From NCBI RefSeq assembly GCF_900101095.1, contig NZ_FNFM01000007.1, positions 62,001-126,000 on the forward strand: a stretch of DNA of 64,000 bases, given 5' to 3'. Positions 1-64,000 of this stretch are shown in pieces; position 1 is the first letter of the stretch; each line of letters begins with the position of its first letter. The notes under the pieces are model-generated. The model was not told the origin of the DNA and did not search any database. It worked only from the letters and a program-made list of their open reading frames with translations. The position numbers and the translations under genes are program-made. This DNA comes from Actinopolyspora mzabensis (GTDB lineage Bacteria; Actinomycetota; Actinomycetes; Mycobacteriales; Pseudonocardiaceae).

Positions 1-177
1 GTGTACGGCGAGGCACCGCTGCAGTCCAACTACACGGTGTTCGGCACCGTGTCGAAGGAGGGCCTGCAGGTGGTCGATGAGGTCGCGCGTGCCGGGCACG
101 ACGGCTCGTTCTCGCGTGCCGGTGGCGGCAAGCCGAACAAGAAGGTGACCTTCGAGAAGGTGGCCGTGCAGTCCTGA
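1..177 (+). CDS. ppiB: Cyclophilin-type peptidyl-prolyl cis-trans isomerase, C-terminal part
   Basis: The frame is open from the first base and ends at TGA 175-177, giving the last 58 residues of a protein whose start lies outside the window. The segment NYTVFGTVSKEGLQVVDEVA is the typical C-terminal beta-strand and helix of cyclophilins, which catalyse proline cis-trans isomerisation during protein folding. It converges on relA, as the mycobacterial cyclophilin gene does next to relA. The visible part has no membrane or signal segment, but any N-terminal signal would lie upstream, so its location in the cell cannot be decided here. Confidence 0.85.
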   Translation: MYGEAPLQSNYTVFGTVSKEGLQVVDEVARAGHDGSFSRAGGGKPNKKVTFEKVAVQS

Positions 178-195
178 CCGGAAACCCCGCCCCCA

Positions 196-229
196 GTACT
201 CCGGCCCCGGACCCCCTGGGCCGGAGTAC
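196..229 (+). terminator. Intrinsic terminator after the cyclophilin gene
   Basis: A perfect 12-bp stem (GTACTCCGGCCC at 196-207 pairing with 218-229) closes a 10-nt loop, 19 nt after the stop codon. There is no U-tract, which is common for actinobacterial terminators. Confidence 0.7.
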
Positions 230-277
230 CGGGGAACGCCCGCGTGACCGGGGCCGCGCGGGCGTGGCGGGGGGACT

Positions 278-357
278 GCGTAAATTTCCCGCGAGATCGC
301 CGCGCGGTGCGGCGGTATGGCCCCGGCTCGCGTAAATTTCCCACGAAATCGCCGCGC
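278..357 (+). repeat. Two copies of a 28-bp quasi-palindromic intergenic motif (composite repeat copy A)
   Basis: Units at 278-305 and 330-357 differ at only 2 of 28 positions. Both begin GCGTAAATTTCCC and end ATCGCCGCGC. The same motif recurs in reverse orientation at 24019-24046 (25 of 28 positions match the first unit), more weakly at 24072-24099, and weakly at 60268-60295. The centre resembles ATTTCNCGNGAAAT, so the unit is nearly its own reverse complement. It lies between the convergent cyclophilin and relA genes. Confidence 0.75.
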
Positions 358-400
358 CGCTTCGACGCAGGGCCGAGCTCCCACCACTGCCGCAGCCTGC

Positions 401-470
401 ACCGCCGCGGGTTCTCTCGTGGTGCTCTCGCGAGGACGCCGGAGACGTCGGGTAGCTCTTGGTCGCTACC
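401..470 (+). repeat. Hairpin-type intergenic repeat, partial copy A
   Basis: From 401 the sequence GCGGGTTCTC, then CTCTCGCGAGGACGCC and GGAGACGT, matches the 5' half of the copies at 60385-60497 and 23841-23947 (reverse). The tip stem is present as GGTAGC/GCTACC at 451-469. The 3' half is diverged or displaced: a fragment resembling it, with GTAG/CTAC and AAGAGCC, lies near 587-615. The rest of 471-686 shows no gene that I can support. Confidence 0.6.
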
Positions 471-686
471 TGCTCGTGGGAACCGCTCAGAAGCCGAGCC
501 CTTACTCGAATCATCAGCACAAACGACGCAGCGTGCGTGTCCCCGGTGCGTGAGTCGGATGCATTGCGAGGCCGGGCCGCTCGCCGCGTAGGTCGCTACT
601 CAAGAGCCGGCCCAACACTCCCAAGGCGCCGACTCACGTGCCGGCTAACCAGCCACCCAGACCAACCGGCACAGCCTGCGGCATCC

Positions 687-2999
687 CTATGCCGCGGATG
701 TCATGCGGTAGACATCGTATACGCCCTCGATGTTGCGCACGGCTTTCAGCACGTGTCCCAAATGCTTGGGATCGCCCATCTCGAAGGAGAACCGGCTCAC
801 CGCGACGCGGTCCTTGGAGGTGGTCACCGAGGCGGACAGGATGTTGACCTTCTCGTCGGCCAGCACCTTCGTCACGTCCGAGAGCAACCGGTGCCGGTCC
901 AGCGCCTCGACCTGGATGGCCACCAGGAACACCGAGGAGTTCGACGGGGCCCAGTAGACCTCCACCAACCGTTCGGGCTTGGATCGCAGGTCGTCCGCGT
1001 TGTTGCAGTCGGTGCGGTGCACGCTGACGCCGCCGCCGCGCGTGACGAAGCCGAGGATCTCGTCGCCGGGCACCGGGGTGCAGCAACGCGCGAGCTTCGC
1101 CCAGACCTCCCCCGCGTTGGCACCCTCCACCCGCACACCGGAATCGCCGGAACTGCGACGCTGCTGCTGCACCGTGGAGGGGGTGGAGCGTTCCGCGATC
1201 TCGTCCTCGGCCTGTTCCACCCCGCCGAACGAGGCGACCAGCCGCTGCACCACGTGGTGCGCCGAGACCTGTCGCTCCCCGACCGCCGCGTACAACGCGG
1301 TCACATCGGTGTAGTGCAGTTCCTTGGCCACCGATCCGATGGAATCGGCCGAGACCAGCCGCTGCACGGGCAGCCCCAGCCTGCGCAGCTCCTTGGCGAT
1401 GGCCTGCTTGCCGGACTCGATGGCCTCTTCCCGCCGCTCCTTGGCGAACCACTGCTTGATCTTGGTCTTGGCGCGCGGCGAGGCGACGAAGGACAGCCAG
1501 TCCCTGCTCGGACCGGACCCCTCGGCCTTGGAGGTGAAGATCTCGACGACCTCACCGTTCTCCAGCTTGCGTTCGAGCGCGACGAGTCTGCCGTTGACCC
1601 TGGATCCGATGCAGCGGTGCCCCACCTCGGTGTGCACCGCGTAGGCGAAGTCGACCGGGGTGGATCCCGCCGGAAGCGTGATCACATCACCCTTGGGAGT
1701 GAATACGAAGATCTCCCTGGTGTTGAGATCGTAGCGCAGCGACTCCAGGAACTCCCCCGGATCCGCGGCCTCTCGCTGCCAGTCCAACAGCTGGCGCATC
1801 CAGGCCATCTCGTCGATCTCGACACCGGCACCGCGCCCGCGCGCCTTGGTCTCCTTGTAGCGCCAGTGGGCCGCGATGCCGTACTCGGCGGTGCGGTGCA
1901 TCTCCTCGGTACGGATCTGCACTTCCAGCGGCTTGCCCTCGGGGCCGATCACCGTGGTGTGCAGCGACTGGTAGACCCCGAACTTGGGCTGGGCGATGTA
2001 GTCCTTGAACCGGCCGGGCATCGGCTGCCACAGCGCGTGCACCACGCCCATGGCGGCGTAGCAGTCCCGCACCTGGTCGACGAGGATGCGCACTCCGACC
2101 AGATCGTGGATGTCGTCGAAGTCGCGGCCCCGCACGATCATCTTCTGGTGGATCGAGTAGTAGTGCTTGGGCCGCCCCTCCACCTTCGCGGAGAGCCGCG
2201 CCGCGTCCAGGTTCGACGACAGCTCGTCGACCACGGTGCGCAGGTAGGTGTCCCTGGAGGGCGCGCGATTGGCCACCAGCCGCACGATCTCGTCGTACTT
2301 CTTGGGCTGCAGGATCGCGAAGGCCAGGTCTTCCAGCTCCCACTTGATGGTGGCCATGCCCAACCGGTGCGCCAGCGGCGCGAGCACCTCGAGGGTCTCG
2401 CGCGCCTTGCGGACCTGCTTCTCCGGCGGCAGGAACCGCATGGTGCGCATGTTGTGCAACCGGTCGGCGAGCTTGATCACCACGACGCGGGGATCACGGG
2501 CCATCGCTATGACCATCTTGCGGATGGTCTCGGCCTCGGCGGCGTTGCCCAGCTTGACCTTGTCGAGCTTGGTGACGCCGTCGACGAGGTGGGAGACCTC
2601 CTCACCGAAGTCCGACCGCAGCTGATCCAGCGGGTAGTCGGTGTCCTCGACGGTGTCGTGCAGCAGCGCGGCCACCAGCGTGGTGGTGTCCATGCCCAGC
2701 TCGGCGAGGATGGTCGCCACCGCGAGCGGGTGGGTGATGTAGGGATCGCCGGACTTGCGCTGCTGGTCGCTGTGCTGCTCCTCGGCGATGTCGTAGGCGT
2801 ACTGCAGCAACGCCAGATCCGCCTGCGGGTGCATCTCGCGGTGCACCGAGGCCAGCGGCTCGAGTACTTGCTTGACCTGAGTAGGACGCTGCGCGGTGAT
2901 TCGCCGGGCCAACCGCGCGCGAACCCGCCGAGTGGCCGAGGCGGGCCGCTGCGCGGCAGATTCCGCCCCGCTCGCGGGAGACTCGACTTCTTGGCTCAC
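687..2999 (-). CDS. relA: Bifunctional (p)ppGpp synthetase/hydrolase RelA/SpoT (Rel)
   Basis: Makes and degrades the alarmone (p)ppGpp in the stringent response and works on the ribosome. The 770-residue protein has the family order: an HD hydrolase domain with the His-Asp pair near residues 114-115 ([13 protein letters not shown]), a synthetase domain at about 255-380 with the [13 protein letters not shown] loop and the [14 protein letters not shown] segment, a TGS domain at about 425-485, and a C-terminal ACT domain. An intact HD motif predicts hydrolase activity. The frame stays open to 3143, but I chose GTG at 2999 because the upstream residues are low complexity and family alignment begins after this point. 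A terminator at 3178-3208 separates it from secF, so it probably has its own promoter. The apt gene that often precedes relA is absent. Confidence 0.95.
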
Positions 3000-3177
3000 A
3001 GCACGCTCCCGGGTGTTCGAGGATCCGCTCGGCCCGGGTCGGTTCTCCGCACGCGAGAACGCCCGTGGCGCTCGGTGCGGCGACCCGGGCATCGAGCATA
3101 ACGCTACGAACGCCGTGAGCCTTCCCGGGAGGGGCGACACCACGCCGAGCGGTCCCTACACAGCTGTGGGCAGAATC

Positions 3178-3208
3178 CCCGGGTGATCGGTCGCGCCGAT
3201 CACCCGGG
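3178..3208 (-). terminator. Terminator between secF and relA
   Basis: A perfect 13-bp inverted repeat (3178-3190 with 3196-3208, core GGGTGATCGG) has a 5-nt loop. It lies 60 nt after the secF stop and is read on the minus strand, so it should end the ruv-sec transcript before relA. Confidence 0.75.
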
Positions 3209-3268
3209 CTGCACGATCACCGGACCGCACGGTCACCGCCGAGACCCGCCCGCGGTGAGCCGCGGGGT

Positions 3269-4555
3269 TCACCGCCGCCTGCGTCCGGAGGCACGGCGTC
3301 CCGCTTTCCCCGAGGGCTGTGCTCCCACGGAACCGGAGGCACCCGCACCGGCCAGTTTCGCGCCACCGGTCCCGTTGCTCCCGTTCCGGGCGGGACGCGT
3401 CTTACCGCTCGTGCTCGACTCGGGCTCGGACTCGGACTCGGACTGGTCGTCGGTGTCGCTCCCGTTGGCCGTGGCGGTCCCGTCACTGCCACGGTTGCGC
3501 CTGCGCTGGGCGACCTTCTCGGAGTGCGCGCGGTACTTGGACTCGCGCATCTTCAGGTCGACCAGCAGTGGAGTGGCCAGCAGCAGCGAGGAGAGCACAC
3601 CCGCGAGCATGCCGACGCCCTGCACCAGCGCGAGATCCCGCAGCACGCCGACACCCAGCAGTCCCGCGCCGACGACCAGCAGGCCGAGCACCGGCAGCAG
3701 CGCGATCACCGAGGTGTTGATCGACCGCATCAGGGACTGGTTGACGGCCAGGTTCGCCGCCTCGGGATAGGTTCGCCTGCTCGTGCTCAACAGCCCGGTG
3801 GTGTTCTCCTTGACCTTGTCGAAGACCACGACCGTGTCGTACAGCGAGAAACCGAGGATGGTGAGCAGACCGATCACCGTGCTGGGACTGACCTGGAACC
3901 CGGTCATCGAGTAGATGCCCGCGGTGACGAGCACGTCGTGCAGCAGCGCCACCAGGGCGCCGACCGCCATCCAGCGCTCGAAGTAGAACGCCAGGAACAC
4001 GGTCACCAGCACGAGGAACACGGCCAGGGCGATCAGTGCCTGCTGGGTGATCTCGCTGCCCCAGGTGCCGCTGACGGCGCTGTCGCTGATCGCGTCCGCG
4101 CTCGGCTGGCCGTCGGTGCCCAGCGGTTGCAGGTCCTGGAACAGTGCCGACTTGACCTCGACCAGCTCGGCCTGCGAGAGCTTCTCGGTGTTGATCTGCA
4201 GCGTCTGGCTGTTACCGCTGCCCACCAGCTGCACCGAGGACGGCTCGGAGCCGAGCGCCTGCTGGAAGGAGTCCTCGGCCTCCTCGGTGCTGATCTGCCC
4301 GGAGGCGCCCTGCGCGGGCATCGAGATGTTGGTGCCGCCCTCGAACTCGATGCTGAGGTTGAAGCCCTTGACGCCGACGAAAAGGGCCGAGACCAGCATC
4401 AGCAGCCCGAGGACGACGTACCAGTACTTGCGCTTGCCGATGATGTCGAAAGCACCGGTACCGGTGTAGAGCCGTTGCAGCACCCCGCGCTTGGCCTCGG
4501 TGCCGCTCGCGTCGGTCGCGGCGGGATCGTTCCCGTTGCTGCCGCTCGTGTCCAC
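3269..4555 (-). CDS. secF: Protein translocase subunit SecF
   Basis: Partner of SecD in the membrane complex that uses the proton gradient to help SecYEG-exported proteins complete translocation. The 428-residue protein has one N-terminal membrane segment (about 43-62), an extracellular domain with the family FEGGTN motif near 75-80, and five membrane helices in the second half, including the GFSLYDTVVVFDKVKEN segment. The C-terminal tail of about 85 residues is rich in Ser, Gly and charged residues and looks disordered. The GTG start is preceded by AAGGAGG inside the end of secD, and the two genes are 3 nt apart, so they are co-translated. Confidence 0.95.
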   Translation of the reverse strand: MDTSGSNGNDPAATDASGTEAKRGVLQRLYTGTGAFDIIGKRKYWYVVLGLLMLVSALFVGVKGFNLSIEFEGGTNISMPAQGASGQISTEEAEDSFQQALGSEPSSVQLVGSGNSQTLQINTEKLSQAELVEVKSALFQDLQPLGTDGQPSADAISDSAVSGTWGSEITQQALIALAVFLVLVTVFLAFYFERWMAVGALVALLHDVLVTAGIYSMTGFQVSPSTVIGLLTILGFSLYDTVVVFDKVKENTTGLLSTSRRTYPEAANLAVNQSLMRSINTSVIALLPVLGLLVVGAGLLGVGVLRDLALVQGVGMLAGVLSSLLLATPLLVDLKMRESKYRAHSEKVAQRRRNRGSDGTATANGSDTDDQSESESEPESSTSGKTRPARNGSNGTGGAKLAGAGASGSVGAQPSGKAGRRASGRRRR

Positions 4556-4558
4556 GAC

Positions 4559-6367
4559 TCACGCCTCCTTCGGAGTGCCGTTGGAGGCACCCTGCTGCCG
4601 GTTGCCGCCCTTTCGCTGTGCCCTGGCGCGTTCGCCCATCCGCTGGACCGCGCCGAGACCGGTCAGCCCCGGACGGGAGAGGAACTTGCTGCGCGAGGCC
4701 AGCGCCACCAGGGGATGAGTGACCAGGAAGACGACGATCAGATCCAGCACCGTCGACATTCCGAGCGTGAAGGCGAAGCCCTTCACCTGACCGACCGCGA
4801 GCAGGTACAGCACACCCGCCGCGAGGAAGCTGACCGCGTCGGCCGACAGGATCGTCCGGCGAGCGCGGGCCCAGGATCGTGGCACCGCGGACCGGAACGT
4901 TCTGCCCTCGCGTATCTCGTCCTTGAGCCGTTCGAAGAAGACGATGAACGAGTCCGCGGTGATACCGATCGCGATGATGAAACCGGCCATGCCCGGCAGG
5001 TCGAGTGTGAATCCGATCCAGCGGCCGAACAGCACCAGCACGCCGTAGACGACCGCACCGGACAGCACCAGCGAAAGGATCGTCAACAGCCCCAGCAGCC
5101 GGTAGTAGAGCAGGCAGTAGACCGCCACGAGGATCAGTCCGATGCCGCCCGCCAGCAACGCGGCCTGCAGCGAGGCGATCCCCAGCGTCGGTGAGACGGT
5201 CTCGGCGGTGGACTGGTCGAACGCCAGTGGCAGCGCACCGTACTTGAGGGTGTTGGCGAGGTTGTTGGCCGTCTCCTGGTTGAAGTTGCCGGAGATCGAG
5301 GTGGTGCCACCGACGATCGCGTCGTTGATGGAGGGGGCGGAGACCACCCTGTTGTCGAGCACGAAGGCGACCTGCTCACCGACGTTCTGCGAGGTGAAGT
5401 CGGCCCAGGTGTTCTTGCCCTGGTTCTTGAACTCCAGGTTGACGGTCCACTCGGCCTTGCGCTGCCCAGGTGGGGAGGAGTTGGCGTCGCTGATCTGGGT
5501 GCCGGGGATCAGCACCGGTTCGAGGATGTACTTGCGCTGACCGTCGTCACCGCAGGTCACCAGCGGAAGTTTGGGATCGGCGTTGCCGCGCAGCGGGTCG
5601 GGGGCACTGCAGTCCAGCGTCAGCAGTGCCTGCCGCTGCATGGTGGGGTTCTTGCTCTGCCGCAGCTGCTTGGCCTGCTCGATCCGTTCGGCCCTGGTCA
5701 GCTGGTCCCCGTTCTGCTGGTTACCGCCCTGCTGGTTACCGCCCTGCTGGCTACCGCTCTGCTGATCGTTGCCGGACTGCTGCGCGCCATCGCCGGATTG
5801 GGAGTTCTCGTCCGGTTGCTCCTGCGCCGGAGCCTGCTGCGCGCCCAACGCCTGTGGCGTGGTGTCGGAGGACTGGTCCCCGGATCCGCTCGATCCGTTG
5901 TTCTGGCCGGACTGCTCACCCTGGCCCTGCTGGTTGCCCTGGCCGGATTGATTGCCCTGGCCGGGCTGGTTGCCCTGCAACGCACTGACCGGAACGACCT
6001 GGTTGACCTTGCGAAGGTTCAGCTCCGCGGTCTGCCCGAGCCGCTTGGCTTGTTCACCGTCCTTGCCGGGCACCGTGATCACCAGGTTGGTGCCGTCGAT
6101 GGTGACCTCGGAGCCGCTCACACCGAGTCCGTTCACACGCTGCTCGATGATCTCGCGAGCCTGCTGCAACGACTCGTCCGTCGGGGGTTTACCGTTGGGT
6201 GTCCGCGCCGTGAGCGTCACCCGGGTACCGCCCTGCAGGTCGATGCCCAGCTCCGGAGCTGGTTTGCGGTCACCGGTGAAGAACACAAGGCTGTATATGC
6301 CCAGCAGAATCACCACGAAGGCCAGCAGGTAACGCGCCGGCCGGATCTGCCCGCGTGGAGGTGCCAC
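4559..6367 (-). CDS. secD: Protein translocase subunit SecD with a long Gln/Gly/Asn-rich insert
   Basis: Membrane subunit of the SecDF accessory translocase. The 602-residue protein has an N-terminal membrane helix (about 11-31), the family ELGIDLQGGTR motif near 39-49, the large extracytoplasmic P1 domain, and five C-terminal helices with the TADSFIVFFERLKDEIREGR segment. Residues 131-222 form a low-complexity stretch of GQGN, QQGG and QNG units between the two halves of P1. Actinobacterial SecD proteins often carry a linker here, but this one is long. I chose GTG at 6367 because GAGGAGAC lies upstream and the membrane helix follows directly; the frame remains open to 6628. Confidence 0.93.
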   Translation of the reverse strand: MAPPRGQIRPARYLLAFVVILLGIYSLVFFTGDRKPAPELGIDLQGGTRVTLTARTPNGKPPTDESLQQAREIIEQRVNGLGVSGSEVTIDGTNLVITVPGKDGEQAKRLGQTAELNLRKVNQVVPVSALQGNQPGQGNQSGQGNQQGQGEQSGQNNGSSGSGDQSSDTTPQALGAQQAPAQEQPDENSQSGDGAQQSGNDQQSGSQQGGNQQGGNQQNGDQLTRAERIEQAKQLRQSKNPTMQRQALLTLDCSAPDPLRGNADPKLPLVTCGDDGQRKYILEPVLIPGTQISDANSSPPGQRKAEWTVNLEFKNQGKNTWADFTSQNVGEQVAFVLDNRVVSAPSINDAIVGGTTSISGNFNQETANNLANTLKYGALPLAFDQSTAETVSPTLGIASLQAALLAGGIGLILVAVYCLLYYRLLGLLTILSLVLSGAVVYGVLVLFGRWIGFTLDLPGMAGFIIAIGITADSFIVFFERLKDEIREGRTFRSAVPRSWARARRTILSADAVSFLAAGVLYLLAVGQVKGFAFTLGMSTVLDLIVVFLVTHPLVALASRSKFLSRPGLTGLGAVQRMGERARAQRKGGNRQQGASNGTPKEA

Positions 6368-6763
6368 GTTAGGTCCGTCTCCTCGTCCGGGGTCGGTGCC
6401 GAAGGTCCGGCAGTCGTCCAAAGCCGCCGTCGCGCCCGGCCCTTCACGGTGCCGACACCGCACGTGGCTGACGCGACAACGGCGTCCAGTTTGACAGGTC
6501 ACATTCCGATGGCGTCGCGCAGGTACTGAATCGTGATGTGCGGGCCGCGCGTGACACGAGTGATCGTCATCGTGACCTGGGAACGCTCCCGTCCGGGCGA
6601 CGACGCCCCGACGGCGGAAAATTGACACGGTCCCCGCACGGGCACCGTGCTTCCGCGGCCGGGGCTGTCACCGAAAGGCTGGCGGGGTCACCGCCGAAAG
6701 CACGCTCCACCCCGCATCCCGCCGCCCTAAGCCGCGACGCCCTCGAGGGGCCGTCGAGCGGCT
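6368..6763. other. 396-nt gap between yajC and secD
   Basis: No gene is supported here. The secD frame stays open through part of it, but the residues are non-conserved. It probably carries the secD promoter and leader; I see no clear terminator or riboswitch. Confidence 0.4.
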
Positions 6764-7162
6764 TCAGCCGGTCTTCTGCGTCTCGGCGTTCTCCGCATTC
6801 TCGGCGTTCTCCGCGACATCGGATTCGTCGTCGGACGAGTCGCGGTCCGAGGAGTCGGTGATCTCCTCGTCGTCGTCCTCGTCGTCCTCATCCTCGTCGA
6901 CCTCGGTCTCGACCCGCTCACGGATCGCCTGGCGCAGCCAGGTGGTGACCACACCGTCGGCGATCTCGAGTTCGATCGAGTCGTCCTCGGTCTCGACCAC
7001 GGTGCCGAACAATCCGGAGGTGGTCATCACTCGGTCCCCGACCGTCAGCGAGTTCTGCAGCTTCTGCTGCTCACTCATCGCCTTGCGCTGCTTGCGCATC
7101 TGGAAGAACAGCAGCGCCGCGAAGGCGACGAACAGAATCGGGATCAAATACTCTGTCGTCAA
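6764..7162 (-). CDS. yajC: Preprotein translocase accessory protein YajC
   Basis: Small membrane protein associated with SecDF. The 132-residue product has a single membrane helix at the N-terminus (TEYLIPILFVAFAALLFF) followed by the conserved cytoplasmic segment with GDRVMTTSGLFGTVVE. The last 45 or so residues are strongly acidic and end with repeated ENA units. I chose the TTG at 7162 because GGAG lies 6 nt upstream and the membrane helix starts directly after it; the frame is open to 7282, but the extra residues are not conserved. It lies upstream of secD-secF and downstream of ruvB, the usual actinobacterial order. Confidence 0.88.
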   Translation of the reverse strand: MTTEYLIPILFVAFAALLFFQMRKQRKAMSEQQKLQNSLTVGDRVMTTSGLFGTVVETEDDSIELEIADGVVTTWLRQAIRERVETEVDEDEDDEDDDEEITDSSDRDSSDDESDVAENAENAENAETQKTG

Positions 7163-7428
7163 TCTTGCTCCATCCACGGACGTCACCCGGACAGCGCGGC
7201 GACCGCGACAACGGAGCCGTGCCCCACCGGCGCCCGGACTATTCGGATGTACCGCTCCCCAGTGTGCCAGGTTCACCAGCACACAACCGCCCCTGCCCTA
7301 CCGGTGGGCACACCGCCACGAACGGATCGGCCAGTGATGCAGCGCACAACGTCGCAGCCGGTTCGGTCCCCATCGGTACGCCACCAGGAGCGAACCAACT
7401 CACCGACGCGCTCGCGAGAAGTTCGGGC

Positions 7429-8544
7429 TCACTCGTCGAACAACCCGGGTTCCACGGGTTCGGGCTCAGCGGCGGGCGCCGCGCCGAACGCGTTGGCCGG
7501 TGCCACCATGCCGAGGTGATTCCAGGCAGCGGCGGTGGCCACCCGCCCACGCGGGGTCCGGGCCAACATGCCCGCCCGGACCAGGTACGGCTCGCACACC
7601 TCCTCGATGGTGCTCTGCTCCTCGCCCACCGCCACCGCCAGTGTCGAGGCTCCTACCGGTCCGCCGCCGAACGAGCGGGCCAGTGAGCCGAGCACCGCCC
7701 GGTCGAGGCGGTCGAGCCCGAGCTCGTCCACGTCGTAGACCTCCAGCGCGGCGCGGGCCACCTCGACGGTGACCACTCCGTCGGAGCGCACCTCGGCGTA
7801 GTCGCGGACCCGCCGCAGCAGCCGGTTGGCGATACGCGGCGTCCCCCGGCACCTCCGGGCTATCTCGGTGGCACCGTCCGGGCGCAGGTTCACCCCGAGA
7901 ATCCCGGCCGAACGGTTGATGACCTCATCGAGCTCGGCGGGTTCGTAGAACTCCATGTGCGCGGTGAACCCGAACCGGTCCCGCAACGGGCCGGTCAGCG
8001 ACCCCGATCGCGTGGTCGCTCCCACCAGGGTGAACGGGGCGATGTCCAGCGGGATGCTGGTGGCACCCGGGCCCTTGCCGACGACGACGTCGACCCGGTA
8101 GTCCTCCATCGCCAGGTAGAGCATCTCCTCGGCCGGGCGCGCCATGCGGTGTATCTCGTCGATGAACAGCACGTCCCCGGCGGTGAGGTTGGACAGCATC
8201 GCGGCCAGGTCCCCCGGCCGTTCCAGGGCCGGGCCGGAGGTCACCCTGATGGCCGAGCCCAGCTCGGTCGCCAGGATCATGGCCAGGCTGGTCTTGCCGA
8301 GCCCGGGTGGTCCCGCGAACAGGATGTGGTCGGGCTGCTCTCCCCTGCCGAGGGCCCCTTGCAGCACCAGGCGCAGCTGCTCGCGGACGCGCTGCTGCCC
8401 CACGAAGTCGTCGAGCTTGCGCGGGCGCAGGCTCGCGTCGATCTCCTGCTCACCGTTGGCGCGGTGCGGCGAGAGGGTTTCCTCGGAGGCGCCCGTCGCG
8501 TCCGGGGTCTCGGCTTCCGGCTCCACCGGCCCGTCCTCGTGCAT
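7429..8544 (-). CDS. ruvB: Holliday junction branch migration DNA helicase RuvB
   Basis: AAA+ motor that drives branch migration of Holliday junctions with RuvA. The 371-residue protein shows Walker [10 protein letters not shown] (about 78-86), Walker B LFIDEIHR (about 125-132), sensor GATTRSG, the [18 protein letters not shown] helix, and a C-terminal winged helix. The N-terminal 35 residues are an acidic extension. The ATG is preceded by GAGGAAACG. It ends the ruvCAB block, 63 nt after ruvA. Confidence 0.97.
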
Positions 8545-8607
8545 CGTTTCCTCAGAACTTCGCTCGTGCCACTTTCGGTTGTCGCGCCGCGGTGCTTCCG
8601 ACCTGCA

Positions 8608-9246
8608 CTACTTGGGGCCGAGACCGGCCAGGGCCTTGCGCAGCACGGTGGAGGTGTCGGTCTCGCCGCCGTTCTCGGCCAGGACCGCGTTGACGCTCTG
8701 CTCCGCCTGTTTCGCGGAGAACCCGAGTCCGACCAGGGCCTCGCTGACCTCGGCGCGGATACCCGCGTTGTCCACCGCGGCGGCACCGGGTGCGAAGCCG
8801 CTCTCCGCGCTCGTCCACGCGGAGTCGGTGCCGGGTTGGACGGACAGCGCCGCCACCTTGTCGCGCAGCTCCAGGGTGAGCCGTTCGGCGTTCTTCTTGC
8901 CGATACCGGGAACCCTGGTCAGCGCGCCGATGTCGCCCTGGCTCACCGCGTCGCGCAGCTGGGCGGGGTCGAGCACAGCCAGGGCGGCCAGCGCCAGCCG
9001 CGGGCCCACGCCCGAGGCGGTCTGCAGCAGGGTGAACAGGTCACGGGCCTGCGCGTCGGCGAACCCGTAGAGCGTCAGCGAGTCCTCCCGCACTAGCAGC
9101 GAGGTGGCCAGGTTCGCCTCGGAGCCGCGTTGCAGCCCACCCAGCGTTGCCGGTGTCGCGTACACGGCCATTCCCACGCCGCCGACCTCGATCACCGCGT
9201 GATCCAGTCCGACCGAAAGCACCTCACCCCGCACCGAAGCGATCAT
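8608..9246 (-). CDS. ruvA: Holliday junction branch migration complex subunit RuvA
   Basis: Tetrameric junction-binding subunit that loads RuvB. The 212-residue protein has the N-terminal OB domain beginning [13 protein letters not shown], two helix-hairpin-helix motifs ([11 protein letters not shown] near 78-88 and [12 protein letters not shown] near 113-124), and the flexible C-terminal domain III that contacts RuvB. The start codon overlaps the ruvC stop in an ATGA, indicating translational coupling. Confidence 0.96.
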
Positions 9247-9830
9247 CGGTGGTTCCCCCTTGTACCGGACGAGTCTCGTGCTGCCTGCCGCAGCCGCTGT
9301 TGATGATTGCGCGCGAGCTCGGCCGCGCGCTGCTCCGCCTCGGCGAGCCTGCCGACCATGGGAGCCCGCCAGAGATGACACAGTGCCAGTGCCAGTGCGT
9401 CGGCCGCGTCGGCGGGTTTCGGCGGGCTCGACATTCCCAGCACCTTGCCGACCATCGCGGTGACCTGTCGCTTGTCGGCCTTGCCCGAGCCACTGATGGC
9501 GGCCTTCACCGAACTCGGCGTGTGGAAGGCGACCTCGATGTCCCGCCGTGAGGCGGCCAGCGCCACGATGCCGGAGACCTGCGCGGTCCCCATGACCGAA
9601 CGCACGTTCTGCTGACTGAAGACCCGTTCGATCGCCACGACTTCCGGTTCGTGCTGGTCGATCCACTCCTCCACCCCGTCGGCGATGGCCACCAGGCGTC
9701 GGGGAAGCTCGTCGTCCACGGGGCTGCGCACCACGCCGACCCCGAGACAGCTCACCCCGCGCCGATGCCCGCCCTCGACGACACCGACTCCGCAGCGTGT
9801 CAGTCCCGGATCGACTCCCAGTATGCGCAC
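9243..9830 (-). CDS. ruvC: Crossover junction endodeoxyribonuclease RuvC
   Basis: Resolves Holliday junctions by paired nicking. The 195-residue protein has the RNase H-like fold with acidic residues visible in [12 protein letters not shown] (Asp 7), AIERVF (Glu near 68) and [13 protein letters not shown] near 140-150. I chose GTG at 9830, preceded by GAGGATGAGG, because the conserved sequence begins there; the frame extends to 10022 with non-conserved residues. It is the first gene of ruvC-ruvA-ruvB. Confidence 0.95.
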
Positions 9831-9984
9831 ACCCTCATCCTCTCGCGCGAGCCCGCTTTGAACACGCGTTCGAATGATACCGGCCGGCCGGTCGGAACCG
9901 TGCACGGCGACACGCACGCCGCATCGTCCGGACGGAAGCGGACCGACGGGCCACGGGAGCGCGGACGGGGAGTCAACCGGGCGA

Positions 9985-10980
9985 CTAGTAGGTCCGGGCG
10001 TCGGTAGTGACCCCGGTGGCAACGGCGGTGCCGGTGCGCCGGAACTCGCTGGGGGTGATGCCGCGGATACGTTTGAACGCTGCGCTGAACCCGAACGCGT
10101 CGGAGTAGCCGACAGTGCGGGCGATTTCGGCGATGGTGGCCGCCTTGCGGTCGGTAAGCAGGTCGGCCGCGAGGGTCATGCGCCAGCATGTGAGGTAGGT
10201 CAGGGGTGGTTCGCCGACCATGTCGGCGAACCGTTTCGCCAGCGTAGCGCGCGACACTCCGCACCGGTCGGCCAGCGAGGAGACCGTCCACGGCGCCGCC
10301 GGTTCGGCGTGCAGCAGTCGTAGGGCGTGGCCGACCACCGAGTCGCGGTGCGCGGCGTACCACGCCGGCGGCTCGCCGCCAGGCCGGTCGAACCACTCGC
10401 GCAGCGAGCACACCAGCATCCAGTCCAGCAGCCGGTCGAGCACGACCTGCTGGCCGGGCGCGTCGACGGCGACCTCGGCGGCCAGGAGGTCCCGCACGGC
10501 GTCGGCCGTGCCGCCGGGTGCGACGCGCAGGACGGCGGGCAGCGCATCCAGCAGCCGACGGCCGATCTCGCCCCGTACTGGGTAGGCGCCGACGACCAGT
10601 GTCGTCGCGTCTGCCGAGTCGCCCGCGCCGCAGTCGTTCCAGCCGAGCCGGTGCAGGGTCCCGCCCTGCTCGGGCGTCGCGCAGTGCTCGCCGCACTCGA
10701 TCGGCTCGGCCTCGGTTCCGATCTCGTCGACGAAGGAGAACCGCGCGGGGCCCCGCATGATCACCGTGTCACCGGGTGCGAGGTGCTCGGGCGGGCAACC
10801 CTCCGGAACGATCCACCCGGATCCTTCAAGCACGGTGCACAGGGTCAGCGGGGCGCCGTCCACGAAGAGCAACGACCAGGGCGCGGACAGCGTCGAGCTG
10901 CCGAACAGTGACCCCTGAGCTCGTACACCACGGAACAGATCAGCGAAGGCGTCCACTCCCGCGAGGTTAGACGAATACAC
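9985..10980 (-). CDS. AraC-family transcriptional regulator with N-terminal cupin domain
   Basis: Predicted DNA-binding regulator. Residues about 10-190 form the cupin-type sensor of the AraC_binding/Cupin_6 group, and residues about 215-315 hold two helix-turn-helix motifs ([18 protein letters not shown] and [20 protein letters not shown]) followed by GITPSEFRR, the AraC signature. It is divergent from an oxidoreductase whose ATG is 58 nt away, so that gene is its likely target. The start is uncertain: GTG at 10980 has GGGAGAGAGG upstream, whereas GTG at 10956 matches the usual family start ([10 protein letters not shown]). This pair is not part of the conserved ruv region. Confidence 0.88.
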
Positions 10981-11012
10981 AGGCGATCGAGCCTCTCTCC
11001 CATGTATTCGTC
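10970..11012. promoter_or_regulatory. Inverted repeat in the AraC/oxidoreductase divergent promoter
   Basis: Perfect 10-bp arms GACGAATACA (10970-10979) and TGTATTCGTC (11003-11012) are separated by 23 bp in the only intergenic space between the two divergent genes. This is a candidate operator for the AraC regulator. The left arm overlaps the distal GTG start, which slightly favours the start at 10956. Confidence 0.5.
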
Positions 11013-11038
11013 AGAGACGGTGCCGTTGAATCGCTGCC

Positions 11039-11635
11039 ATGCACAGTCTGGTAGTCGTCGCCCATCCCGACCCCGAGTCGCTGACACATGGGCTCGGCCG
11101 TGAGGTGACCGCCGCCCTCTCCGGCGACGGCAGGTCCGCCGAACTGGCCGACCTCTCGGCCGAGGCTTTCGATCCCCGGTTCACCACAGCCGACCTGCTG
11201 CACTACCGCGGCGAGGGGCCCACACCACCGGATGTCGTGCGTGAGCAAGCACGATTGGATCGCACCCAGCAGCTGGCGCTGGTCTTCCCGGTGTACTGGT
11301 GGTCCATGCCAGCTCTGCTCAAGGGCTGGATCGACCGGGTATTCATCAACGACTGGGCCTTCGAGTACTCCCCAGGCGGACGCCTAGCCCCCAAGCTCGA
11401 CCAACTGAACGTGCACCTACTGGCCGTGGCAGGTGGCGATGCGGACGGCTACGAACGCCATGGCTATACCAACGCAATCCGGACTCAGATCGACCACGGC
11501 ATCTTCGGGTTCTGCGGCGCTAACATCGCCTCGAGTCGCATCGTGTACGACTCCGAAACCACTCCGGCCGAGGTGCTCACAGCGGAGGTGAACTCCACTG
11601 TGGAACATATCTTGACACTGGCACCAGCGCTCTGA
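11039..11635 (+). CDS. NAD(P)H dehydrogenase (quinone)-like flavoprotein
   Basis: Predicted FMN- or FAD-dependent oxidoreductase of the flavodoxin-like NQO1/MdaB/KefF family, which reduces quinones or other electrophiles. The 198-residue protein starts with the flavin-phosphate loop VVVAHPDPESLTHGLG and contains FPVYWWSMPALLKGWIDRVF, the flavin-contact and dimer signature of the family. It is divergent from the AraC regulator, suggesting induction by a quinone-like or electrophilic compound. There is no clear ribosome-binding site. The next 299 nt (11636-11934) hold no gene; near 11818-11848 there is a short imperfect tandem duplication of GGGTATCCGG. Confidence 0.88.
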   Translation: MHSLVVVAHPDPESLTHGLGREVTAALSGDGRSAELADLSAEAFDPRFTTADLLHYRGEGPTPPDVVREQARLDRTQQLALVFPVYWWSMPALLKGWIDRVFINDWAFEYSPGGRLAPKLDQLNVHLLAVAGGDADGYERHGYTNAIRTQIDHGIFGFCGANIASSRIVYDSETTPAEVLTAEVNSTVEHILTLAPAL

Positions 11636-11934
11636 CCAAAGGTCCAAACAGCCAGAGCAGTCCCGACCCGCCAGCCCCACCAGGAAGGCGGTCGCCTCGA
11701 CGTACAAGAGCGTGAACAGCGGGGAAGCGAGGGGCACCGGTTGGCAAGCGATACCAGTCGGCTCCCTGCCGCCGCTCGGCCAGGGGATCAGGGGGCGTGC
11801 TCGTCGGGGACCGTCTCCGGCTGGGGGTATCCGGCTCGGGGTATCCGGTTCGGTCACGGCACGTATTCACGCAGCGGACGCGCGATCGTGTCCAACGATT
11901 TTCGGACCGCTCGGCGGATTCGGCGGCGAGGTTC

Positions 11935-12444
11935 TCAGGCGCCGTCGTGACCGGGTCTCCAGCTCTCCGGAGCACCACTTCGGGTCAGCACCGGCTGGTA
12001 GTCGGCGAACCCCTCGGGAGCGCGCTCCGACCAGGGGAACAGCCCGGTGTCGGGGGTGGGCAACAGCAGTTGCAGCGCGGGGAAGTCGTCGTCGCCGTGG
12101 ACCAGCATCGCGCTTCCCAGGTATTCCGGGTAGTACATCCCGGCCACGCGTTCGAAGGTGACGGGCTGTTCGGCCAGGAAGCCCTCGTAGAGCCTGCCGG
12201 GGATGAACCGCTCGCCACGGCCGACGCGTGCCACGTAGGTGTCCACCACGCTCCGGCCCACCTGCTCGGGCAGCCCGATCACCACGAGCTCCGGTTTGCC
12301 GAACCGCCGCCACGCACCCACCGAGAAGGAGTACGGCGCGTGGTCCTCCTCCTCGGGAACGTGCAGCACGGCCGCGCCGTACCGCTCCGAGGTGTCCACC
12401 AACCAGCGTCGCAGTCCCTCCGTCGAGCTCGCCGTCCCGGTCAT
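11935..12444 (-). CDS. DUF4262 domain protein
   Basis: Uncharacterised cytosolic protein of 169 residues matching the DUF4262 family by its pattern: an N-terminal helix, HAPYSFSVGAWRRFGKPELV, VRGERF-like basic segment and the late PALQLLLPTPDTGLFPW. No catalytic role is established. ATG at 12444 and GTG at 12447 share the upstream AGAGG; either could be used. It stands alone between two non-conserved stretches and is not part of the surrounding ruv/yebC block. Confidence 0.8.
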   Translation of the reverse strand: MTGTASSTEGLRRWLVDTSERYGAAVLHVPEEEDHAPYSFSVGAWRRFGKPELVVIGLPEQVGRSVVDTYVARVGRGERFIPGRLYEGFLAEQPVTFERVAGMYYPEYLGSAMLVHGDDDFPALQLLLPTPDTGLFPWSERAPEGFADYQPVLTRSGAPESWRPGHDGA

Positions 12445-12602
12445 CACGTGTCACCTCTTCGTCGACGGGTCCCTTCGCGGCGCGACCGCGCGTACCCGGC
12501 GAGCGCCGCGTCGGGGGCGAAGCCTAGTTCACAGGTGCACGCCGGGGACATGCCCTCGTCGCTCCTGGAACGCGAAGTTCGACGGAAGACACGGACGATC
12601 TT

Positions 12603-12624
12603 GACTTCGAGTTCACTCGAAGTC
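12603..12624. promoter_or_regulatory. Perfect palindrome upstream of the methyltransferase
   Basis: Arms GACTTCGAG (12603-12611) and CTCGAAGTC (12616-12624) surround TTCA in the 335-nt divergent space between the DUF4262 and methyltransferase genes. It could be an operator or a leader hairpin; nothing else is recognised in this gap. Confidence 0.4.
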
Positions 12625-12779
12625 GCATGCTCGGTGGTGCCGCGCAAGAAGGCGAAACCGGGCGGGAACGACGCACCGGTCACGGAACCCCACCGCGCAA
12701 CCACGTGTCGGCCACACACCGGGCAACACAAACCGGGCAACACCCGAGCCGGGGACGAACGGACGAGTGGGAGAGCATC

Positions 12780-13409
12780 ATGGAGACTTCGATCTCGCGG
12801 GATCACTTCGAGCGGGCCTACCAGGAGGGGGACCCGCCGTGGGTGATCGGCGGCCCCCAACCCGCGATCGTCGAACTGGAACGGCAGGGGTGGATCGGGG
12901 GTTCGGTCCTGGATCCCGGCTGCGGCGCGGGAGAGCACACCATCCTGCTGACCGAGCTCGGTTACGAGGTGCTCGGCGTGGACCGTTCCCGAACGGCCGT
13001 GTCTCGGGCACGGGACAACGCGGCCGAACGCGGGGTGGCCGCGCGCTTCGAGGTGGCCGACGCGTTCGATCTCGGCACCGAACCGCGGTTCGACACCGTC
13101 GTGGACAGCGCCCTGCTGCACGTGTTCGACGAAACCGAGCGGCGCGACTACACCCGAAGCCTGCACGCGGTGTGCGGACCGGGAGCGGTGGTGCACGTGC
13201 TCGCGCTGTCGGACATCGAGGACGCGGGCGGGCCGCGCCTGAGCGCCGAGCAGGTGCGGGGTTCGTTCGGTGCGGGTTGGCTCGTCGAGTCGTTGCGACC
13301 CGATGTCTACCGGGGGATCGCGAACGAGGAGTACGCCGCCCGATTCGACGCCTCGCCCGACGAGCAGGTCGACACGGCGGCCTGGCTGGCACGGGTCCGC
13401 AGGCTCTGA
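12780..13409 (+). CDS. Class I SAM-dependent methyltransferase
   Basis: Predicted methyltransferase of 209 residues with the SAM-binding motif I VLDPGCGAGEHTILL (about 41-55), the acidic end of strand 2 in LGVDRS, and motif IV-like DTVVDSALLHVF. The substrate is unknown; the compact size and DPGCGAGEHT form resemble small tellurite-resistance or thiopurine-type methyltransferases. I chose ATG at 12780, preceded by GGGAGAG; the frame extends upstream to 12627 without conserved residues. It converges on yebC. Confidence 0.85.
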   Translation: METSISRDHFERAYQEGDPPWVIGGPQPAIVELERQGWIGGSVLDPGCGAGEHTILLTELGYEVLGVDRSRTAVSRARDNAAERGVAARFEVADAFDLGTEPRFDTVVDSALLHVFDETERRDYTRSLHAVCGPGAVVHVLALSDIEDAGGPRLSAEQVRGSFGAGWLVESLRPDVYRGIANEEYAARFDASPDEQVDTAAWLARVRRL

Positions 13410-13501
13410 GCGTTCGCGGGCACCGTGCCGGGACCCGACCCGCCCGACCGCTCCCCTCGTACGGATCCCGCCGCACGCACGGGCCGCCGTCGAGCACGCA
13501 C

Positions 13502-13535
13502 GGGAACTCCCGGACCACGCTGTCCGGAAGTTCCC
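13502..13535. terminator. Bidirectional terminator between methyltransferase and yebC
   Basis: A 14-bp stem with one mismatch (13502-13515 with 13522-13535, GGGAACT...AGTTCCC) has a 6-nt loop and lies immediately beyond the yebC stop in the convergent gap. Confidence 0.65.
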
Positions 13536-13539
13536 CGGG

Positions 13540-14292
13540 TCACGCCGAGACCTGGGCCATGACCTCGTCGCTGACGTCGAAGTTCGAGTAGACGTTCTGC
13601 ACGTCGTCGCAGTCCTCCAGCACGTCGATGAGCTTGAAGACCTTGCGCGCGCCCTCGCTGTCCAGCGGCACGTTGACCGACGGCAGGAAGCTGGGCTCAG
13701 CGGAGTCGTACTCGATGCCCTCGGCCTGCAGGGCCTTGCGGACCGGCACGAGGTCGCTGGGCTGGCAGAGGATCTCGTAGTTCTCACCGAGGTCCTCGAT
13801 CTCCTCGGCACCCGCCTCCAGCACGGCGCCCAGGACGTCCTCCTCGCTGAGACCGTTCTTGGGCAGGATCACCACGCCACGTCGGTTGAACAGGTAGGCC
13901 ACCGACCCGGCGTCGGCCATCGAACCGCCGTGCTTGTTCATGGCGGTGCGCACATCGCCCGCCGCGCGGTTGCGATTGTCGGTCAGGCACTCGATCAGCA
14001 CGGCCACCCCGTTGGGGGCGTAGCCCTCGTACATGACCGTCTCCCAGTCGGCGCCGCCCGCTTCCTCACCGGCGCCGCGCTTGCGGGCGCGCTCGATGTT
14101 GTCCTGCGGTACCGAGGACTTGCGCGCCTTCTGCATGGCGTCGTACAGCGTGGGGTTGGCCTCCGGGTCGCCCCCACCCGTACGCGCGGCGACCTCGATG
14201 TTCTTGGTCAGCTTCGCGAAGAGCTTGCCGCGCTTGGCGTCGAGGGCGGCCTTCTTGTGCTTGGTCGTGGCCCACTTGGAGTGGCCGCTCAT
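13540..14292 (-). CDS. yebC: YebC/PmpR family protein
   Basis: Cytosolic protein of 250 residues. Its start [20 protein letters not shown] and the segments [21 protein letters not shown] and [20 protein letters not shown] are diagnostic of YebC. The family was annotated as a transcriptional regulator; members have more recently been linked to relief of ribosome stalling. Its start overlaps the pdxT stop in an ATGA, so it is translated with pdxT, as in other actinobacteria. Confidence 0.95.
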
Positions 14293-14993
14293 GTCTCCTC
14301 CGTGGTATCAGGTCGTACCGGGCCGGTATGCCCGCTGTTCTCGTTGATCATCCGCACGAACAGCCGGTGCACGCGGTCGTCACCGTTGACCAGCTCGGGA
14401 TGGAAAGCCGTGGCGAGCACCGGTCCCTGTCGAACCGCGACGATGGTACCCGCACCCGTCTCCCCGGGTCGTCCGTCCGGCGGGCCGGCGGGGGAAGGCA
14501 CACCGGCCAGCACGGTCACATCGGCGCCCGCTTTCTCGACGAGCGGGGCCCGAATGAACACGGCGCGCAACGCCGGGCCTTCGATCCCGGCGAAGTCGAG
14601 CTCCGCCTCGAAGGAATCCACCTGCCGCCCGAAGGCGTTGCGTCGGACGACCACGTCCAGCGCTCCCAACGAGCGGACGCCGGGACTGCCCCGAACCTCG
14701 GGGCGGTCGTCGAGCACGCTGTCCGCGAGCAGCACCATGCCCGCGCAGGACCCGTAGGCGGGCATGCCCTCCCGTAGCCGCGCACGCAGCGGCTCGAAGA
14801 GTTCGAAGGTGTCCAACAGCCGCGTCATGGTGGTCGACTCCCCGCCCGGCAGCACCAGGGCGTCCACCCGGGCGAGCTCCTCGGGGCGCCGCACCGGGCA
14901 CGCGGTCACCCCGATGCGCCGCAACGCGGCGAGATGTTCGGCTACGCCACCCTGCAGGGCGAGCACACCGACGACCGGTTGAGCTGGGTTCAC
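14289..14993 (-). CDS. pdxT: Pyridoxal 5'-phosphate synthase glutaminase subunit PdxT
   Basis: Class I glutaminase that feeds ammonia to PdxS for de novo vitamin B6 synthesis. The 234-residue protein shows the start [15 protein letters not shown], the oxyanion strand [11 protein letters not shown], the nucleophile Cys in [10 protein letters not shown] (near residue 83), and the His/Glu pair in ATAFHPEL near 198-203. The C-terminal 25 residues extend beyond the usual family end. The start is GTG with a weak ribosome-binding site. Unusually, pdxS is not adjacent: azlD, azlC and an XRE regulator lie between. Confidence 0.95.
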
Positions 14994-15161
14994 ACCACGA
15001 TTGTCCGGCAGTGGCGCGCACGGGCAACGTCCGGGTCAGGTCCGTCCGGCCGCCGTGCCCGCTCCATGTCGGTTCTCGCGCGTGGGCGGTGACCGCACCG
15101 TTCCGGCGAGCGGGCGGCCCTCCCGCGCCGTGGCGGTACTGCCCGCGAGCCCTCGCCGCGC

Positions 15162-15461
15162 TCACAGGGCGCGCAGTCCGGCCGTGACACCGGCCGCGAC
15201 GAGCACGACGATCACGAAGGGCGCCCTGCGCCATGCCAGCACACCGCCCACGAGCACCCCGACCACGCGGGGCCAGCCCGCGAACGAGCCCGACTCGTAG
15301 CACGCGCTGACGGTCACGAACGCGGCGAGCAGCGTCACCGCGGCCACGGAGAGCAGCCACCTGCCGCGTTCGGAGATGTGCAGTCTGCCGCGCAGCAGGG
15401 GCCCCGCCGCACGCATCGCGTAGGTTCCGGCGGCCAGTGCCAGTACCAGGCCGAGTGTCAT
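15162..15461 (-). CDS. azlD: AzlD-type branched-chain amino acid transport protein
   Basis: Small integral membrane protein of 99 residues with four predicted helices, starting MTLGLVLALAAGTYAMRAAGPLL, the typical AzlD N-terminus. It works with AzlC in the two-component exporter family LIV-E, known for branched-chain amino acid or analogue export. Its start overlaps the azlC stop in an ATGA. The 168 nt after it, before pdxT, hold no gene. Confidence 0.9.
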   Translation of the reverse strand: MTLGLVLALAAGTYAMRAAGPLLRGRLHISERGRWLLSVAAVTLLAAFVTVSACYESGSFAGWPRVVGVLVGGVLAWRRAPFVIVVLVAAGVTAGLRAL

Positions 15462-16183
15462 ACCGATTCCCCCTCCGAGACGTCGGCTCCCCGCCTCACG
15501 CGTGGCACGGGCAGCAGGGCGGCGGCGGTGCCGAGCAGCGCGACCAGCACCGCGAGCCCCTCGTCCAGCAGTGGGACGGTGAGCACGGCGAGCAGGCAGC
15601 CGAGCAGCACGGCACGTGCGGTCGGGCGATCGCGCACGGCGGGCAGCACGAGGGTGAGCAGTCCGGCGGGCAGTGCGGCGTCCAGCCCGAGCAGCTGGGG
15701 ATCGCCGAGGCCGCGTCCCAGCAGCCCACCCAGCAGCACCGAGGGCGCCCAGACGGCGTAGAGCGTGGTTCCGGCCACCCAGTAGGCGCGTCGCCTGCGC
15801 CGCGGCTCGGATTCGGCCAGCGCGAACGCCACGGCCTCGTCGACCAGCAGGTGACTCCCGACCAGTCTGCGTCCGAGACCGCCGTCGAGGACGTCACCCA
15901 TCGCCAGTCCGTAGGGCAGGTGACGGGCGTTGAGCAGCCAGCCGCCCAGCAGCACGGTCAGCGGCGCGGCTCCGGCGGTGGCCAGGCCCACGACCAGGAA
16001 CTCGGAACCACCGGCGAAGACGAGCGCGGCCATCACGGTGACCAGCCACAACGGAGCACCACTCGAGACCGCGATGGCTCCCAGCGAGGCCCCGACCACG
16101 ATCAGCGCCAGGGCCATGGAAGCCACGGCGGGCAGCAGTCGAGCGGTGTCGGAGGCACGGTCCGTTCTTTTTGGCGAACGCAT
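15458..16183 (-). CDS. azlC: AzlC family membrane permease
   Basis: Large subunit of an AzlCD exporter, 241 residues with about seven membrane segments, and the family landmarks FAGGSEFLVVGL and NARHLPYGLAMG near 85-96. The substrate is probably a branched-chain amino acid or analogue. It is divergent from an XRE-cupin regulator 70 nt away, an arrangement commonly seen with azlCD. The ATG is preceded by AGGA. Its presence between pdxT and pdxS breaks an otherwise conserved neighbourhood. Confidence 0.92.
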   Translation of the reverse strand: MRSPKRTDRASDTARLLPAVASMALALIVVGASLGAIAVSSGAPLWLVTVMAALVFAGGSEFLVVGLATAGAAPLTVLLGGWLLNARHLPYGLAMGDVLDGGLGRRLVGSHLLVDEAVAFALAESEPRRRRRAYWVAGTTLYAVWAPSVLLGGLLGRGLGDPQLLGLDAALPAGLLTLVLPAVRDRPTARAVLLGCLLAVLTVPLLDEGLAVLVALLGTAAALLPVPRVRRGADVSEGESV

Positions 16184-16230
16184 CGTTTCCTACAATGAAC
16201 AAAACGAACTGCGTTCGTCAAGGCGAACGA
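16173..16230. promoter_or_regulatory. Operator-like repeats between azlC and its regulator
   Basis: The perfect palindrome ACGAACTGCGTTCGT lies at 16204-16218 and is flanked by two direct copies of GGCGAACG (16173-16180 and 16222-16229). The elements share the GAACG core and sit in the 70-nt divergent promoter, so they are the likely binding sites of the XRE-cupin regulator. Confidence 0.55.
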
Positions 16231-16253
16231 TCGGTAGTCCAGAAGGAACGGCT

Positions 16254-16814
16254 ATGCGGGGATCCGAGACCGAGGCGATCGAGACGATCTCGATCGCGCT
16301 GCGCCACCACCGCGAACGCGCGGGAATCTCGCTGTCCGAACTGGCGAAGCGAGCCGGAGTGGCCAAGTCGACGCTGTCGCAGCTGGAATCCGGGGAGGGA
16401 AACCCGGGAGTGGAGACGCTGTGGGCGCTGGCCGTCGCGTTGAACGTGCCGTTCAGCAGGCTCGTGGAGCTACCGACTCCCCATACCAGAGTGATCCGCG
16501 CGGGGCAGGCGCCCCGGATCCGGGCGGAACACTCCGGCTTCGCCGCGGGGCTGCTGTCCTCCTGCCCCGCTGGGGCGAGCCGGGACATCCACGAGATCGC
16601 CCTGGATGCCGGGGAGCTCCGGCGGGCGGAACCGCACCAGCCGGGCACGGTCGAACATCTGATCGTGGTGTCGGGCAGCATGCGCAGCGGCCCGGTCGAG
16701 GAGCCCGCCGAACTCGGCCCGGGGGACTACACCACGTTCTCCGGAGCGGTACCGCACGTCTACCAGGCGGTGAACGGCCCGACCACGGCGGTGCTGATCA
16801 TGGAGCACTCCTGA
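16254..16814 (+). CDS. XRE-family regulator with C-terminal cupin domain
   Basis: Predicted regulator of the divergent azlCD genes. The 186-residue protein has an N-terminal helix-turn-helix (ISLSELAKRAGVAKSTLSQLE, about 22-42) and a C-terminal cupin_2 sensor (about 110-180, with EHLIVVSGSMRSGPVEEPAE and GDYTTFSGAVPHVY). This architecture is common among amino-acid-responsive repressors. ATG at 16254 is preceded by AGAAGGAA; the frame extends upstream to 15930, but only antisense to azlC. It converges on pdxS. Confidence 0.92.
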   Translation: MRGSETEAIETISIALRHHRERAGISLSELAKRAGVAKSTLSQLESGEGNPGVETLWALAVALNVPFSRLVELPTPHTRVIRAGQAPRIRAEHSGFAAGLLSSCPAGASRDIHEIALDAGELRRAEPHQPGTVEHLIVVSGSMRSGPVEEPAELGPGDYTTFSGAVPHVYQAVNGPTTAVLIMEHS

Positions 16815-16913
16815 GCAGGCGCTCCTGGATCCGTGCGGGAAACCGCCCGCGGCAACGCCCGGCAAGCGGGCCGGATCCGGCAGGGCGGTTCCCCGACGTC
16901 TCGAAACGCGAGA

Positions 16914-17834
16914 TCACCAGCCGCGCTGGGCGTAGTGCTGCTCCTCCGGAAGCTCGTCGACGTTGATGCCGACCATCGCCTCGCCGAGTCCACGGGAGGC
17001 CTTCGCGACCAGCTCGGGGTCGTCGTAGAGGGTGGTGGCCTTGACGATGGCCTCGGCACGCGCGGCCGGGTCCCCCGACTTGAAGATGCCCGAGCCGACG
17101 AATACCCCCTCGGCACCCAGCCTGCGCATCATCACCGCGTCGGCCGGAGTCGCGATCCCGCCCGCGGTGAACAGCACCACCGGCAGCTCGCCGGTCCGCG
17201 CGACCTCGCGCACGAGCTCCACCGGCACCCGCAGTTCCTTCGCCGCGGCGTAGAGCTCGGTGCTGTCCAGCACCGACAGCCTGCGAATGTCCGCGCGGAT
17301 CCGTCGCATGTGCCGAGTCGCCTCGACCACGTTGCCGGTACCGGCCTCCCCCTTGGAGCGGATCATCGCCGCGCCCTCCGAGATCCGGCGCAACGCCTCG
17401 CCGAGGTTTGTCGCGCCGCACACGAACGGCACCGTGAAGGGCCACTTGTCGATGTGGTTGTCCTCGTCGGCGGGGGTGAGCACCTCGGACTCGTCAACGT
17501 AGTCCACCCCGATCGACTGCAGCACCTCGGCCTCGACGAAGTGGCCGATACGTGCCTTGGCCATGACCGGGATGGACACGGAACTCACGATGCCGTCGAT
17601 CATCTCGGGGTCGGACATCCGGGCGACACCCCCCTGGGAGCGGATGTCGGCGGGCACGCGTTCCAGCGCCATGACCGCGACCGCCCCCGCGTCCTCGGCG
17701 ATCCTCGCCTGTTCCGGCGTGACGACGTCCATGATCACGCCGCCCTTGAGCATTTCCGCCATGCCTCGCTTGACACCGTCTGTTCCGGTCGCCTGGGTGT
17801 TGGCGGACGGGCTGGTCGTGTCGCCGTTGGTCAC
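16914..17834 (-). CDS. pdxS: Pyridoxal 5'-phosphate synthase lyase subunit PdxS
   Basis: Condenses ribose 5-phosphate, glyceraldehyde 3-phosphate and ammonia into pyridoxal 5'-phosphate, in a dodecamer with PdxT. The 306-residue (beta/alpha)8 barrel shows [20 protein letters not shown], the catalytic-lysine strand [14 protein letters not shown] and PLVE-type phosphate loops ([24 protein letters not shown]). GTG at 17834 has AAAGGATC upstream; the frame continues to 17993 without conserved residues. Two TGACGTCA palindromes lie 133-158 nt upstream and may regulate it. Confidence 0.97.
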
Positions 17835-17957
17835 GTTCGATCGATCCTTTCGCGCGGTTGACTCCCGGCACGGGCCTTCCGGGAAGAACTCGCCCCGAAC
17901 ACCGGCGGCGTGCCGACCGTCGTCCGAAGGGGTCGGCCGGGGCGCCCGCACACGGCC

Positions 17958-17993
17958 GGGCTTCCCTGACGTCACGGGCTTCCCTGACGTCAC
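17958..17993. repeat. Tandem 18-bp repeat carrying TGACGTCA palindromes
   Basis: The unit GGGCTTCCCTGACGTCAC occurs twice in perfect tandem (17958-17975 and 17976-17993). Each holds the 8-bp palindrome TGACGTCA, with centres 18 bp apart. It lies between the divergent pdxS and EF-G-like genes and could be an operator for either. Confidence 0.7.
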
Positions 17994-18211
17994 GGGGCCG
18001 CCGACACGCGCCGGGGGGCGACACCACCGAGCCTAGGGGCGGTCGGGGCACGGCGAACGGGCCACTGCGTGGCTTTCTCGCCAGTCCACTTTCGGTGCGC
18101 GAACGGCGCACGAGCCACCGTGCGCACGGGTTCGACCTTGCGGAGTCCTCCCAGCAGGTGTGTGCTCGGCACCACATCCGAGTCCGGTGTGCGACGCGGC
18201 AGGGGGCAGTG

Positions 18212-20314
18212 ATGGGGAACAAGCGCACGGGCAACGGGCAGGCGCAGTCGGTACCGGTGGCCACCGACCCCGCCGCCGTCCGCAACGTGGTGCTGGTGGG
18301 GCCGTCCGGCTCCGGCAAGACCACGCTGGTGGAACGCTTGTTGGCTACCACGGCGACCATCAGCAGACGCGGCTCGGTCACCGAGGGAAGCACGATCTGC
18401 GACCACGAGACGGCGGCGGTGGAGCAGCAGCGTTCCGTGGGCATGGCGGTGGCTCCGCTGTGGCATCGCGAGACCAAGATCAACCTGGTGGACACGCCCG
18501 GATACGCCGACTTCATCGGCGAGCTGCGCGCGGGACTGCGCGCGGCCGACGCGGCGCTGTTCGTCGTACCCGCCACCGAGGAGGTGGACTCCGCCACCCG
18601 GACGATATGGCAGGAGTGCGACAGGGTCGGAATGCCGCGGGCTGTGCTGATCTCACGCATGGACCAGCCGCGCGCGGACGCCACTGCGGCGATCGAGTCC
18701 TGCGTGGCCGCGTTCGGCAGCGGGGTGGTTCCGCTGTACCTGCCGCGCTACCACGGCGGTTCACCGACCGAGCTGTTCGGGCTGCTAACCGGGAGCAGCT
18801 ACGACTACTCGCAGGGCAGCACACCGATAGTGCGGGCGAGCGCCGAACCACCGGACGAGGCCACCGGAGCGGGCCGGGACCGACTGCTGGAGGGAATCAT
18901 CGCGGGCAGCGAGGACGAGACGCTGCTGGAGCGTTACCTGGGCGGCGAGAACATCGAGGAGGCGACGCTCATCAGTGATCTGGAGGCGGCGGTGGCCCGC
19001 GGCGGGCTGCATCCGGTGATCCCGGTCTCGGCGGAGACGGGGATCGGGATGACCGAACTGCTGGACGGCATCGTCCGTGCTTTCCCCTCCCCGCTGGAGC
19101 ACGTGCTCCCGGAGTTCACCGATCCGCACGGGGCCGGTCCACGTCGCTTGGAGTGCGACCCGAACGGCCCGCTGGCGGCCGAGGTGGTCCACACCTCGGT
19201 GGACGCCTACGTGGGGCGGGTCTCGGTGCTGCGCGTGTTCTCCGGAACGCTCTCGCCGGACCGTCCGGCCCACGTGTCCGGTCACGGCCTGGCGGAGCGG
19301 GGCCACCCCGATCACGACTCCGCCGAGCGCGTCGGCCACATCCACAGCCCGCTGGGCGCCGGACTGCGCGAGGTGCCGTACTGCGTGGCGGGTGACCTGT
19401 GCGCGCTCACCAAGCTGACCTCGGCCGAGACCGGCGACACCGTCTCGGACCCACGGGACCCGCTGCTGCTGCAACCGTGGGACATGCCCGACCCGCTGCT
19501 GCCGATGGCCGTCACCGGGCACGGCGACGAGGACTCGCTGGCCCGCAACCTCAACCGGCTGCTGGCCGCCGACCCCACGCTGCGGCTGGACCGTTCCACC
19601 GAGACGCACCAGATGGTGCTGTGGTGCATGGGCGAGGCGCACGCCGAGGTGATCCTGCAGCGGTTGCGGGAGAACGGGGTGGACGTGGACACCGAGCCGG
19701 TGCGGGTGGCCTTCCGGCAGACCTTCCGCGGCCCGGCGAAGGGACACGGCAGGCACGTCAAGCAGTCGGGCGGGCACGGCCAGTACGCGGTCTGCGACAT
19801 CGAGGTGCAGCCGCTGGAGCGCGGGGCGGGGTTCGAGTTCGCCGACCGGATCGTCGGTGGCGCCGTTCCCAAGCAGTTCATCGCCAGTGTGGAGAAGGGG
19901 ATCCGCGCCCAGCTGGAGCGCGGGATCGAGCCGGAGTGCCCGATAGTGGACCTGCGGGTGACGCTGGTGGACGGCAAGACGCACAGCGTGGACTCCTCCG
20001 ACGCGGCCTTTCAGGCGGCCGGAGCCCTCGCCCTGAAATCCGCCGCGGAGCAGGCCGGGCTGCTCACGCTGGAACCGGTGGACGAGGTGGAAGTCCACAT
20101 TCCGGACGATCACCTGGGGACGGTGCTCGGCGACCTGTCCAGCCGCAGGGGCAGGGTGCTCGGCACCGAACCCGAGGACAACGGCTGGACGGTGGTCCGG
20201 GCGCACGTGCCCAGCACGGAACTGACGCGCTACGCGATCAACGTGCGTTCGCTGAGCTCCGGCAGCGCCAGCTTCAGCCGCAGCTTCGCGGGCTACGAAC
20301 CGCTGCCGCAGTGA
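18212..20314 (+). CDS. Elongation factor G-like protein EF-G2
   Basis: Translational GTPase paralogue of 700 residues. G1 is GPSGSGKTTLVERLL (about 30-44), G3 is DTPGYADFIGEL (about 97-108) and the G4 position reads SRMDQ instead of NKMD, a deviation typical of the EF-G2/FusA2 group. Domains II to V follow, with the C-terminal EF-G domain IV segment FRQTFRGPAKGHGRHVKQSG and domain V RRGRVLGTEPED. Its exact role is not settled in actinobacteria, where it coexists with the housekeeping EF-G. ATG at 18212 has AGGGGG upstream; the upstream open frame to 17858 is not conserved. It stands alone, divergent from pdxS. Confidence 0.9.
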   Translation: MGNKRTGNGQAQSVPVATDPAAVRNVVLVGPSGSGKTTLVERLLATTATISRRGSVTEGSTICDHETAAVEQQRSVGMAVAPLWHRETKINLVDTPGYADFIGELRAGLRAADAALFVVPATEEVDSATRTIWQECDRVGMPRAVLISRMDQPRADATAAIESCVAAFGSGVVPLYLPRYHGGSPTELFGLLTGSSYDYSQGSTPIVRASAEPPDEATGAGRDRLLEGIIAGSEDETLLERYLGGENIEEATLISDLEAAVARGGLHPVIPVSAETGIGMTELLDGIVRAFPSPLEHVLPEFTDPHGAGPRRLECDPNGPLAAEVVHTSVDAYVGRVSVLRVFSGTLSPDRPAHVSGHGLAERGHPDHDSAERVGHIHSPLGAGLREVPYCVAGDLCALTKLTSAETGDTVSDPRDPLLLQPWDMPDPLLPMAVTGHGDEDSLARNLNRLLAADPTLRLDRSTETHQMVLWCMGEAHAEVILQRLRENGVDVDTEPVRVAFRQTFRGPAKGHGRHVKQSGGHGQYAVCDIEVQPLERGAGFEFADRIVGGAVPKQFIASVEKGIRAQLERGIEPECPIVDLRVTLVDGKTHSVDSSDAAFQAAGALALKSAAEQAGLLTLEPVDEVEVHIPDDHLGTVLGDLSSRRGRVLGTEPEDNGWTVVRAHVPSTELTRYAINVRSLSSGSASFSRSFAGYEPLPQ

Positions 20315-20915
20315 ACCGGGCGGGAGGGAACGTGGAGCTGGTTCTTCGCGCGGAGGATGTGGCGATACGCCGCCGCCTCGCCGGTACGTGGCAGGGGTCA
20401 GTACGAAACCGAACGGCACCGCCGCGTTCCGGACCTTTCGCGCAGCGCTATCGGAAGGCCCGACCCGAGATCCTGGAACGGCGGTGCGGCGTTAACGGCA
20501 TTCGAAATTCCACCGAATGACCTATTGAAATCACCTTATTGAGCGATTATAAAAACCGATTTCGGTGATATTTAGCAGTATTTTTCTTATCGCTGGTATT
20601 TTCGCTCCGACGCCATAGTAGTAGATTTGATTCCAGAGTACTTAATTTGCCGCTTGTCGACCCTGTGATGTCACTTCGAGCGCGCATGTGGAGGAGCCTA
20701 TGCCGCCACTTACGGCGGGTAGTGGCGAGCGGGACGAGACCGTTGCTCCAGCTGTTCTGGGGCTGACTACCTGGAGCCGGGAGAGAGCCCAGAGACTCCG
20801 GGAGAGACGGGGAACGAGCGGAGAGGCAACCCTCATCCCCGCCGGCGGTTTACGTGCCGCGCGAGGTGACTTCGCCGAACAGCGGCGAGTTGTCCTTGGC
20901 ACGAAGGGAACCGCG
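20315..20915. other. 601-nt gap with an AT-rich core
   Basis: No gene is supported. Positions about 20515-20650 are markedly AT-rich compared with the rest of the window and mark the left edge of a lower-GC island. The sequence contains the short inverted repeat ACCGATTTCGGT near 20555-20570. Confidence 0.5.
20525..20552 (+). promoter_or_regulatory. Candidate sigma70-type promoter
   Basis: TTGAAA (20525-20530) and TTATAA (20547-20552) are separated by 16 bp and point towards the small type VII-like protein gene. This would leave a leader of about 350 nt. The call rests on the hexamers only. Confidence 0.3.
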
Positions 20916-21335
20916 ATGACTGAGCAGAGCGCCGGAGCGCCCGGTTTCGAGGGAGCTGGGGCGGCGTTGCAGTCGATCCGGGACGAGAACTCCTGGATCC
21001 AGCAGCAGATCTCCGGCGGCGGGCTGAGCATGGAACCCCAAGCCGCCGACAAGGCGGCCGAGGTGTATAGACGTGAGGCCGACGTGGTTGAGGAATTGAT
21101 TTTGTCGGCAACGCGCCTACAGCAGGTTCCTGGGCTGGGTGCCTATCGCTCTGGGCAGCAGTTGGCGGCTAAATTTGGGCAAAAAGCAAGTAATGGATCG
21201 ACTGGTGCTGCTGATCTGCTGAGGCAGTTCCGTGACGAGCTGCGGCGCAAGGCAAATCTGTTCGAGCAGGCCAAGGAGAACTATCAGGCTACCGATGAGC
21301 AGGTTGCCGACGATCTGCGGAGGGGTGCGGAGTGA
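20916..21335 (+). CDS. Small helical protein with a type VII secretion-like C-terminus
   Basis: Hypothetical protein of 139 residues, almost entirely helical in appearance, without a signal peptide. Residues about 45-135 look like two long helices. Near the C-terminus ENYQATDEQVADD contains a YxxxD motif, the general secretion signal of ESX/type VII substrates, and resembles the EspC-like group. The WXG turn is not obvious. ATG at 20916 follows GAAGGGA; the longer upstream frame to 20688 looks non-coding. It overlaps the next gene, a DUF3558 lipoprotein, in GTGA. Codon use is less GC-biased than in the neighbours. I infer a cell-surface role but cannot name a function. Confidence 0.7.
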   Translation: MTEQSAGAPGFEGAGAALQSIRDENSWIQQQISGGGLSMEPQAADKAAEVYRREADVVEELILSATRLQQVPGLGAYRSGQQLAAKFGQKASNGSTGAADLLRQFRDELRRKANLFEQAKENYQATDEQVADDLRRGAE

Positions 21336-21877
21336 AGCTGTGGACACGGTCGTTGTTGGCGGCTGCTGCAGGTGCAGCGTTGATCGGCTCTGCTGGGTGT
21401 TCACCTGACAGTGATGCTGGTGATGGTTCGTCCGGGCCTACAGGGACTTCCTCATCCGAAAAGGTTCTGGCAGAAGTGAAACCGTGCGAGGTGTTATCTT
21501 CGAAGGCTCTTGAATCCTTCGGGCTGGAGGCGCCAGGAAAGCCCAAGAGTACGTTGCCCTGGGCGCCAGGATGCCATTACGATGGCAACCCTGTGGCCCT
21601 GAGATTGGAATTGAATAAGCGCGAAAACGTCGCTGCCGCTGAAAAGAAGTCAACTTGGGCGAAGTTCGAGCGGGTCAAAGTCAACGGTCGTTCGGGGGCA
21701 CGAGCAATTCCCCAGGGTGCGACCCAGGCCCGTGTTTGTGACGTGATGTTCAACGCTGGGAAAGGCATGATTCAGGTTCGTGCTAGTGAGCCTCGTTTGC
21801 CTGACGATGTAGACGAGTGTCAGAAGGCGTTGGAGATCGCGAAGAAGGTGGAGCCGAACGTTCCCGAACCCGCGTGA
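21332..21877 (+). CDS. DUF3558 family lipoprotein
   Basis: Predicted lipoprotein of 181 residues. The signal peptide ends with the lipobox GSAGC near residue 23, so it should be anchored to the outer face of the membrane. A Ser/Gly/Thr-rich linker follows, then the DUF3558 domain (PCEVLSSKALESFGL, WAPGCHY, CDVMFNAGKGMIQV) with four conserved-looking cysteines likely to form disulfides. The family has no established function. GTG start inside the previous stop (GTGA) implies co-translation with the type VII-like protein. GC content is lower than in surrounding genes. Confidence 0.87.
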   Translation: MKLWTRSLLAAAAGAALIGSAGCSPDSDAGDGSSGPTGTSSSEKVLAEVKPCEVLSSKALESFGLEAPGKPKSTLPWAPGCHYDGNPVALRLELNKRENVAAAEKKSTWAKFERVKVNGRSGARAIPQGATQARVCDVMFNAGKGMIQVRASEPRLPDDVDECQKALEIAKKVEPNVPEPA

Positions 21878-21985
21878 GCGGCTATCACAGCACTCTGCCC
21901 TGGCAGGTGAGTTTCGGCCCGGTGAGAGTTGGGGATGCGGTAGCGCCTCCGGTGGTGTCGGAGGCGCTGTGTCGCCGGGCTGGTC

Positions 21986-22204
21986 TCAGCTGAACCGGTC
22001 GGTTTTGACCGCGTGCAGGAACGTCTGCCACTGCGCGAACGCCTGCCACTGCGCGCTCGTGGTGGTGAAGTAGCCGAGCGAACGGTCCTCGGTGTCGCGT
22101 ACAGCCGCGCCGTCGCCGACCCGGCCGACCTCGACGCAACTGCTGTGCGGCCCGGACCGGCTGGAGTTCCGCCAATCATGCGGGGCAGCTTGACGTGCCC
22201 CCAT
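21986..22204 (-). CDS. DUF397 domain protein
   Basis: Small protein of 72 residues with the DUF397 signature WRNSSRSGPHSSCVEVG near the N-terminus and a TAVRDTED-like second segment, ending WQTFLHAVKTDRF. DUF397 proteins are typically encoded next to Scr1-type helix-turn-helix regulators and are thought to act as their small partners. ATG at 22204 has AAGGACGAG directly upstream and fits the family length; the frame also reaches ATG at 22249. It is the second of two DUF397 genes here. Confidence 0.85.
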   Translation of the reverse strand: MGARQAAPHDWRNSSRSGPHSSCVEVGRVGDGAAVRDTEDRSLGYFTTTSAQWQAFAQWQTFLHAVKTDRFS

Positions 22205-22263
22205 CTCGTCCTTGATTTTGGCGATAAGCCCGAGCGAGTCTGGACTCATCCCTACAGCCGGAT

Positions 22264-22479
22264 TCAGCGCAGCGAACCGAGGAAAGCCGCCCAGGCCCGA
22301 CGATCGAACAACAGCGCCGGACCATGCGGACGCTTGGAATCCCGCACAGCGGTGACCTCACCACTAGACAGGGAAGCGGCTTCCACACACGAGCCTCCAT
22401 TAGGACCACTGCGGCTGCTCCGACGCCAGGACACACCGGTCAGCTCTGCCGCGTTCGGCACACTGTCGTAACGCATCAT
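22264..22479 (-). CDS. DUF397 domain protein adjoining the Scr1-type regulator
   Basis: 71-residue protein with WRRSSRSGPNGGSCVEAA and VTAVRDSKRPHGPALLFDRRAW, the two diagnostic DUF397 segments. Its start overlaps the regulator stop at 22476-22479 (ATGA), so the two are translated together. Regulator-DUF397 pairs resemble toxin-antitoxin modules in organisation, but a toxic activity is not established for most of them. Confidence 0.9.
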   Translation of the reverse strand: MMRYDSVPNAAELTGVSWRRSSRSGPNGGSCVEAASLSSGEVTAVRDSKRPHGPALLFDRRAWAAFLGSLR

Positions 22480-23351
22480 GCCAGCTCCTTCACGAGTTCG
22501 GAGAGGAAATCGGCTGACTCCGCCGGGGACAACGCCTGCTCGGCCAACGACTCGAAGACCCCGTTGAACATGGCCACCTCGTCAACTTCCTCCAGGTAGA
22601 TCCCACCCCGCTGGTTCTCCAGATACACCACACCGGGATCACCAACGCGTGGAAATCCCAGCCACTGGAAAGAGCCGAGATGACCGCGATGTGGCCCCAC
22701 GGCGAACGGCATTACCTGGACGGTGACATTCTCCCATTGGCCCACCCGCACCAGATAATGCAGTTGTTCACACATCACCTCGGCATCGCCCACCTGTCGT
22801 CGCAACGCCGCCTCGTCGATCACCGCGTGCATCCACAGTGGTTCCTCGGAGCGCCACAACGCCTCCTGCCGCCGCAGCCGTGCCTCGACCAGCTCGCGAA
22901 TCCCGACCTCGGAGGGGCCGTCCTCACCACGCACCAGGGCTTCGATGTAGGAGCGGGTCTGCAGGATGCCGGGCGGATATCCCAGCTCCCACTCCCGGAT
23001 CCGATCGGCGCCCCACTCCAGGCCGACGTAGATCGAGAACCAGTCCGGCACCGCGCGATTGGCGTCCCACCAACCCTTCTCCTTGGCGAGCTCGGCCAGC
23101 CGCAGGTACCACGCGACGCGTTCGTCAGGCACCTCGAAGAGCGAGAGCATCACCTCCAGGTCGGGGCCGCTGATCGTGTTGCGCATGCTCTCCATGTGGG
23201 CGATCTTCGCCGCGTTGCAGCGAAGTCGTTTTGCCACATCGGACTGTTTCAGCCCGGCTTCCTCACGAAGTCTGCGGACCTCCTGCGACAACCACCGCCT
23301 TCCGACAGTGGGGCTGATCGGCTCCGGGATCGCCGGTCCCGAACTGTTCAT
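22476..23351 (-). CDS. Scr1-type helix-turn-helix regulator with DUF5753 domain
   Basis: Predicted DNA-binding protein of 291 residues. Residues about 20-75 hold an XRE helix-turn-helix (LREEAGLKQSDVAKRLRCNA), and about 110-285 form the DUF5753 domain with YPPGILQTRSYIEAL and VQVMPFAVGPHRGHLGSFQ. The family is expanded in mycelial actinomycetes and usually paired with DUF397 proteins, as here. ATG at 23351 is preceded by AGAGGTGAG. The divergent gene at 23490 has a nearly identical start region (GTCGAAGAGGT), so the two may be co-regulated from the shared promoter. Confidence 0.9.
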   Translation of the reverse strand: MNSSGPAIPEPISPTVGRRWLSQEVRRLREEAGLKQSDVAKRLRCNAAKIAHMESMRNTISGPDLEVMLSLFEVPDERVAWYLRLAELAKEKGWWDANRAVPDWFSIYVGLEWGADRIREWELGYPPGILQTRSYIEALVRGEDGPSEVGIRELVEARLRRQEALWRSEEPLWMHAVIDEAALRRQVGDAEVMCEQLHYLVRVGQWENVTVQVMPFAVGPHRGHLGSFQWLGFPRVGDPGVVYLENQRGGIYLEEVDEVAMFNGVFESLAEQALSPAESADFLSELVKELA

Positions 23352-23417
23352 ACTCACCTCTTCGACTGACAGCAAAACCGCTTACCCGATCGGGCGATTG
23401 TGCAGTCAAATTAACTA

Positions 23418-23455
23418 AGTCAATCTGACTCTACTGACTCGATAGGCAAGTCAGT
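23418..23455. promoter_or_regulatory. Two palindromes in the Scr1-regulator divergent promoter
   Basis: AGTCAATCTGACT at 23418-23430 is a perfect inverted repeat with a 3-bp centre. It is followed by ACTGACT (23433-23439) and AGTCAGT (23449-23455), a second inverted repeat with a 9-bp centre. All half-sites share TGACT/AGTCA. They lie between the divergent regulator and hypothetical genes and are candidate operators. Confidence 0.55.
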
Positions 23456-23489
23456 GCCACTTGTCACGAACACCGTCGAAGAGGTAACC

Positions 23490-23810
23490 ATGCGTAACGC
23501 CATGACGCTGTACCGGGTGGTCAACCCCGACTCACTCGGCTCCTACACCGAACTGCTGCACCACCAGCCCACCGAGCACCGGGTAGACGACGCCGAAGCC
23601 TTGCCCCGGCTGCGCGAATGGGCGCTGGCCCTGCTCGACCGCACCGAGGAACGCTTCGGGATGTACCAGATCGCGATCATGCCGCTGGACCAACACCACA
23701 GACCCGACGAGAACGCCTTCCACGACCTCATCGCCGACGACACCGAGGTCATCGAGGACTACCTCTGCTGGTCCGGATGCTCCGAACTCGTCCCCGCCGG
23801 GGACAGGTGA
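23490..23810 (+). CDS. Hypothetical protein divergent from the Scr1-type regulator
   Basis: 106-residue soluble acidic protein that I do not recognise. It starts MRNAMTLYRVVNPDS after GAAGAGGTAACC and contains EALPRLREWALALLDRTEERFGMYQI and an acidic C-terminal half. Codon use is normal for the genome, and the divergent promoter with operator-like palindromes suggests that it is regulated together with the Scr1/DUF397 genes. Confidence 0.7.
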   Translation: MRNAMTLYRVVNPDSLGSYTELLHHQPTEHRVDDAEALPRLREWALALLDRTEERFGMYQIAIMPLDQHHRPDENAFHDLIADDTEVIEDYLCWSGCSELVPAGDR

Positions 23811-23840
23811 ACGCGCCCGGTTTACCGAGGTGGTTACTTG

Positions 23841-23947
23841 GCGGAACCTCGCGCACGGCTCTAGCTGCGGGTGCCCCGACATCGGGTAGTTACTACACAA
23901 CGTCGGGACCACCCTCGCGAGAGCCACACGCGAGAACCCGCAGCGGT
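23841..23947 (-). repeat. Long-hairpin intergenic repeat, copy B
   Basis: Read on the minus strand it runs from GCGGGTTCTCGCGTG through GGCTCTCGCGAGG to AGAGCCGTGCGCGAGGTTCC. It aligns with copy C (60385-60497) at about 80% identity by eye. The whole element folds into one hairpin: GCGGGTTCTCGCG pairs with CGCGAGGTTCCGC allowing wobbles, GGCTCT with AGAGCC, CCCGAC with GTCGGG, and the tip GTAG with CTAC around TAA. Several stem positions differ from copy C in a compensatory way. It lies between the convergent genes ending at 23810 and 24119. Confidence 0.7.
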
Positions 23948-23960
23948 GCCGACAGCGGGA

Positions 23961-24000
23961 GTGGTGGGAGTGCGGCCTGCGAGGGTGGTGGGAGTGCGGC
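23961..24000. repeat. 16-bp direct repeat
   Basis: GTGGTGGGAGTGCGGC occurs at 23961-23976 and 23985-24000, inside the composite repeat of copy B between its two modules. Confidence 0.6.
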
Positions 24001-24018
24001 TATTCGTCGGCGTTGGTG

Positions 24019-24099
24019 GCGCGGCGATTTCGCGAGAAATTGACGCCCACATCCGCCCTACCGCCCCAGTGGAGCGGGAATTTCGCGAGAAATCGACGC
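24019..24099 (-). repeat. Two copies of the 28-bp quasi-palindromic motif, copy B
   Basis: On the minus strand the unit at 24046-24019 starts GCGTCAATTTCTCGCG and matches the first unit of copy A at 25 of 28 positions. A second, weaker unit lies at 24099-24072. Order and orientation relative to the hairpin module are the same as in copy A and copy C. Confidence 0.7.
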
Positions 24100-24118
24100 C
24101 GCTCCGAGGCCGGGGCAG

Positions 24119-24721
24119 CTATCCCGCCCGCGACCGATAAGCGCCGACCAGCCGCTGAACGACGGTGAACACCGAAGCTGCGGCCAGCACCCACAGCGCG
24201 ACGTCGAGCACGTACGGCACTCCCAAGCCGTGCAGCCCCGTCCCCACCAACAGCACCACCAGGCGTTCGGCCCGTTCGGCCACCCCCGCCGTGGCGGAGA
24301 GCCCCTGGGCCTCCGCCCTGGCCTTGACGTAGGAGATCACCTGGGCCGCCACCAACGAGAGCAGCAGCGCGAGCCCACGCATCTCGTTCCCGCTCGTGAC
24401 CAACGCCCACCACAGCAACGAACCGAACACCGCCCCGTCGGCGATGCGGTCGCAGCCCGCGTCCAGCACGGCCCCGAAGTCACCGCCGTGCCCCGAGGCG
24501 CGCGCGACCGCGCCGTCGAGCAGGTCGAACAGCAGGAAGACCGTGACGACCAGGGTGCCGGTGAACAGCCAGCCGCGGGGGAACAACGTCACGGCAGCGA
24601 CGACGCTGCACACGGTCCCCACCACTGTCACTACGTTGGGTGACACACGATGGCGTACCAACCAGGCACCGACCGGGTCGGTGATCCGGGAAACCGAGGG
24701 TCGCGCGAAAACGTTCAACAT
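24119..24721 (-). CDS. pgsA: CDP-alcohol phosphatidyltransferase, probable phosphatidylinositol phosphate synthase
   Basis: Membrane enzyme of 200 residues that transfers a phosphatidyl group from CDP-diacylglycerol to an alcohol, in this genomic context probably inositol phosphate. The signature DLLDGAVARASGHGGDFGAV and DAGCDR (about 66-93) is intact, with about six membrane helices. In mycobacteria the order is thrS - HIT - pgsA - acyltransferase - pimA; here thrS and HIT are near but YceI intervenes, and the mannosyltransferase genes are not downstream. The final assignment to phosphatidylinositol rather than phosphatidylglycerol synthesis rests on synteny. Confidence 0.85.
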   Translation of the reverse strand: MLNVFARPSVSRITDPVGAWLVRHRVSPNVVTVVGTVCSVVAAVTLFPRGWLFTGTLVVTVFLLFDLLDGAVARASGHGGDFGAVLDAGCDRIADGAVFGSLLWWALVTSGNEMRGLALLLSLVAAQVISYVKARAEAQGLSATAGVAERAERLVVLLVGTGLHGLGVPYVLDVALWVLAAASVFTVVQRLVGAYRSRAG

Positions 24722-24916
24722 CGCTTCGTTTCATCCGCCGCCGTACGGGCAGTCACCCGCACAGCGCAGCTTAACCGGCGGCGATCAGCCCGACGAAGCG
24801 CACCACGCACCAGTCGATCCGTCGCGCATGAGTTCCACCACACCAAGGATTGCACCGACCGGGAAAGGCGTTGTCTTGCTCGGAAACTATTCCCGACTCC
24901 CTCCGGAGGTCCCGAC

Positions 24917-25456
24917 ATGACCGAAACCACTTCCATTCCCGGCTACACCGTGGGCACCTGGGACATCGACGCGGTGCACTCCGACATCGAGTTCACCCTG
25001 CGCCACATGGGGGTGGGGCGCTCGCGCGGGCGTTTCGACAAGTTCGAGGGGCAGATCGTCACCGCTGCGGACCCGCTGGAGTCGAGCGTGACCGCCACCA
25101 TCGACACCGCCTCGATCAACACCGGCAACGCCGACCGGGACGCCCACGTCCGCAACGAGGACTTCCTGGACACGGACAACTACCCCACCGCGACCTTCCG
25201 GTCCACCGGCATCCGCCAGGACGGCGAGGACTGGATCATCGACGGTGACTTCACCCTTCACGGCGTCACCGTGCCGGTCTCGCTGGAAACCGAGCCGGGC
25301 GGCTTCACCGACACCTCGGACGGCGGCAAGCTGCTGGGGCTCTCGGCGAGCACCACGCTGAACCGCACCGACTTCAAGGTCGGCCCCGACGGCGGAGCCA
25401 TGCTCGGCGAGAAGGTCAAGATCACGCTGGAGATCGAGGCCACCCTGCGGAACTGA
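24917..25456 (+). CDS. YceI family protein
   Basis: Cytosolic lipocalin-like beta-barrel protein of 179 residues with the diagnostic start GTWDIDAVHSDIEFTLRHMGV, then TASINTGNADRDAHVRNEDF and GDFTLHGVTVPVSLE. YceI proteins bind long polyprenoid or amphiphilic lipids and are often stress-induced; there is no signal peptide, as usual in actinobacteria. ATG at 24917 follows CGGAGG; the frame extends upstream to 24650 antisense to pgsA. It is inserted between HIT and pgsA on the opposite strand. The last codons and following bases contain a short direct repeat, CTGCGGAACTGAGTC. Confidence 0.93.
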   Translation: MTETTSIPGYTVGTWDIDAVHSDIEFTLRHMGVGRSRGRFDKFEGQIVTAADPLESSVTATIDTASINTGNADRDAHVRNEDFLDTDNYPTATFRSTGIRQDGEDWIIDGDFTLHGVTVPVSLETEPGGFTDTSDGGKLLGLSASTTLNRTDFKVGPDGGAMLGEKVKITLEIEATLRN

Positions 25457-25554
25457 GTCCTGCGGAACTGAGTCCGGGGAACCGAGCCCGCGGAGCCGAC
25501 CGATGCCTTCCCGTCGCGTCGTCGAGAGGCGTGGGTCTTTCCGCTCCTGAAACA

Positions 25555-25586
25555 TCGGGGCCGCGCGTTCGTCCGCGCGGCCCCGA
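25555..25586. terminator. Bidirectional terminator between YceI and HIT genes
   Basis: A perfect 13-bp stem (25555-25567 with 25574-25586, core GGGGCCGCGCG) has the loop TTCGTC. It ends 4 nt before the HIT stop and serves the convergent genes on both sides. Confidence 0.85.
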
Positions 25587-25590
25587 GAAC

Positions 25591-26244
25591 TCACTCCACC
25601 CGCTGCCAGGCCTCGGAGAGCAGCTCGCGGGTGTCGCCCAGCAACTGGGGCAGCACCCGGGTGTGGCCGATCACCGGCATGAAGTTGGAGTCGCCACCCC
25701 AACGCGGGACGATGTGCTGATGCAGGTGCGCAGCGATCCCGGCGCCGGCCACCGGCCCCTGGTTCAGCCCGATGTTGAACCCGTGCGGCGCGGAAACGCT
25801 GCGAATCACCCGCATGGCACGTTGGGTGAACTCGGCGACGGCCACCGTCTCCCCCGGCGTGAGCTCGGTGTAGTCGGCGACGTGCCGGTACGGCAGCACC
25901 ATCAGGTGACCGGGGTTGTAGGGGTAGAGATTCAACACCGCGAACACGAGCTCGTCCCTGGCCACGATCAGCGACTCCTCGTCGGAACGAGCGTCGCCGA
26001 GCAGGTGGCAGAACGGGCAGCCGTCGCTGTTCTCCCCGGTGGGCTTGTTCTCACCCTGGATGTAGGTCAACCGGTGCGGGGTCCACAACCGCTGCAACGC
26101 GTCGGGGACCCCGATACCGTGCTGCGTGCTCGTCTCCGGGCCCGATTCGCCCGCGGTGGCCGATTCCCCGAGGTCGGAGGTGCCCGCATCGGTGGCGGGC
26201 TCCTCCGGCTCGTCGTCGGTGCCGTTGTGGGGCAGTCGTGTCAC
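25591..26244 (-). CDS. HIT domain nucleotide hydrolase
   Basis: Histidine-triad protein of 217 residues related to AP4A phosphorylase/hydrolases. The catalytic triad is [10 protein letters not shown] near 175-184. A conserved Cys pair in GCPFCHLL near 75-82 probably binds zinc with later histidines. The first 45 residues are an acidic, low-complexity extension. Its GTG start overlaps the thrS stop (GTGA), so it is translationally coupled to thrS as in mycobacteria. The physiological substrate is not known. Confidence 0.92.
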
Positions 26245-28304
26245 GCCAGCTCCGCTCCGAAGTTCTCCGCGCTCGGCGAAGCGTTCTCGCGACGCTGTAC
26301 CCAGTGGGTCAGCGCCGCCGCGGCCTGCTCCACCGGCACCTCGTTGAGCTGGCTCCCGTCGCGGAAGCGGAACGAGACCGCGTCGGCTTCGACGTCCTTG
26401 CCGCCCGCCAGCACCATGAACGGCACCTTCTGGGTGGTGTGGTTGCGGATCTTCTTCTGCATACGGTCGTCACCGCTGTCCAACTCGACCCGCAGTCCCC
26501 TGGAACGCAGCGTGTCGAAGACGCGCTCCAGGTGCGGCAGGTGCTCGTCGGCGATGGGGATCCCCACGGCCTGCACCGGTGACAGCCAGGCAGGGAACGC
26601 ACCGGCGTAGTGCTCGGTGAGAACACCGAAGAAGCGCTCGATGGAACCGAACAGCGCACGGTGGATCTTGATCGGGCGCCGCTTGGAACCGTCGGCGGCG
26701 GTGTACTCCAGATCGAACCGCTCCGGCAGGTCGTAGTCGACCTGGATCGTCGACATCTGCCAGCTCCTGCCGAGGGCGTCCTTGGCCTGCACGGAGATCT
26801 TCGGGCCGTAGAAGGCCGCGCCGCCCGGGTCCGGAACCAGTTCCAGCCCCGAGCTCTCGGCGGCCTCCCGCAACGAGTCGGTGGCACGCTGCCACTGCTC
26901 GTCGGTGCCCGAGTACTTCTCCTCGTTGCGGGTGGACAGCTCCAGGTAGAAGTCCTCCAGCCCGTAGTCACGCAGCAGGTCCAGCACGAACCCGAGCAGC
27001 GACTTCAGCTCGTCCTGCAACTGGTCCGGACTGCAGTAGATGTGCGCGTCGTCCTGGGTCATGCCGCGCACCCGGGTGAGGCCGTGCACCACCCCGGACT
27101 TCTCGTAGCGGTACACCGACCCGAACTCGAACAACCGCAGCGGCAGCTCACGGTAGGAACGCCCGCGCGAGCGGTAGATGAGGTTGTGGAACGGGCAGTT
27201 CATCGGCTTGAGGTAGTAGTCCTGCCCGGGTTTGCGCAGCTCCCCGTTCTCGTCGCGCTCCTCGTCGAGGTGCATCGGGGGGAACATGCCGTCGGCGTAC
27301 CAGCCGAGGTGCCCGGAGGTCTCGAAGAGCGCGCTCTTGGTGATGTGCGGCGAGTTGACGAACTGGTACCCGGCCTGCTCGTGCCTGCGCCGGGAGTAGT
27401 CCTCCAGTTCGCGGCGGATGATGCCGCCCTTGGGGTGGAACACCGGCAGGCCGGAGCCGACCTCCTCGGGGAAGGAGAACAGGTCCAGTTCCGCCCCGAT
27501 CCTTCGGTGGTCCCGGCGTTCCGCCTCGGCCAACCACTCCAGGTGCGCGTCGAGCGCTTCCTTGGACTCCCATGCGGTCCCGTAGATCCGCTGCAGCTGC
27601 CGGTTGCTCTGGTCGCCGCGCCAGTAGGCGGCCGCGACCCGGGTGAGCTTGAAGGCGGGGAGGAAACGGGTGTGCGGCACGTGCGGCCCCCTGCAGAGGT
27701 CGCCCCACACGGTCTCCCCGTGGCGGTCGATGTTGTCGTAGACGGTCAGCTCACCGTCGCCGACCTCCATGACCTCGCTGGTGTCGACCTCGTCGGAGCC
27801 GGACTTGAGATCGACGAGTTCGAGTTTGTAGGGCTCCGAGGCCAGTTCGGCACGCGCGTCGTCCAGCGACCCGTACTCGCGGCGCCGGAACTTCTGCCCG
27901 GACTTGACGAGCTGCTTCATACGCTTCTCCAGCGCCTGCAGGTCCTCCGGGGTGAACGGCCGGTCGACGTCGAAGTCGTAGTAGAAACCGTCCTTGACCG
28001 GCGGCCCGACACCCAGCTTGGCTTCGGGGAACAGCTGCTGCACGGCCTGCGCCAGCACGTGCGCGGTGGAGTGGCGGATGACGCTGCGCCCCTCCTCGGT
28101 GTCGGCCGCCACGGCCGCCACCTCGGTCTCGGTTTCGGGCACCCAGGCCAGGTCACGCAGTTGTCCCTCGTCGTCGCGCACGACGACGACCGCCTCGGGG
28201 CCCTTGGAAGGCAACCCCGCCTGCTGGACGGCGTCGCCGGCCGTAGTGCCCGCCGGTACCTTCACCCGGGATTCCTGCTGGGCTTGGGGCGGCGAGACTG
28301 ACAC
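26241..28304 (-). CDS. thrS: Threonine-tRNA ligase
   Basis: Charges tRNA-Thr. The 687-residue protein has an N-terminal TGS domain (about 12-70), the editing domain with [16 protein letters not shown] near 78-93 and CRGPHVPHT, the class II catalytic core with the zinc cysteine in MNCPFHN and motif 2 [11 protein letters not shown], and the C-terminal anticodon-binding domain. GTG at 28304 is preceded by TAGGAG. It heads the thrS-HIT unit. A hairpin lies in its leader at 28348-28393. Confidence 0.97.
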
Positions 28305-28347
28305 GGTTACTCCTACGGTTTGCTGCTCGAACGAACGTGTGCCGGGA

Positions 28348-28393
28348 CCCGGTTCGGCGGAGCTCTCGGGGAGGAGCCCACCACCGAACCGGG
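28348..28393 (-). promoter_or_regulatory. Hairpin in the thrS leader
   Basis: Perfect 10-bp arms CCCGGTTCGG (28348-28357) and CCGAACCGGG (28384-28393) close a 26-nt loop, 43 nt upstream of the thrS start. No T-box sequence is visible. It could be a leader structure or a terminator for the gene upstream, which ends at 28526. Confidence 0.4.
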
Positions 28394-28525
28394 GAAACTC
28401 TCCTGTCGATGCTATCGGCCGCCGCCCCGGTCACCGCCATCCGGCTCGTGGGTCTCCCCACACCGGCTCGGCCCCGCACCGGCTCGGCTCCGCACCGGAC
28501 CGGCCGCGAACCCGTGGGGAGAGGC

Positions 28526-30715
28526 TCACCCCGCCCCCTCCAACGAGTCGGCGAGCACCTGTTCCACCTCACCGGCCGAGAACGGTGCACCCGCGTGGTG
28601 ACCCCGCACCGCTTGAACACCCTTCTCGCGCAGCCGTTCGGCCTGCCCGCGGGTGTCCACTCCACCGGCCACCACCGACATCCCCAACAACCGGGCGGCG
28701 GTGATCACGCTGTCGGCCAGGTGCTCGTCCAGGGGGTCGGACTCGGGCCGATCGGCGAGCCGGGTGAGGTACTGGCCCGAGATGTGCACCGAGGTCACCG
28801 GCAGTTCCCGCAACCTGCGCGTGTCGGTGTAGCGGGTACCGAAATCGCGGATCGCCAGACCCGCACCGAACTCGCGAACGATGCCGAGGGTGTCCACGGG
28901 ATCGCCGACGTCGTCGAACAGCGAGTCCTCCGGAACTCCCAGCCGCAGCCGATCCGCGGTTACTCCGCTGTCGGCGAGGATACTCCGGAAATCGTTCACC
29001 AGGTCCGGGTCTCGGAAATACCTTCCGGACAGCTCGACGACCGCGACGGGTGCGCGATCGCCCAACCAGTGCAACCAGCCACGGACGTGCTCACAGACCT
29101 GCCGCAACAACCAGTCGCTCAACCGAGTGATCATTCCGGTGTTCTCCGCCAGCTCGACGAAGTGTGACGGAGCGAGCTCACCGAGCTCGGGGTGGTCCCA
29201 GCGCGGTTCGGCGTGCACCGCCACGATGCGATCGTCGTCCAGGCTGCGTACCGGGTGGTACTCCACGAAGAACTCGTTGTTGTCCAACGCGGCGGGCATG
29301 GTGGCCGAGAGCTCGAACCTGCGACGCGCGGCGCTGTTGCGTTCCTCGTCGTAGAGCACCCACTGCGCCTTGCCCTCGTCCTTAGCGCGGTACAGCGTGA
29401 TGTCGGCCTCGCGCAGCAGCAGTTGCGCGTCGGTGCCCGCGACCGGTTGCTCCACCACTCCCGCGCTGGCGGAAGCCTTCAACTCGTGGCTGCCGATCCG
29501 CACGGGCTCCCGGATCACCTCCAGCGTTCGTTCCACGAGCGGCACCATGCCACCCGGCCCGTCGGTGTCCGGCACGAGCAGCACGAACTCGTCGCCGCCC
29601 ATCCGGGCGGCCAGCGCACCGCGCTGTTCGGCCACCTCCTGCATGCGCAGCGCCACGGTGCGCAGCAGCTCGTCGCCGATCGGATGCCCGAGGCTGTCGT
29701 TGATCGTCTTGAAACCGTCCAGATCGAAGTAGCAGATGCCGACGCGCCGGGCACCCGCACCGGGCGACAGGGCCTTGTCCATTTCCGTGTGCAGCCGGGT
29801 TCGGTTGGCCAGCCCGGTCAACGGATCGGTGGTCGCCTGCGTGTTGAGTCGCTCGTTGAGCAGTTGCAGGTCGGTGATGTCGGCGTAGAGCACCACCTGG
29901 TACTCCGGCTCACCGTCGGCGTCCCGTACCAGCGCACCGGAGACCTGGGTCCACACCAGCGACTCGTCGTCGGTGGTGAACGGGACCTCCACCATGAACC
30001 GCTCGTACACCTCCGCCACGAGCGCGTCCTGCTCGCCCTGGAAAACCTCCCGATGGTCGGGGTCGCACAGATCGAGGACACGGCACCCGAGCAGTTCCGA
30101 GCTGTCGGTGCGGAAGATCGTCCCCATCGACTCGTTGACGTCCTGCACCCGGCCGTCCAGATCCACGATGGCGATCCCCAGCGCGGAGGTGTCGAACACC
30201 GCCCGGAAACGCGCCTCACTGGCCCGCAGCGCTTCCTCGGCCACGTCCCGTGCGTCCCGCACCGCCCGCTGCACGAGCTCCTGATCGGCGAGCACCCGCC
30301 GCTTAGCCGCGGCGGCGAATCCCTCGCCGAACGAAGCCAGCAGTTCGTTCATCCGCTCGGCGGCCTCGCCCCGAACGGCTCCCAGCTCCCGAGCCAGCCC
30401 AGGCAGCCGCGAGCCGAGCAGTTCGAGCGTGCGACGCAGCGCGCGAGGGTCGACCAGGTGGACCCGGACCAGATCGGCGGCCACCCCGGTCACGTTTCCG
30501 GAGTGGAACGAGTCCGCTGTCAGCGCCCGCAGCAACCGTTCGGTGCGCTCTTCCAGGAACTCCCACAGCTCGGGACGTCCCATCGGCACGTAACTCGTGC
30601 CGATCACCACACGTGCCCAGTGGCGGGCGAACTCCGCCACTCGGGGGTCCCGCTCGGGCGTGGCCGCGGGTTCTTCGGGATCGGAACCACCCGGTTCCGA
30701 AGAAGTGTCGTTCAT
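28526..30715 (-). CDS. GGDEF diguanylate cyclase with PAS and degenerate EAL domain
   Basis: Soluble signalling protein of 729 residues. Order: an N-terminal helical region (about 25-160), a PAS domain (about 165-285), a GGDEF domain with intact RMGGDEF at 371-377, and an EAL-type domain from about 470. The GGDEF domain should make cyclic di-GMP; the inhibitory-site RxxD reads RGAL and looks lost. The EAL domain lacks its name motif (EPRW at 503-506) and the DDFGTG loop reads RDFGTR (623-628), so phosphodiesterase activity is unlikely and the domain may only bind the nucleotide or regulate. ATG at 30715. The gene follows a SAV2177-type methyltransferase by 4 nt, so the two form an operon. Confidence 0.92.
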   Translation of the reverse strand: MNDTSSEPGGSDPEEPAATPERDPRVAEFARHWARVVIGTSYVPMGRPELWEFLEERTERLLRALTADSFHSGNVTGVAADLVRVHLVDPRALRRTLELLGSRLPGLARELGAVRGEAAERMNELLASFGEGFAAAAKRRVLADQELVQRAVRDARDVAEEALRASEARFRAVFDTSALGIAIVDLDGRVQDVNESMGTIFRTDSSELLGCRVLDLCDPDHREVFQGEQDALVAEVYERFMVEVPFTTDDESLVWTQVSGALVRDADGEPEYQVVLYADITDLQLLNERLNTQATTDPLTGLANRTRLHTEMDKALSPGAGARRVGICYFDLDGFKTINDSLGHPIGDELLRTVALRMQEVAEQRGALAARMGGDEFVLLVPDTDGPGGMVPLVERTLEVIREPVRIGSHELKASASAGVVEQPVAGTDAQLLLREADITLYRAKDEGKAQWVLYDEERNSAARRRFELSATMPAALDNNEFFVEYHPVRSLDDDRIVAVHAEPRWDHPELGELAPSHFVELAENTGMITRLSDWLLRQVCEHVRGWLHWLGDRAPVAVVELSGRYFRDPDLVNDFRSILADSGVTADRLRLGVPEDSLFDDVGDPVDTLGIVREFGAGLAIRDFGTRYTDTRRLRELPVTSVHISGQYLTRLADRPESDPLDEHLADSVITAARLLGMSVVAGGVDTRGQAERLREKGVQAVRGHHAGAPFSAGEVEQVLADSLEGAG

Positions 30716-30719
30716 CGGA

Positions 30720-31526
30720 CTACACCTTGTGGCCGAGTGCGCCGTAGAGCAGCGAGCGCGCCGGGTCCTGCCAACGGTCCTCCTCGGTGTCCGGGCGCCA
30801 GTCCGGCACGTGGACCACTCCCGGCTCCACCAGTTCGAAGTCCGCCAGTAATTTCGCGACATCGGCGCGACTGCGGGCGATACCCGGATTACTGCTGTTG
30901 ATGTAGAGATCGATCAGGCTCTGGGTGAACTCGGGGTAGTCATCCCCTGTGACGTGCGAGAAGCCCAGGAAACTTCCCCGCGCCATCCGGTCGTGGTAAG
31001 CCCGGATGATCTCGGCGGGTCGCGCCGAGTCCGGCACGAAGTGGAACAGCGCGACCATCATCACGGCTATGGGCTCTTCCGGGTCCAGCAGGCGCGCGGC
31101 CTGTTCCGAGCCGAGGATCCCGTCGATCTCGGCCAGGTCCGCCTGGACGACATCGGCACGCTCGTTGCCCTGCAGGATCGTGCGGCTGTGCGCCACGGCC
31201 ACCGGCTCGTTGTCGACGTAGAGCACCCGCGACTCCGGATCGACCTCCTGGGCGATCTCGTGCACGTTGCCCACGGTGGGGATGCCGGAGCCGATGTCGA
31301 GGAACTGCCTGATCCCCTGTTGGAGGCAGTATCGGACCGCCCTGCGCAGGAAGGCCCGATTGTCCTGCGCCAGTGATTTGACGTGCGGCACCCGCTCCTC
31401 GGCCTTGCGGCCGAGCTCACGGTCGACCTCGAAGTTGTGCGAGCCACCCAGGTAGTAGTCGTAGCATCGCGCCGCACTGGCTGTCTCGAGATCCACGTCC
31501 GAGGGCAACCGACTGGGGTCGGTCAT
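30720..31526 (-). CDS. SAV2177/DUF574-type SAM-dependent methyltransferase
   Basis: 268-residue protein of a family expanded in mycelial actinomycetes, annotated as S-adenosylmethionine-dependent methyltransferases without known substrates. Landmarks are SAARCYDYYLGGSHNFEVDRE, NRAFLRRAVRYCLQQGIRQF, the motif I LDIGSGIPTVGNVHEIA and VLYVDNEPVAVAHS. ATG at 31526 follows a strong AAAGGAG. It is the first gene of a two-gene unit with the GGDEF protein. A second family member is at 58106-59077. Confidence 0.92.
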   Translation of the reverse strand: MTDPSRLPSDVDLETASAARCYDYYLGGSHNFEVDRELGRKAEERVPHVKSLAQDNRAFLRRAVRYCLQQGIRQFLDIGSGIPTVGNVHEIAQEVDPESRVLYVDNEPVAVAHSRTILQGNERADVVQADLAEIDGILGSEQAARLLDPEEPIAVMMVALFHFVPDSARPAEIIRAYHDRMARGSFLGFSHVTGDDYPEFTQSLIDLYINSSNPGIARSRADVAKLLADFELVEPGVVHVPDWRPDTEEDRWQDPARSLLYGALGHKV

Positions 31527-31934
31527 GGAAGCTCCTTTGGTCGTGGGCCACCAATGGCACCCCCCGATACCTCGGCCCAGTTGTGATTGGTCCGTCAGGT
31601 CCACGGTGCGCCCACCCCTCCCCGGCTTCACCGGGAGCACCACCGAGAGATCAACACGAATCCTATCCCTTACCCCACGCGCCTGATCACGCACGGTCGG
31701 TGCCCACCCCCATTCGATATGCCGTTACTCCGTTCGGGGGTGTAACCAGCATCACCCGTCCACATCGCGGGTCAGGCATTTAGGTATGCCTAAGCTGTTT
31801 CGGGAGGGTCGTATTCGCCGGGCGACCGACCGCGAGCCGAGGCGCTCGGCAGTGCGGAACGGGCGCCGGCCAGGCCCCGCCCACGAACCGACCTCAGTCA
31901 GCAACACGAGGGCACCGCGCCCAGGAGGACCGCC
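31527..31934. other. 408-nt divergent intergenic region
   Basis: This stretch separates the methyltransferase and fprA promoters. Apart from the iron-box candidate at 31780-31798 I see no gene or structured element. Confidence 0.5.
31780..31798. promoter_or_regulatory. IdeR/DtxR-like iron box upstream of fprA
   Basis: TTAGGTATGCCTAAGCTGT closely follows the IdeR/DtxR consensus TTAGGTTAGCCTAACCTAA in the first 14 positions. It lies about 140 nt upstream of the ferredoxin reductase start. I infer iron-dependent control; direct evidence is absent. Confidence 0.55.
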
Positions 31935-33281
31935 GTGAGCCATCCGCTTCGAGTAGCAGTGATCGGAGCCGGCCCCGCCGGCGTGTACGCCTCGGACATC
32001 CTGACCAAATCCGAAACGCCGGTCGAGATCGACCTGTTCGACAGAATGCCCGCCCCCTACGGACTGGTCAGGTACGGAGTCGCACCCGACCATCCCCGCA
32101 TCAAGGGCATCGTCAGTGCCCTGCACAAGGTGATGGACAAACCGGAGATCCGATTTTTCGGCAACGTGGAGTACGGCGTGGACTGCAAGCTGGCGGATCT
32201 GCGGCAGCACTACGACGCCGTCGTGTTCTCCACCGGAGCCGCCGACGACCGGGAGCTCGACATTCCGGGGATCGACCTGCCGCACAGCCACGGCGCTTCC
32301 GAGTTCATCTCGTTCTACGACGGGCACCCCGAGGCCCCTCGCGACTGGAACCTCGACGCGAGCAGCGTGGCCGTGCTCGGCGCGGGCAACGTGGCCCTCG
32401 ACATCGCGCGCGTGCTCGCCAAGCAGGCCGACGACCTGCTGAGCACAGAAATCCCGGACAACGTGTACAACGCGCTGCGCGACTCCTCGGTGACCGACGT
32501 GCACCTGTTCGCACGGCGCGGCCCCGCCCAGACCAAGTTCACTCCGCTGGAGCTGCGCGAGCTCGACCACCAGTCGGAGATGGAGCTGATCGTGCACCCC
32601 GAGGGCTTCGAGCTCGACGAGGCCAGCGAAGAGGCCATCAGGACCAACAACCAGGTCAAGTCCGTGGTCAAAACGCTGCAGGACTGGGCGCTGCGGGATC
32701 CGAAGGGCGACACCCGGCGGCGGCTGCACTTCCACTTCCTTCGGCGACCCGTCGAGGTACTCGGAACGGACCGGGTCGAAGGACTACGCACCGAGATCAT
32801 GGAGCTGGACGGCAACGGCTCGGTGAACGGCACCGGCGAGTTCGAGACCGTCGAGGTGCAGTCGGTCTACCGCGCTGTCGGCTACCTCAGCTCGGCGCTG
32901 CCGGACGTGCCCTTCGACAACCGTTCCGGCACGATCCCGCACGACGGGGGCCGGGTGCTGGACATGGACGGGGAGCACATCCCCGGCGTCTACACGACCG
33001 GCTGGATCAAGCGCGGCCCGGTGGGGCTCATCGGCCACACCAAGGGCGACGCGCTGGAAACCGTGAACAACATGCTGGCCGACATCACCGAGGCCGAGGG
33101 GCACGACGGGGAGGCCGTTCCGCGCATGCTGGCGGAACGCGGGGTGGCCTACACGACCTGGCAGGGCTGGAACATGCTGGACGAGCACGAACGCTCCCTC
33201 GGGGAACAGCGCGGCCGGGAGCGGATGAAGGTCGTCGAACGCGACGAGATGGTACGCCTCAGCCGCGACGACGAGAACTGA
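31935..33281 (+). CDS. fprA: FAD-dependent ferredoxin/adrenodoxin-type NADP+ reductase FprA
   Basis: Transfers electrons between NADPH and ferredoxin, for cytochrome P450s or iron-sulfur assembly. The 448-residue protein has the FAD motif VIGAGPAGVYAS near 9-20, APYGLVRYGVAPDHPRIK typical of the adrenodoxin reductase group, the NADP motif VLGAGNVALDIARVLA near 147-162, and C-terminal TTGWIKRGPVGLIGHTK. Start is GTG at 31935 after AGGAGG. The iron box upstream suggests induction under iron limitation. Confidence 0.95.
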   Translation: MSHPLRVAVIGAGPAGVYASDILTKSETPVEIDLFDRMPAPYGLVRYGVAPDHPRIKGIVSALHKVMDKPEIRFFGNVEYGVDCKLADLRQHYDAVVFSTGAADDRELDIPGIDLPHSHGASEFISFYDGHPEAPRDWNLDASSVAVLGAGNVALDIARVLAKQADDLLSTEIPDNVYNALRDSSVTDVHLFARRGPAQTKFTPLELRELDHQSEMELIVHPEGFELDEASEEAIRTNNQVKSVVKTLQDWALRDPKGDTRRRLHFHFLRRPVEVLGTDRVEGLRTEIMELDGNGSVNGTGEFETVEVQSVYRAVGYLSSALPDVPFDNRSGTIPHDGGRVLDMDGEHIPGVYTTGWIKRGPVGLIGHTKGDALETVNNMLADITEAEGHDGEAVPRMLAERGVAYTTWQGWNMLDEHERSLGEQRGRERMKVVERDEMVRLSRDDEN

Positions 33282-33429
33282 CGGAAACACCCCTGAGGCG
33301 GTGACACGGCACGCCACCGGCTGCCGGGAGCTCGACCGGAGTCGGTAACGCTCCTACCGTCCGACCGGAAGGGACGACCCGCGCCTCGCTCACAGGTGCG
33401 CGGGCCGGTCGGTCGGCTCGTGGAGCGGA

Positions 33430-34878
33430 GTGGCGATGGGCTGGGACTGGTTCTGGGCACCGGAGTACGGCCCGGCGCGGTTCGTGGTGCAGCGGTTGCT
33501 CGCGCTGTGCTACGCCATGGGCTTCCTGTGCGTGATCAACCAGTTTCCCGCCCTGCTCGGCTCGCACGGCCTCACCCCGACACCGCGGTTCCTGCGCAAC
33601 GTGGGCTTCCGTCGGTCTCCCAGTCTGTTCCACCTGTACTACTCCGACCGCTTCGTGCTGTGTTGCGGCTGGTTCGGGCTGCTGCTGAGCGTGGCCGCGT
33701 GCTGCGGGGTGCCGGACCTGCTTCCGATCTGGGCCTCGATGGCGGTGTGGTTCGTGCTGTGGGCGCTGTATCTGTCCGTGGTCAACATCGGGCGGATCTG
33801 GTACGCCTTCGGCTGGGAGTCGCTGCTGCTGGAAACCGGCTTTATCGCGGTGTTCCTCGGACCCGCCCACACGGAACCACCAGTGTTGGTGATCTGGCTG
33901 CTGTGCTGGCTGCTGTTCCGGGTCGAGTTCGGTGCCGGACTGATCAAGATGCGGGGTGACCCCTCCTGGCGTGACTTGAGCGCACTGCACCACCATCACG
34001 AGACACAGCCGATGCCCGGCCCGTTGAGCCGGGTGTTCCACCGGCTGCCCGGCGGGCTGCACAAGGTGGAGGTACTGGCCAACCACCTCACCCAGCTGGT
34101 GGTGCCCTTCGGACTGTTGGCACCGCAGCCGGTGGCCACGATCGCCGCGCTGATCATGATCGTGACGCAGGGCTGGCTGATGCTCAGCGGCAACTTCGCC
34201 TGGCTGAACCTGATCACCGTCACGCTGGCGTTCGCGGCGATGGACACCACGCTGCTCGGTTGGATTCCGGTGGACGCGCTCACACCGGGCTCGGTGGCCG
34301 GCACCGCCGGTCCGATGTGGTATCGGGCGACGGTGGCGGCCCTGACCGTGCTGATCGTCGTACTCAGCTACTGGCCGATCCGCAACATGATCGGGCGCGG
34401 CCAGGTGATGAACCGCAGCTTCAACAAGCTGCACCTGGCCAACACCTACGGCGCCTTCGGCAGCGTCACCCGGGTTCGGTTCGAGGTGGTGCTGGAGGGT
34501 TACGGCACGGACGGCGAATGGCGGGAGTACGGCTTCCGGGGCAAGCCCGGGGACGTGACGCGGCGTTCGCCGCAGGTGGCGCCGTATCACCTGCGGCTGG
34601 ACTGGCTGATGTGGTTCGTGGCGATCTCGCCGTCCTACGGGAGGGGATGGCTGGAACGGCTACTGGTGGCGATGCTGCGGGACGAACGGCGGATCCTGTC
34701 GCTGCTGCGGCACAACCCGTTCCGGGAGACCGCCCCGCGCTACGTCCGCGCCCGGCTGTTCCGGTACCGGTTCAGCACCGCGGCCGAGAAACGCGAGTCC
34801 GGCGTCTGGTGGGTGCGCGACCCGGTCTCCGAACTGATCCCCGCGGTGTCACTGGACGACGTTTCACCGAACGACTGA
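33430..34878 (+). CDS. Lipase maturation factor family membrane protein
   Basis: Membrane protein of 482 residues with about eight hydrophobic segments in the first 330 residues, including WYAFGWESLLLETGFIAVFL and the conserved FRVEFGAGLIKMRGDPSW segment near 168-180. The C-terminal soluble part (about 345-470) contains NTYGAFGSVTRVRFEVVLEG and SPSYGRGWLERLLVAMLRD. These match the LMF1 family, whose animal members help lipases fold in the endoplasmic reticulum; the bacterial role is unknown. GTG at 33430 follows GGAGCGGA; an in-frame ATG follows 6 nt later. Confidence 0.88.
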   Translation: MAMGWDWFWAPEYGPARFVVQRLLALCYAMGFLCVINQFPALLGSHGLTPTPRFLRNVGFRRSPSLFHLYYSDRFVLCCGWFGLLLSVAACCGVPDLLPIWASMAVWFVLWALYLSVVNIGRIWYAFGWESLLLETGFIAVFLGPAHTEPPVLVIWLLCWLLFRVEFGAGLIKMRGDPSWRDLSALHHHHETQPMPGPLSRVFHRLPGGLHKVEVLANHLTQLVVPFGLLAPQPVATIAALIMIVTQGWLMLSGNFAWLNLITVTLAFAAMDTTLLGWIPVDALTPGSVAGTAGPMWYRATVAALTVLIVVLSYWPIRNMIGRGQVMNRSFNKLHLANTYGAFGSVTRVRFEVVLEGYGTDGEWREYGFRGKPGDVTRRSPQVAPYHLRLDWLMWFVAISPSYGRGWLERLLVAMLRDERRILSLLRHNPFRETAPRYVRARLFRYRFSTAAEKRESGVWWVRDPVSELIPAVSLDDVSPND

Positions 34879-35230
34879 TCGACGCGTTCGGAGATCCCGC
34901 ACCCGTAGTATGTTCACCTGAAGCACGTTCTCACCGAGAACGAACGTAATCGGGATCGTCCCGTTGTCGGTCGTTGTCGTCCAACGATCCGACTTCGGGT
35001 CATACCTGCTGATCTTTCGAGAAATCACCGCGTTCGGCCGTTCGACGGCGTCCCGTTCCTCGTGGCTGGTCGGCTGTGCCGCATCGCCCCCCACCGGATG
35101 AGGACGTCGTGGAGGTGCGAGGTGTCGAAGTCCCGGGCGACTTCCCACAGCGCGCCCCGAAACTCTCACTCGAAGGCGGTTCGATCCTCCTCGTCGAGGA
35201 CGTCACGAGCGAGTTTCGATCGGCACGGGA
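34864..35230 (-). pseudogene. Decayed small gene(s), DUF6247-like remnant
   Basis: On the minus strand, a frame covering about 35230 to 35025 reads DVLDEEDRTAFE, a TGA stop at 35168-35166, then FRGALWEVARDFDTSHLHDV and LIRWGAM. The pattern resembles DUF6247 proteins, which often precede small toxin-like genes. A second frame, from about 35040 down to 34864, encodes DPKSDRWTTTTDNGTIPITF and VLGENVLQVNILRVRDL, which looks like true protein sequence but which I do not recognise. The in-frame stop and the frame change suggest a broken two-gene module, or one gene with a shift. The 3' end overlaps the end of the previous gene. Confidence 0.4.
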
Positions 35231-35277
35231 GCACCGGGGCGGCAGAAGGGCCGCACCAGCACGGGAGCGGCCTCGGC

Positions 35278-36510
35278 TCACCAGTCCGGACGCAGCGGCA
35301 TGGGGCTGACCCCGCCCGCCGAGCGCACTCCCAGCATCTGGTGCAGCTGGATCTCGTTGCTCTCGAAGGCCAGCCGGCAGGCCGCCATGTACAGCCGCCA
35401 CACCCTGGCGCGGGCGTGTCCCACCTCGGCCACGGCCTTACCCCAGTTGCGCTCCAGGTTCGCGCACCAACCCGCCAGCGTCAGCGCGTAGTGCTCACGC
35501 AGGTTCTCCTCGTGCCGCACCTCCAGACCGTGGTCGTGCATCCGGGACATGAGCTCGCCGGGCGGCTCCAACTCACCGTCGGGGAAGACGTAGCGGCTGA
35601 TGAACTTGCCCGCCCTGGCCGGATAGGAACCGTCCGGACGGGTGATGCAGTGGTTGAGCAGTCGCCCACCGGGGCGCAGTTTCTCCCGCAGGAAGTTGAA
35701 GTACTCCGGCAGCTGCTCCCGCCCGATGTGCTCGGTGAGCCCGATCGAGCTCACCGCGTCGAAGCCGGATTCCGGCACGTTTCGGTAGTCCTGGTAGCGC
35801 ACCTCGGCCAACTCGCCCAGCCCCCGGTCGGCGATGACCCGCTGCGCCCACTCGGCCTGGGCACGTGAGAGCGTGACCCCGAGGGCGCGCACCCCGTAGT
35901 GCTCGGCCGCGTGCAGCACCATGCCGCCCCAGCCAGCGCCGATGTCCAGCAGCCGCATGCCCGGTTCGAGTCCGAGCTTGCGTGCGACGAGACCGTGCTT
36001 GGTGTACTGCGCCTGCTCCAGGCTCGCGTCGCTTCGCTCGAACACCGCGCAGGTGTAGGTCATCGAGGGCCCGAGCACCCACTCGTAGAACAGGTTCGAC
36101 ACGTCGTAGTGGTACGAGACGCTTTCGCTGTCCCTGCGTTTGGAGTGTCTCCTGCCGATGCGAGCCCGGTTCTCCTGCTCCGGCGGCCGAACGGGCCACC
36201 ACAAGCGGTAGCCCGCGAACCTCACAGCCAGCCGGGCACGCAGCTTCCAGGGCATGTGGGACATCACGACGGACGGAAACGCGGCCAGGGCGGTGTACAT
36301 GTCGCCCTGCACTTCGATGTGGCCGTTGATGTAGGCCCGCGCCAGTCCCAGTTCCCCAGGAGCCGTGGCCAGGTGAGCCAGTGCCAGCGGAGAATTGACC
36401 ACTATGGCCGAGGAGCAGCCGGAAGGGCCGCTCCGGCTGCCGTCGTAGGCGCGGAACTCGATCGGCAGATCGTCACCGAACAGACGTGCGAACACGGCTG
36501 CCAATGCCAT
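35278..36510 (-). CDS. Cyclopropane-fatty-acid synthase family methyltransferase, TmsB-like
   Basis: SAM-dependent enzyme of 410 residues that methylenates or methylates double bonds in phospholipid acyl chains. Landmarks are SVSYHYDVSNLFYEWVLGPS, TYTCAVFE, motif I LLDIGAGWGGMVLHAAEHYG (about 195-214), and ITRPDGSYPARAGKFISRYV. It follows a FAD-dependent oxidoreductase by 76 nt in the same direction. That pair corresponds to the tmsA/tmsB (Rv0449c/Rv0447c-like) system producing 10-methyl branched fatty acids such as tuberculostearic acid, where this enzyme makes the 10-methylene intermediate. ATG at 36510 follows GGAGGG. Confidence 0.9.
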   Translation of the reverse strand: MALAAVFARLFGDDLPIEFRAYDGSRSGPSGCSSAIVVNSPLALAHLATAPGELGLARAYINGHIEVQGDMYTALAAFPSVVMSHMPWKLRARLAVRFAGYRLWWPVRPPEQENRARIGRRHSKRRDSESVSYHYDVSNLFYEWVLGPSMTYTCAVFERSDASLEQAQYTKHGLVARKLGLEPGMRLLDIGAGWGGMVLHAAEHYGVRALGVTLSRAQAEWAQRVIADRGLGELAEVRYQDYRNVPESGFDAVSSIGLTEHIGREQLPEYFNFLREKLRPGGRLLNHCITRPDGSYPARAGKFISRYVFPDGELEPPGELMSRMHDHGLEVRHEENLREHYALTLAGWCANLERNWGKAVAEVGHARARVWRLYMAACRLAFESNEIQLHQMLGVRSAGGVSPMPLRPDW

Positions 36511-36586
36511 TGTCGAACCCTCCATATCGACCTGACAACGACGACCGGCCCCCGGACCGGTAGCCGTGGGGGGCCACCGAGCGTGC

Positions 36587-37969
36587 TCAGGTGCCCAGCA
36601 CACACTTGTCGTAGAGATCGGGCAGCTTGCCCGCCTCGTCGTAGCGCTGTTTCAACCGCTGGTACGTGGCTCCGTCGTAACGGCGCCAGAACTCCTCGGG
36701 CTCGTAGTACGCGGTCGAGTACAACGACTTGTGCCCGTCGAGCTCGCTCACCTCGGCCTCGATGGCCCGGTTGTACGTGCCGACGGACTGCCCCTCACCC
36801 AACGGCACCGTGGCCCAGAACCCGACGTTGACGTAGAGCGTCGCCGGATCCATGGGGTAGAGCGGCCAGCCCTGGCTGTCGCGCAGCCGCACCGGACACA
36901 GCCACACCGGACTGATGCCGATCTCGCGGTGGAAGAACTCCAGGAACTCTGCCAACCGGTCGAGCGGGATCTCGACGTCCTGGATCACCGGTTCGCGGCT
37001 GGGACGGCCGCGCAGCCGGTAGAACCGTTCGGACAGTCCGTGCCGCTGATCGAGGGACACGAGCCTGCGGTAGACGTCCGACCGCAGCAACCGGCGTGGC
37101 CAGAACGGGCGGATCGCGGGGTGTTGCGCGCCGAAAGCGCGGGAACACCAGAACCAGTCGGTGTCCCAGCGCCACAGGTAGTCGTGCGTACGCAGGTGGT
37201 CCACCTCGCGGTCGCGAATCGAGCGGTAGTAGATCCGGTTACCGGTGTAGTCGCTGGTGTACGGCGCTCGCGAGGTGAAGGTGCCCAGCGTCAGATACAG
37301 CTCGTTCGCGCCGAACACGGTACCGTCCAGAAAGTCCACCCGCTGTTCGTTCCAGCTCCCCGAACGGCCGATGCGCTCGATCGCCTCGGCACAGGACGCT
37401 GTCGAGTCGAACGGCACGTGCCGCAGCCGCACGTAGTCCCGCACCGGCTGGAGTTCGATCAGCAATCGCAGTGCGTAGCCGAGTGAGCCGTAGGAGTTCG
37501 GGAAGCCGCGGAACAGCTCGGCGTGCTCGTTGTCGGGCCGCGCCAGCACGACGCCGCCGTCACCGGTGAGGATCTCCATCTCCAGCACGGATTCGTGCGG
37601 CAGCCCGTTGCGGAACGACGACGCCTCTATCCCCAGACCCGCCACGGCCCCGCCGAGGGTGATCGTCTTCAGCTGCGGCACGACCAGCGGCATCAGCCCG
37701 TACGGCAGCGTCGCGGCGACCAGGTCCTCGAAAGTGGTCATACCCTGCACGTCGGCGACCCGCCGTCGCGGATCCACCCGAAGAACCCTGTCGAGACCGG
37801 TTACGTCGAGCCCGCCGCTGACCGGTGCGCGGAATCGGAACAGATTCGAAGTGGACTTGGCCAGGCGGACTCGTTCGGAGGCGGGAATGCGGCCGTAGCG
37901 CGCGGTCAGCGCGGCGACTTCATCGGAGTGTTCGACACGATCGGGTGCGGCGGGCGGATCGCTCTCCAT
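36587..37969 (-). CDS. FAD-binding oxidoreductase, TmsA-like 10-methylene fatty acid reductase
   Basis: 460-residue protein with the FAD-binding PCMH-type domain in the first half (VSGGLDVTGLDRVLRVDP, MTTFEDLVAATLPYGLMPLV, TLGGAVAGLGIEASSFRNGL) and a DWARF1/alkylglycerone-like C-terminal half. Found immediately upstream of a Cfa-type methyltransferase, it matches the reductase partner that converts 10-methylene to 10-methyl acyl chains. The substrate assignment is inferred from this pairing. The start ATG at 37969 has only a weak ribosome-binding site. Confidence 0.85.
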   Translation of the reverse strand: MESDPPAAPDRVEHSDEVAALTARYGRIPASERVRLAKSTSNLFRFRAPVSGGLDVTGLDRVLRVDPRRRVADVQGMTTFEDLVAATLPYGLMPLVVPQLKTITLGGAVAGLGIEASSFRNGLPHESVLEMEILTGDGGVVLARPDNEHAELFRGFPNSYGSLGYALRLLIELQPVRDYVRLRHVPFDSTASCAEAIERIGRSGSWNEQRVDFLDGTVFGANELYLTLGTFTSRAPYTSDYTGNRIYYRSIRDREVDHLRTHDYLWRWDTDWFWCSRAFGAQHPAIRPFWPRRLLRSDVYRRLVSLDQRHGLSERFYRLRGRPSREPVIQDVEIPLDRLAEFLEFFHREIGISPVWLCPVRLRDSQGWPLYPMDPATLYVNVGFWATVPLGEGQSVGTYNRAIEAEVSELDGHKSLYSTAYYEPEEFWRRYDGATYQRLKQRYDEAGKLPDLYDKCVLGT

Positions 37970-38085
37970 GATCTACGACTCTAAGCCGCACCGCCGGTGT
38001 GAGCATCCCGATTCGCGAGAAACATGGCAGAATACGCAAACCGTCCACGCGATACTACTCCGGGAGCACCAGGCCCTGTCCGGCA

Positions 38086-39072
38086 TCACTCGGAACGGCG
38101 CAGCGCCCAGGCCCGTAAGCCACGGAAACCGGAGACCTTGTTCGGCCCGAGCGAGGTCAGCACGAAACCCGACTCGGGGCGCAATCCGGCCGCGCACTCG
38201 CGGTCCACCAGCACCGACGAGGGCCTGGCCAACGTGGTCAGCCTGCTCGCGATGTTGACGGTGGAGCCGTAGACATCACCGAACCGGGCAAGCACTGTGC
38301 CGTGAGCCAGGCCGATCCGCAACGGCGGCAGGTCGGGTTCCCGCGCGACGTTCTCGTTGAGCGAGAGCGCTATCTCCGCCCCGTCGCGAACCGTGTCCGC
38401 CACGAACAGCACCTCGTCCCCCACGGTCTTGACGATTCGACCGTGGTTCTCGGCGATCACCCTGGTGACCAGGTCCTCGAAGTCGTCGATCAGCCGCGCC
38501 AGTTCGCGTTCGCTGTAGTCGCGCACCAACCGGGTGTAGCCCACGATGTCGGCGAAGCCCACCACCACGGTGGGTTCTTCCGGCCCGGTGTCGGCCTCGT
38601 CGAGTTCCCGTGCGGCGATGGCGGAGAGGTGCCTGCGCCAGACGTAGCCCTGCAGGTTCTCCATCACCGGCAGGATCGCCTCGGCGACCTCGGCGGTGGT
38701 TTCGATGTCGGTGGCGAAGGTATCACCGAGCACTGCCTTGAAGATCCCCAGCTGCCACTCGGCCAACCGCGACATCGTCTGCGCCAGTGAACGGGCGACC
38801 GCGGTCTCCAGCTCCGGCGGAATCACTTCGGCCGATACGAGCTTGTCCACCGTTCGCATGGCGTCCACGTCGAAATCGGTGAACACCACGGCTTCGGGAG
38901 CGACGTGCGCGAAGCCCATCGCCTGCCAGAGCCGCTCGGCCCTGGAGAGTTCGACGCCGGCCAACCGGGCCACCTCGGCCTTGCGGTAGCGGGGCTCGCC
39001 GCCGAGCAACGCCCGCTCCACCGGATTGTCCGGCGCCACGAAATCATCGTGTGGTTCGAACGACGAGCACAT
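38086..39072 (-). CDS. Class III adenylate/guanylate cyclase with N-terminal regulatory domain
   Basis: 328-residue soluble protein. The C-terminal cyclase domain (about 165-320) has both metal aspartates in FADIVGYTRL and KTVGDEVLF, and the transition-state NxxxR in GSTVNIASRL. The N-terminal part resembles the pH-responsive regulatory domain of mycobacterial Rv1264. It should make cyclic AMP, though the nucleotide choice is not proven by sequence. Its ATG at 39072 lies 29 nt inside the upstream universal stress protein gene with GGAG in front, indicating coupled translation. Confidence 0.92.
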   Translation of the reverse strand: MCSSFEPHDDFVAPDNPVERALLGGEPRYRKAEVARLAGVELSRAERLWQAMGFAHVAPEAVVFTDFDVDAMRTVDKLVSAEVIPPELETAVARSLAQTMSRLAEWQLGIFKAVLGDTFATDIETTAEVAEAILPVMENLQGYVWRRHLSAIAARELDEADTGPEEPTVVVGFADIVGYTRLVRDYSERELARLIDDFEDLVTRVIAENHGRIVKTVGDEVLFVADTVRDGAEIALSLNENVAREPDLPPLRIGLAHGTVLARFGDVYGSTVNIASRLTTLARPSSVLVDRECAAGLRPESGFVLTSLGPNKVSGFRGLRAWALRRSE

Positions 39073-39493
39073 CGCACTCCGAACGTCGGGATACCTCCGA
39101 GGGCACCGATCCCAGGATTCGTCCTTTCAGGGTGTTCAGGCCGCGGCTGCCGACCACCAGCAGATCGGCCGAACGACGCTCGGCGGTCTCGATCAGCGAG
39201 TCGATAGGCGGACCCAACACGGACACGGTATCGACACTGCCCGCTCCGGCGGAACGGGCGTGATCGGTGGCGTCGCGCAGACTGTCCTCGGCGGGCGCGG
39301 AACCGACCACCTGGAAGGCCTCCTGCCCCATCTCGTCCTGCGCGCGCTCCACGTCGCGCCTGCTGTTGGGATAGTACGCGCAGACGATCACCAGTTCGGC
39401 CGAGTCACCCGCCAACTCCGCGGCGCGCCGGACGGCGTGCATCGAAGGGGACGACCCGTCGGTTCCGACGACCACCTTGCGGTAACCAGCCAT
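39044..39493 (-). CDS. Universal stress protein
   Basis: 149-residue UspA-fold protein with the start YRKVVVGTDGSSPSMHAVRR and the ATP-binding loop VVGSRGLNTLKGRILGSVPS (G-2x-G-9x-G-S pattern) near 115-135. Such proteins bind ATP or cyclic nucleotides and act in stress and dormancy. The 3' end overlaps the cyclase gene by 29 nt, so cyclic AMP production and this protein are probably linked. ATG at 39493; the frame extends to 39598 with non-conserved residues. Confidence 0.92.
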   Translation of the reverse strand: MAGYRKVVVGTDGSSPSMHAVRRAAELAGDSAELVIVCAYYPNSRRDVERAQDEMGQEAFQVVGSAPAEDSLRDATDHARSAGAGSVDTVSVLGPPIDSLIETAERRSADLLVVGSRGLNTLKGRILGSVPSEVSRRSECDVLVVRTTR

Positions 39494-39742
39494 CGATCTC
39501 TCACTCTCCGCCCACCAGGACTGCTCGCACGTTCCACGAGTTTCGCCGATCGGCGCACCTGACCGGTCGCGCCGCGGGCACGAGCGCTCGGGGAGCACAC
39601 GCCCGGTCGACGTTCGCGATCGGGAAACATCAATTGCTCAACGAGCGGGCGCCGGGAGCGTCACGGTGATTTCGCACCGCGTTCGTCCCGCCCACCACCG
39701 ACCGGAAAATCCGGTGCGCCGAGGGGGTGGGGAACGGCACGT

Positions 39743-41452
39743 TCAGCTCCGCGGCCGGGGCTCGGTTTGCCGGAACAGCAACAGTTGTAGCTGCACACTC
39801 AGCCGTTCGGCGGGATCGTCGAGGTCGACACCGCTGATCTCGGCGGCCCGCCGGACCCGGTGGCGCAGGGTGTTGGGGTGCACGTGCAACGACAGGCTGG
39901 CACTTCGAACATCACCGAAGAACTCCAGGTAGCACAACAGCGAGCGGGCGAACTCGGTGCCGTTGTCCGCGTCGTGGGCACGCAGGGTCGCCAGCCTGGG
40001 ATCGCGCACCCGCTCGTTGTCCCGCAGCATCGTCAGCACCTCGCTGAGCAGCACCCGGGATCGGACGTCGTCGATGGTGGCGACCTCTGCGGTGTGGTCG
40101 TGCCCGAGGGCGTCGAGGATGCGGTCGGCCTCGATGCGGGACACCGGGACGTCGTCCAGCGTGGCTACGACCGAACCGATGCCCGCCTGGACACCGGAGC
40201 GAAGCTGGCCCCGCGCCGCGGTGACGATCTCCTGGGCCAGCCCGGAAACCGCCGATTCGGCGTGTCGCTCCGGGAGATCGGGCAACAGCACGTAAACCCG
40301 GGAACCGATCGTGGTCACCAGCGCGCTGCGCCGGTAGGAAGCGGCGTGCACCGAGATCAGGCTGGTCATCTCGGCGCGTTCCAGCTCGATCTCGGAGCGG
40401 TTGGAAACCCCGGTGTGCTCCCTCGGGCGCAGGGTAAGCACCACCACCACGGCGGATTTCCGGGGATCGGCACCGATGTTGGCCGCGGCCGAGTACCCGT
40501 CGATGCGGCTCTCCAGCAGACCGGTCAGCAGGTTCTCCCGGAAGCGGGGAGCCATGGTCGACTCGCTGCGTTGCCGGATCAACTGCAGCGCGGCCACCCG
40601 CGCCGCCCCGATCAGCGACCGGTCGCTGTGCTCGCTGAGCCCGCGAGCGCCCTCCTGCACCCAGATGGTGCCCAGCGGCTGCGCCCCGGCGTGGATGCCC
40701 ACGGCCATCCGCCGCCGGATCCCAAGGTCGGGGCGCGGCTCGATCCGGACGACCTCCTCGCCACCGCGCAGCCGTTGGTAGATGCCCCACGCCCGCAGCA
40801 TGGCCAGGTAGGACTCCGGACCGCGTCTGCCGAGAATGGACAGCCTGCGCAGTTCGTCGACCTCGTCGTCGGAGCGCGAGTAGGCGAGCACGCGGTTGGC
40901 GGTGTCCTCGATGCTGACGATGCCCTCGGTCAGTGCCGCCACGGTCTGGGCCAGCGAGAACAGGTCCCCCAGCGTCTCCCCCACGTCGGCCTCACCGGTC
41001 AACCGGGCGTTCTCCACGGCCGACCGCGCGAACGACTCCAGCTGTTCCCACCGCACGTCGGGGCGCACCCCGAGCAGCGCGATGCCACCGCCGATGGCCG
41101 CCTCCCGCAGCGCACGCGCGTCCTGATCCGCGTCGACCTTGACCGCCACGGCCGCGGCACCGGAACGGGCCACCCGCCGCACCAGTGGCACCGCCGAGCG
41201 CCCCCGGGTACCGATCACCAGCACGAGATCCCCGGCTCCCGTCCCCGGGGCCTCCTCCGGGTCGAGGATGACCACGTCGTGGACGGCGACGTCGAACCCG
41301 CCCGGGGCCGCCAGCACGTCGACCAGCGGCTCGCCCACCGCGATCAACAGCTGCCGCAGCGCCACCCCGGTGGTACCCGGCTGCTCCTCGTGGCCACCCG
41401 CACTCGCCGAGTACCACTCAGCGGCGACCGGTTGTTCGATCGACCAATCCAT
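39743..41452 (-). CDS. PucR-family regulator of proline catabolism (PruC-like)
   Basis: Predicted transcriptional activator of 569 residues. It lacks an N-terminal membrane part, has a GGDEF-like degenerate central domain typical of CdaR/PucR proteins (about 300-440), and ends with the PucR_2 helix-turn-helix CYLEFFGDVRSASLSLHVHP and NTLRHRVRRAAEISGVDL. It is divergent from pruA-pruB with a 130-nt promoter region between them, the same arrangement as mycobacterial pruC, which activates proline catabolism. ATG at 41452 is preferred over the upstream TTG at 41479. Confidence 0.88.
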   Translation of the reverse strand: MDWSIEQPVAAEWYSASAGGHEEQPGTTGVALRQLLIAVGEPLVDVLAAPGGFDVAVHDVVILDPEEAPGTGAGDLVLVIGTRGRSAVPLVRRVARSGAAAVAVKVDADQDARALREAAIGGGIALLGVRPDVRWEQLESFARSAVENARLTGEADVGETLGDLFSLAQTVAALTEGIVSIEDTANRVLAYSRSDDEVDELRRLSILGRRGPESYLAMLRAWGIYQRLRGGEEVVRIEPRPDLGIRRRMAVGIHAGAQPLGTIWVQEGARGLSEHSDRSLIGAARVAALQLIRQRSESTMAPRFRENLLTGLLESRIDGYSAAANIGADPRKSAVVVVLTLRPREHTGVSNRSEIELERAEMTSLISVHAASYRRSALVTTIGSRVYVLLPDLPERHAESAVSGLAQEIVTAARGQLRSGVQAGIGSVVATLDDVPVSRIEADRILDALGHDHTAEVATIDDVRSRVLLSEVLTMLRDNERVRDPRLATLRAHDADNGTEFARSLLCYLEFFGDVRSASLSLHVHPNTLRHRVRRAAEISGVDLDDPAERLSVQLQLLLFRQTEPRPRS

Positions 41453-41582
41453 CACCGTCAACGATAGCCGCTCGTACAAGCCGACCGGGCGCTGGAACTT
41501 CTATCCTCGGCAATTGGAAGGGCCGGTAGCGACACGTCCGGCCCACGACCGACACCGACGTCGCGCGAGGAGGCGTAAGGTC

Positions 41583-43211
<1,629 letters not shown>

Positions 43212-43241
43212 ACCCGGCCGAGATCCGCGAGGAGATGAAAG

Positions 43242-44168
43242 ATGCTGCGCAGTGTGATGCTGACCGCGGCCCGGTCCGGTGCGATACGTGGGCTCGTGGA
43301 GGCCAATCCACTCACCCGGACGGTGGTGGACCGGTTCGTGGCCGGGTCGGAGTCCCGCGAGGCGATCGGGGTGACCGCTCGGCTGGCCGAGGAGGGGCTG
43401 CACGTCACCCTGGACCATCTCGGGGAGGACACGACCGACGCCACGCGGGCCGACGACACGGTACGGGCTTACCAGGAGCTGCTCTCGGAGCTGCACCACG
43501 CCGGACTGGCCGACCGCGCGGAGGTCTCGGTCAAGCTCTCGGCGGTGGGGCAGCAGCTCTCCCCGGACGGGGAGAAGATCGCGCTGGACAACGCCCGCCG
43601 GATCTGCGAGTCCGCTGCCGCGGTGGGCACCACGGTCACCCTGGACATGGAGGACCACACGACCACGGACATGACGTTGCGGACGCTGTCCGACCTACGT
43701 GTGGACTTCCCCTGGGTAGGGGCGGTGCTGCAGGCCTACCTGCACCGCACCGAGCAGGACTGCCGGGACCTGGCCACGGCGGGTTCCAGGGTCCGACTGT
43801 GCAAGGGGGCCTACTCCGAGCCCGCCTCGGTGGCCTTCCAGGACAAGCAGGAAGTGGACCGCTCCTACGTGCGCTGCACGCGGGCGCTCATGGCGGGTGA
43901 GGGACATCCGATGATCGCCACTCACGATCCCCGCATGATCGCCATCGCCGCCGAGCTGGCCGAGCGTCACGGACGCGGTGCCGACAGCTACGAGTTCCAG
44001 ATGCTCTACGGCATCCGGCCCGCCGAACAGCGCCGCCTCGCCGCCGCGGGGCACAACCTTCGGGTCTACGTGCCCTACGGTGAGGAGTGGTACGGCTACT
44101 TCATGCGCAGGCTGGCCGAACGCCCGGCCAACATCGGGTTCTTCCTGCGCTCGCTGCTTACGCGCTGA
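43242..44168 (+). CDS. pruB: Proline dehydrogenase
   Basis: FAD-dependent oxidation of proline to pyrroline-5-carboxylate, passing electrons to the quinone pool. The 308-residue monofunctional (beta/alpha)8 enzyme shows VSVKLSAVGQQLSPD, TLDMEDHTTTD, RLCKGAYSEPA and the C-terminal substrate helix YGEEWYGYFMRRLAERPAN. It completes the pruA-pruB operon, ending at a terminator 9 nt downstream. Confidence 0.95.
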   Translation: MLRSVMLTAARSGAIRGLVEANPLTRTVVDRFVAGSESREAIGVTARLAEEGLHVTLDHLGEDTTDATRADDTVRAYQELLSELHHAGLADRAEVSVKLSAVGQQLSPDGEKIALDNARRICESAAAVGTTVTLDMEDHTTTDMTLRTLSDLRVDFPWVGAVLQAYLHRTEQDCRDLATAGSRVRLCKGAYSEPASVAFQDKQEVDRSYVRCTRALMAGEGHPMIATHDPRMIAIAAELAERHGRGADSYEFQMLYGIRPAEQRRLAAAGHNLRVYVPYGEEWYGYFMRRLAERPANIGFFLRSLLTR

Positions 44169-44177
44169 GTCCGCATC

Positions 44178-44226
44178 CCCGCCCGGCTGTCGCACGTCGC
44201 AGTCGACCGGAAGACAGTCGGGCGGG
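44178..44226 (+). terminator. Terminator after pruB
   Basis: A 14-bp stem with one G-T pair (CCCGCCCGGCTGTC at 44178-44191 with 44213-44226) closes a 21-nt loop just after the stop codon. The following 295 nt up to the tRNA cluster hold no gene. Confidence 0.6.
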
Positions 44227-44521
44227 TCAGTCGGGCGGGGGCACACAGGCGGGCTCTAGGGCCGTGGCACCACCTGGAGGGCCAACGAGTCCCGGCGCGA
44301 GCGAGCGCACGAGTGGAAACGCGGCGATGAGGCTTGCGAGAGTGGCGCCGAAAAGGCTGCAGGACCGGGAAGAGAGGCGAACCCGTCCGATCACCCGGAC
44401 CCGCTCACCCGGATCGGGTCAGAGCGGGAGCAGCGACACCACCCGGAAAACAGCGAGGCCGAGTCCCCCGGAACGGCGGCCGCGGCGTCGAGACACCGTG
44501 GTCGAACCACGGTGGAACCGG

Positions 44522-44593
44522 TGCGCGATACTGGGATCGAACCAGTGACCTCTACCGTGTCAAGGTAGCGCTCTCCCGCTGAGCTAATCGCGC
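44522..44593 (-). tRNA. tRNA-Val (GAC)
   Basis: 72-nt cloverleaf read on the minus strand: acceptor GCGCGAT/ATCGCGC, D-arm TAGCTCAGCGGGAGAGC, anticodon loop TTGACAC (anticodon GAC), T-loop GGTTCGATCC, discriminator A. The 3' CCA is not encoded. It is the last of three tandem tRNAs. Confidence 0.95.
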
Positions 44594-44594
44594 G

Positions 44595-44666
44595 AGGCGG
44601 AGGCGGGAATCGAACCCGCGTACAGGGCTTTGCAGGCCCTTGCCTGAGCCACTCGGCCACTCCGCC
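44595..44666 (-). tRNA. tRNA-Cys (GCA)
   Basis: Acceptor GGCGGAG/CTCCGCC, anticodon loop CTGCAAA (anticodon GCA), T-loop GGTTCGATTCC. It is separated by one base from tRNA-Val, so they are processed from one transcript. Confidence 0.95.
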
Positions 44667-44712
44667 GAAGCCACCGGTGGCAACGTCGCTCGGACGATCC
44701 GGTCGGCTACAG

Positions 44713-44784
44713 AGCGGATGACGGGATTCGAACCCGCGACCCTCACCTTGGCAAGGTGATGCGCTACCGCTGCGCTACATCCGC
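44713..44784 (-). tRNA. tRNA-Gly (GCC)
   Basis: Acceptor GCGGATG/CATCCGC, D-arm TAGCGCAGCGGTAGCGC, anticodon loop TTGCCAA (anticodon GCC), T-loop GGTTCGAATCC. It is the first gene of the Gly-Cys-Val cluster. Confidence 0.95.
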
Positions 44785-44967
44785 ACTCACGACGGGGCCG
44801 AACTCCTCCGCTCGGCGCCTCCGCCGTGTTCGGTCAAAACTCTAGACCACGCCGTGAACGGCGATCGAACCGGGGGGTCCTGTGCTGACAATCAGCACGA
44901 CAGCGGGCCGGAGCCCGCCGTCACCACCCGCGGGTCGGCACAACGCGGAATCACAGGCGACGCACGA

Positions 44968-45393
44968 TCACGAGAGGTCGTGCGGCAACAACCTCGTGAT
45001 CGCCTCGTCGATACTGACCCACAGCCCCTCGTTGCCCGGCACCACCACGTCGTAGGTGCGATCCAGGAAGTCCGCCAGCTCCTGGGCGGACGCCTCGAAC
45101 ACGGCATGTCCCGAGGGTGAGCTCAGCTCGATCACCACGACCTCGGGGTCGTCGGCGGCGGGCCTGATCGCCACGTCGCCCTCACCCGCGTGCGCGATCA
45201 GCCCGTCGGCCAGCAGATCACGCGCGAACACCCACTCGACCCAGCCGGCACGGCCGGTGCGGAACGCCGCGACGACGGCGTAGGGGTCGCGGGTGTCGTA
45301 CCGCAGTTCCACCTGAACCGGAACGGCGGGCGTCTGCGGGGCCAGCAGATCGAACACCGCTGTCGAACGAAGGGTCACATGATCGTTACGCAT
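44968..45393 (-). CDS. ssgB: SsgA-like sporulation/cell division regulator, SsgB type
   Basis: 141-residue protein of the SsgA-like family, found only in morphologically complex actinomycetes. SsgB recruits FtsZ to division sites during sporulation septation. The start MRNDHVTLRSTAVFDLLAPQ, then VPVQVELRYDTRDPYAVVAA and WVEWVFARDLLADGL, are characteristic. AGGAAGGCGAGG precedes the ATG. It lies near a PGPGW membrane protein gene, a neighbour seen in other genomes. Confidence 0.93.
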   Translation of the reverse strand: MRNDHVTLRSTAVFDLLAPQTPAVPVQVELRYDTRDPYAVVAAFRTGRAGWVEWVFARDLLADGLIAHAGEGDVAIRPAADDPEVVVIELSSPSGHAVFEASAQELADFLDRTYDVVVPGNEGLWVSIDEAITRLLPHDLS

Positions 45394-46123
45394 CGTCCTC
45401 GCCTTCCTAACTCCCTCCCGGTCGCAGCGAAGTCGACCGAGCTACACAGTTGTGACGGTTATCCGGGTCCGTTCGCTCGCAACCAACGAATAGATCACCC
45501 GTACGGGGGAAAATTAATTCGCTGAGCGACCGCAGAACTCCGTAGCGTAGCCAACAACTCCAGGGGGTGTACAAATTCCGCGATTCATCAACACGAGCCT
45601 CACCGCCTCGAAGAAAACCACCGATCCCACCGATCCGCAATCGGCGCCCCGGCCGGTTCCGCGGCAAGCCGAAATAATGCTTCCGAACCTTCTCGTGCGA
45701 CCCACCCGCACCACCCCCGGCCGGGAACGTGTACGAACCCGTCAACGACGCCCCCGGACGGCCACCACAACGCTCAAGCACTGAACCGGTCGATGCCTCG
45801 CGGCCACCACGGGACGCTGTTTTCAGGATAGTCGATAGTTGTACGACAAGCCGTTTCACACAAGAGCCCCGCGAGAGGCACACCACAAATGTTCACCGAA
45901 ACGGGCTAATATCAAATACTCCACTCTCGGGTTTTCACGCCTGAACCCGAAACCCAAAAGCGAGACCGGTGTCACACTGTGATATACACGATCACATCAT
46001 CGCCGCACCCATGACGAACGTCCGGAACGAAAATATGCGCCGCACGAGCCACTCTACAGGCACTGCAGCACCACGTAGGCTGAGACACTGACGGGGAGTC
46101 CCCTGTAGTACCGCCAGGATGAC
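45394..46123. other. 730-nt divergent intergenic region upstream of ssgB
   Basis: No gene is supported; the open frames here have no family pattern and lack convincing ribosome-binding sites. The length suggests a complex promoter for the developmental gene ssgB, but I recognise no specific operator. Confidence 0.45.
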
Positions 46124-46666
46124 ATGGGGCCGAGCTCACCCGGAAAGCAGGATCGGTCGGCAGGCAGGTGTGTTCTGAGTAAGACAGCAGAGCCCGGTTC
46201 GCAACACCGCGAGAACGAACCGCCGGACGCACACCTCTCGGGCTGGCGCGCACGTGTGCACCGCCTACGAGAGCGCTTTCGCGCGCGCCGGGAACGAATA
46301 CGCGCCAGACCGGCACTGAACACCCTTTACCGCTTCGGCCTCGGACTGCTCGGCGGAGTGGTACTCCTGCTGGGCATAGTGATGATTCCCTACCCGGGGC
46401 CCGGCTGGCTGTGCGTGTTCGCGGGCCTCGGACTGCTCGCAACCGAATTCGCCTGGGCACACCACGTGAACATGTTCGCCAAACACCACTACCAGCGCTG
46501 GATCCACTGGCTGTCCCGGCAGCACCCGGCGACACGACTGACGGTGATGACGACCACCGGACTCGTAGTGGTGGCCACCCTCTGGCTCATCGGCGCTTTT
46601 GACCTGGTCGGAGACTTCCTCGGTCTGCAGTGGAGCTGGCTGGCCTCCCCCCTGTTCCAGGCGTGA
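46124..46666 (+). CDS. TIGR02611-type (PGPGW) transmembrane protein
   Basis: 180-residue membrane protein with a charged, Arg-rich N-terminal 65 residues and two or three helices. The segment GIVMIPYPGPGWLCVFAGLG contains the PGPGW motif, followed by LLATEFAWAHH. The function is unknown. It precedes a tRNA-Val gene by 47 nt. ATG at 46124 has AGGATGAC upstream. Confidence 0.88.
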   Translation: MGPSSPGKQDRSAGRCVLSKTAEPGSQHRENEPPDAHLSGWRARVHRLRERFRARRERIRARPALNTLYRFGLGLLGGVVLLLGIVMIPYPGPGWLCVFAGLGLLATEFAWAHHVNMFAKHHYQRWIHWLSRQHPATRLTVMTTTGLVVVATLWLIGAFDLVGDFLGLQWSWLASPLFQA

Positions 46667-46713
46667 AAAGGATCGTGTAAGCTTCTTGTTGTCGCTGCGG
46701 CAGAGGCGACAAC

Positions 46714-46785
46714 GGGCGATTAGCTCAGCGGGAGAGCGCTTCGTTCACACCGAAGAGGTCGCTGGTTCGAACCCAGCATCGCCCA
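46714..46785 (+). tRNA. tRNA-Val (CAC)
   Basis: 72-nt cloverleaf with acceptor GGGCGAT/ATCGCCC, D-arm TAGCTCAGCGGGAGAGC, anticodon loop TTCACAC (anticodon CAC), T-loop GGTTCGAACCC, discriminator A. The body is very close to the GAC isoacceptor at 44522-44593. A strong terminator follows. Confidence 0.96.
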
Positions 46786-46793
46786 CCCAAGCC

Positions 46794-46830
46794 GGTCCGG
46801 GACGCACGCCGTCCCGGACCGTCCGCTTTT
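46794..46830 (+). terminator. Terminator after tRNA-Val (CAC)
   Basis: A perfect 11-bp stem GGTCCGGGACG (46794-46804) with CGTCCCGGACC (46810-46820), 5-nt loop, and a downstream TTTT tract. Confidence 0.9.
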
Positions 46831-47559
46831 CCGGGGATTTTCTCTCCCCTTCGGGTAGCGGGTGGCGCCGCACAGCAATGCGCGTGCTTTATTCGTCTTC
46901 CATGACTCGGACGAGTGTTGACAACCCACCCCGAGCCGGTTCCGTAAGTGATATCCAACGGAACGTGGTCACATACCCGTGAAGTCAATCTCCAACGAAG
47001 CCCGGCAACGAGTTACCACCGATTCATGATTCCTCCGGGGCCGCCGTTGTTCCCGATTTTCACACAACTCGTTTCGGATGAGGATTTTCAACACGACCAC
47101 GGGCCCGCTCGACGGGACTTCGGATCATCTCCCCTACCTCTAGTTCGATGCCGTGCTTCGAATCATCATTCTATGACTCTTCGTGTTCACCCGAAAACCG
47201 AACGTGACTTTAAGATATCGCGGGATCAGCCGTTCCCCCGAGGAGAACGGATCGGCTCCATCGAGGTCGGTGTGGACGATCGCGCCGGTGACGAGTCGAT
47301 TAATGATTGCAACGCGAAAGCGCATTCCAGTACGAATCCGAGAACAGCACGAGTCTCACCACTTCCAGGAACCCTTCCCGGCGAGGAAAGGGCGGGAACT
47401 CGCCCGGACAGCCGGCCCTCCCACCGACCGGGCCCCAGCCGGTGGCGAGCTTCCGCCCCGCTCCCGTTCGCGGTACCCCAGCGGGGACGAGATTCGAGGG
47501 GCACTCCCGGAGCCGCTTCGGACGCCCCACGTCGAGCAAGTCGGCCGGGCGCTTCCGGG
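46831..47559. other. 729-nt region without a recognised gene
   Basis: The first 450 nt are less GC-rich than average. Open frames run through the stretch, but none shows a conserved pattern or a good start. I found no second copy of the tRNA-Val 3' end that would mark an integrated element. Confidence 0.45.
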
Positions 47560-47964
47560 TCAGTCGCCGAGCGAGGTGGCCCGGCGTACCAGGCCGTGCA
47601 GCGCACTGCTGACAACGGTGACGATGATCGCTCCCCAGAAGGCGGGCCAGAAACCGTCGACGTGGAACGGTAGATCGAGATTCCCGGCTATCCAGCTGGT
47701 CAGCCAGAACAACAGCGCGTTGACCACCAGCCCGAACAGCCCGAGGGTGAGGATGTAGAGCAGGCACCCCAACGTCTTGGCGACCGGCTTGAGCACCGCG
47801 TTGACGATGCCGAACACCACGGCCACGACGAGCAGTGTCAACGTCTGGGTGGCCAACCCGTCGGCCCCGCCGGTTCCGCCCTGGTCCCCGAGCGAGATCC
47901 CGGGCAGTGCCGTGGTGACCCAGACCGCCACGGCGGTGATCAGTATGTGCACTACGAGCGCCAC
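47560..47964 (-). CDS. Phage holin family (holin 4 superfamily)-like membrane protein
   Basis: 134-residue protein with four hydrophobic helices: VHILITAVAVWVTTALPGI, LTLLVVAVVFGIVNAVLKPV, LYILTLGLFGLVVNALLFWL and FWGAIIVTVVSSALHGLV. The NAVLKPV and LTLGLFGLVVNALLFWL segments are typical of the bacterial mycobacterial-type 4 TMS holin-like family, common in chromosomes without phage. The role is unknown. GTG at 47964 follows GGGAGG. The 340 nt to the next gene are a divergent promoter region. Confidence 0.87.
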   Translation of the reverse strand: MALVVHILITAVAVWVTTALPGISLGDQGGTGGADGLATQTLTLLVVAVVFGIVNAVLKPVAKTLGCLLYILTLGLFGLVVNALLFWLTSWIAGNLDLPFHVDGFWPAFWGAIIVTVVSSALHGLVRRATSLGD

Positions 47965-48304
47965 GATGTTCCTCCCGTGGTTGCTGCCGTTCGCACCGCA
48001 CACGCTACGCGGGAAGATCGCGACGCACCGAGACACCACGGCGATTCCCTCGCTCGTGCTATCGGAGTCCGCCGGCAGCAGGGGCGCCTCAGCCCCTCCC
48101 GAGGCGGTTCACAGCGTAGGGCGCGGGTGAACTCGATGCGCGGAGCGCAGGGCACCGCGAAGGGCTCTTCCGGCGCGGGGACTGCCCAACCGCCGTACTC
48201 GTCGGTAACCTGTGTGCGATTCGGTGGTCCGGCACATCCGTTCCGAGCGTCGAGCGCGGGTGCACGAACCCCACGGGCAACACAACCGGCAGGAAGCGAG
48301 CAGT

Positions 48305-49351
48305 ATGCGGATCGGGATGCCGCTGAACTACAGCGGGGGATTCAAGGAGACGGTCGACGAGCTGGTCGACTACGAAAAAGCCGGACTGGACATCGTCTAT
48401 GTCCCGGAGGCGTACTCGTTCGACGCGGTCAGCCAGTTGGGGTTCATCGCGGCACGCACCGAACGACTGGAGATCGCTTCCGGCATTCTGCAGGTCTACA
48501 CCAGGACCCCGACGCTGACCGCCATGACCGCGGCAGGACTGGACTTCGTCTCGGGCGGACGGTTCACGCTGGGTATCGGCGCCTCGGGGCCACAGGTGAT
48601 CGAGGGCTTCCACGGGCTGCCCTACAAGGCACCGCTGGGACGCACCAGGGAACTGGTCGAGATCTGCCGCAAGGTGTGGCGCCGGGAGAAGGTCACCCAC
48701 GAGGGCAAGCACTACAACATTCCGCTGCCCGTCGAAGAGGGCACCGGTCTGGGCAAACCACTCAAGCTGGTCAACCATCCGGTCCGGGAACGGATCCCGA
48801 TCATGATCGCGGCGATCGGGCCCAAGAACGTGGCGATGACCGCGGAGATCGCCGAGGCGTGGGAACCGATCTTCTACGTTCCGGAGAGGGCCGCCGAGGT
48901 GTGGGGCGACTCGCTGGCCGAGGGCAGAGCGAAACGGGACGCCACACTGCCGGAGCTGGACACGGTGGTACAGGCCCCGCTGGCCATCGGTGAGGACCTG
49001 GAGGAGCTGCTCGACTCGATGCGCCCGATGCTGGCGCTCTACATCGGCGGCATGGGCGCCAAGGGCAAGAACTTCTACAACAACCTGGCCCGGCGCTACG
49101 GCTACGAGGCCGAGGCGGAACGAATCCAGGACCTGTACCTGGACGGCAAGAAGGACGAGGCGGCAGCGGCGGTGCCCCGCGAGCTGCTGACCAAGACATC
49201 GCTGATCGGCCCGGAGAGCCACGTGCGCGAACGCATCGCCGCGTTCCGCGAGTCGGGGGTGACCACCCTGAACGTGACGCCGCTGGCGGGTAGCGCCGCC
49301 GAGCGCACCGCGCTGATCGAGCGGGTGCGCCACCTCGCGGACGAAGCCTGA
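48305..49351 (+). CDS. LLM-class F420-dependent oxidoreductase
   Basis: 348-residue luciferase-like monooxygenase-fold enzyme, likely using coenzyme F420 as in the mycobacterial Rv3520c group. Landmarks are MRIGMPLNYSGGFKETV, YVPEAYSFDAVSQLGFIAAR, FTLGIGASGPQVIEGFHG and IMIAAIGPKNVAMTAEIAEA. The substrate is unknown. ATG at 48305 has GGAAGCGA upstream. It ends at a strong terminator shared with the next, convergent gene. Confidence 0.9.
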   Translation: MRIGMPLNYSGGFKETVDELVDYEKAGLDIVYVPEAYSFDAVSQLGFIAARTERLEIASGILQVYTRTPTLTAMTAAGLDFVSGGRFTLGIGASGPQVIEGFHGLPYKAPLGRTRELVEICRKVWRREKVTHEGKHYNIPLPVEEGTGLGKPLKLVNHPVRERIPIMIAAIGPKNVAMTAEIAEAWEPIFYVPERAAEVWGDSLAEGRAKRDATLPELDTVVQAPLAIGEDLEELLDSMRPMLALYIGGMGAKGKNFYNNLARRYGYEAEAERIQDLYLDGKKDEAAAAVPRELLTKTSLIGPESHVRERIAAFRESGVTTLNVTPLAGSAAERTALIERVRHLADEA

Positions 49352-49360
49352 TTCCCCTCT

Positions 49361-49390
49361 CCCGCGCCTGTCGAGGCCGACAGGCGCGGG
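49361..49390. terminator. Bidirectional terminator
   Basis: A perfect 13-bp stem (CCCGCGCCTGTCG at 49361-49373 with 49378-49390) has a 4-nt loop between the convergent LLM and hydroxyacid dehydrogenase genes. Confidence 0.85.
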
Positions 49391-49405
49391 AGGCGGTTCG
49401 TCACG

Positions 49406-50449
49406 TCAGTCCGCGTTGAGCACCCGTACCGGTGTCCCCGCCAGGAACTGCCGGATGTCCTCGACCGTTTCGGTGAAGAACGCCCGGTAGGTGTTCTCCG
49501 AGACGTAACCGATGTGCGGAGTCAACACAGTGCGGGGCGCGTGACGCCACGGATCGTCCGCGGGGAGCGGCTCGCGCTCGAAGACGTCGAGCCCGGCACC
49601 ACCGATGCGGCCCTCGTGCAACGCGGAAAGCAGCTCCCGCTCGTCGACGATCGGGCCACGGGAGGTGTTGACCAGTATGGAGTCCGGCCCCAGCAGATCG
49701 AGCTCGGCGCGCCCCACGAGTCCGCGGGTTCGCTCGCCGAGTTTGGTGTGCACGGTGACCACGTCGGAGGCGGCGAACAACTCACGCTTGTCCACCGCCC
49801 TGGCGCCAGCCTCCCGGGCACGTTCCGCGGTGAGGTTCTCGCTGAAGGCGAGTACCTCCATGCCGAACGCACGGCCCACCGCGGCGACCTGCGCACCGAT
49901 ACGCCCGAGCCCGAGGACTCCGAGCGTGCCGCCGGCGAGGTCCTTGCCGACGGTGTGCTGCCAGCCACCCGTACGCACGGCTCGATCCTCCCGGGGGATC
50001 GCTCTGGCCACCGCCAGGATCAGCCCCCAGGTGAGTTCCGAGGTGGTGCTCCAGTCGGCCCCGGCTCGCATCCCGTTACCGGTGCCGCACACCGTCACCC
50101 CCAGTTCGGCCGCTGCCCTCGTGTCGATGGCCGCGTTTCCCATACCCGTAGTGACCAGCAACTTCAGGTTCGGCATCGCGCGCAGTACTTCCGAGGGGAA
50201 GGCTGTCCGTTCCCGCATCGCCGCGACCACGTGGAACGGTTCGAGCTCGCGTACCAGTTCCGACGGGTCAGCGATGTGCTCGTCGAACACGGTCACCTCG
50301 GTGTTGGCGGGCAGGGTGTGCCAGTCCCCGAACTCGCGGGCGACGTTCTGATAGTCGTCGAGGACGGCGATCCTGACAGTGCTGTCCGCGCTCCCGGTGA
50401 AGTGCTCGGCGGCGGAAGCGTCGCGGTCGGGGGTGCTGTCGGCTCGCAT
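49406..50449 (-). CDS. D-2-hydroxyacid dehydrogenase family protein
   Basis: NAD(P)-dependent dehydrogenase of 347 residues, related to phosphoglycerate and glyoxylate/hydroxypyruvate reductases. Visible features are the Rossmann motif GVLGLGRIGAQVAAVGRAFG, the substrate arginine in NTSRGPIVDE, and the catalytic His in LTPHIGYVSE. The substrate cannot be assigned. ATG at 50449 follows GGGAG; the frame extends to 50512. Confidence 0.92.
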   Translation of the reverse strand: MRADSTPDRDASAAEHFTGSADSTVRIAVLDDYQNVAREFGDWHTLPANTEVTVFDEHIADPSELVRELEPFHVVAAMRERTAFPSEVLRAMPNLKLLVTTGMGNAAIDTRAAAELGVTVCGTGNGMRAGADWSTTSELTWGLILAVARAIPREDRAVRTGGWQHTVGKDLAGGTLGVLGLGRIGAQVAAVGRAFGMEVLAFSENLTAERAREAGARAVDKRELFAASDVVTVHTKLGERTRGLVGRAELDLLGPDSILVNTSRGPIVDERELLSALHEGRIGGAGLDVFEREPLPADDPWRHAPRTVLTPHIGYVSENTYRAFFTETVEDIRQFLAGTPVRVLNAD

Positions 50450-50637
50450 GGGGCTCCCGGTTCGTGATCGGAGTGCTGCGGTGTCCGGTTGCTCGTTCGC
50501 TCGAGCGGCCACACTACCCGCCTGTCACTCGGACGCGGCGTCCCAGGAAACATCACCGGTACGAAACGGACTCCGAACCGGGCCCGTCGCGGCGGGGCCC
50601 CCGCAACGCCGCGGAACACCCCTGGAGACTGGTCATC

Positions 50638-51426
50638 GTGAATACTTCGACCTTGTTCCACCTGCTTCCCTCGGAGTCCTACCACTCGACCCCGGAGGGG
50701 GACATCGGCGCGGACTCCCTGGAGCGGGAGGGGTTCGTGCACTGCTCCCCGGATCCGGAGACGACGTTGGCCGTGGCCAACACGCTCTACCGTTCCGCCG
50801 AGGAGCAGCTGGTGCTGCTCGAACTGGACGCCACGGCGTTGTCCGCTCCCGTGCGCTGGGAACCTCCCGCTCCGGCACCGCCGGAAGGCGTGGCCGCGGA
50901 AACCCTGTTCCCCCACGTCTACGGCCCACTGGACCGGGCGGCGGTCCGTGGGGTGCGCTACGCGCGGCGGGACACCGACGGCCGTTTCGTCTCGTTCGAA
51001 GCCAGGGGTGCCACCGCCGAACTGCTGGATCTGCTGCCGCACCCGGAGGGCGGCTGGTACCGGCGCACCTGGACCTGCACCACGACCTCTCATCCGTCGG
51101 ATCGCGGTCCGCGCCCCAGTGCGACGGCGATCCACTACCTGCTGCCGGCGGACGAACGTTCGCGGTGGCACCGGGTCGAGTCGGACGAGTTGTGGATGTG
51201 GCACTCGGGACCCGCACTGCTGCTGCACGGCGCCGGCAACGGTGCCGAACCGGCGGAGCGGACGGAGACGGTCACGCTGGGTGCCGACCTCGCTGCGGGC
51301 CAGCTGCCCCAGTCACTGATTCCCGCCGGCAACTGGCAGTGTGCCGAGAACACCGGGGAGGCCGACGTCCTGCTCAGTTGCGTGGTCTCGCCCGGCTTCG
51401 ACTTCGCGGACTTCCGAATGATCTGA
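50638..51426 (+). CDS. Fusion of DUF952 and cupin_5 (DUF985) domains
   Basis: 262-residue soluble protein. Residues about 1-100 match DUF952 (FHLLPSESYHSTPEGDIGAD, EGFVHCSPDPETTLAVAN, FPHVYGPLDRAAV), a family usually found as a stand-alone protein. Residues about 125-260 match the cupin_5/DUF985 family (LDLLPHPEGGWYRRTW, TAIHYLLPADERSRWHRVES, DELWMWHSGPALLLH, CVVSPGFDFADFRM). Neither domain has a proven reaction. GTG at 50638 was chosen because DUF952 begins there. Confidence 0.88.
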   Translation: MNTSTLFHLLPSESYHSTPEGDIGADSLEREGFVHCSPDPETTLAVANTLYRSAEEQLVLLELDATALSAPVRWEPPAPAPPEGVAAETLFPHVYGPLDRAAVRGVRYARRDTDGRFVSFEARGATAELLDLLPHPEGGWYRRTWTCTTTSHPSDRGPRPSATAIHYLLPADERSRWHRVESDELWMWHSGPALLLHGAGNGAEPAERTETVTLGADLAAGQLPQSLIPAGNWQCAENTGEADVLLSCVVSPGFDFADFRMI

Positions 51427-52104
51427 CTCGGCCGTCGGTGGGATCCGGGGTTCCGGCAGCGATCGGTTCGAGGTCCGAGGTGCTCGCGCGGTGCCGACTC
51501 GGGTGGGTCGGAAGGGTTCGGTGCCGACGAACCGCTGCTCGACCCAGTTCATCGCCAGCAGGGCGATCACGATCGTTCCGGTACCCGTGGTGGCCGTGAC
51601 CGCGAAGACCGCAAGAGAATTCACCAGCAACCACCCCCGAGGATGCTTCGGCTCGTGCGTCCGGCGCTCGCGCAGCGACTCCCGCAAGGACTGACGCGGG
51701 AATTCCGGTCGGAAGAATTGACCGTTTCGAGCGTGTCGACTCCTCGACAACGGTAACGGCTCCCGCGGAACCTCGCTGACCGAGCAACGGGAGCCCCTCG
51801 AGCAGATGAGCGGCGGCTCGTCGCACTGCGGAACGTGAACATCGGCATCGTGTCGCCCACCACCGGCGAGGTCACCGGTTGCCCCGCCCGCGAGAGACCG
51901 CCCGGCTCTCCCCGGGAACGCCGCCGCAGGAACCGCGCCGTCCCGGAGCGACGCGTTCGAGCCCCGGCATGGCCGTGACGGCTCCCGGCGGCTCGACAAC
52001 GAGCGTGCCGGGATCTGTGGCGGTAGCATCTGCCCGGCGAATCGCAAGTGAGTTCCCGGGAGCGTTCGCCACCGCCGAACACCTCACCGGAGAGGGGCGC
52101 CACG
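51427..52104. other. 678-nt region with a possible small membrane ORF
   Basis: On the minus strand, a frame from GTG at 51624 to 51313 begins NSLAVFAVTATTGTGTIVIA and continues with a hydrophobic segment. It could encode a 103-residue membrane protein, but its end is antisense to the cupin gene and no good ribosome-binding site is seen. Nothing else is recognised here. Confidence 0.25.
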
Positions 52105-52362
52105 GTGCGGAACTACGCGGTCCACCTCATCTGCCATCTGCTCGTGCTGCTGGCCGGGCTCGCCGGCGGAATCGCGACCGGGCTGTGGTGGTTCGAGGGC
52201 AACGTCGCCGCGGGATGGTTGGCACTCCTGGCACTGGTGGTCGCGCTGGGAGTGCTGGCACTGCAGACGAGCTACCTCCGGCGCGAACGAGCGCCCTCCC
52301 GACCGCGCGGCTCACGTGACTCACGTGCCCGCCGCACCCTGCCGGAACCGGGGACGCGCTGA
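52105..52362 (+). CDS. Small membrane protein, hypothetical
   Basis: 85-residue protein with two hydrophobic helices (LICHLLVLLAGLAGGIATGL and WLALLALVVALGVLALQTSY) and an Arg-rich C-terminal tail. I do not recognise a family. GTG at 52105 follows AGAGGGG, better supported than the ATG further upstream at 52048. It converges on the Gfo/Idh/MocA gene. Confidence 0.6.
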   Translation: MRNYAVHLICHLLVLLAGLAGGIATGLWWFEGNVAAGWLALLALVVALGVLALQTSYLRRERAPSRPRGSRDSRARRTLPEPGTR

Positions 52363-52449
52363 AAAGCCGCGAACCTCGGCGGAACGCCGTTCGTCCGGCG
52401 GTGGCCCGGGCAGGCACCACCGCCGCCCCACTCCGAAGCGGCGAGAGAC

Positions 52450-53520
52450 TCACCGTGTCCGCGGAAGGGTGACCACCGAACCGTCAGCGGCCGAACGACG
52501 TGCCGCCTCGATCACCTCGAGTCCTCGCAGTGAGTCCGCCGGATCGACCGGCGGGGCGAGTCCCGACTCCAGCGTTCGCACGACTCCGGCGTAGAAATCC
52601 TGATAGCGGCCGGGACTGCTGGGGTGGGGCCGGGCCTCGGGGCCGACACCGATGGAGCCCCAGTTCTCCCTCGGTTCCTCGCCCCAGCCCTGCTCATCGG
52701 GAAGACTCCCCTGCCGCAGTGCCGCTTCCTGCGGATCCAGTCCGTACTTGGTGAACGCCGCGCGGTCTCCCAGGACCCGAAACCGTGGCCCCTGCTGCGC
52801 GGCGAGTTTGCTCACCCAGAGGTGGCTGTGCTGACCACCGGTGTGCCGCAGCGCCACGAAGGTGTCGTCATCGGCGGCCACCTCGGGACGAACGGTGTCC
52901 ATCTCCGCATAGACCGATTCGACGTCGCCGAACAGACACAGTGCCTGATCGATGAGATGGCTGCCCAGGTCGTAGAGCACTCCACCGGCCTCTCCCGGGC
53001 CGCCCTGGTCACGCCAGGAATCCTTGGCCTCGGGAACCCAGCGCTCGAACCGGGACTCGAACCGGTGCACCCGCCCCAGCGCGTCCGAGTCGAGGAGTTC
53101 CCGAACGGTGATCATGTCGTTGTCCCAGCGGCGGTTCTGGAAGACGGTCAGGGGAACCCCGCGGTCCGCGGCGCGCGAGATCAGTTCCCTGGCCTCCGCC
53201 GCCGTGGGGGTGAACGGCTTGTCGACCACGACCGGAACTCCGGCGTCGAGCGCACGCGCGGTCAGCTCCGCGTGACTGCTGTTCGGAGTGGCGACCACGA
53301 CGAGATCCAGCTCGTCCGCCCGCCGGAACAGCTCCGTGGCGTCGGAGTGGACGTGGGCTTCCGGATACCGGGACGCCACCTGCTCCGCGCGCTGCCCGCT
53401 GGAGGTGACCACGGCATCCAGCCGCAACCGCGGCTGCGCCGCGATGAGCGGGGCGTGAAAGGCGGAACCCGCCAGACCGTAACCGAACAGACCGACCCGA
53501 AATCGTCCCTCCGAATCCAT
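52450..53520 (-). CDS. Gfo/Idh/MocA family oxidoreductase
   Basis: NAD(P)-dependent dehydrogenase of 356 residues, acting on sugars or related polyols. The Rossmann motif is GLFGYGLAGSAFHAPLI (about 10-26). The conserved EKP position reads VVVDKPFTPTAAEA, and the C-terminal domain has GGVLYDLGSHLIDQALCLFG. The substrate is unknown. It stands alone. Confidence 0.92.
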   Translation of the reverse strand: MDSEGRFRVGLFGYGLAGSAFHAPLIAAQPRLRLDAVVTSSGQRAEQVASRYPEAHVHSDATELFRRADELDLVVVATPNSSHAELTARALDAGVPVVVDKPFTPTAAEARELISRAADRGVPLTVFQNRRWDNDMITVRELLDSDALGRVHRFESRFERWVPEAKDSWRDQGGPGEAGGVLYDLGSHLIDQALCLFGDVESVYAEMDTVRPEVAADDDTFVALRHTGGQHSHLWVSKLAAQQGPRFRVLGDRAAFTKYGLDPQEAALRQGSLPDEQGWGEEPRENWGSIGVGPEARPHPSSPGRYQDFYAGVVRTLESGLAPPVDPADSLRGLEVIEAARRSAADGSVVTLPRTR

Positions 53521-53564
53521 GCCCCCATTACATCAAGCGGGCCACCGGCCCCGAGGTGCCCGTC

Positions 53565-54302
53565 TCAGACGGACTCGCCGCTCGCACGGCGGACAGGGAT
53601 TTCCGGGTCGAGGGCGGGTCCCGGCATCGACACATCGCGCCCGGGGCGGACCAGCCCGGTCTCGTAGGCCAGGATGACGAGTTGGGTGCGCGAACTCAGG
53701 TTGAGTTTCTGCATCACGTGGTAAACGTGCGACTTCACGGTCAACTCGGCCAGTCCGAGATTCTCGGCGATCTCGGCGTTGGAGCCGCCGCGTGCCACCT
53801 GGAGCAGCACGTCCCGCTCCCGATCGGTCAACGGCGCCAGTTCGAGCGAGGCGTCACGCATCTCCAGCGCGGCGAACCGGTGCAACAGCCTGCGGGTAAC
53901 GCTCGGGGCGAGCAGGGCGTCACCGGATGCCACGGTGCGAACGGCGCGGAGCAATTCCTCCGGCGGCGCGTCCTTGAGCAGGAAACCGCTGACTCCGGCC
54001 CGGAGCGCGGAGTAGACGTACTCGTCCAGGTCGTGGACGGTAAGCATGATCACGGCTGTGCGTCCGTTCGTGGCTCGGATGATCTCGCGTGCCGCGACTA
54101 TGCCGTCGGTACCGGGCATTCGTATGTCCATCAGCACCACGTCCGGCATTCGTCGTCGAACGGCGGCCACGGCACTGCGGCCGTCGTCCGCCTCGGCGGT
54201 CACCCGAAGATCCGGCTCGGCCGACAGCAGGGCCACCAACCCACCACGAATCATCGCCTGGTCATCGGCGACCAGCACATCCGTGACCGACTGCTTTACC
54301 AC
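53565..54302 (-). CDS. NarL/FixJ-type response regulator
   Basis: 245-residue regulator with a receiver domain (phosphoacceptor Asp in VLMDIRMPGTDG near 56, Lys in FLLKDAPPEELL) and a C-terminal LuxR helix-turn-helix (LTDRERDVLLQVARGGSNAE, LTVKSHVYHVMQKL). It overlaps its sensor kinase gene by 7 nt, so the two form one two-component system. Confidence 0.95.
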   Translation of the reverse strand: MVKQSVTDVLVADDQAMIRGGLVALLSAEPDLRVTAEADDGRSAVAAVRRRMPDVVLMDIRMPGTDGIVAAREIIRATNGRTAVIMLTVHDLDEYVYSALRAGVSGFLLKDAPPEELLRAVRTVASGDALLAPSVTRRLLHRFAALEMRDASLELAPLTDRERDVLLQVARGGSNAEIAENLGLAELTVKSHVYHVMQKLNLSSRTQLVILAYETGLVRPGRDVSMPGPALDPEIPVRRASGESV

Positions 54303-55639
54303 CTACGGACCTCCTCGGATCGCCCCGGGTCCGAAATTTCCGGGCACGGTAGCACGGCAGACAAGTGAAAGCCGTTCGAAACAGGATGCGCCGTCAGGGT
54401 GCCGCCGAGCAACGACACCCGCTCACGAAGTCCGATCAGACCATGCCCGGTGGAACCGGGATCGCCCTGCGCCACCTGCCTCGCATCGTGCTCCGTGGAA
54501 CGCACCCGACCGAGGAAATCGGTGGTGTGATTGTTCACCTCGATATCCAGTCCGGACGCCCGGTAGCTCAGCGAGACGCGCGCGTACCCCCGCCCGGCGT
54601 GTTTGAGCACATTGGTCACCGCTTCCTGAATCACCCGATAAGCCGTCATCTCCACTCCCGGATCCAGTTCGCGGACCCGGCCGATGCGCTGCAGTCGCCA
54701 GGTAACCCCGGTCCCACGCACCGAATCGATCAACTCGTCCAATTGCGCCAGCCGCGGCGCCGGGGTGCGATCGGCTTCGCCTCCGGCGAGAACTGCTTCG
54801 TCGGAGCCGGATTCGGCCTCGGAACCGCCCCTGCCGTCGGGAACGGCACCGTCGTCGCTGTCCGCCCCGGGAACCGCGCGCAACGCGCTGACCAACTGGC
54901 GCATCTGCTCCAGAGAGGAACGTGAGGTCTTTTCGAGCTCCCGGAGCGTGTCCCTGGCATGGTCGGGATCGCGGTCCACCAACGAACGGGCCACCCCGGC
55001 CCGCAGCGCCACCACCGAGAGATTGTGCGAGACGATGTCGTGGAACTCGCGGGCGATGCGGGCTCGCTCCACGGCCGCCGCCTCCCTGGCGAGCTGGTCC
55101 CGTGCCCGGTCGAGCAGATTCACCGCCTGTTCGAGCTGTGCGGCCTGCCTGCGTTTGATTCGCATGGCCCTCCCCCAACCGAGCACCATGACCACGTTGA
55201 CCAGCGCGCCGAGCAGCATCACCGTAGCGGCGTACGGCGACATGGAGGGCAGCCTGCTGAGGGGCCAGATCATCGCCACCGCCCCGGCGGCGACCGTGGT
55301 GGGGAGCTCGCCACGTACGCACACCGAGTAGACGCTGATCAGAATGGCCAGGTTCAACGGACCCACCGGCTCCTCGGTTCGGGTGAGCACGATGGTGACC
55401 GTCACCAGCACCACCAGACTCACCCATGGCAGGAACCGCCGTAACAGCAGTACGGCCAACGCGGGCACACCGAGCGACAACGACCACCGAAACGTCTCTC
55501 CCTGGTGCGCGGGCAGGAAGACCACGAGCAGGTGACAGCAGACGAAAACGGCGACCAGCCCGATCTCCAGCAGTGCTCTGCGCCACCGCTTCGGAATCGG
55601 GGCCGATAAGGAGACCGCCTCGGAATTCCCGTTGCGCAA
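54296..55639 (-). CDS. Sensor histidine kinase, HisKA_3 type
   Basis: About 447-residue membrane kinase. Five or six hydrophobic segments fill the first 170 residues, followed by the dimerisation helix with the phosphoacceptor His in RIAREFHDIVSHNLSV and a HATPase domain (VIQEAVTNVLKHAGRG, GHGLIGLRERVSLLGG). An acidic, Gly/Ser-rich stretch interrupts the region between the two catalytic parts. The start is uncertain: TTG at 55639 has AAAGGG upstream and fits the first membrane helix; ATG codons at 55753 and 55834 are alternatives. Confidence 0.85.
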   Translation of the reverse strand: MRNGNSEAVSLSAPIPKRWRRALLEIGLVAVFVCCHLLVVFLPAHQGETFRWSLSLGVPALAVLLLRRFLPWVSLVVLVTVTIVLTRTEEPVGPLNLAILISVYSVCVRGELPTTVAAGAVAMIWPLSRLPSMSPYAATVMLLGALVNVVMVLGWGRAMRIKRRQAAQLEQAVNLLDRARDQLAREAAAVERARIAREFHDIVSHNLSVVALRAGVARSLVDRDPDHARDTLRELEKTSRSSLEQMRQLVSALRAVPGADSDDGAVPDGRGGSEAESGSDEAVLAGGEADRTPAPRLAQLDELIDSVRGTGVTWRLQRIGRVRELDPGVEMTAYRVIQEAVTNVLKHAGRGYARVSLSYRASGLDIEVNNHTTDFLGRVRSTEHDARQVAQGDPGSTGHGLIGLRERVSLLGGTLTAHPVSNGFHLSAVLPCPEISDPGRSEEVRRW

Positions 55640-56093
55640 CAGGGAGCCCTTTCGGAGTACCGGCGTGGGGTGCACAACAGTACTTGCCCACGCGGTTCCG
55701 ATCACCCGGGCGAAACGACTTCTTCGCCGCGTTTCCGTGGGAATCGGGAGCATCGGTCGAGCTCGGACGAATCCGGCCGGGAAAGTCCTGTTCGGACCTG
55801 TCTCGGATTGCCTCTCCGGGATTCGGGCCCTCATCGAGGTGAGAAACGGCGAAGCCCGGTAACTCGGTTGTGATCACCCGGTCAGTCAAGCGAAGTTGAT
55901 CTCGAATCCAATGATCGGCGTGCTAGTTCCGGACGGGGTGACCGCTGCCGGAGTCGCCGTCCTGACCGAGGTACCGCGTTCCCACGGCACGGACCGAGGG
56001 GCTGTCTCCGGAGCATAGCCGCTGGTCACGGTCGAGGTCCCCCGCGGATTCCGCCCCGGAAACGGCTACGAAAACCGAGACCGCGAAGTCCCG
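55640..56093. other. 454-nt gap without a clear gene
   Basis: It separates the kinase gene from the metallo-hydrolase. Upstream alternative starts of the kinase cover part of it; nothing else is recognised. Confidence 0.4.
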
Positions 56094-56726
56094 CTAGTAA
56101 CCCCGGTCCTTCCACTCACTCAGATGTGGCCGCTCGGTGGCGATCGTGGTACTGGGGCCGTGCCCGGGACGGACGATGGTCTCGCCCGGTAGCGTGAACA
56201 ACCGGTTCGCGATCGACTCGATGATCACGTCGAAGTCCGAATAGGAACGCCCCGTGGCTCCCGGTCCCCCCGCGAAGAGGGTGTCGCCGGTGAACACCGT
56301 GTTCAGCTCCGCCGAGTACAGACTCACCGCGCCGGGGGCGTGCCCCGGGGTGTGCAAGACCCGCAGCCCGGTCCCGGCCGCTACACCGATCACCTCGTCA
56401 TCGACCAGCATCCGGTCCGGTTCCCGGTTCGGATGCGTCATCCGCCACAGCACCGAATCATCGGGGTGCAGCAGAATCGGTGCTCCCACCGTGTCGGCCA
56501 GCTCGGGAGCGAACCGGACGTGGTCATCGTGTCCGTGGGTGGCGATGATCGCCGACACGTCACGGTCCCCGACGAGTTCCAGGATCGCGTTCACGTCGTG
56601 CGGGGCGTCCACGACTACGCACTCGTGGTCGTCACCGATCACCCAGACGTTGTTGTCGACCTCGTGGGTCTGCCCGTCCAGCGAGAACGTACCGGAAGTG
56701 GTCGTGTGGTCGATACGCGCGTTCAC
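56094..56726 (-). CDS. Metallo-beta-lactamase fold hydrolase next to mycothiol-dependent formaldehyde dehydrogenase
   Basis: 210-residue protein with the binuclear zinc motif THGHDDHV (HxHxDH), [17 protein letters not shown] with the bridging Asp, and the late His in VRPGHGPST. It is of glyoxalase II type. It is translated together with the S-(hydroxymethyl)mycothiol dehydrogenase gene (GTGA overlap), the same pairing as mycobacterial Rv2260. It probably hydrolyses the S-formylmycothiol product; this role is inferred from context. Confidence 0.9.
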
Positions 56727-57808
56727 AACACCACCACCGAACGGAGCACGTCGCCGCTGCGTATCCTGCCGAACGCGGCTTCCACCTCTCCCAGCTCGAT
56801 CTGCTCGGTGACGAACTTCTCCAACGGCAGTCTCCCCTGCAACGACATCTCGATCAACGCGGGAAAGTCCCTGGTGGGCAAGCAGTCGCCGTACCAGCTC
56901 GACTTCAACGCGCCACCTCTCGCGAACACGTCCAGCAGCGGCAGGTCCAGCCGCATCTCGGGCGTGGGGACCCCGACCAGCACGACCGTACCCGCCAGGT
57001 CACGTGCGTAGAACGCCTGTTCGTAGGTGCGCGGGCTGCCGACGGCCTCGACCACCAGGTCCGCACCGAATCCGTCGGTGACTTCGCGGATCGCCGTGAC
57101 CGGATCGGTCCGGCCCGCGTCCACGGTGTGGGTCGCGCCGAATTCGCGGGCCCACTCCAACTTGCGGGGGTCGGTGTCGACGGCGATCACTCGACGCGCT
57201 CCGGCCATGACGGCACCGGCCACCGCGCCGTCGCCCACACCGCCACAACCGATCACGGCCACCGAGTCCCCGGGCCCCGCGGCGCCGGTGTTGACGGCAG
57301 CGCCGATACCGGCCATCACACCGCAGCCGAGCAGACCGGCCACCGCGGGACGCGCGGCCGGGTCGACCTTGGTGCACTGGCCCGCGGCCACCAGAGTTTT
57401 CTCCGCGAACGCACCGATGCCCAGCGCGGGGGACAGCGGGGTGCCGTCGCGCAGCGTCATCGGCTGGCTCGCGTTGTGGGTGTCGAAGCAGTACTGCGGA
57501 CGTCCCCGGCGACACGCCCGGCATCGACCACAGACGGCACGCCAGTTGAGCACCACGAAGTCGCCGACCACCGGATCGGTGACGTCGGACCCCACGGCTT
57601 CCACCACACCGGCGGCCTCGTGCCCCAGCAGGAAGGGGAACTCGTCGCTCACCCCGCCGTCGCGGTACTGCATATCGGTGTGGCACACCCCGCACGCCTG
57701 CACCCGCACCAGCGCTTCCCCGGGGCCGGGATCCGGGACCCGGACAGTGGTGACCTCCACCGGCTGCTCCGCGCCACTCGCGACCACCCCACGAACCTCA
57801 GTCGCCAC
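56723..57808 (-). CDS. S-(hydroxymethyl)mycothiol dehydrogenase
   Basis: Zinc alcohol dehydrogenase of 361 residues that detoxifies formaldehyde as its mycothiol adduct and may reduce S-nitrosomycothiol. The catalytic zinc ligands are in CGVCHTDM and GHEAAG, the structural zinc cysteines in [15 protein letters not shown], and the NAD motif is [13 protein letters not shown] at 57808 follows GGAGG with good spacing; upstream TTG codons are in frame. It forms an operon with the following hydrolase and implies that the organism makes mycothiol. Confidence 0.92.
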
Positions 57809-58105
57809 CAACAACCTCCGGCAATCGAGCGAAACCTCGCGATCCGATCATCGTCGTACGGCGGTGCCGCGAGCACAACCGCGACGCCGGAACCGTCGCT
57901 CGATCGAATTGTCGGGGGCCGACAGGCATACTGCCGACGCCATCAGCGGCCGATCACACCGGTAAGCACGTTGAGTAACATAGAGATCACACTACGACTG
58001 CGGCGTTCACCCATGCCGTAACCGACACGCCCCGGACTCACGGTGAACATTTCCACGCCAGGTAGTTCTCCGTAACGCCGCGCCCCAGGAGAAGACAAAC
58101 AGGAT

Positions 58106-59077
58106 GTGGGCATGAACTGGGACGATTCCCGATACCGGCGGCAACTGGACCTGACGCGTCCCTGTGGCGCACGAATCACCGACGCTTTCCTCGGGGGCTG
58201 CCACAACTTCGGTGTCGAGCGAGAGTTCGTGGAACGCGCCGAGCGGAGGATCCCCGGGATCACCGCCACGATGCGGGAGAGCCGGGCGTTTCTGCGTCGC
58301 GCGGTCGACCACTCCCTCGCATCGGGGATCAGGCAGTTCATCGACCTCGGTTCGGGCTTGCCGACCGTGGGCCACATCCACGAGATAGCGGGCAGGCTCA
58401 CTTCCGACTACCGGGTCGTCTACGTGGACAACGAACCGTTGACCGCGGCGCACGGTGCTCGGCTCCTGACTGAGGAACCGAACACGGCGCTGTTGCACGA
58501 GGACTGCCGCGAGATCGACTCGGTACTCGCCGCGCCGGAACTACGACGGCTGATCGACCTGAACGAGCCGGTGGCGCTGGTACTGACCGGGGTGGTGCAC
58601 TCGCTGCCGGAGAGTTCGGACCCGCGTGCACTGGTGAGTTCCTACCGCCGGAAGCTGGCGACCGGCAGCCACTTGGTGCTCGCCCACCTGACCGACAGCC
58701 TCCAACCCGATCGGGCTCGAACCCTGCAACGACTGTACTCGGAGAGTTCGGATCCGGTGTTCGCCCGCGGTACCGGTTGGATCGACACGCTGTTCGGGGA
58801 CTTCGAGATACTCGCCCCCGGGCCGGGCCCGCTCACGGCCTGGCGCCCCGATCCCCGGGAAACCGGGGAGACCGAACGCTGTCGGATGCTCTACGGCGGA
58901 ATCGGCCGCAAACGCGAACCCGCGGAAGTCGTTTCGGCGACAGCCGGTTCAGTGGGCACGGCGCACGGTGGTGCGGCGCCACACGATCCACAGCGAAACG
59001 GCGGCGAGCAGAGCCACCAATCCAGCGGCGGACCACGCCTCGGCCAGTCCGGCTTGCGAGGCCACCACTCCGAATAG
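58106..59077 (+). CDS. SAV2177/DUF574-type SAM-dependent methyltransferase, second copy
   Basis: 323-residue relative of the methyltransferase at 30720-31526, with ITDAFLGGCHNFGVEREFVE, the SAM loop LGSGLPTVGHIHEIAG and VVYVDNEPLTAAHGARL. The family part ends near YGGIGRKREP; the last 45 or so residues are low-complexity and lie entirely opposite the 3' end of the MFS transporter gene, so the original stop codon may have been lost. GTG at 58106 or ATG at 58112 could be the start. Confidence 0.88.
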   Translation: MGMNWDDSRYRRQLDLTRPCGARITDAFLGGCHNFGVEREFVERAERRIPGITATMRESRAFLRRAVDHSLASGIRQFIDLGSGLPTVGHIHEIAGRLTSDYRVVYVDNEPLTAAHGARLLTEEPNTALLHEDCREIDSVLAAPELRRLIDLNEPVALVLTGVVHSLPESSDPRALVSSYRRKLATGSHLVLAHLTDSLQPDRARTLQRLYSESSDPVFARGTGWIDTLFGDFEILAPGPGPLTAWRPDPRETGETERCRMLYGGIGRKREPAEVVSATAGSVGTAHGGAAPHDPQRNGGEQSHQSSGGPRLGQSGLRGHHSE

Positions 59078-60142
59078 CAGCGGCCCGGCGCTACCGCCGA
59101 TGTAGACGCCGGTCTGGCTGACCGAGGTCGCGCCGGCGACCCGCCGCGGGTACAACCCGGCCACCGCGAAGTTGAGCAGCCCCGGCCACGACCAGCCCGC
59201 CCCGAAACCGACTACGGCTCCGATCAGGAATGCCACCGGTAGCGGCAGCGCCATCAGCACGAATCCCGCGGATCCGATCAACAGCAGTAACGTGATCACC
59301 CCTATGGGGTTCGGATTCCTGCGGTCCGCCAGCACCCCCATCGTCAACCGCATGCACAGTCCGGCGACCGACCCCACGGCAAGCACCAGTCCGGCGGTGC
59401 CGGGGTCGAAACCGACCTCCACTCCGGTCGTGGTCACGAAGGAGCCCAGCGAATTCGCCGCCGCCGAGGCGAGCCCCGCTGCCAGGGTTATCAGCAGCAG
59501 TACGCTCCTGCCCGGCTCGGCCGACTCCGTTCTCGTGACGGCGGTGGAACCGCCGTGGCCGGTCACGCTCCTCGGCACGGCCAACGCGGCAACCAGTCCG
59601 ACCAGCGCCGCGCCCGCAAAGGCCCAGCGCCAGCTGAACGTCAGCGCCACTGCCGGGACGGCCAGCCCCGCCAGCAGAGTGGACGCCGGAATGGCGGACT
59701 GCTTGATACCGAAAGCGGTGGCGCGACGGGTGCCGGGCACGCACCGCGCGATCAGCAGATTGGAGGCGGGCTGCCCCAGGGCGTTGGGAAGCCCGGCCAG
59801 CCACAACATCACCAGCAGCCAGCCCAGGTTTCGAGAAGCCGCGATTCCCCCGGCGCAAACCGCGCTGCCCACCGCGGCCAACCGCATCGCGGGAACGGGC
59901 CCGATCCGCTCGGAGAGCCAACCCATCAGCCGGGAGGAAAGCGCTGCCACCGCGAAGAACCCGGCGGCACCGGCACCGAGCACGGCGGGACCGAATCCGA
60001 AGTCCTGTTGCAGCTGAACCCCGAGGCCGCCGACGAGGAACGCTGGCAGGATTCCCACGGTCACCACCACCGCGACCGCGGACATCGCCCGCTTGGGCAA
60101 TCGGACCGCGGGGTCACGTGTCAGCGGCATCGCTTCCGGCAT
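58949..60142 (-). CDS. Major facilitator superfamily transporter
   Basis: Membrane transporter of about 397 residues with twelve predicted helices. The motif A position between helices 2 and 3 reads GWLSERIGPVPAMRL and that between 8 and 9 reads GVLADRRNPNP. The substrate is unknown; CynX/NimT-like relatives carry small anions. ATG at 60142 is the best start, with no strong ribosome-binding site. The 3' end overlaps the methyltransferase gene on the other strand by 129 nt. Confidence 0.9.
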   Translation of the reverse strand: MPEAMPLTRDPAVRLPKRAMSAVAVVVTVGILPAFLVGGLGVQLQQDFGFGPAVLGAGAAGFFAVAALSSRLMGWLSERIGPVPAMRLAAVGSAVCAGGIAASRNLGWLLVMLWLAGLPNALGQPASNLLIARCVPGTRRATAFGIKQSAIPASTLLAGLAVPAVALTFSWRWAFAGAALVGLVAALAVPRSVTGHGGSTAVTRTESAEPGRSVLLLITLAAGLASAAANSLGSFVTTTGVEVGFDPGTAGLVLAVGSVAGLCMRLTMGVLADRRNPNPIGVITLLLLIGSAGFVLMALPLPVAFLIGAVVGFGAGWSWPGLLNFAVAGLYPRRVAGATSVSQTGVYIGGSAGPLLFGVVASQAGLAEAWSAAGLVALLAAVSLWIVWRRTTVRRAH

Positions 60143-60267
60143 CACGGCACCAGTCCTCGTCGGCTCCGGTAACGGGCACCCCATGTCCTAGCACTCCGTA
60201 CCGTTACACCGAACGGACCAGTGACCGATCCCTCGCCCGGCGCTCCGGTTCGCTCGCCCACACCCCG

Positions 60268-60295
60268 GTGCACATTTCGCGGGAAATCACCACCG
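60268..60295 (+). repeat. 28-bp quasi-palindromic motif, copy C (diverged)
   Basis: CATTTCGCGGGAAATCACC matches the core of the motif in copies A and B, with about 18 of 28 positions shared with copy A. It lies 90 nt before the hairpin module, in the same order and orientation as the other copies. Confidence 0.5.
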
Positions 60296-60384
60296 CCCTG
60301 CCTCACTGACGCTTTCCTGCCCTGCTGTCGGGCGGGATAGGTCTTTTACGGTTCCGATAACACCGAAAGCCACCTCACCAACGC

Positions 60385-60497
60385 GACCACCCGCGGGTTC
60401 TCCCGTGCGGCTCTCGCGAGGACGCCGGAGACGTGGCGTAGTACCTACTCGATGTCTCCGGACCCGCAGCGAGAGCCGTGCGAGAGGTTCCGCCGAG
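60385..60497 (+). repeat. Long-hairpin intergenic repeat, copy C
   Basis: The element folds end to end: GCGGGTTCTCCCGTGC pairs with GTGCGAGAGGTTCCGC (wobbles, one C-A mismatch), GGCTCTCGC with GCGAGAGCC, CCGGAGAC with GTCTCCGG, and tip GTAG with CTAC around TAC. It lies between the MFS gene start and the 3' end of the glutaryl-CoA dehydrogenase gene, in a 389-nt gap with no coding sequence. Confidence 0.7.
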
Positions 60498-60531
60498 CGA
60501 GCGACCCGCCAACCCGACCGGAAAGCTTCAA

Positions 60532-61722
60532 TCAGTCCCGGAAGGCCTGCATCCCCGTCATCGCGGCGCCGATAGTCAGCGCGTGCATCTCGGAGGTTCC
60601 CTCGTAGGTCAGCACCGACTCGAGATTGGTCATGTGCCGCATCACCGGGTACTCCAGCGAGATGCCGTTGGCGCCCAACACGGTCCGGGCGGTGCGCGCG
60701 ACCTCCAGCGCGCCGCGCACGTTGTCCAGCTTTCCGAAGCTGACCTGCTGCGGCAGCAGCCTGCCCTCGTCCTTGCGCCTGCCGAGGTGCAGCGCGAGCA
60801 ACCGCGCGTTGTGCACCCGCACCGCCATGTCGGCGAGCTTGGACTGGGTGAGCTGGTGGCCGGCCAGGGGTTTGCCGAACTGCTCGCGCGTGGTGGAGTA
60901 GTCCAGTGCCGCGCGCAGACAGCTGTGCGCGGCGCCGGTGGCTCCCCAGACGATGCCGTACCTGGCCTCGTTCAAACAGCTCAGCGGACCACGCAGCCCG
61001 GTCGCTTCCGGCAGCACGGCGTCCTGCGGCAAGCGGACGTCGTCGAGGACGAGTTCACTGGTCACGGAGGCGCGCAGCGAGAGCTTGTGCCGCATCTCCG
61101 GTGCGGCGAAGCCCGGTGTGTCGGTGGGGACGACGAAGCCGCGGATCCCCTCGTCGGTGCTCGCCCAGACGACCGCGACGTCGGCGATCGTGCCGTTGGT
61201 GATCCACATCTTGCGACCGTTGAGGACCCAGTCCGTGCCGTCCCGGCGTGCCGAGGTACGCATCGAAGCCGGATCCGAGCCGTGGTCGGGTTCGGTCAGG
61301 CCGAAACAGCCGATGGCCTCCCCAGCCGCCATGCTCGGCAACCAGTGCTGCTTCTGCTCCTCGGAGCCCCAGCGCCACAGGGCGAACATCGCCAGCGACC
61401 CCTGCACCGACACCAACGAGCGGAGTCCGGAGTCGCACGCCTCCAGCTCCTCACAGGCCACGCCGTAGTCCACAGCCGACATCCCGGCGCAGCCATAGCC
61501 GTCCAGATGCATGCCGAGCACGCCGAGCCCACCGAGTTCACGCGCCAGCTCGCGCGCCGCGGGCAGTTCACCGTTCTCGAACCACTCCCCCACGTAGGGC
61601 TGCACCCGGTCGCGACACAGCGCACGGACGCTGTCCCGGATGGCCAGTTGTTCGGTGCTGAGCTCGTCGTCGATGCCCAGCGGGTCGCGGGGATCGAAGT
61701 CCGGGCGGGTTCCGGCGTTCAT
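60532..61722 (-). CDS. gcdH: Glutaryl-CoA dehydrogenase-type acyl-CoA dehydrogenase
   Basis: FAD enzyme of 396 residues that oxidises and decarboxylates glutaryl-CoA to crotonyl-CoA in lysine and tryptophan catabolism. Characteristic segments are GCFGLTEPDHGSDPASM, KMWITNGTIADVAVVWA, and ARTVLGANGISLEYPVMRHM, followed by LESVLTYEGTSEMH with the catalytic Glu. It is 23 nt downstream of a family III CoA-transferase gene, the usual partner that makes glutaryl-CoA. Confidence 0.92.
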   Translation of the reverse strand: MNAGTRPDFDPRDPLGIDDELSTEQLAIRDSVRALCRDRVQPYVGEWFENGELPAARELARELGGLGVLGMHLDGYGCAGMSAVDYGVACEELEACDSGLRSLVSVQGSLAMFALWRWGSEEQKQHWLPSMAAGEAIGCFGLTEPDHGSDPASMRTSARRDGTDWVLNGRKMWITNGTIADVAVVWASTDEGIRGFVVPTDTPGFAAPEMRHKLSLRASVTSELVLDDVRLPQDAVLPEATGLRGPLSCLNEARYGIVWGATGAAHSCLRAALDYSTTREQFGKPLAGHQLTQSKLADMAVRVHNARLLALHLGRRKDEGRLLPQQVSFGKLDNVRGALEVARTARTVLGANGISLEYPVMRHMTNLESVLTYEGTSEMHALTIGAAMTGMQAFRD

Positions 61723-61745
61723 CTGCTCATGCCTCCAAGGACGCG

Positions 61746-62966
61746 TCAGATCGGGTGAATGTCCATTCCCGGACCGGTGAGATCGCGAGCTCGCGATTCC
61801 GGTTCGGGCGCGGCCGGGGGCACCCCGCGGCCGAGCAGCCAGTCGAGGATCTCGGTGTTGTGCTCGCCCAACCGTGGTGGCGGGGAGGGACGGGCGTGGC
61901 CGGACTCGGACAGTCCTATCGGGTTGCGTACCGACGGGGACTCCCCGCCGCCGGGGGAAACGGTGGGGGCCAGGCCCAGGGACTCCGCGTAGCGCACCGC
62001 CCCGGCCAGGTCGTTGACCTGTCCGCAGGCGATTCCCACCCGCTGCAGCCGGTGTTGCCAGGCGGCGGCCGGACGTGCCCCGAGCACGTTCTCCAGTTCG
62101 ACCACGAGCTCCTCGCGGTTGTGCACCCGATCCGCGTTGGTGGCGAACCGCGGGTCGTCGGCCATCCCGACGAGCCCGAGGGTTTCGGTGAACCTGCGGA
62201 ACTGCTCGTCGTTGCCTACGGCCACGGCGAGCGACGCGTCCTCACAACGCAGTGTCTCGTAGGGGGCGATACTGGGATGCCGGTTTCCCATACGTTCCGG
62301 ACTCTCACCGGTCGCCAGGAAACCGCCGACCTGGTTGACCAGCCCGGAAAGCAGGCTGGAGAGCAGGTTGACCTCGATGTGCTGCCCGCGGCCGGTGGAC
62401 TCGCGCTGCCGCAGCGCGGCCAGGACACCGAGCGCCGCGTCCTTGCCGGTGAGCACGTCCACGACGGCAACCCCCACCTTGTTGGGTGGCCCGTCGGGTT
62501 CCCCGGTGATGCTCATCAGCCCGCCGACGGCCTGCACCACGAAGTCGTAGCCCGCCAGCTCAGCCCCTTCCGCGCTGCCGAAGCCGGAGACGGAGACGTA
62601 GAGCAGACCGGGGTTGTCCGCGTGGAGGCTCTCGTAGTCGAGCCCGAACCGCTCCAGTGCGCCCGGCTTGTGGTTCTCCACCAGCACGTCGGCGCGGCGA
62701 GCGAGCTCTGTCGCGGCGGCGCGGTCGCGCTCGGCGGCCAGGTCGAGGGTGACGCTGTGTTTCCCCCGGTTCAGCGATTCGAAGTAGGCAGAGCCCGAGT
62801 CGGTCCACGGCGGTCCCCAGGCTCGGGTGTCGTCCCCGGTGTCGGGGCGTTCGACCTTGACGACGGTGGCACCGAGATCGGCGAGCAGCATCGTCGCGTA
62901 GGGGCCCGCGAGCACCCGGCTGAAGTCCGCGACGAGCACCCCCTCCAACGGCAGAGTCCGCGCCAT
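61746..62966 (-). CDS. Family III (CaiB/BaiF) CoA-transferase, probable glutarate CoA-transferase
   Basis: 406-residue enzyme that transfers CoA between acyl groups. Features are LVADFSRVLAGPYATMLLAD, VKVERPDTGDDTR, FESLNRGKHSVTLDL, and the likely catalytic Asp170 in VGVAVVDVLTG. Being upstream of gcdH, it probably activates glutarate with succinyl-CoA, like SUGCT. ATG at 62966 follows GGGAG; the long frame to 63473 crosses the promoter and is not coding. It is divergent from a GntR regulator. Confidence 0.9.
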   Translation of the reverse strand: MARTLPLEGVLVADFSRVLAGPYATMLLADLGATVVKVERPDTGDDTRAWGPPWTDSGSAYFESLNRGKHSVTLDLAAERDRAAATELARRADVLVENHKPGALERFGLDYESLHADNPGLLYVSVSGFGSAEGAELAGYDFVVQAVGGLMSITGEPDGPPNKVGVAVVDVLTGKDAALGVLAALRQRESTGRGQHIEVNLLSSLLSGLVNQVGGFLATGESPERMGNRHPSIAPYETLRCEDASLAVAVGNDEQFRRFTETLGLVGMADDPRFATNADRVHNREELVVELENVLGARPAAAWQHRLQRVGIACGQVNDLAGAVRYAESLGLAPTVSPGGGESPSVRNPIGLSESGHARPSPPPRLGEHNTEILDWLLGRGVPPAAPEPESRARDLTGPGMDIHPI

Positions 62967-63107
62967 TCGGCTCCCACTTTCTCGCACTCGCGGCGCGTAT
63001 CGCGTCCTGTCGGTGTCCTCCGCCACCGCCGTACGGCGGCCTTGCCACCGGCCGAGTGTGCTCACCGCGACGGGTTCGGTGGTAAGGAAGGCTTGCGCGA
63101 CGTAAGG

Positions 63108-63117
63108 TTGGATCCAA
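63108..63117. promoter_or_regulatory. GntR-type operator candidate
   Basis: The perfect palindrome TTGGATCCAA is set in an AT-richer stretch (ATCCAATATACAG) within the 315-nt divergent promoter of the CoA-transferase and GntR genes. FadR/VanR-type GntR proteins bind short palindromes of this kind. Confidence 0.5.
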
Positions 63118-63281
63118 TATACAGTCGAGCGGGCGCCGGTCAAGCCGAACCGAATGTGACAGGAACTACCCGTCCGACCGCATCGGTCCAGTAACGGCTT
63201 TCCCTGCGAACAGGGGGCGTCGAGCGCACCGAAGAGGTGCCGGTCCTCTCGACTCCGCCGGCGGATCACAGGAGGGGTGAT

Positions 63282-63938
63282 ATGCCACGACCGCCGACAA
63301 CCCAGCAGTTCGTACTCGACGAGTTGCGCAGGGCGATCCTGTCCCGCGAGCTGGCACCGAACCAGCCGATACGGCAGGACAGCGTCGCCCACGAGCTGGG
63401 AGTCAGCCGGGTACCGCTCCGGGAGGCACTCAAAACGCTGGAGGCGGAGGGGCAGGTGGTCTACCGCCCACACCGGGGCTACACGGTCGCCGAGCTGTCC
63501 CTGGCGGATCTGCTCGAGGTATACCGGTTACGCGAACTGCTGGAGACCGAGGCCTCGCTGGTTTCGGCAACCAAGGCCGACGAGCGGGACTCGGCCACGG
63601 TTCGGGCGGAACTGCGTGCCGTCGCCGAGGCGGCGGCGAACGGCGATCTGGTGGAGATGATCGCGGCCAACCGGCGGTTCCACTTCGCGATACTGGAACC
63701 GGCGGACATGCCATGGCTGATGCGCATGGTGCGCACGCTGTGGGACACCACCGACGCCTACCGCGCGGTGTACTACAACGCCCCCGCCAACCGGAGTCGC
63801 GTGCTCGAGGAGCACGAGGCGATCGTGCGTGCCTTCGAGGCGCGCGACGGCGCGGAACTGGCCGGGCTATTGCAGCAACACCGGGAACACGCCGTGGCGG
63901 CGTTGCGGGCGACACTGGCGGACACCGCGAACGGCTGA
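63282..63938 (+). CDS. GntR-family regulator with FCD domain
   Basis: 218-residue regulator with an N-terminal winged helix (VLDELRRAILSRELAPNQPI, ELGVSRVPLREALKTLEAEG) and a C-terminal all-helical FCD domain with the metal-binding Asp/His residues (ANRRFHFAI, LEEHEAIVRAF, QQHREHAVAAL). These domains sense carboxylic acids. Its divergent position indicates control of the glutarate/glutaryl-CoA operon. ATG at 63282 follows GGAGGGG. The final 62 nt of the window hold nothing recognisable. Confidence 0.93.
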   Translation: MPRPPTTQQFVLDELRRAILSRELAPNQPIRQDSVAHELGVSRVPLREALKTLEAEGQVVYRPHRGYTVAELSLADLLEVYRLRELLETEASLVSATKADERDSATVRAELRAVAEAAANGDLVEMIAANRRFHFAILEPADMPWLMRMVRTLWDTTDAYRAVYYNAPANRSRVLEEHEAIVRAFEARDGAELAGLLQQHREHAVAALRATLADTANG

Positions 63939-64000
63939 CCGGGCGCCGCCGTTCGAGACCCCACGTCGCGTAGCCGTACCCGCCGACTCACCCCATCCGG

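Follow-up and report, generated by a model that had tools for sequence, protein, structure and literature searches.

The two long hairpins in the window (the whole 64,000-nucleotide stretch of Actinopolyspora mzabensis DNA analysed here) are members of a genome-wide repeat family, and they are probably the cores of high-copy, non-autonomous, MITE-like transposable elements of Pseudonocardiaceae, in which a foldable core is moved in trans. The young Actinopolyspora subfamily that includes the second hairpin, copy 2, is a MITE-like mobile element. The family also occurs in industrially used actinomycetes (Saccharopolyspora, Amycolatopsis); it is abundant, datable through orthologous empty sites and testable by strand-specific RNA data.

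The two hairpins of the window

The features of the two copies are as follows.

23808-23810, plus strand: TGA stop codon of the upstream open reading frame 23454-23810, 30 nt before copy 1 (L088)
23811-23840, plus strand: leader of copy 1
23841-23941, plus strand: hairpin core of copy 1, canonical strand GCGGAACCTC...GAGAACCCGC (G000:C8:85841-85941, 105.4 bits)
23946-23993, plus strand: two G-rich 24-nt direct repeats in the trailer of copy 1
24016-24100, plus strand: two 32-nt repeats with the palindrome ATTTCGCGAGAAAT, on the far side of copy 1
60303-60305, minus strand: TGA, right-hand copy of the 3-bp target duplication of copy 2
60306-60531, minus strand: 226-bp mobile unit around copy 2, with ends TTGAAGCTTTCC... 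and ...GGAAAGCGTCAG
60393-60493, minus strand: hairpin core of copy 2 (G000:C8:122393-122493, 108.1 bits)
60532-60534, minus strand: TGA, both the stop codon of the acyl-CoA dehydrogenase gene (60532-61722) and the left-hand target duplication

The original prediction, made by eye, described two intergenic copies folding end to end with roughly 80% identity, and this description was borne out. Copy 1 folds at -70.8 kcal/mol (z -8.35) and copy 2 at -70.0 kcal/mol (z -6.76), none of 200 shuffles folding equally well in either case, while the two copies are identical in 84 of 103 alignment columns (81.6%). The stem exchange that had been pointed out, CCCGAC/GTCGGG in one copy and CCGGAGAC/GTCTCCGG in the other, is present between them. 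The reading frame upstream of copy 1 has no Pfam match, and the similarity of the copy 1 region to other loci stops near 24107. The 14-bp palindrome ATTTCGCGAGAAAT and its variants lie beside many copies, in the window at 24016-24100 and 60274-60287, and the corresponding palindromes ATTTCAATGGAAAT at Saccharopolyspora hirsuta loci appear to be insertion points of hairpin units. The window also contains four tRNA genes (44522-46785).

Family size and distribution

A covariance-model search, which had been suggested as a check, was run with model R1, built from alignment A2 of 24 diverse copies. It returned 134 matches at 133 places in the genome of the window (E<=0.001, 150 candidates scored), one place being counted on both strands and two places lying within the window; a single-copy DNA query returned at least 41 matches there (40 of 211 candidates scored). 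Scarcity of further copies and differences that break pairing, both named in advance as grounds for abandoning the idea, are absent: the matches are many and pairing is kept. Among the genomes sampled from Pseudonocardiaceae, the host's family, R1 matched 40 of 150, in 13 of 46 genera; at most 27 candidates were scored per genome, so that these copy numbers are lower bounds. The DNA query matched 13 of 61 genomes, namely all ten of the genus and three from other genera, with only 2 matches in one member of the genus (G006). In a class-wide sample of 296 genomes, for which the filters were tightened, 13 candidates were scored per genome and the threshold was E<=1e-6, the genome of the window was the sole match.

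A pattern scan of named genomes yielded at least 109 stretches, whose hosts, among the matches listed, include Actinopolyspora, many Saccharopolyspora species, Halopolyspora, Amycolatopsis, Sciscionella and Saccharomonospora. One match in Azorhizobium (L184), inside a gene call, was taken as chance; it was excluded from the 316 cores described below and retained in the set of 97 used for neighbour counts. A locus of A. righensis (L212) has its upstream flank in common with L035, a locus of the window's genus.

The earlier statement that no described family matches agrees with Rfam 15, in which only tRNAs reached the gathering threshold across five sources (the window, L001, L041, L042 and L053), and only miRNA look-alikes far below their gathering score appeared at E<=1. 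Titles and abstract openings returned by literature searches contained no description of this hairpin family, and the terms searched for did not occur in a review of MITEs (PMC10969869). A transcriptome of S. erythraea has been published (PMC3610266, consulted in part).

Hairpin architecture and covariation

On the canonical strand, which begins with GCGGAACCTC, the core opens with a 4-bp helix and a conserved AAC/AAC internal loop, continues through a long variable helix, a conserved asymmetric loop and a second variable helix, and closes with a conserved 5x5 loop and a 4-bp tip helix. The internal loops are conserved while the helices covary: paired cells amount to 97.2% in A2, both sides have changed at 15 of 30 pairs, and the stems differ yet stay complementary in other genera and in G006 (L041, L042, L053, L054). 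The significance check proposed for this covariation gave a score of 0.260, against 0.071 for shuffled alignments (0 of 500 reaching it) and at most 0.063 when the structure was slid, with the structure derived from A2 itself. The compensatory stem differences of the original prediction are thus present, although whole-hairpin exchange, as opposed to stepwise change, can produce part of them. The kept GTAG/CTAC tip had to be narrowed, since it is not universal: a Saccharopolyspora branch carries TGTAT/ATACA instead, and one copy in G021 (L043) lacks the tip.

Leader and trailer are G-rich on the canonical strand. Behind the main hairpin stands GGCGGTGC... or a similar sequence or, where the other strand is read, C-rich sequence; reading by eye did not find the U run directly behind a G+C-rich hairpin that marks an intrinsic terminator.

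A second long-hairpin family of different sequence (in Actinopolyspora GTGAGTCGGCGCC...CCGACTCAC) adjoins or partly replaces copies of the first, at G000:C8:62350-62760 (L145) and at L007, L015, L042, L054 and L058; in most of those loci its tip, GAGTAGCGACCTACGC, is similar to that of the first family.

Transposition of the 226-bp unit

Window positions 58600-62600 were compared with ten genomes of the genus, the window's own included. In the three closest (G007, G004 and G009) both flanks align and about 233 bp around copy 2 are absent, the stop codon being followed directly by a ATTTCTCGCGAAAT palindrome block that in the window's genome lies beyond the 226-bp unit. In the aligned stretches of the other six, no unit follows the stop; the alignment reads as a short remnant of an opposite-orientation copy at this site in G001 and G005. 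A sister copy in G003, with TGA on both sides, is likewise matched by a continuous, cleanly empty gene end in both genomes compared (G000 and G009), and L306 of G008 is the same insertion.

Alignment of 13 copies of this subfamily, from nine distinct sites, revealed sharp ends and a CTNAG target. The unit, 226 bp in the window and about 220-235 bp elsewhere in the subfamily, has imperfect inverted ends (TTGAAGTTTTCC / CTGATGCTTTCC), in which about 12 of 16 end bases match and similarity extends to about 25 by manual count. Identical TNA stands on both sides in 9 of the 13 aligned copies and is inexact in L292, L296, L299 and L301; six further loci (L302, L303, L304, L306, L307, L308) have both ends and matching TGA or TCA. 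The insertion at TCA (L307/L308) indicates that orientation to the target is not absolute. At seven of the nine distinct sites the TNA serves as in-frame stop to a reading frame that scores as coding (scores 19-47), the exceptions being L292 and the L295-297 site; empty alleles confirm two of the seven. If about 0.27-0.35 is expected, seven of nine corresponds to p 0.002-0.011, or to p 0.09 if the expectation is 0.5; on G000:C8, where gene calls are incomplete, CTNAG occurs 36 times at called stops, 95 times in intergenic sequence and 147 times in coding sequence. Three loci (L302, L303, L304) hold 133- and 122-bp internal-deletion units that have kept ends and duplications and lost much of the hairpin.

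The family is thus a short, non-coding, multicopy unit, with inverted ends, target duplications and empty sites in its young subfamily; inverted ends and duplications were seen only there. Of the two readings originally offered, the palindromic mobile DNA unit therefore has direct evidence of mobility for one subfamily, copy 2 included, and the other branches lie outside that demonstration.

Bacterial MITEs include ERIC/RU-1 (RU elements: PMC2759123, consulted in part), RUP, Correia and others. Like these, the present family is short, non-coding, intergenic, high in copy number, foldable and bounded by inverted ends and a short target duplication. It differs from them in that its long hairpin is internal, with conserved internal loops and freely varying complementary stems, and in that about half of the examined copies follow a stop codon at an almost constant spacing and in a single orientation.

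Position behind stop codons

The position behind stop codons had gone unnoticed in the original prediction. Motif searches collected 316 distinct cores, of which 254 had enough flank, a fitting length and a distinct leader; genes were called with a simple codon-usage scorer trained on the window rather than taken from annotation. A same-strand coding-scored stop lies 20-59 nt before the hairpin in 135 of these 254 copies, against 8 of 254 on the mirror side (p 1e-40, with copies within one genome not independent). By source, the docked copies number 31 of 47 in the window's genome (a sample of its 133 places), 41 of 84 at other loci and 63 of 123 in named records (mostly Saccharopolyspora, some Actinopolyspora), with mirror-side counts of 0, 4 and 4. 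No upstream gene was detected for 85 of the 254 copies; among the 169 examined copies with a detected same-strand upstream gene, the distance from its stop is 30-49 nt in 125. One uniform branch, from Saccharopolyspora, has a sense stop 20-59 nt ahead of the hairpin in only 3 of its 15 copies. Integron attC hairpins also follow stop codons.

The docked stops are 94 TGA, 32 TAG and 9 TAA. In the window's genome TGA accounts for only 19 of 31 docked copies, against 193 of 215 called genes of G000:C8, so that TAG and TAA are commoner at these older copies than genome-wide (12/31 versus 22/215, p 0.0002). Nor is C significantly enriched before the stop at older docked copies (75/139 versus 204/433 control genes, p 0.17). 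Targeting of CTNAG fits the young subfamily (7/9) and was rejected as the full cause of docking: since older copies show no excess of C and are rich in TAG and TAA, such targeting alone is insufficient for their position. Older copies behind TAG, TAA or TGA without the C of CTNAG are the strongest reason for considering a functional role at the 3' end. Docking by targeting would give a mobile element an unusual route to sites where it does no damage; docking by selection would mean that many genes of actinomycetes such as Saccharopolyspora and Amycolatopsis share a movable 3'-end structure.

Exchange and decay of copies

Orthologous sites were compared over 310 kb of the window's genome against G009, and in part against G003. 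Of eight sites present in some form in G000 and G009, only S2 and S7 are intact in both, five (S1, S3, S4, S6, S8) are truncated, interrupted or reduced to a remnant in one genome, and S5 is weak in both. In G009 the orthologues of S1 and S8 have lost everything beyond the tip and retain the 5' half, and S6 is reduced to a remnant; in G000, S3 is cut after about ten hairpin bases and the 5' half of S4 is replaced by a stretch holding the second hairpin family. Orthologous copies break at the tip repeatedly, which makes it look like a hotspot of breakage. Breakpoints there are seen at G000:C8:22269 (L143) against L159 and at G000:C8:282640 (L156) against L172; the two G009 copies stop at GGGTAG plus three bases, and a copy in G003:C1 near 3478560 (L175) has no apex.

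One clear case demonstrates that a hairpin core can be exchanged for that of another locus, for which gene conversion is the simplest account. The S7 orthologues are 95% identical in their leaders, 80% in their cores and 75% in their trailers, and each core is closer to another copy (94% and 98%), that of G009 being 98% identical to a locus of the same genome; as the trailer has diverged too, the exchange may extend beyond the hairpin. S2 lacks this pattern (leader 65%, core 82%). At five more pairs of orthologous loci the identity of the cores is 95-100%, while the trailers of one pair are at 53%. Because cores can be exchanged between loci, family-wide covariation overstates the number of independent compensations.

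Tests for selection on pairing

Recent changes were read as private changes in 88 cores forming 11 clusters (241 of the 316 cores being usable). A first count of transitions to transversions gave 29:10 in stems, 23:30 in the unpaired core and 106:175 in ungapped flanks, the last including misaligned positions, and the p-values derived from it are superseded by a strict recount that drops any change with another change within 2 bases. The recount gave 28:6 in stems, 17:23 in the unpaired core and 26:10 in flanks, so that stems differ from the unpaired core (p 0.0007) and not significantly from the flanks (p 0.40). The claim of selection on recent stem changes was accordingly withdrawn, and none is made for pairing in resident copies. 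Lower private variability of the cores was also rejected as evidence, the clusters having been formed on core similarity. Of ten distinct private double changes, nine preserve pairing, an outcome that may stem from selection, from exchange or from templated arm correction. Selection on a folded RNA, the other reading first offered, thus keeps the strong covariation at family level, and against it stand the recent changes and a better-paired strand that is the one opposite the gene.

Alternative explanations

A cis-acting 3'-UTR RNA, a structure at the transcript end that benefits the host (in the stability, processing or termination of mRNA), is kept at a constant spacing from the stop and owes only its spread to transposition, would explain the excess of docking over the mirror side (135 versus 8 of 254), the family-level covariation with its conserved internal loops and, though exchange could produce these as well, the nine double changes that keep a pair. 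It is nevertheless rather unlikely, because private single changes in stems do not stand apart from flanks and only the unpaired core differs, because five of eight sites are damaged in one of two genomes with S5 weak in both, because docking is rare (3/15) in the uniform Saccharopolyspora branch, and because the sense strand is the less well paired. Of 283 cores, 253 fold more stably as antisense RNA, with a mean advantage of 7-9 kcal/mol, and isolated stem mismatches favour A-C over G-U on the gene strand by 74:26, which reads as G-U on the opposite strand; some of these mismatches may be inherited, and private changes alone give no significant strand bias (18:11, p 0.26). On the antisense strand of leader and trailer, C exceeds G 1.65-1.79-fold, falling to 1.04-1.07 further out. 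These asymmetries would suit a barrier to antisense transcription, in which RNA arriving from downstream meets a C-rich, G-poor stretch and a very stable hairpin and undergoes Rho-like termination at the gene boundary. A G-T pair is the milder mismatch in DNA too, so that the mismatch bias cannot separate RNA from single-stranded DNA. Beside the private changes, neighbouring genes also speak against such a barrier. Copies flanked by a sense gene upstream and a called gene downstream have convergent neighbours in 37 of 75 cases (the chance Azorhizobium match is among the 37), against 52 of 91 for control genes with gaps of 100-199 nt and 30 of 62 for those with gaps of 200-400 nt, and a preference for convergent genes was rejected. 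The barrier as an explanation is improbable. A combined form, in which the mobile family takes up sites at the ends of reading frames and its strand-specific hairpin acts at the transcript boundary, for example as a gene-end insulator that blocks antisense transcription, has a slightly better but still small chance of being correct; if true, many unrelated genes would have a transposon-borne insulator in common.

REP elements moved by RAYT transposases have, by definition, a short hairpin with the tetranucleotide GTAG or GGAG at its foot. The present family is likewise found in high copy number, intergenic, folded and strand-asymmetric, and it contains a GTAG motif, which would fit a REP-like element moved by a RAYT tyrosine transposase acting on a single-stranded hairpin. 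In alignment A2, however, GTAG stands at the tip and not at the foot, the unit ends are inverted repeats with a 3-bp duplication, and the only Y1_Tnp match of the genome adjoins what by eye is a TnpB-like reading frame, as in IS605. With no gene of RAYT type found in the genome, this origin was rejected and is extremely improbable. REP/BIME sequences (PMC2817692, consulted in part) also exceed 100 copies per genome as intergenic hairpins, but the window family has no GTAG/GGAG foot, a much longer hairpin, inverted ends and a target duplication.

Proposed mechanism and candidate transposase

For the MITE-like family, a DDE transposase of IS5-like type would act in trans and cut at the unit ends, and gene ends reading C-TGA-G would offer landing sites harmless to the gene. 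Gene conversion would homogenise the hairpin cores, and the conserved fold would be needed for propagation or for some function at transcript ends. A scan of ten genomes for the inverted-end pattern, read by eye, found no intact autonomous partner, the sole inverted pair at the distance of an insertion sequence being a 2.9-kb coincidence in G009 that ends in a 133-bp unit. Among 52 transposase loci (Pfam PF01609, PF13359) there was one broken candidate, L350 (1422-2363; G002:C1 near 976093), a PF13359 element with ends TGAGCGTTTTCC / TGAGGGTTTTCC and CAGTGA on both sides, which is a possible relative of the autonomous partner. Elements with PF13359 are presumably IS5-like insertion sequences, a label based on Pfam. 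The ends of L350 resemble the MITE ends, whereas no intact copy with exactly the ends of the MITE unit was found in these searches. Other IS-like elements of the genus duplicate TNA, as the MITE unit does: L312, L315 and L316 have perfect or near-perfect inverted ends and TNA duplications (TAA, TTA), and two of the three share identical ends.
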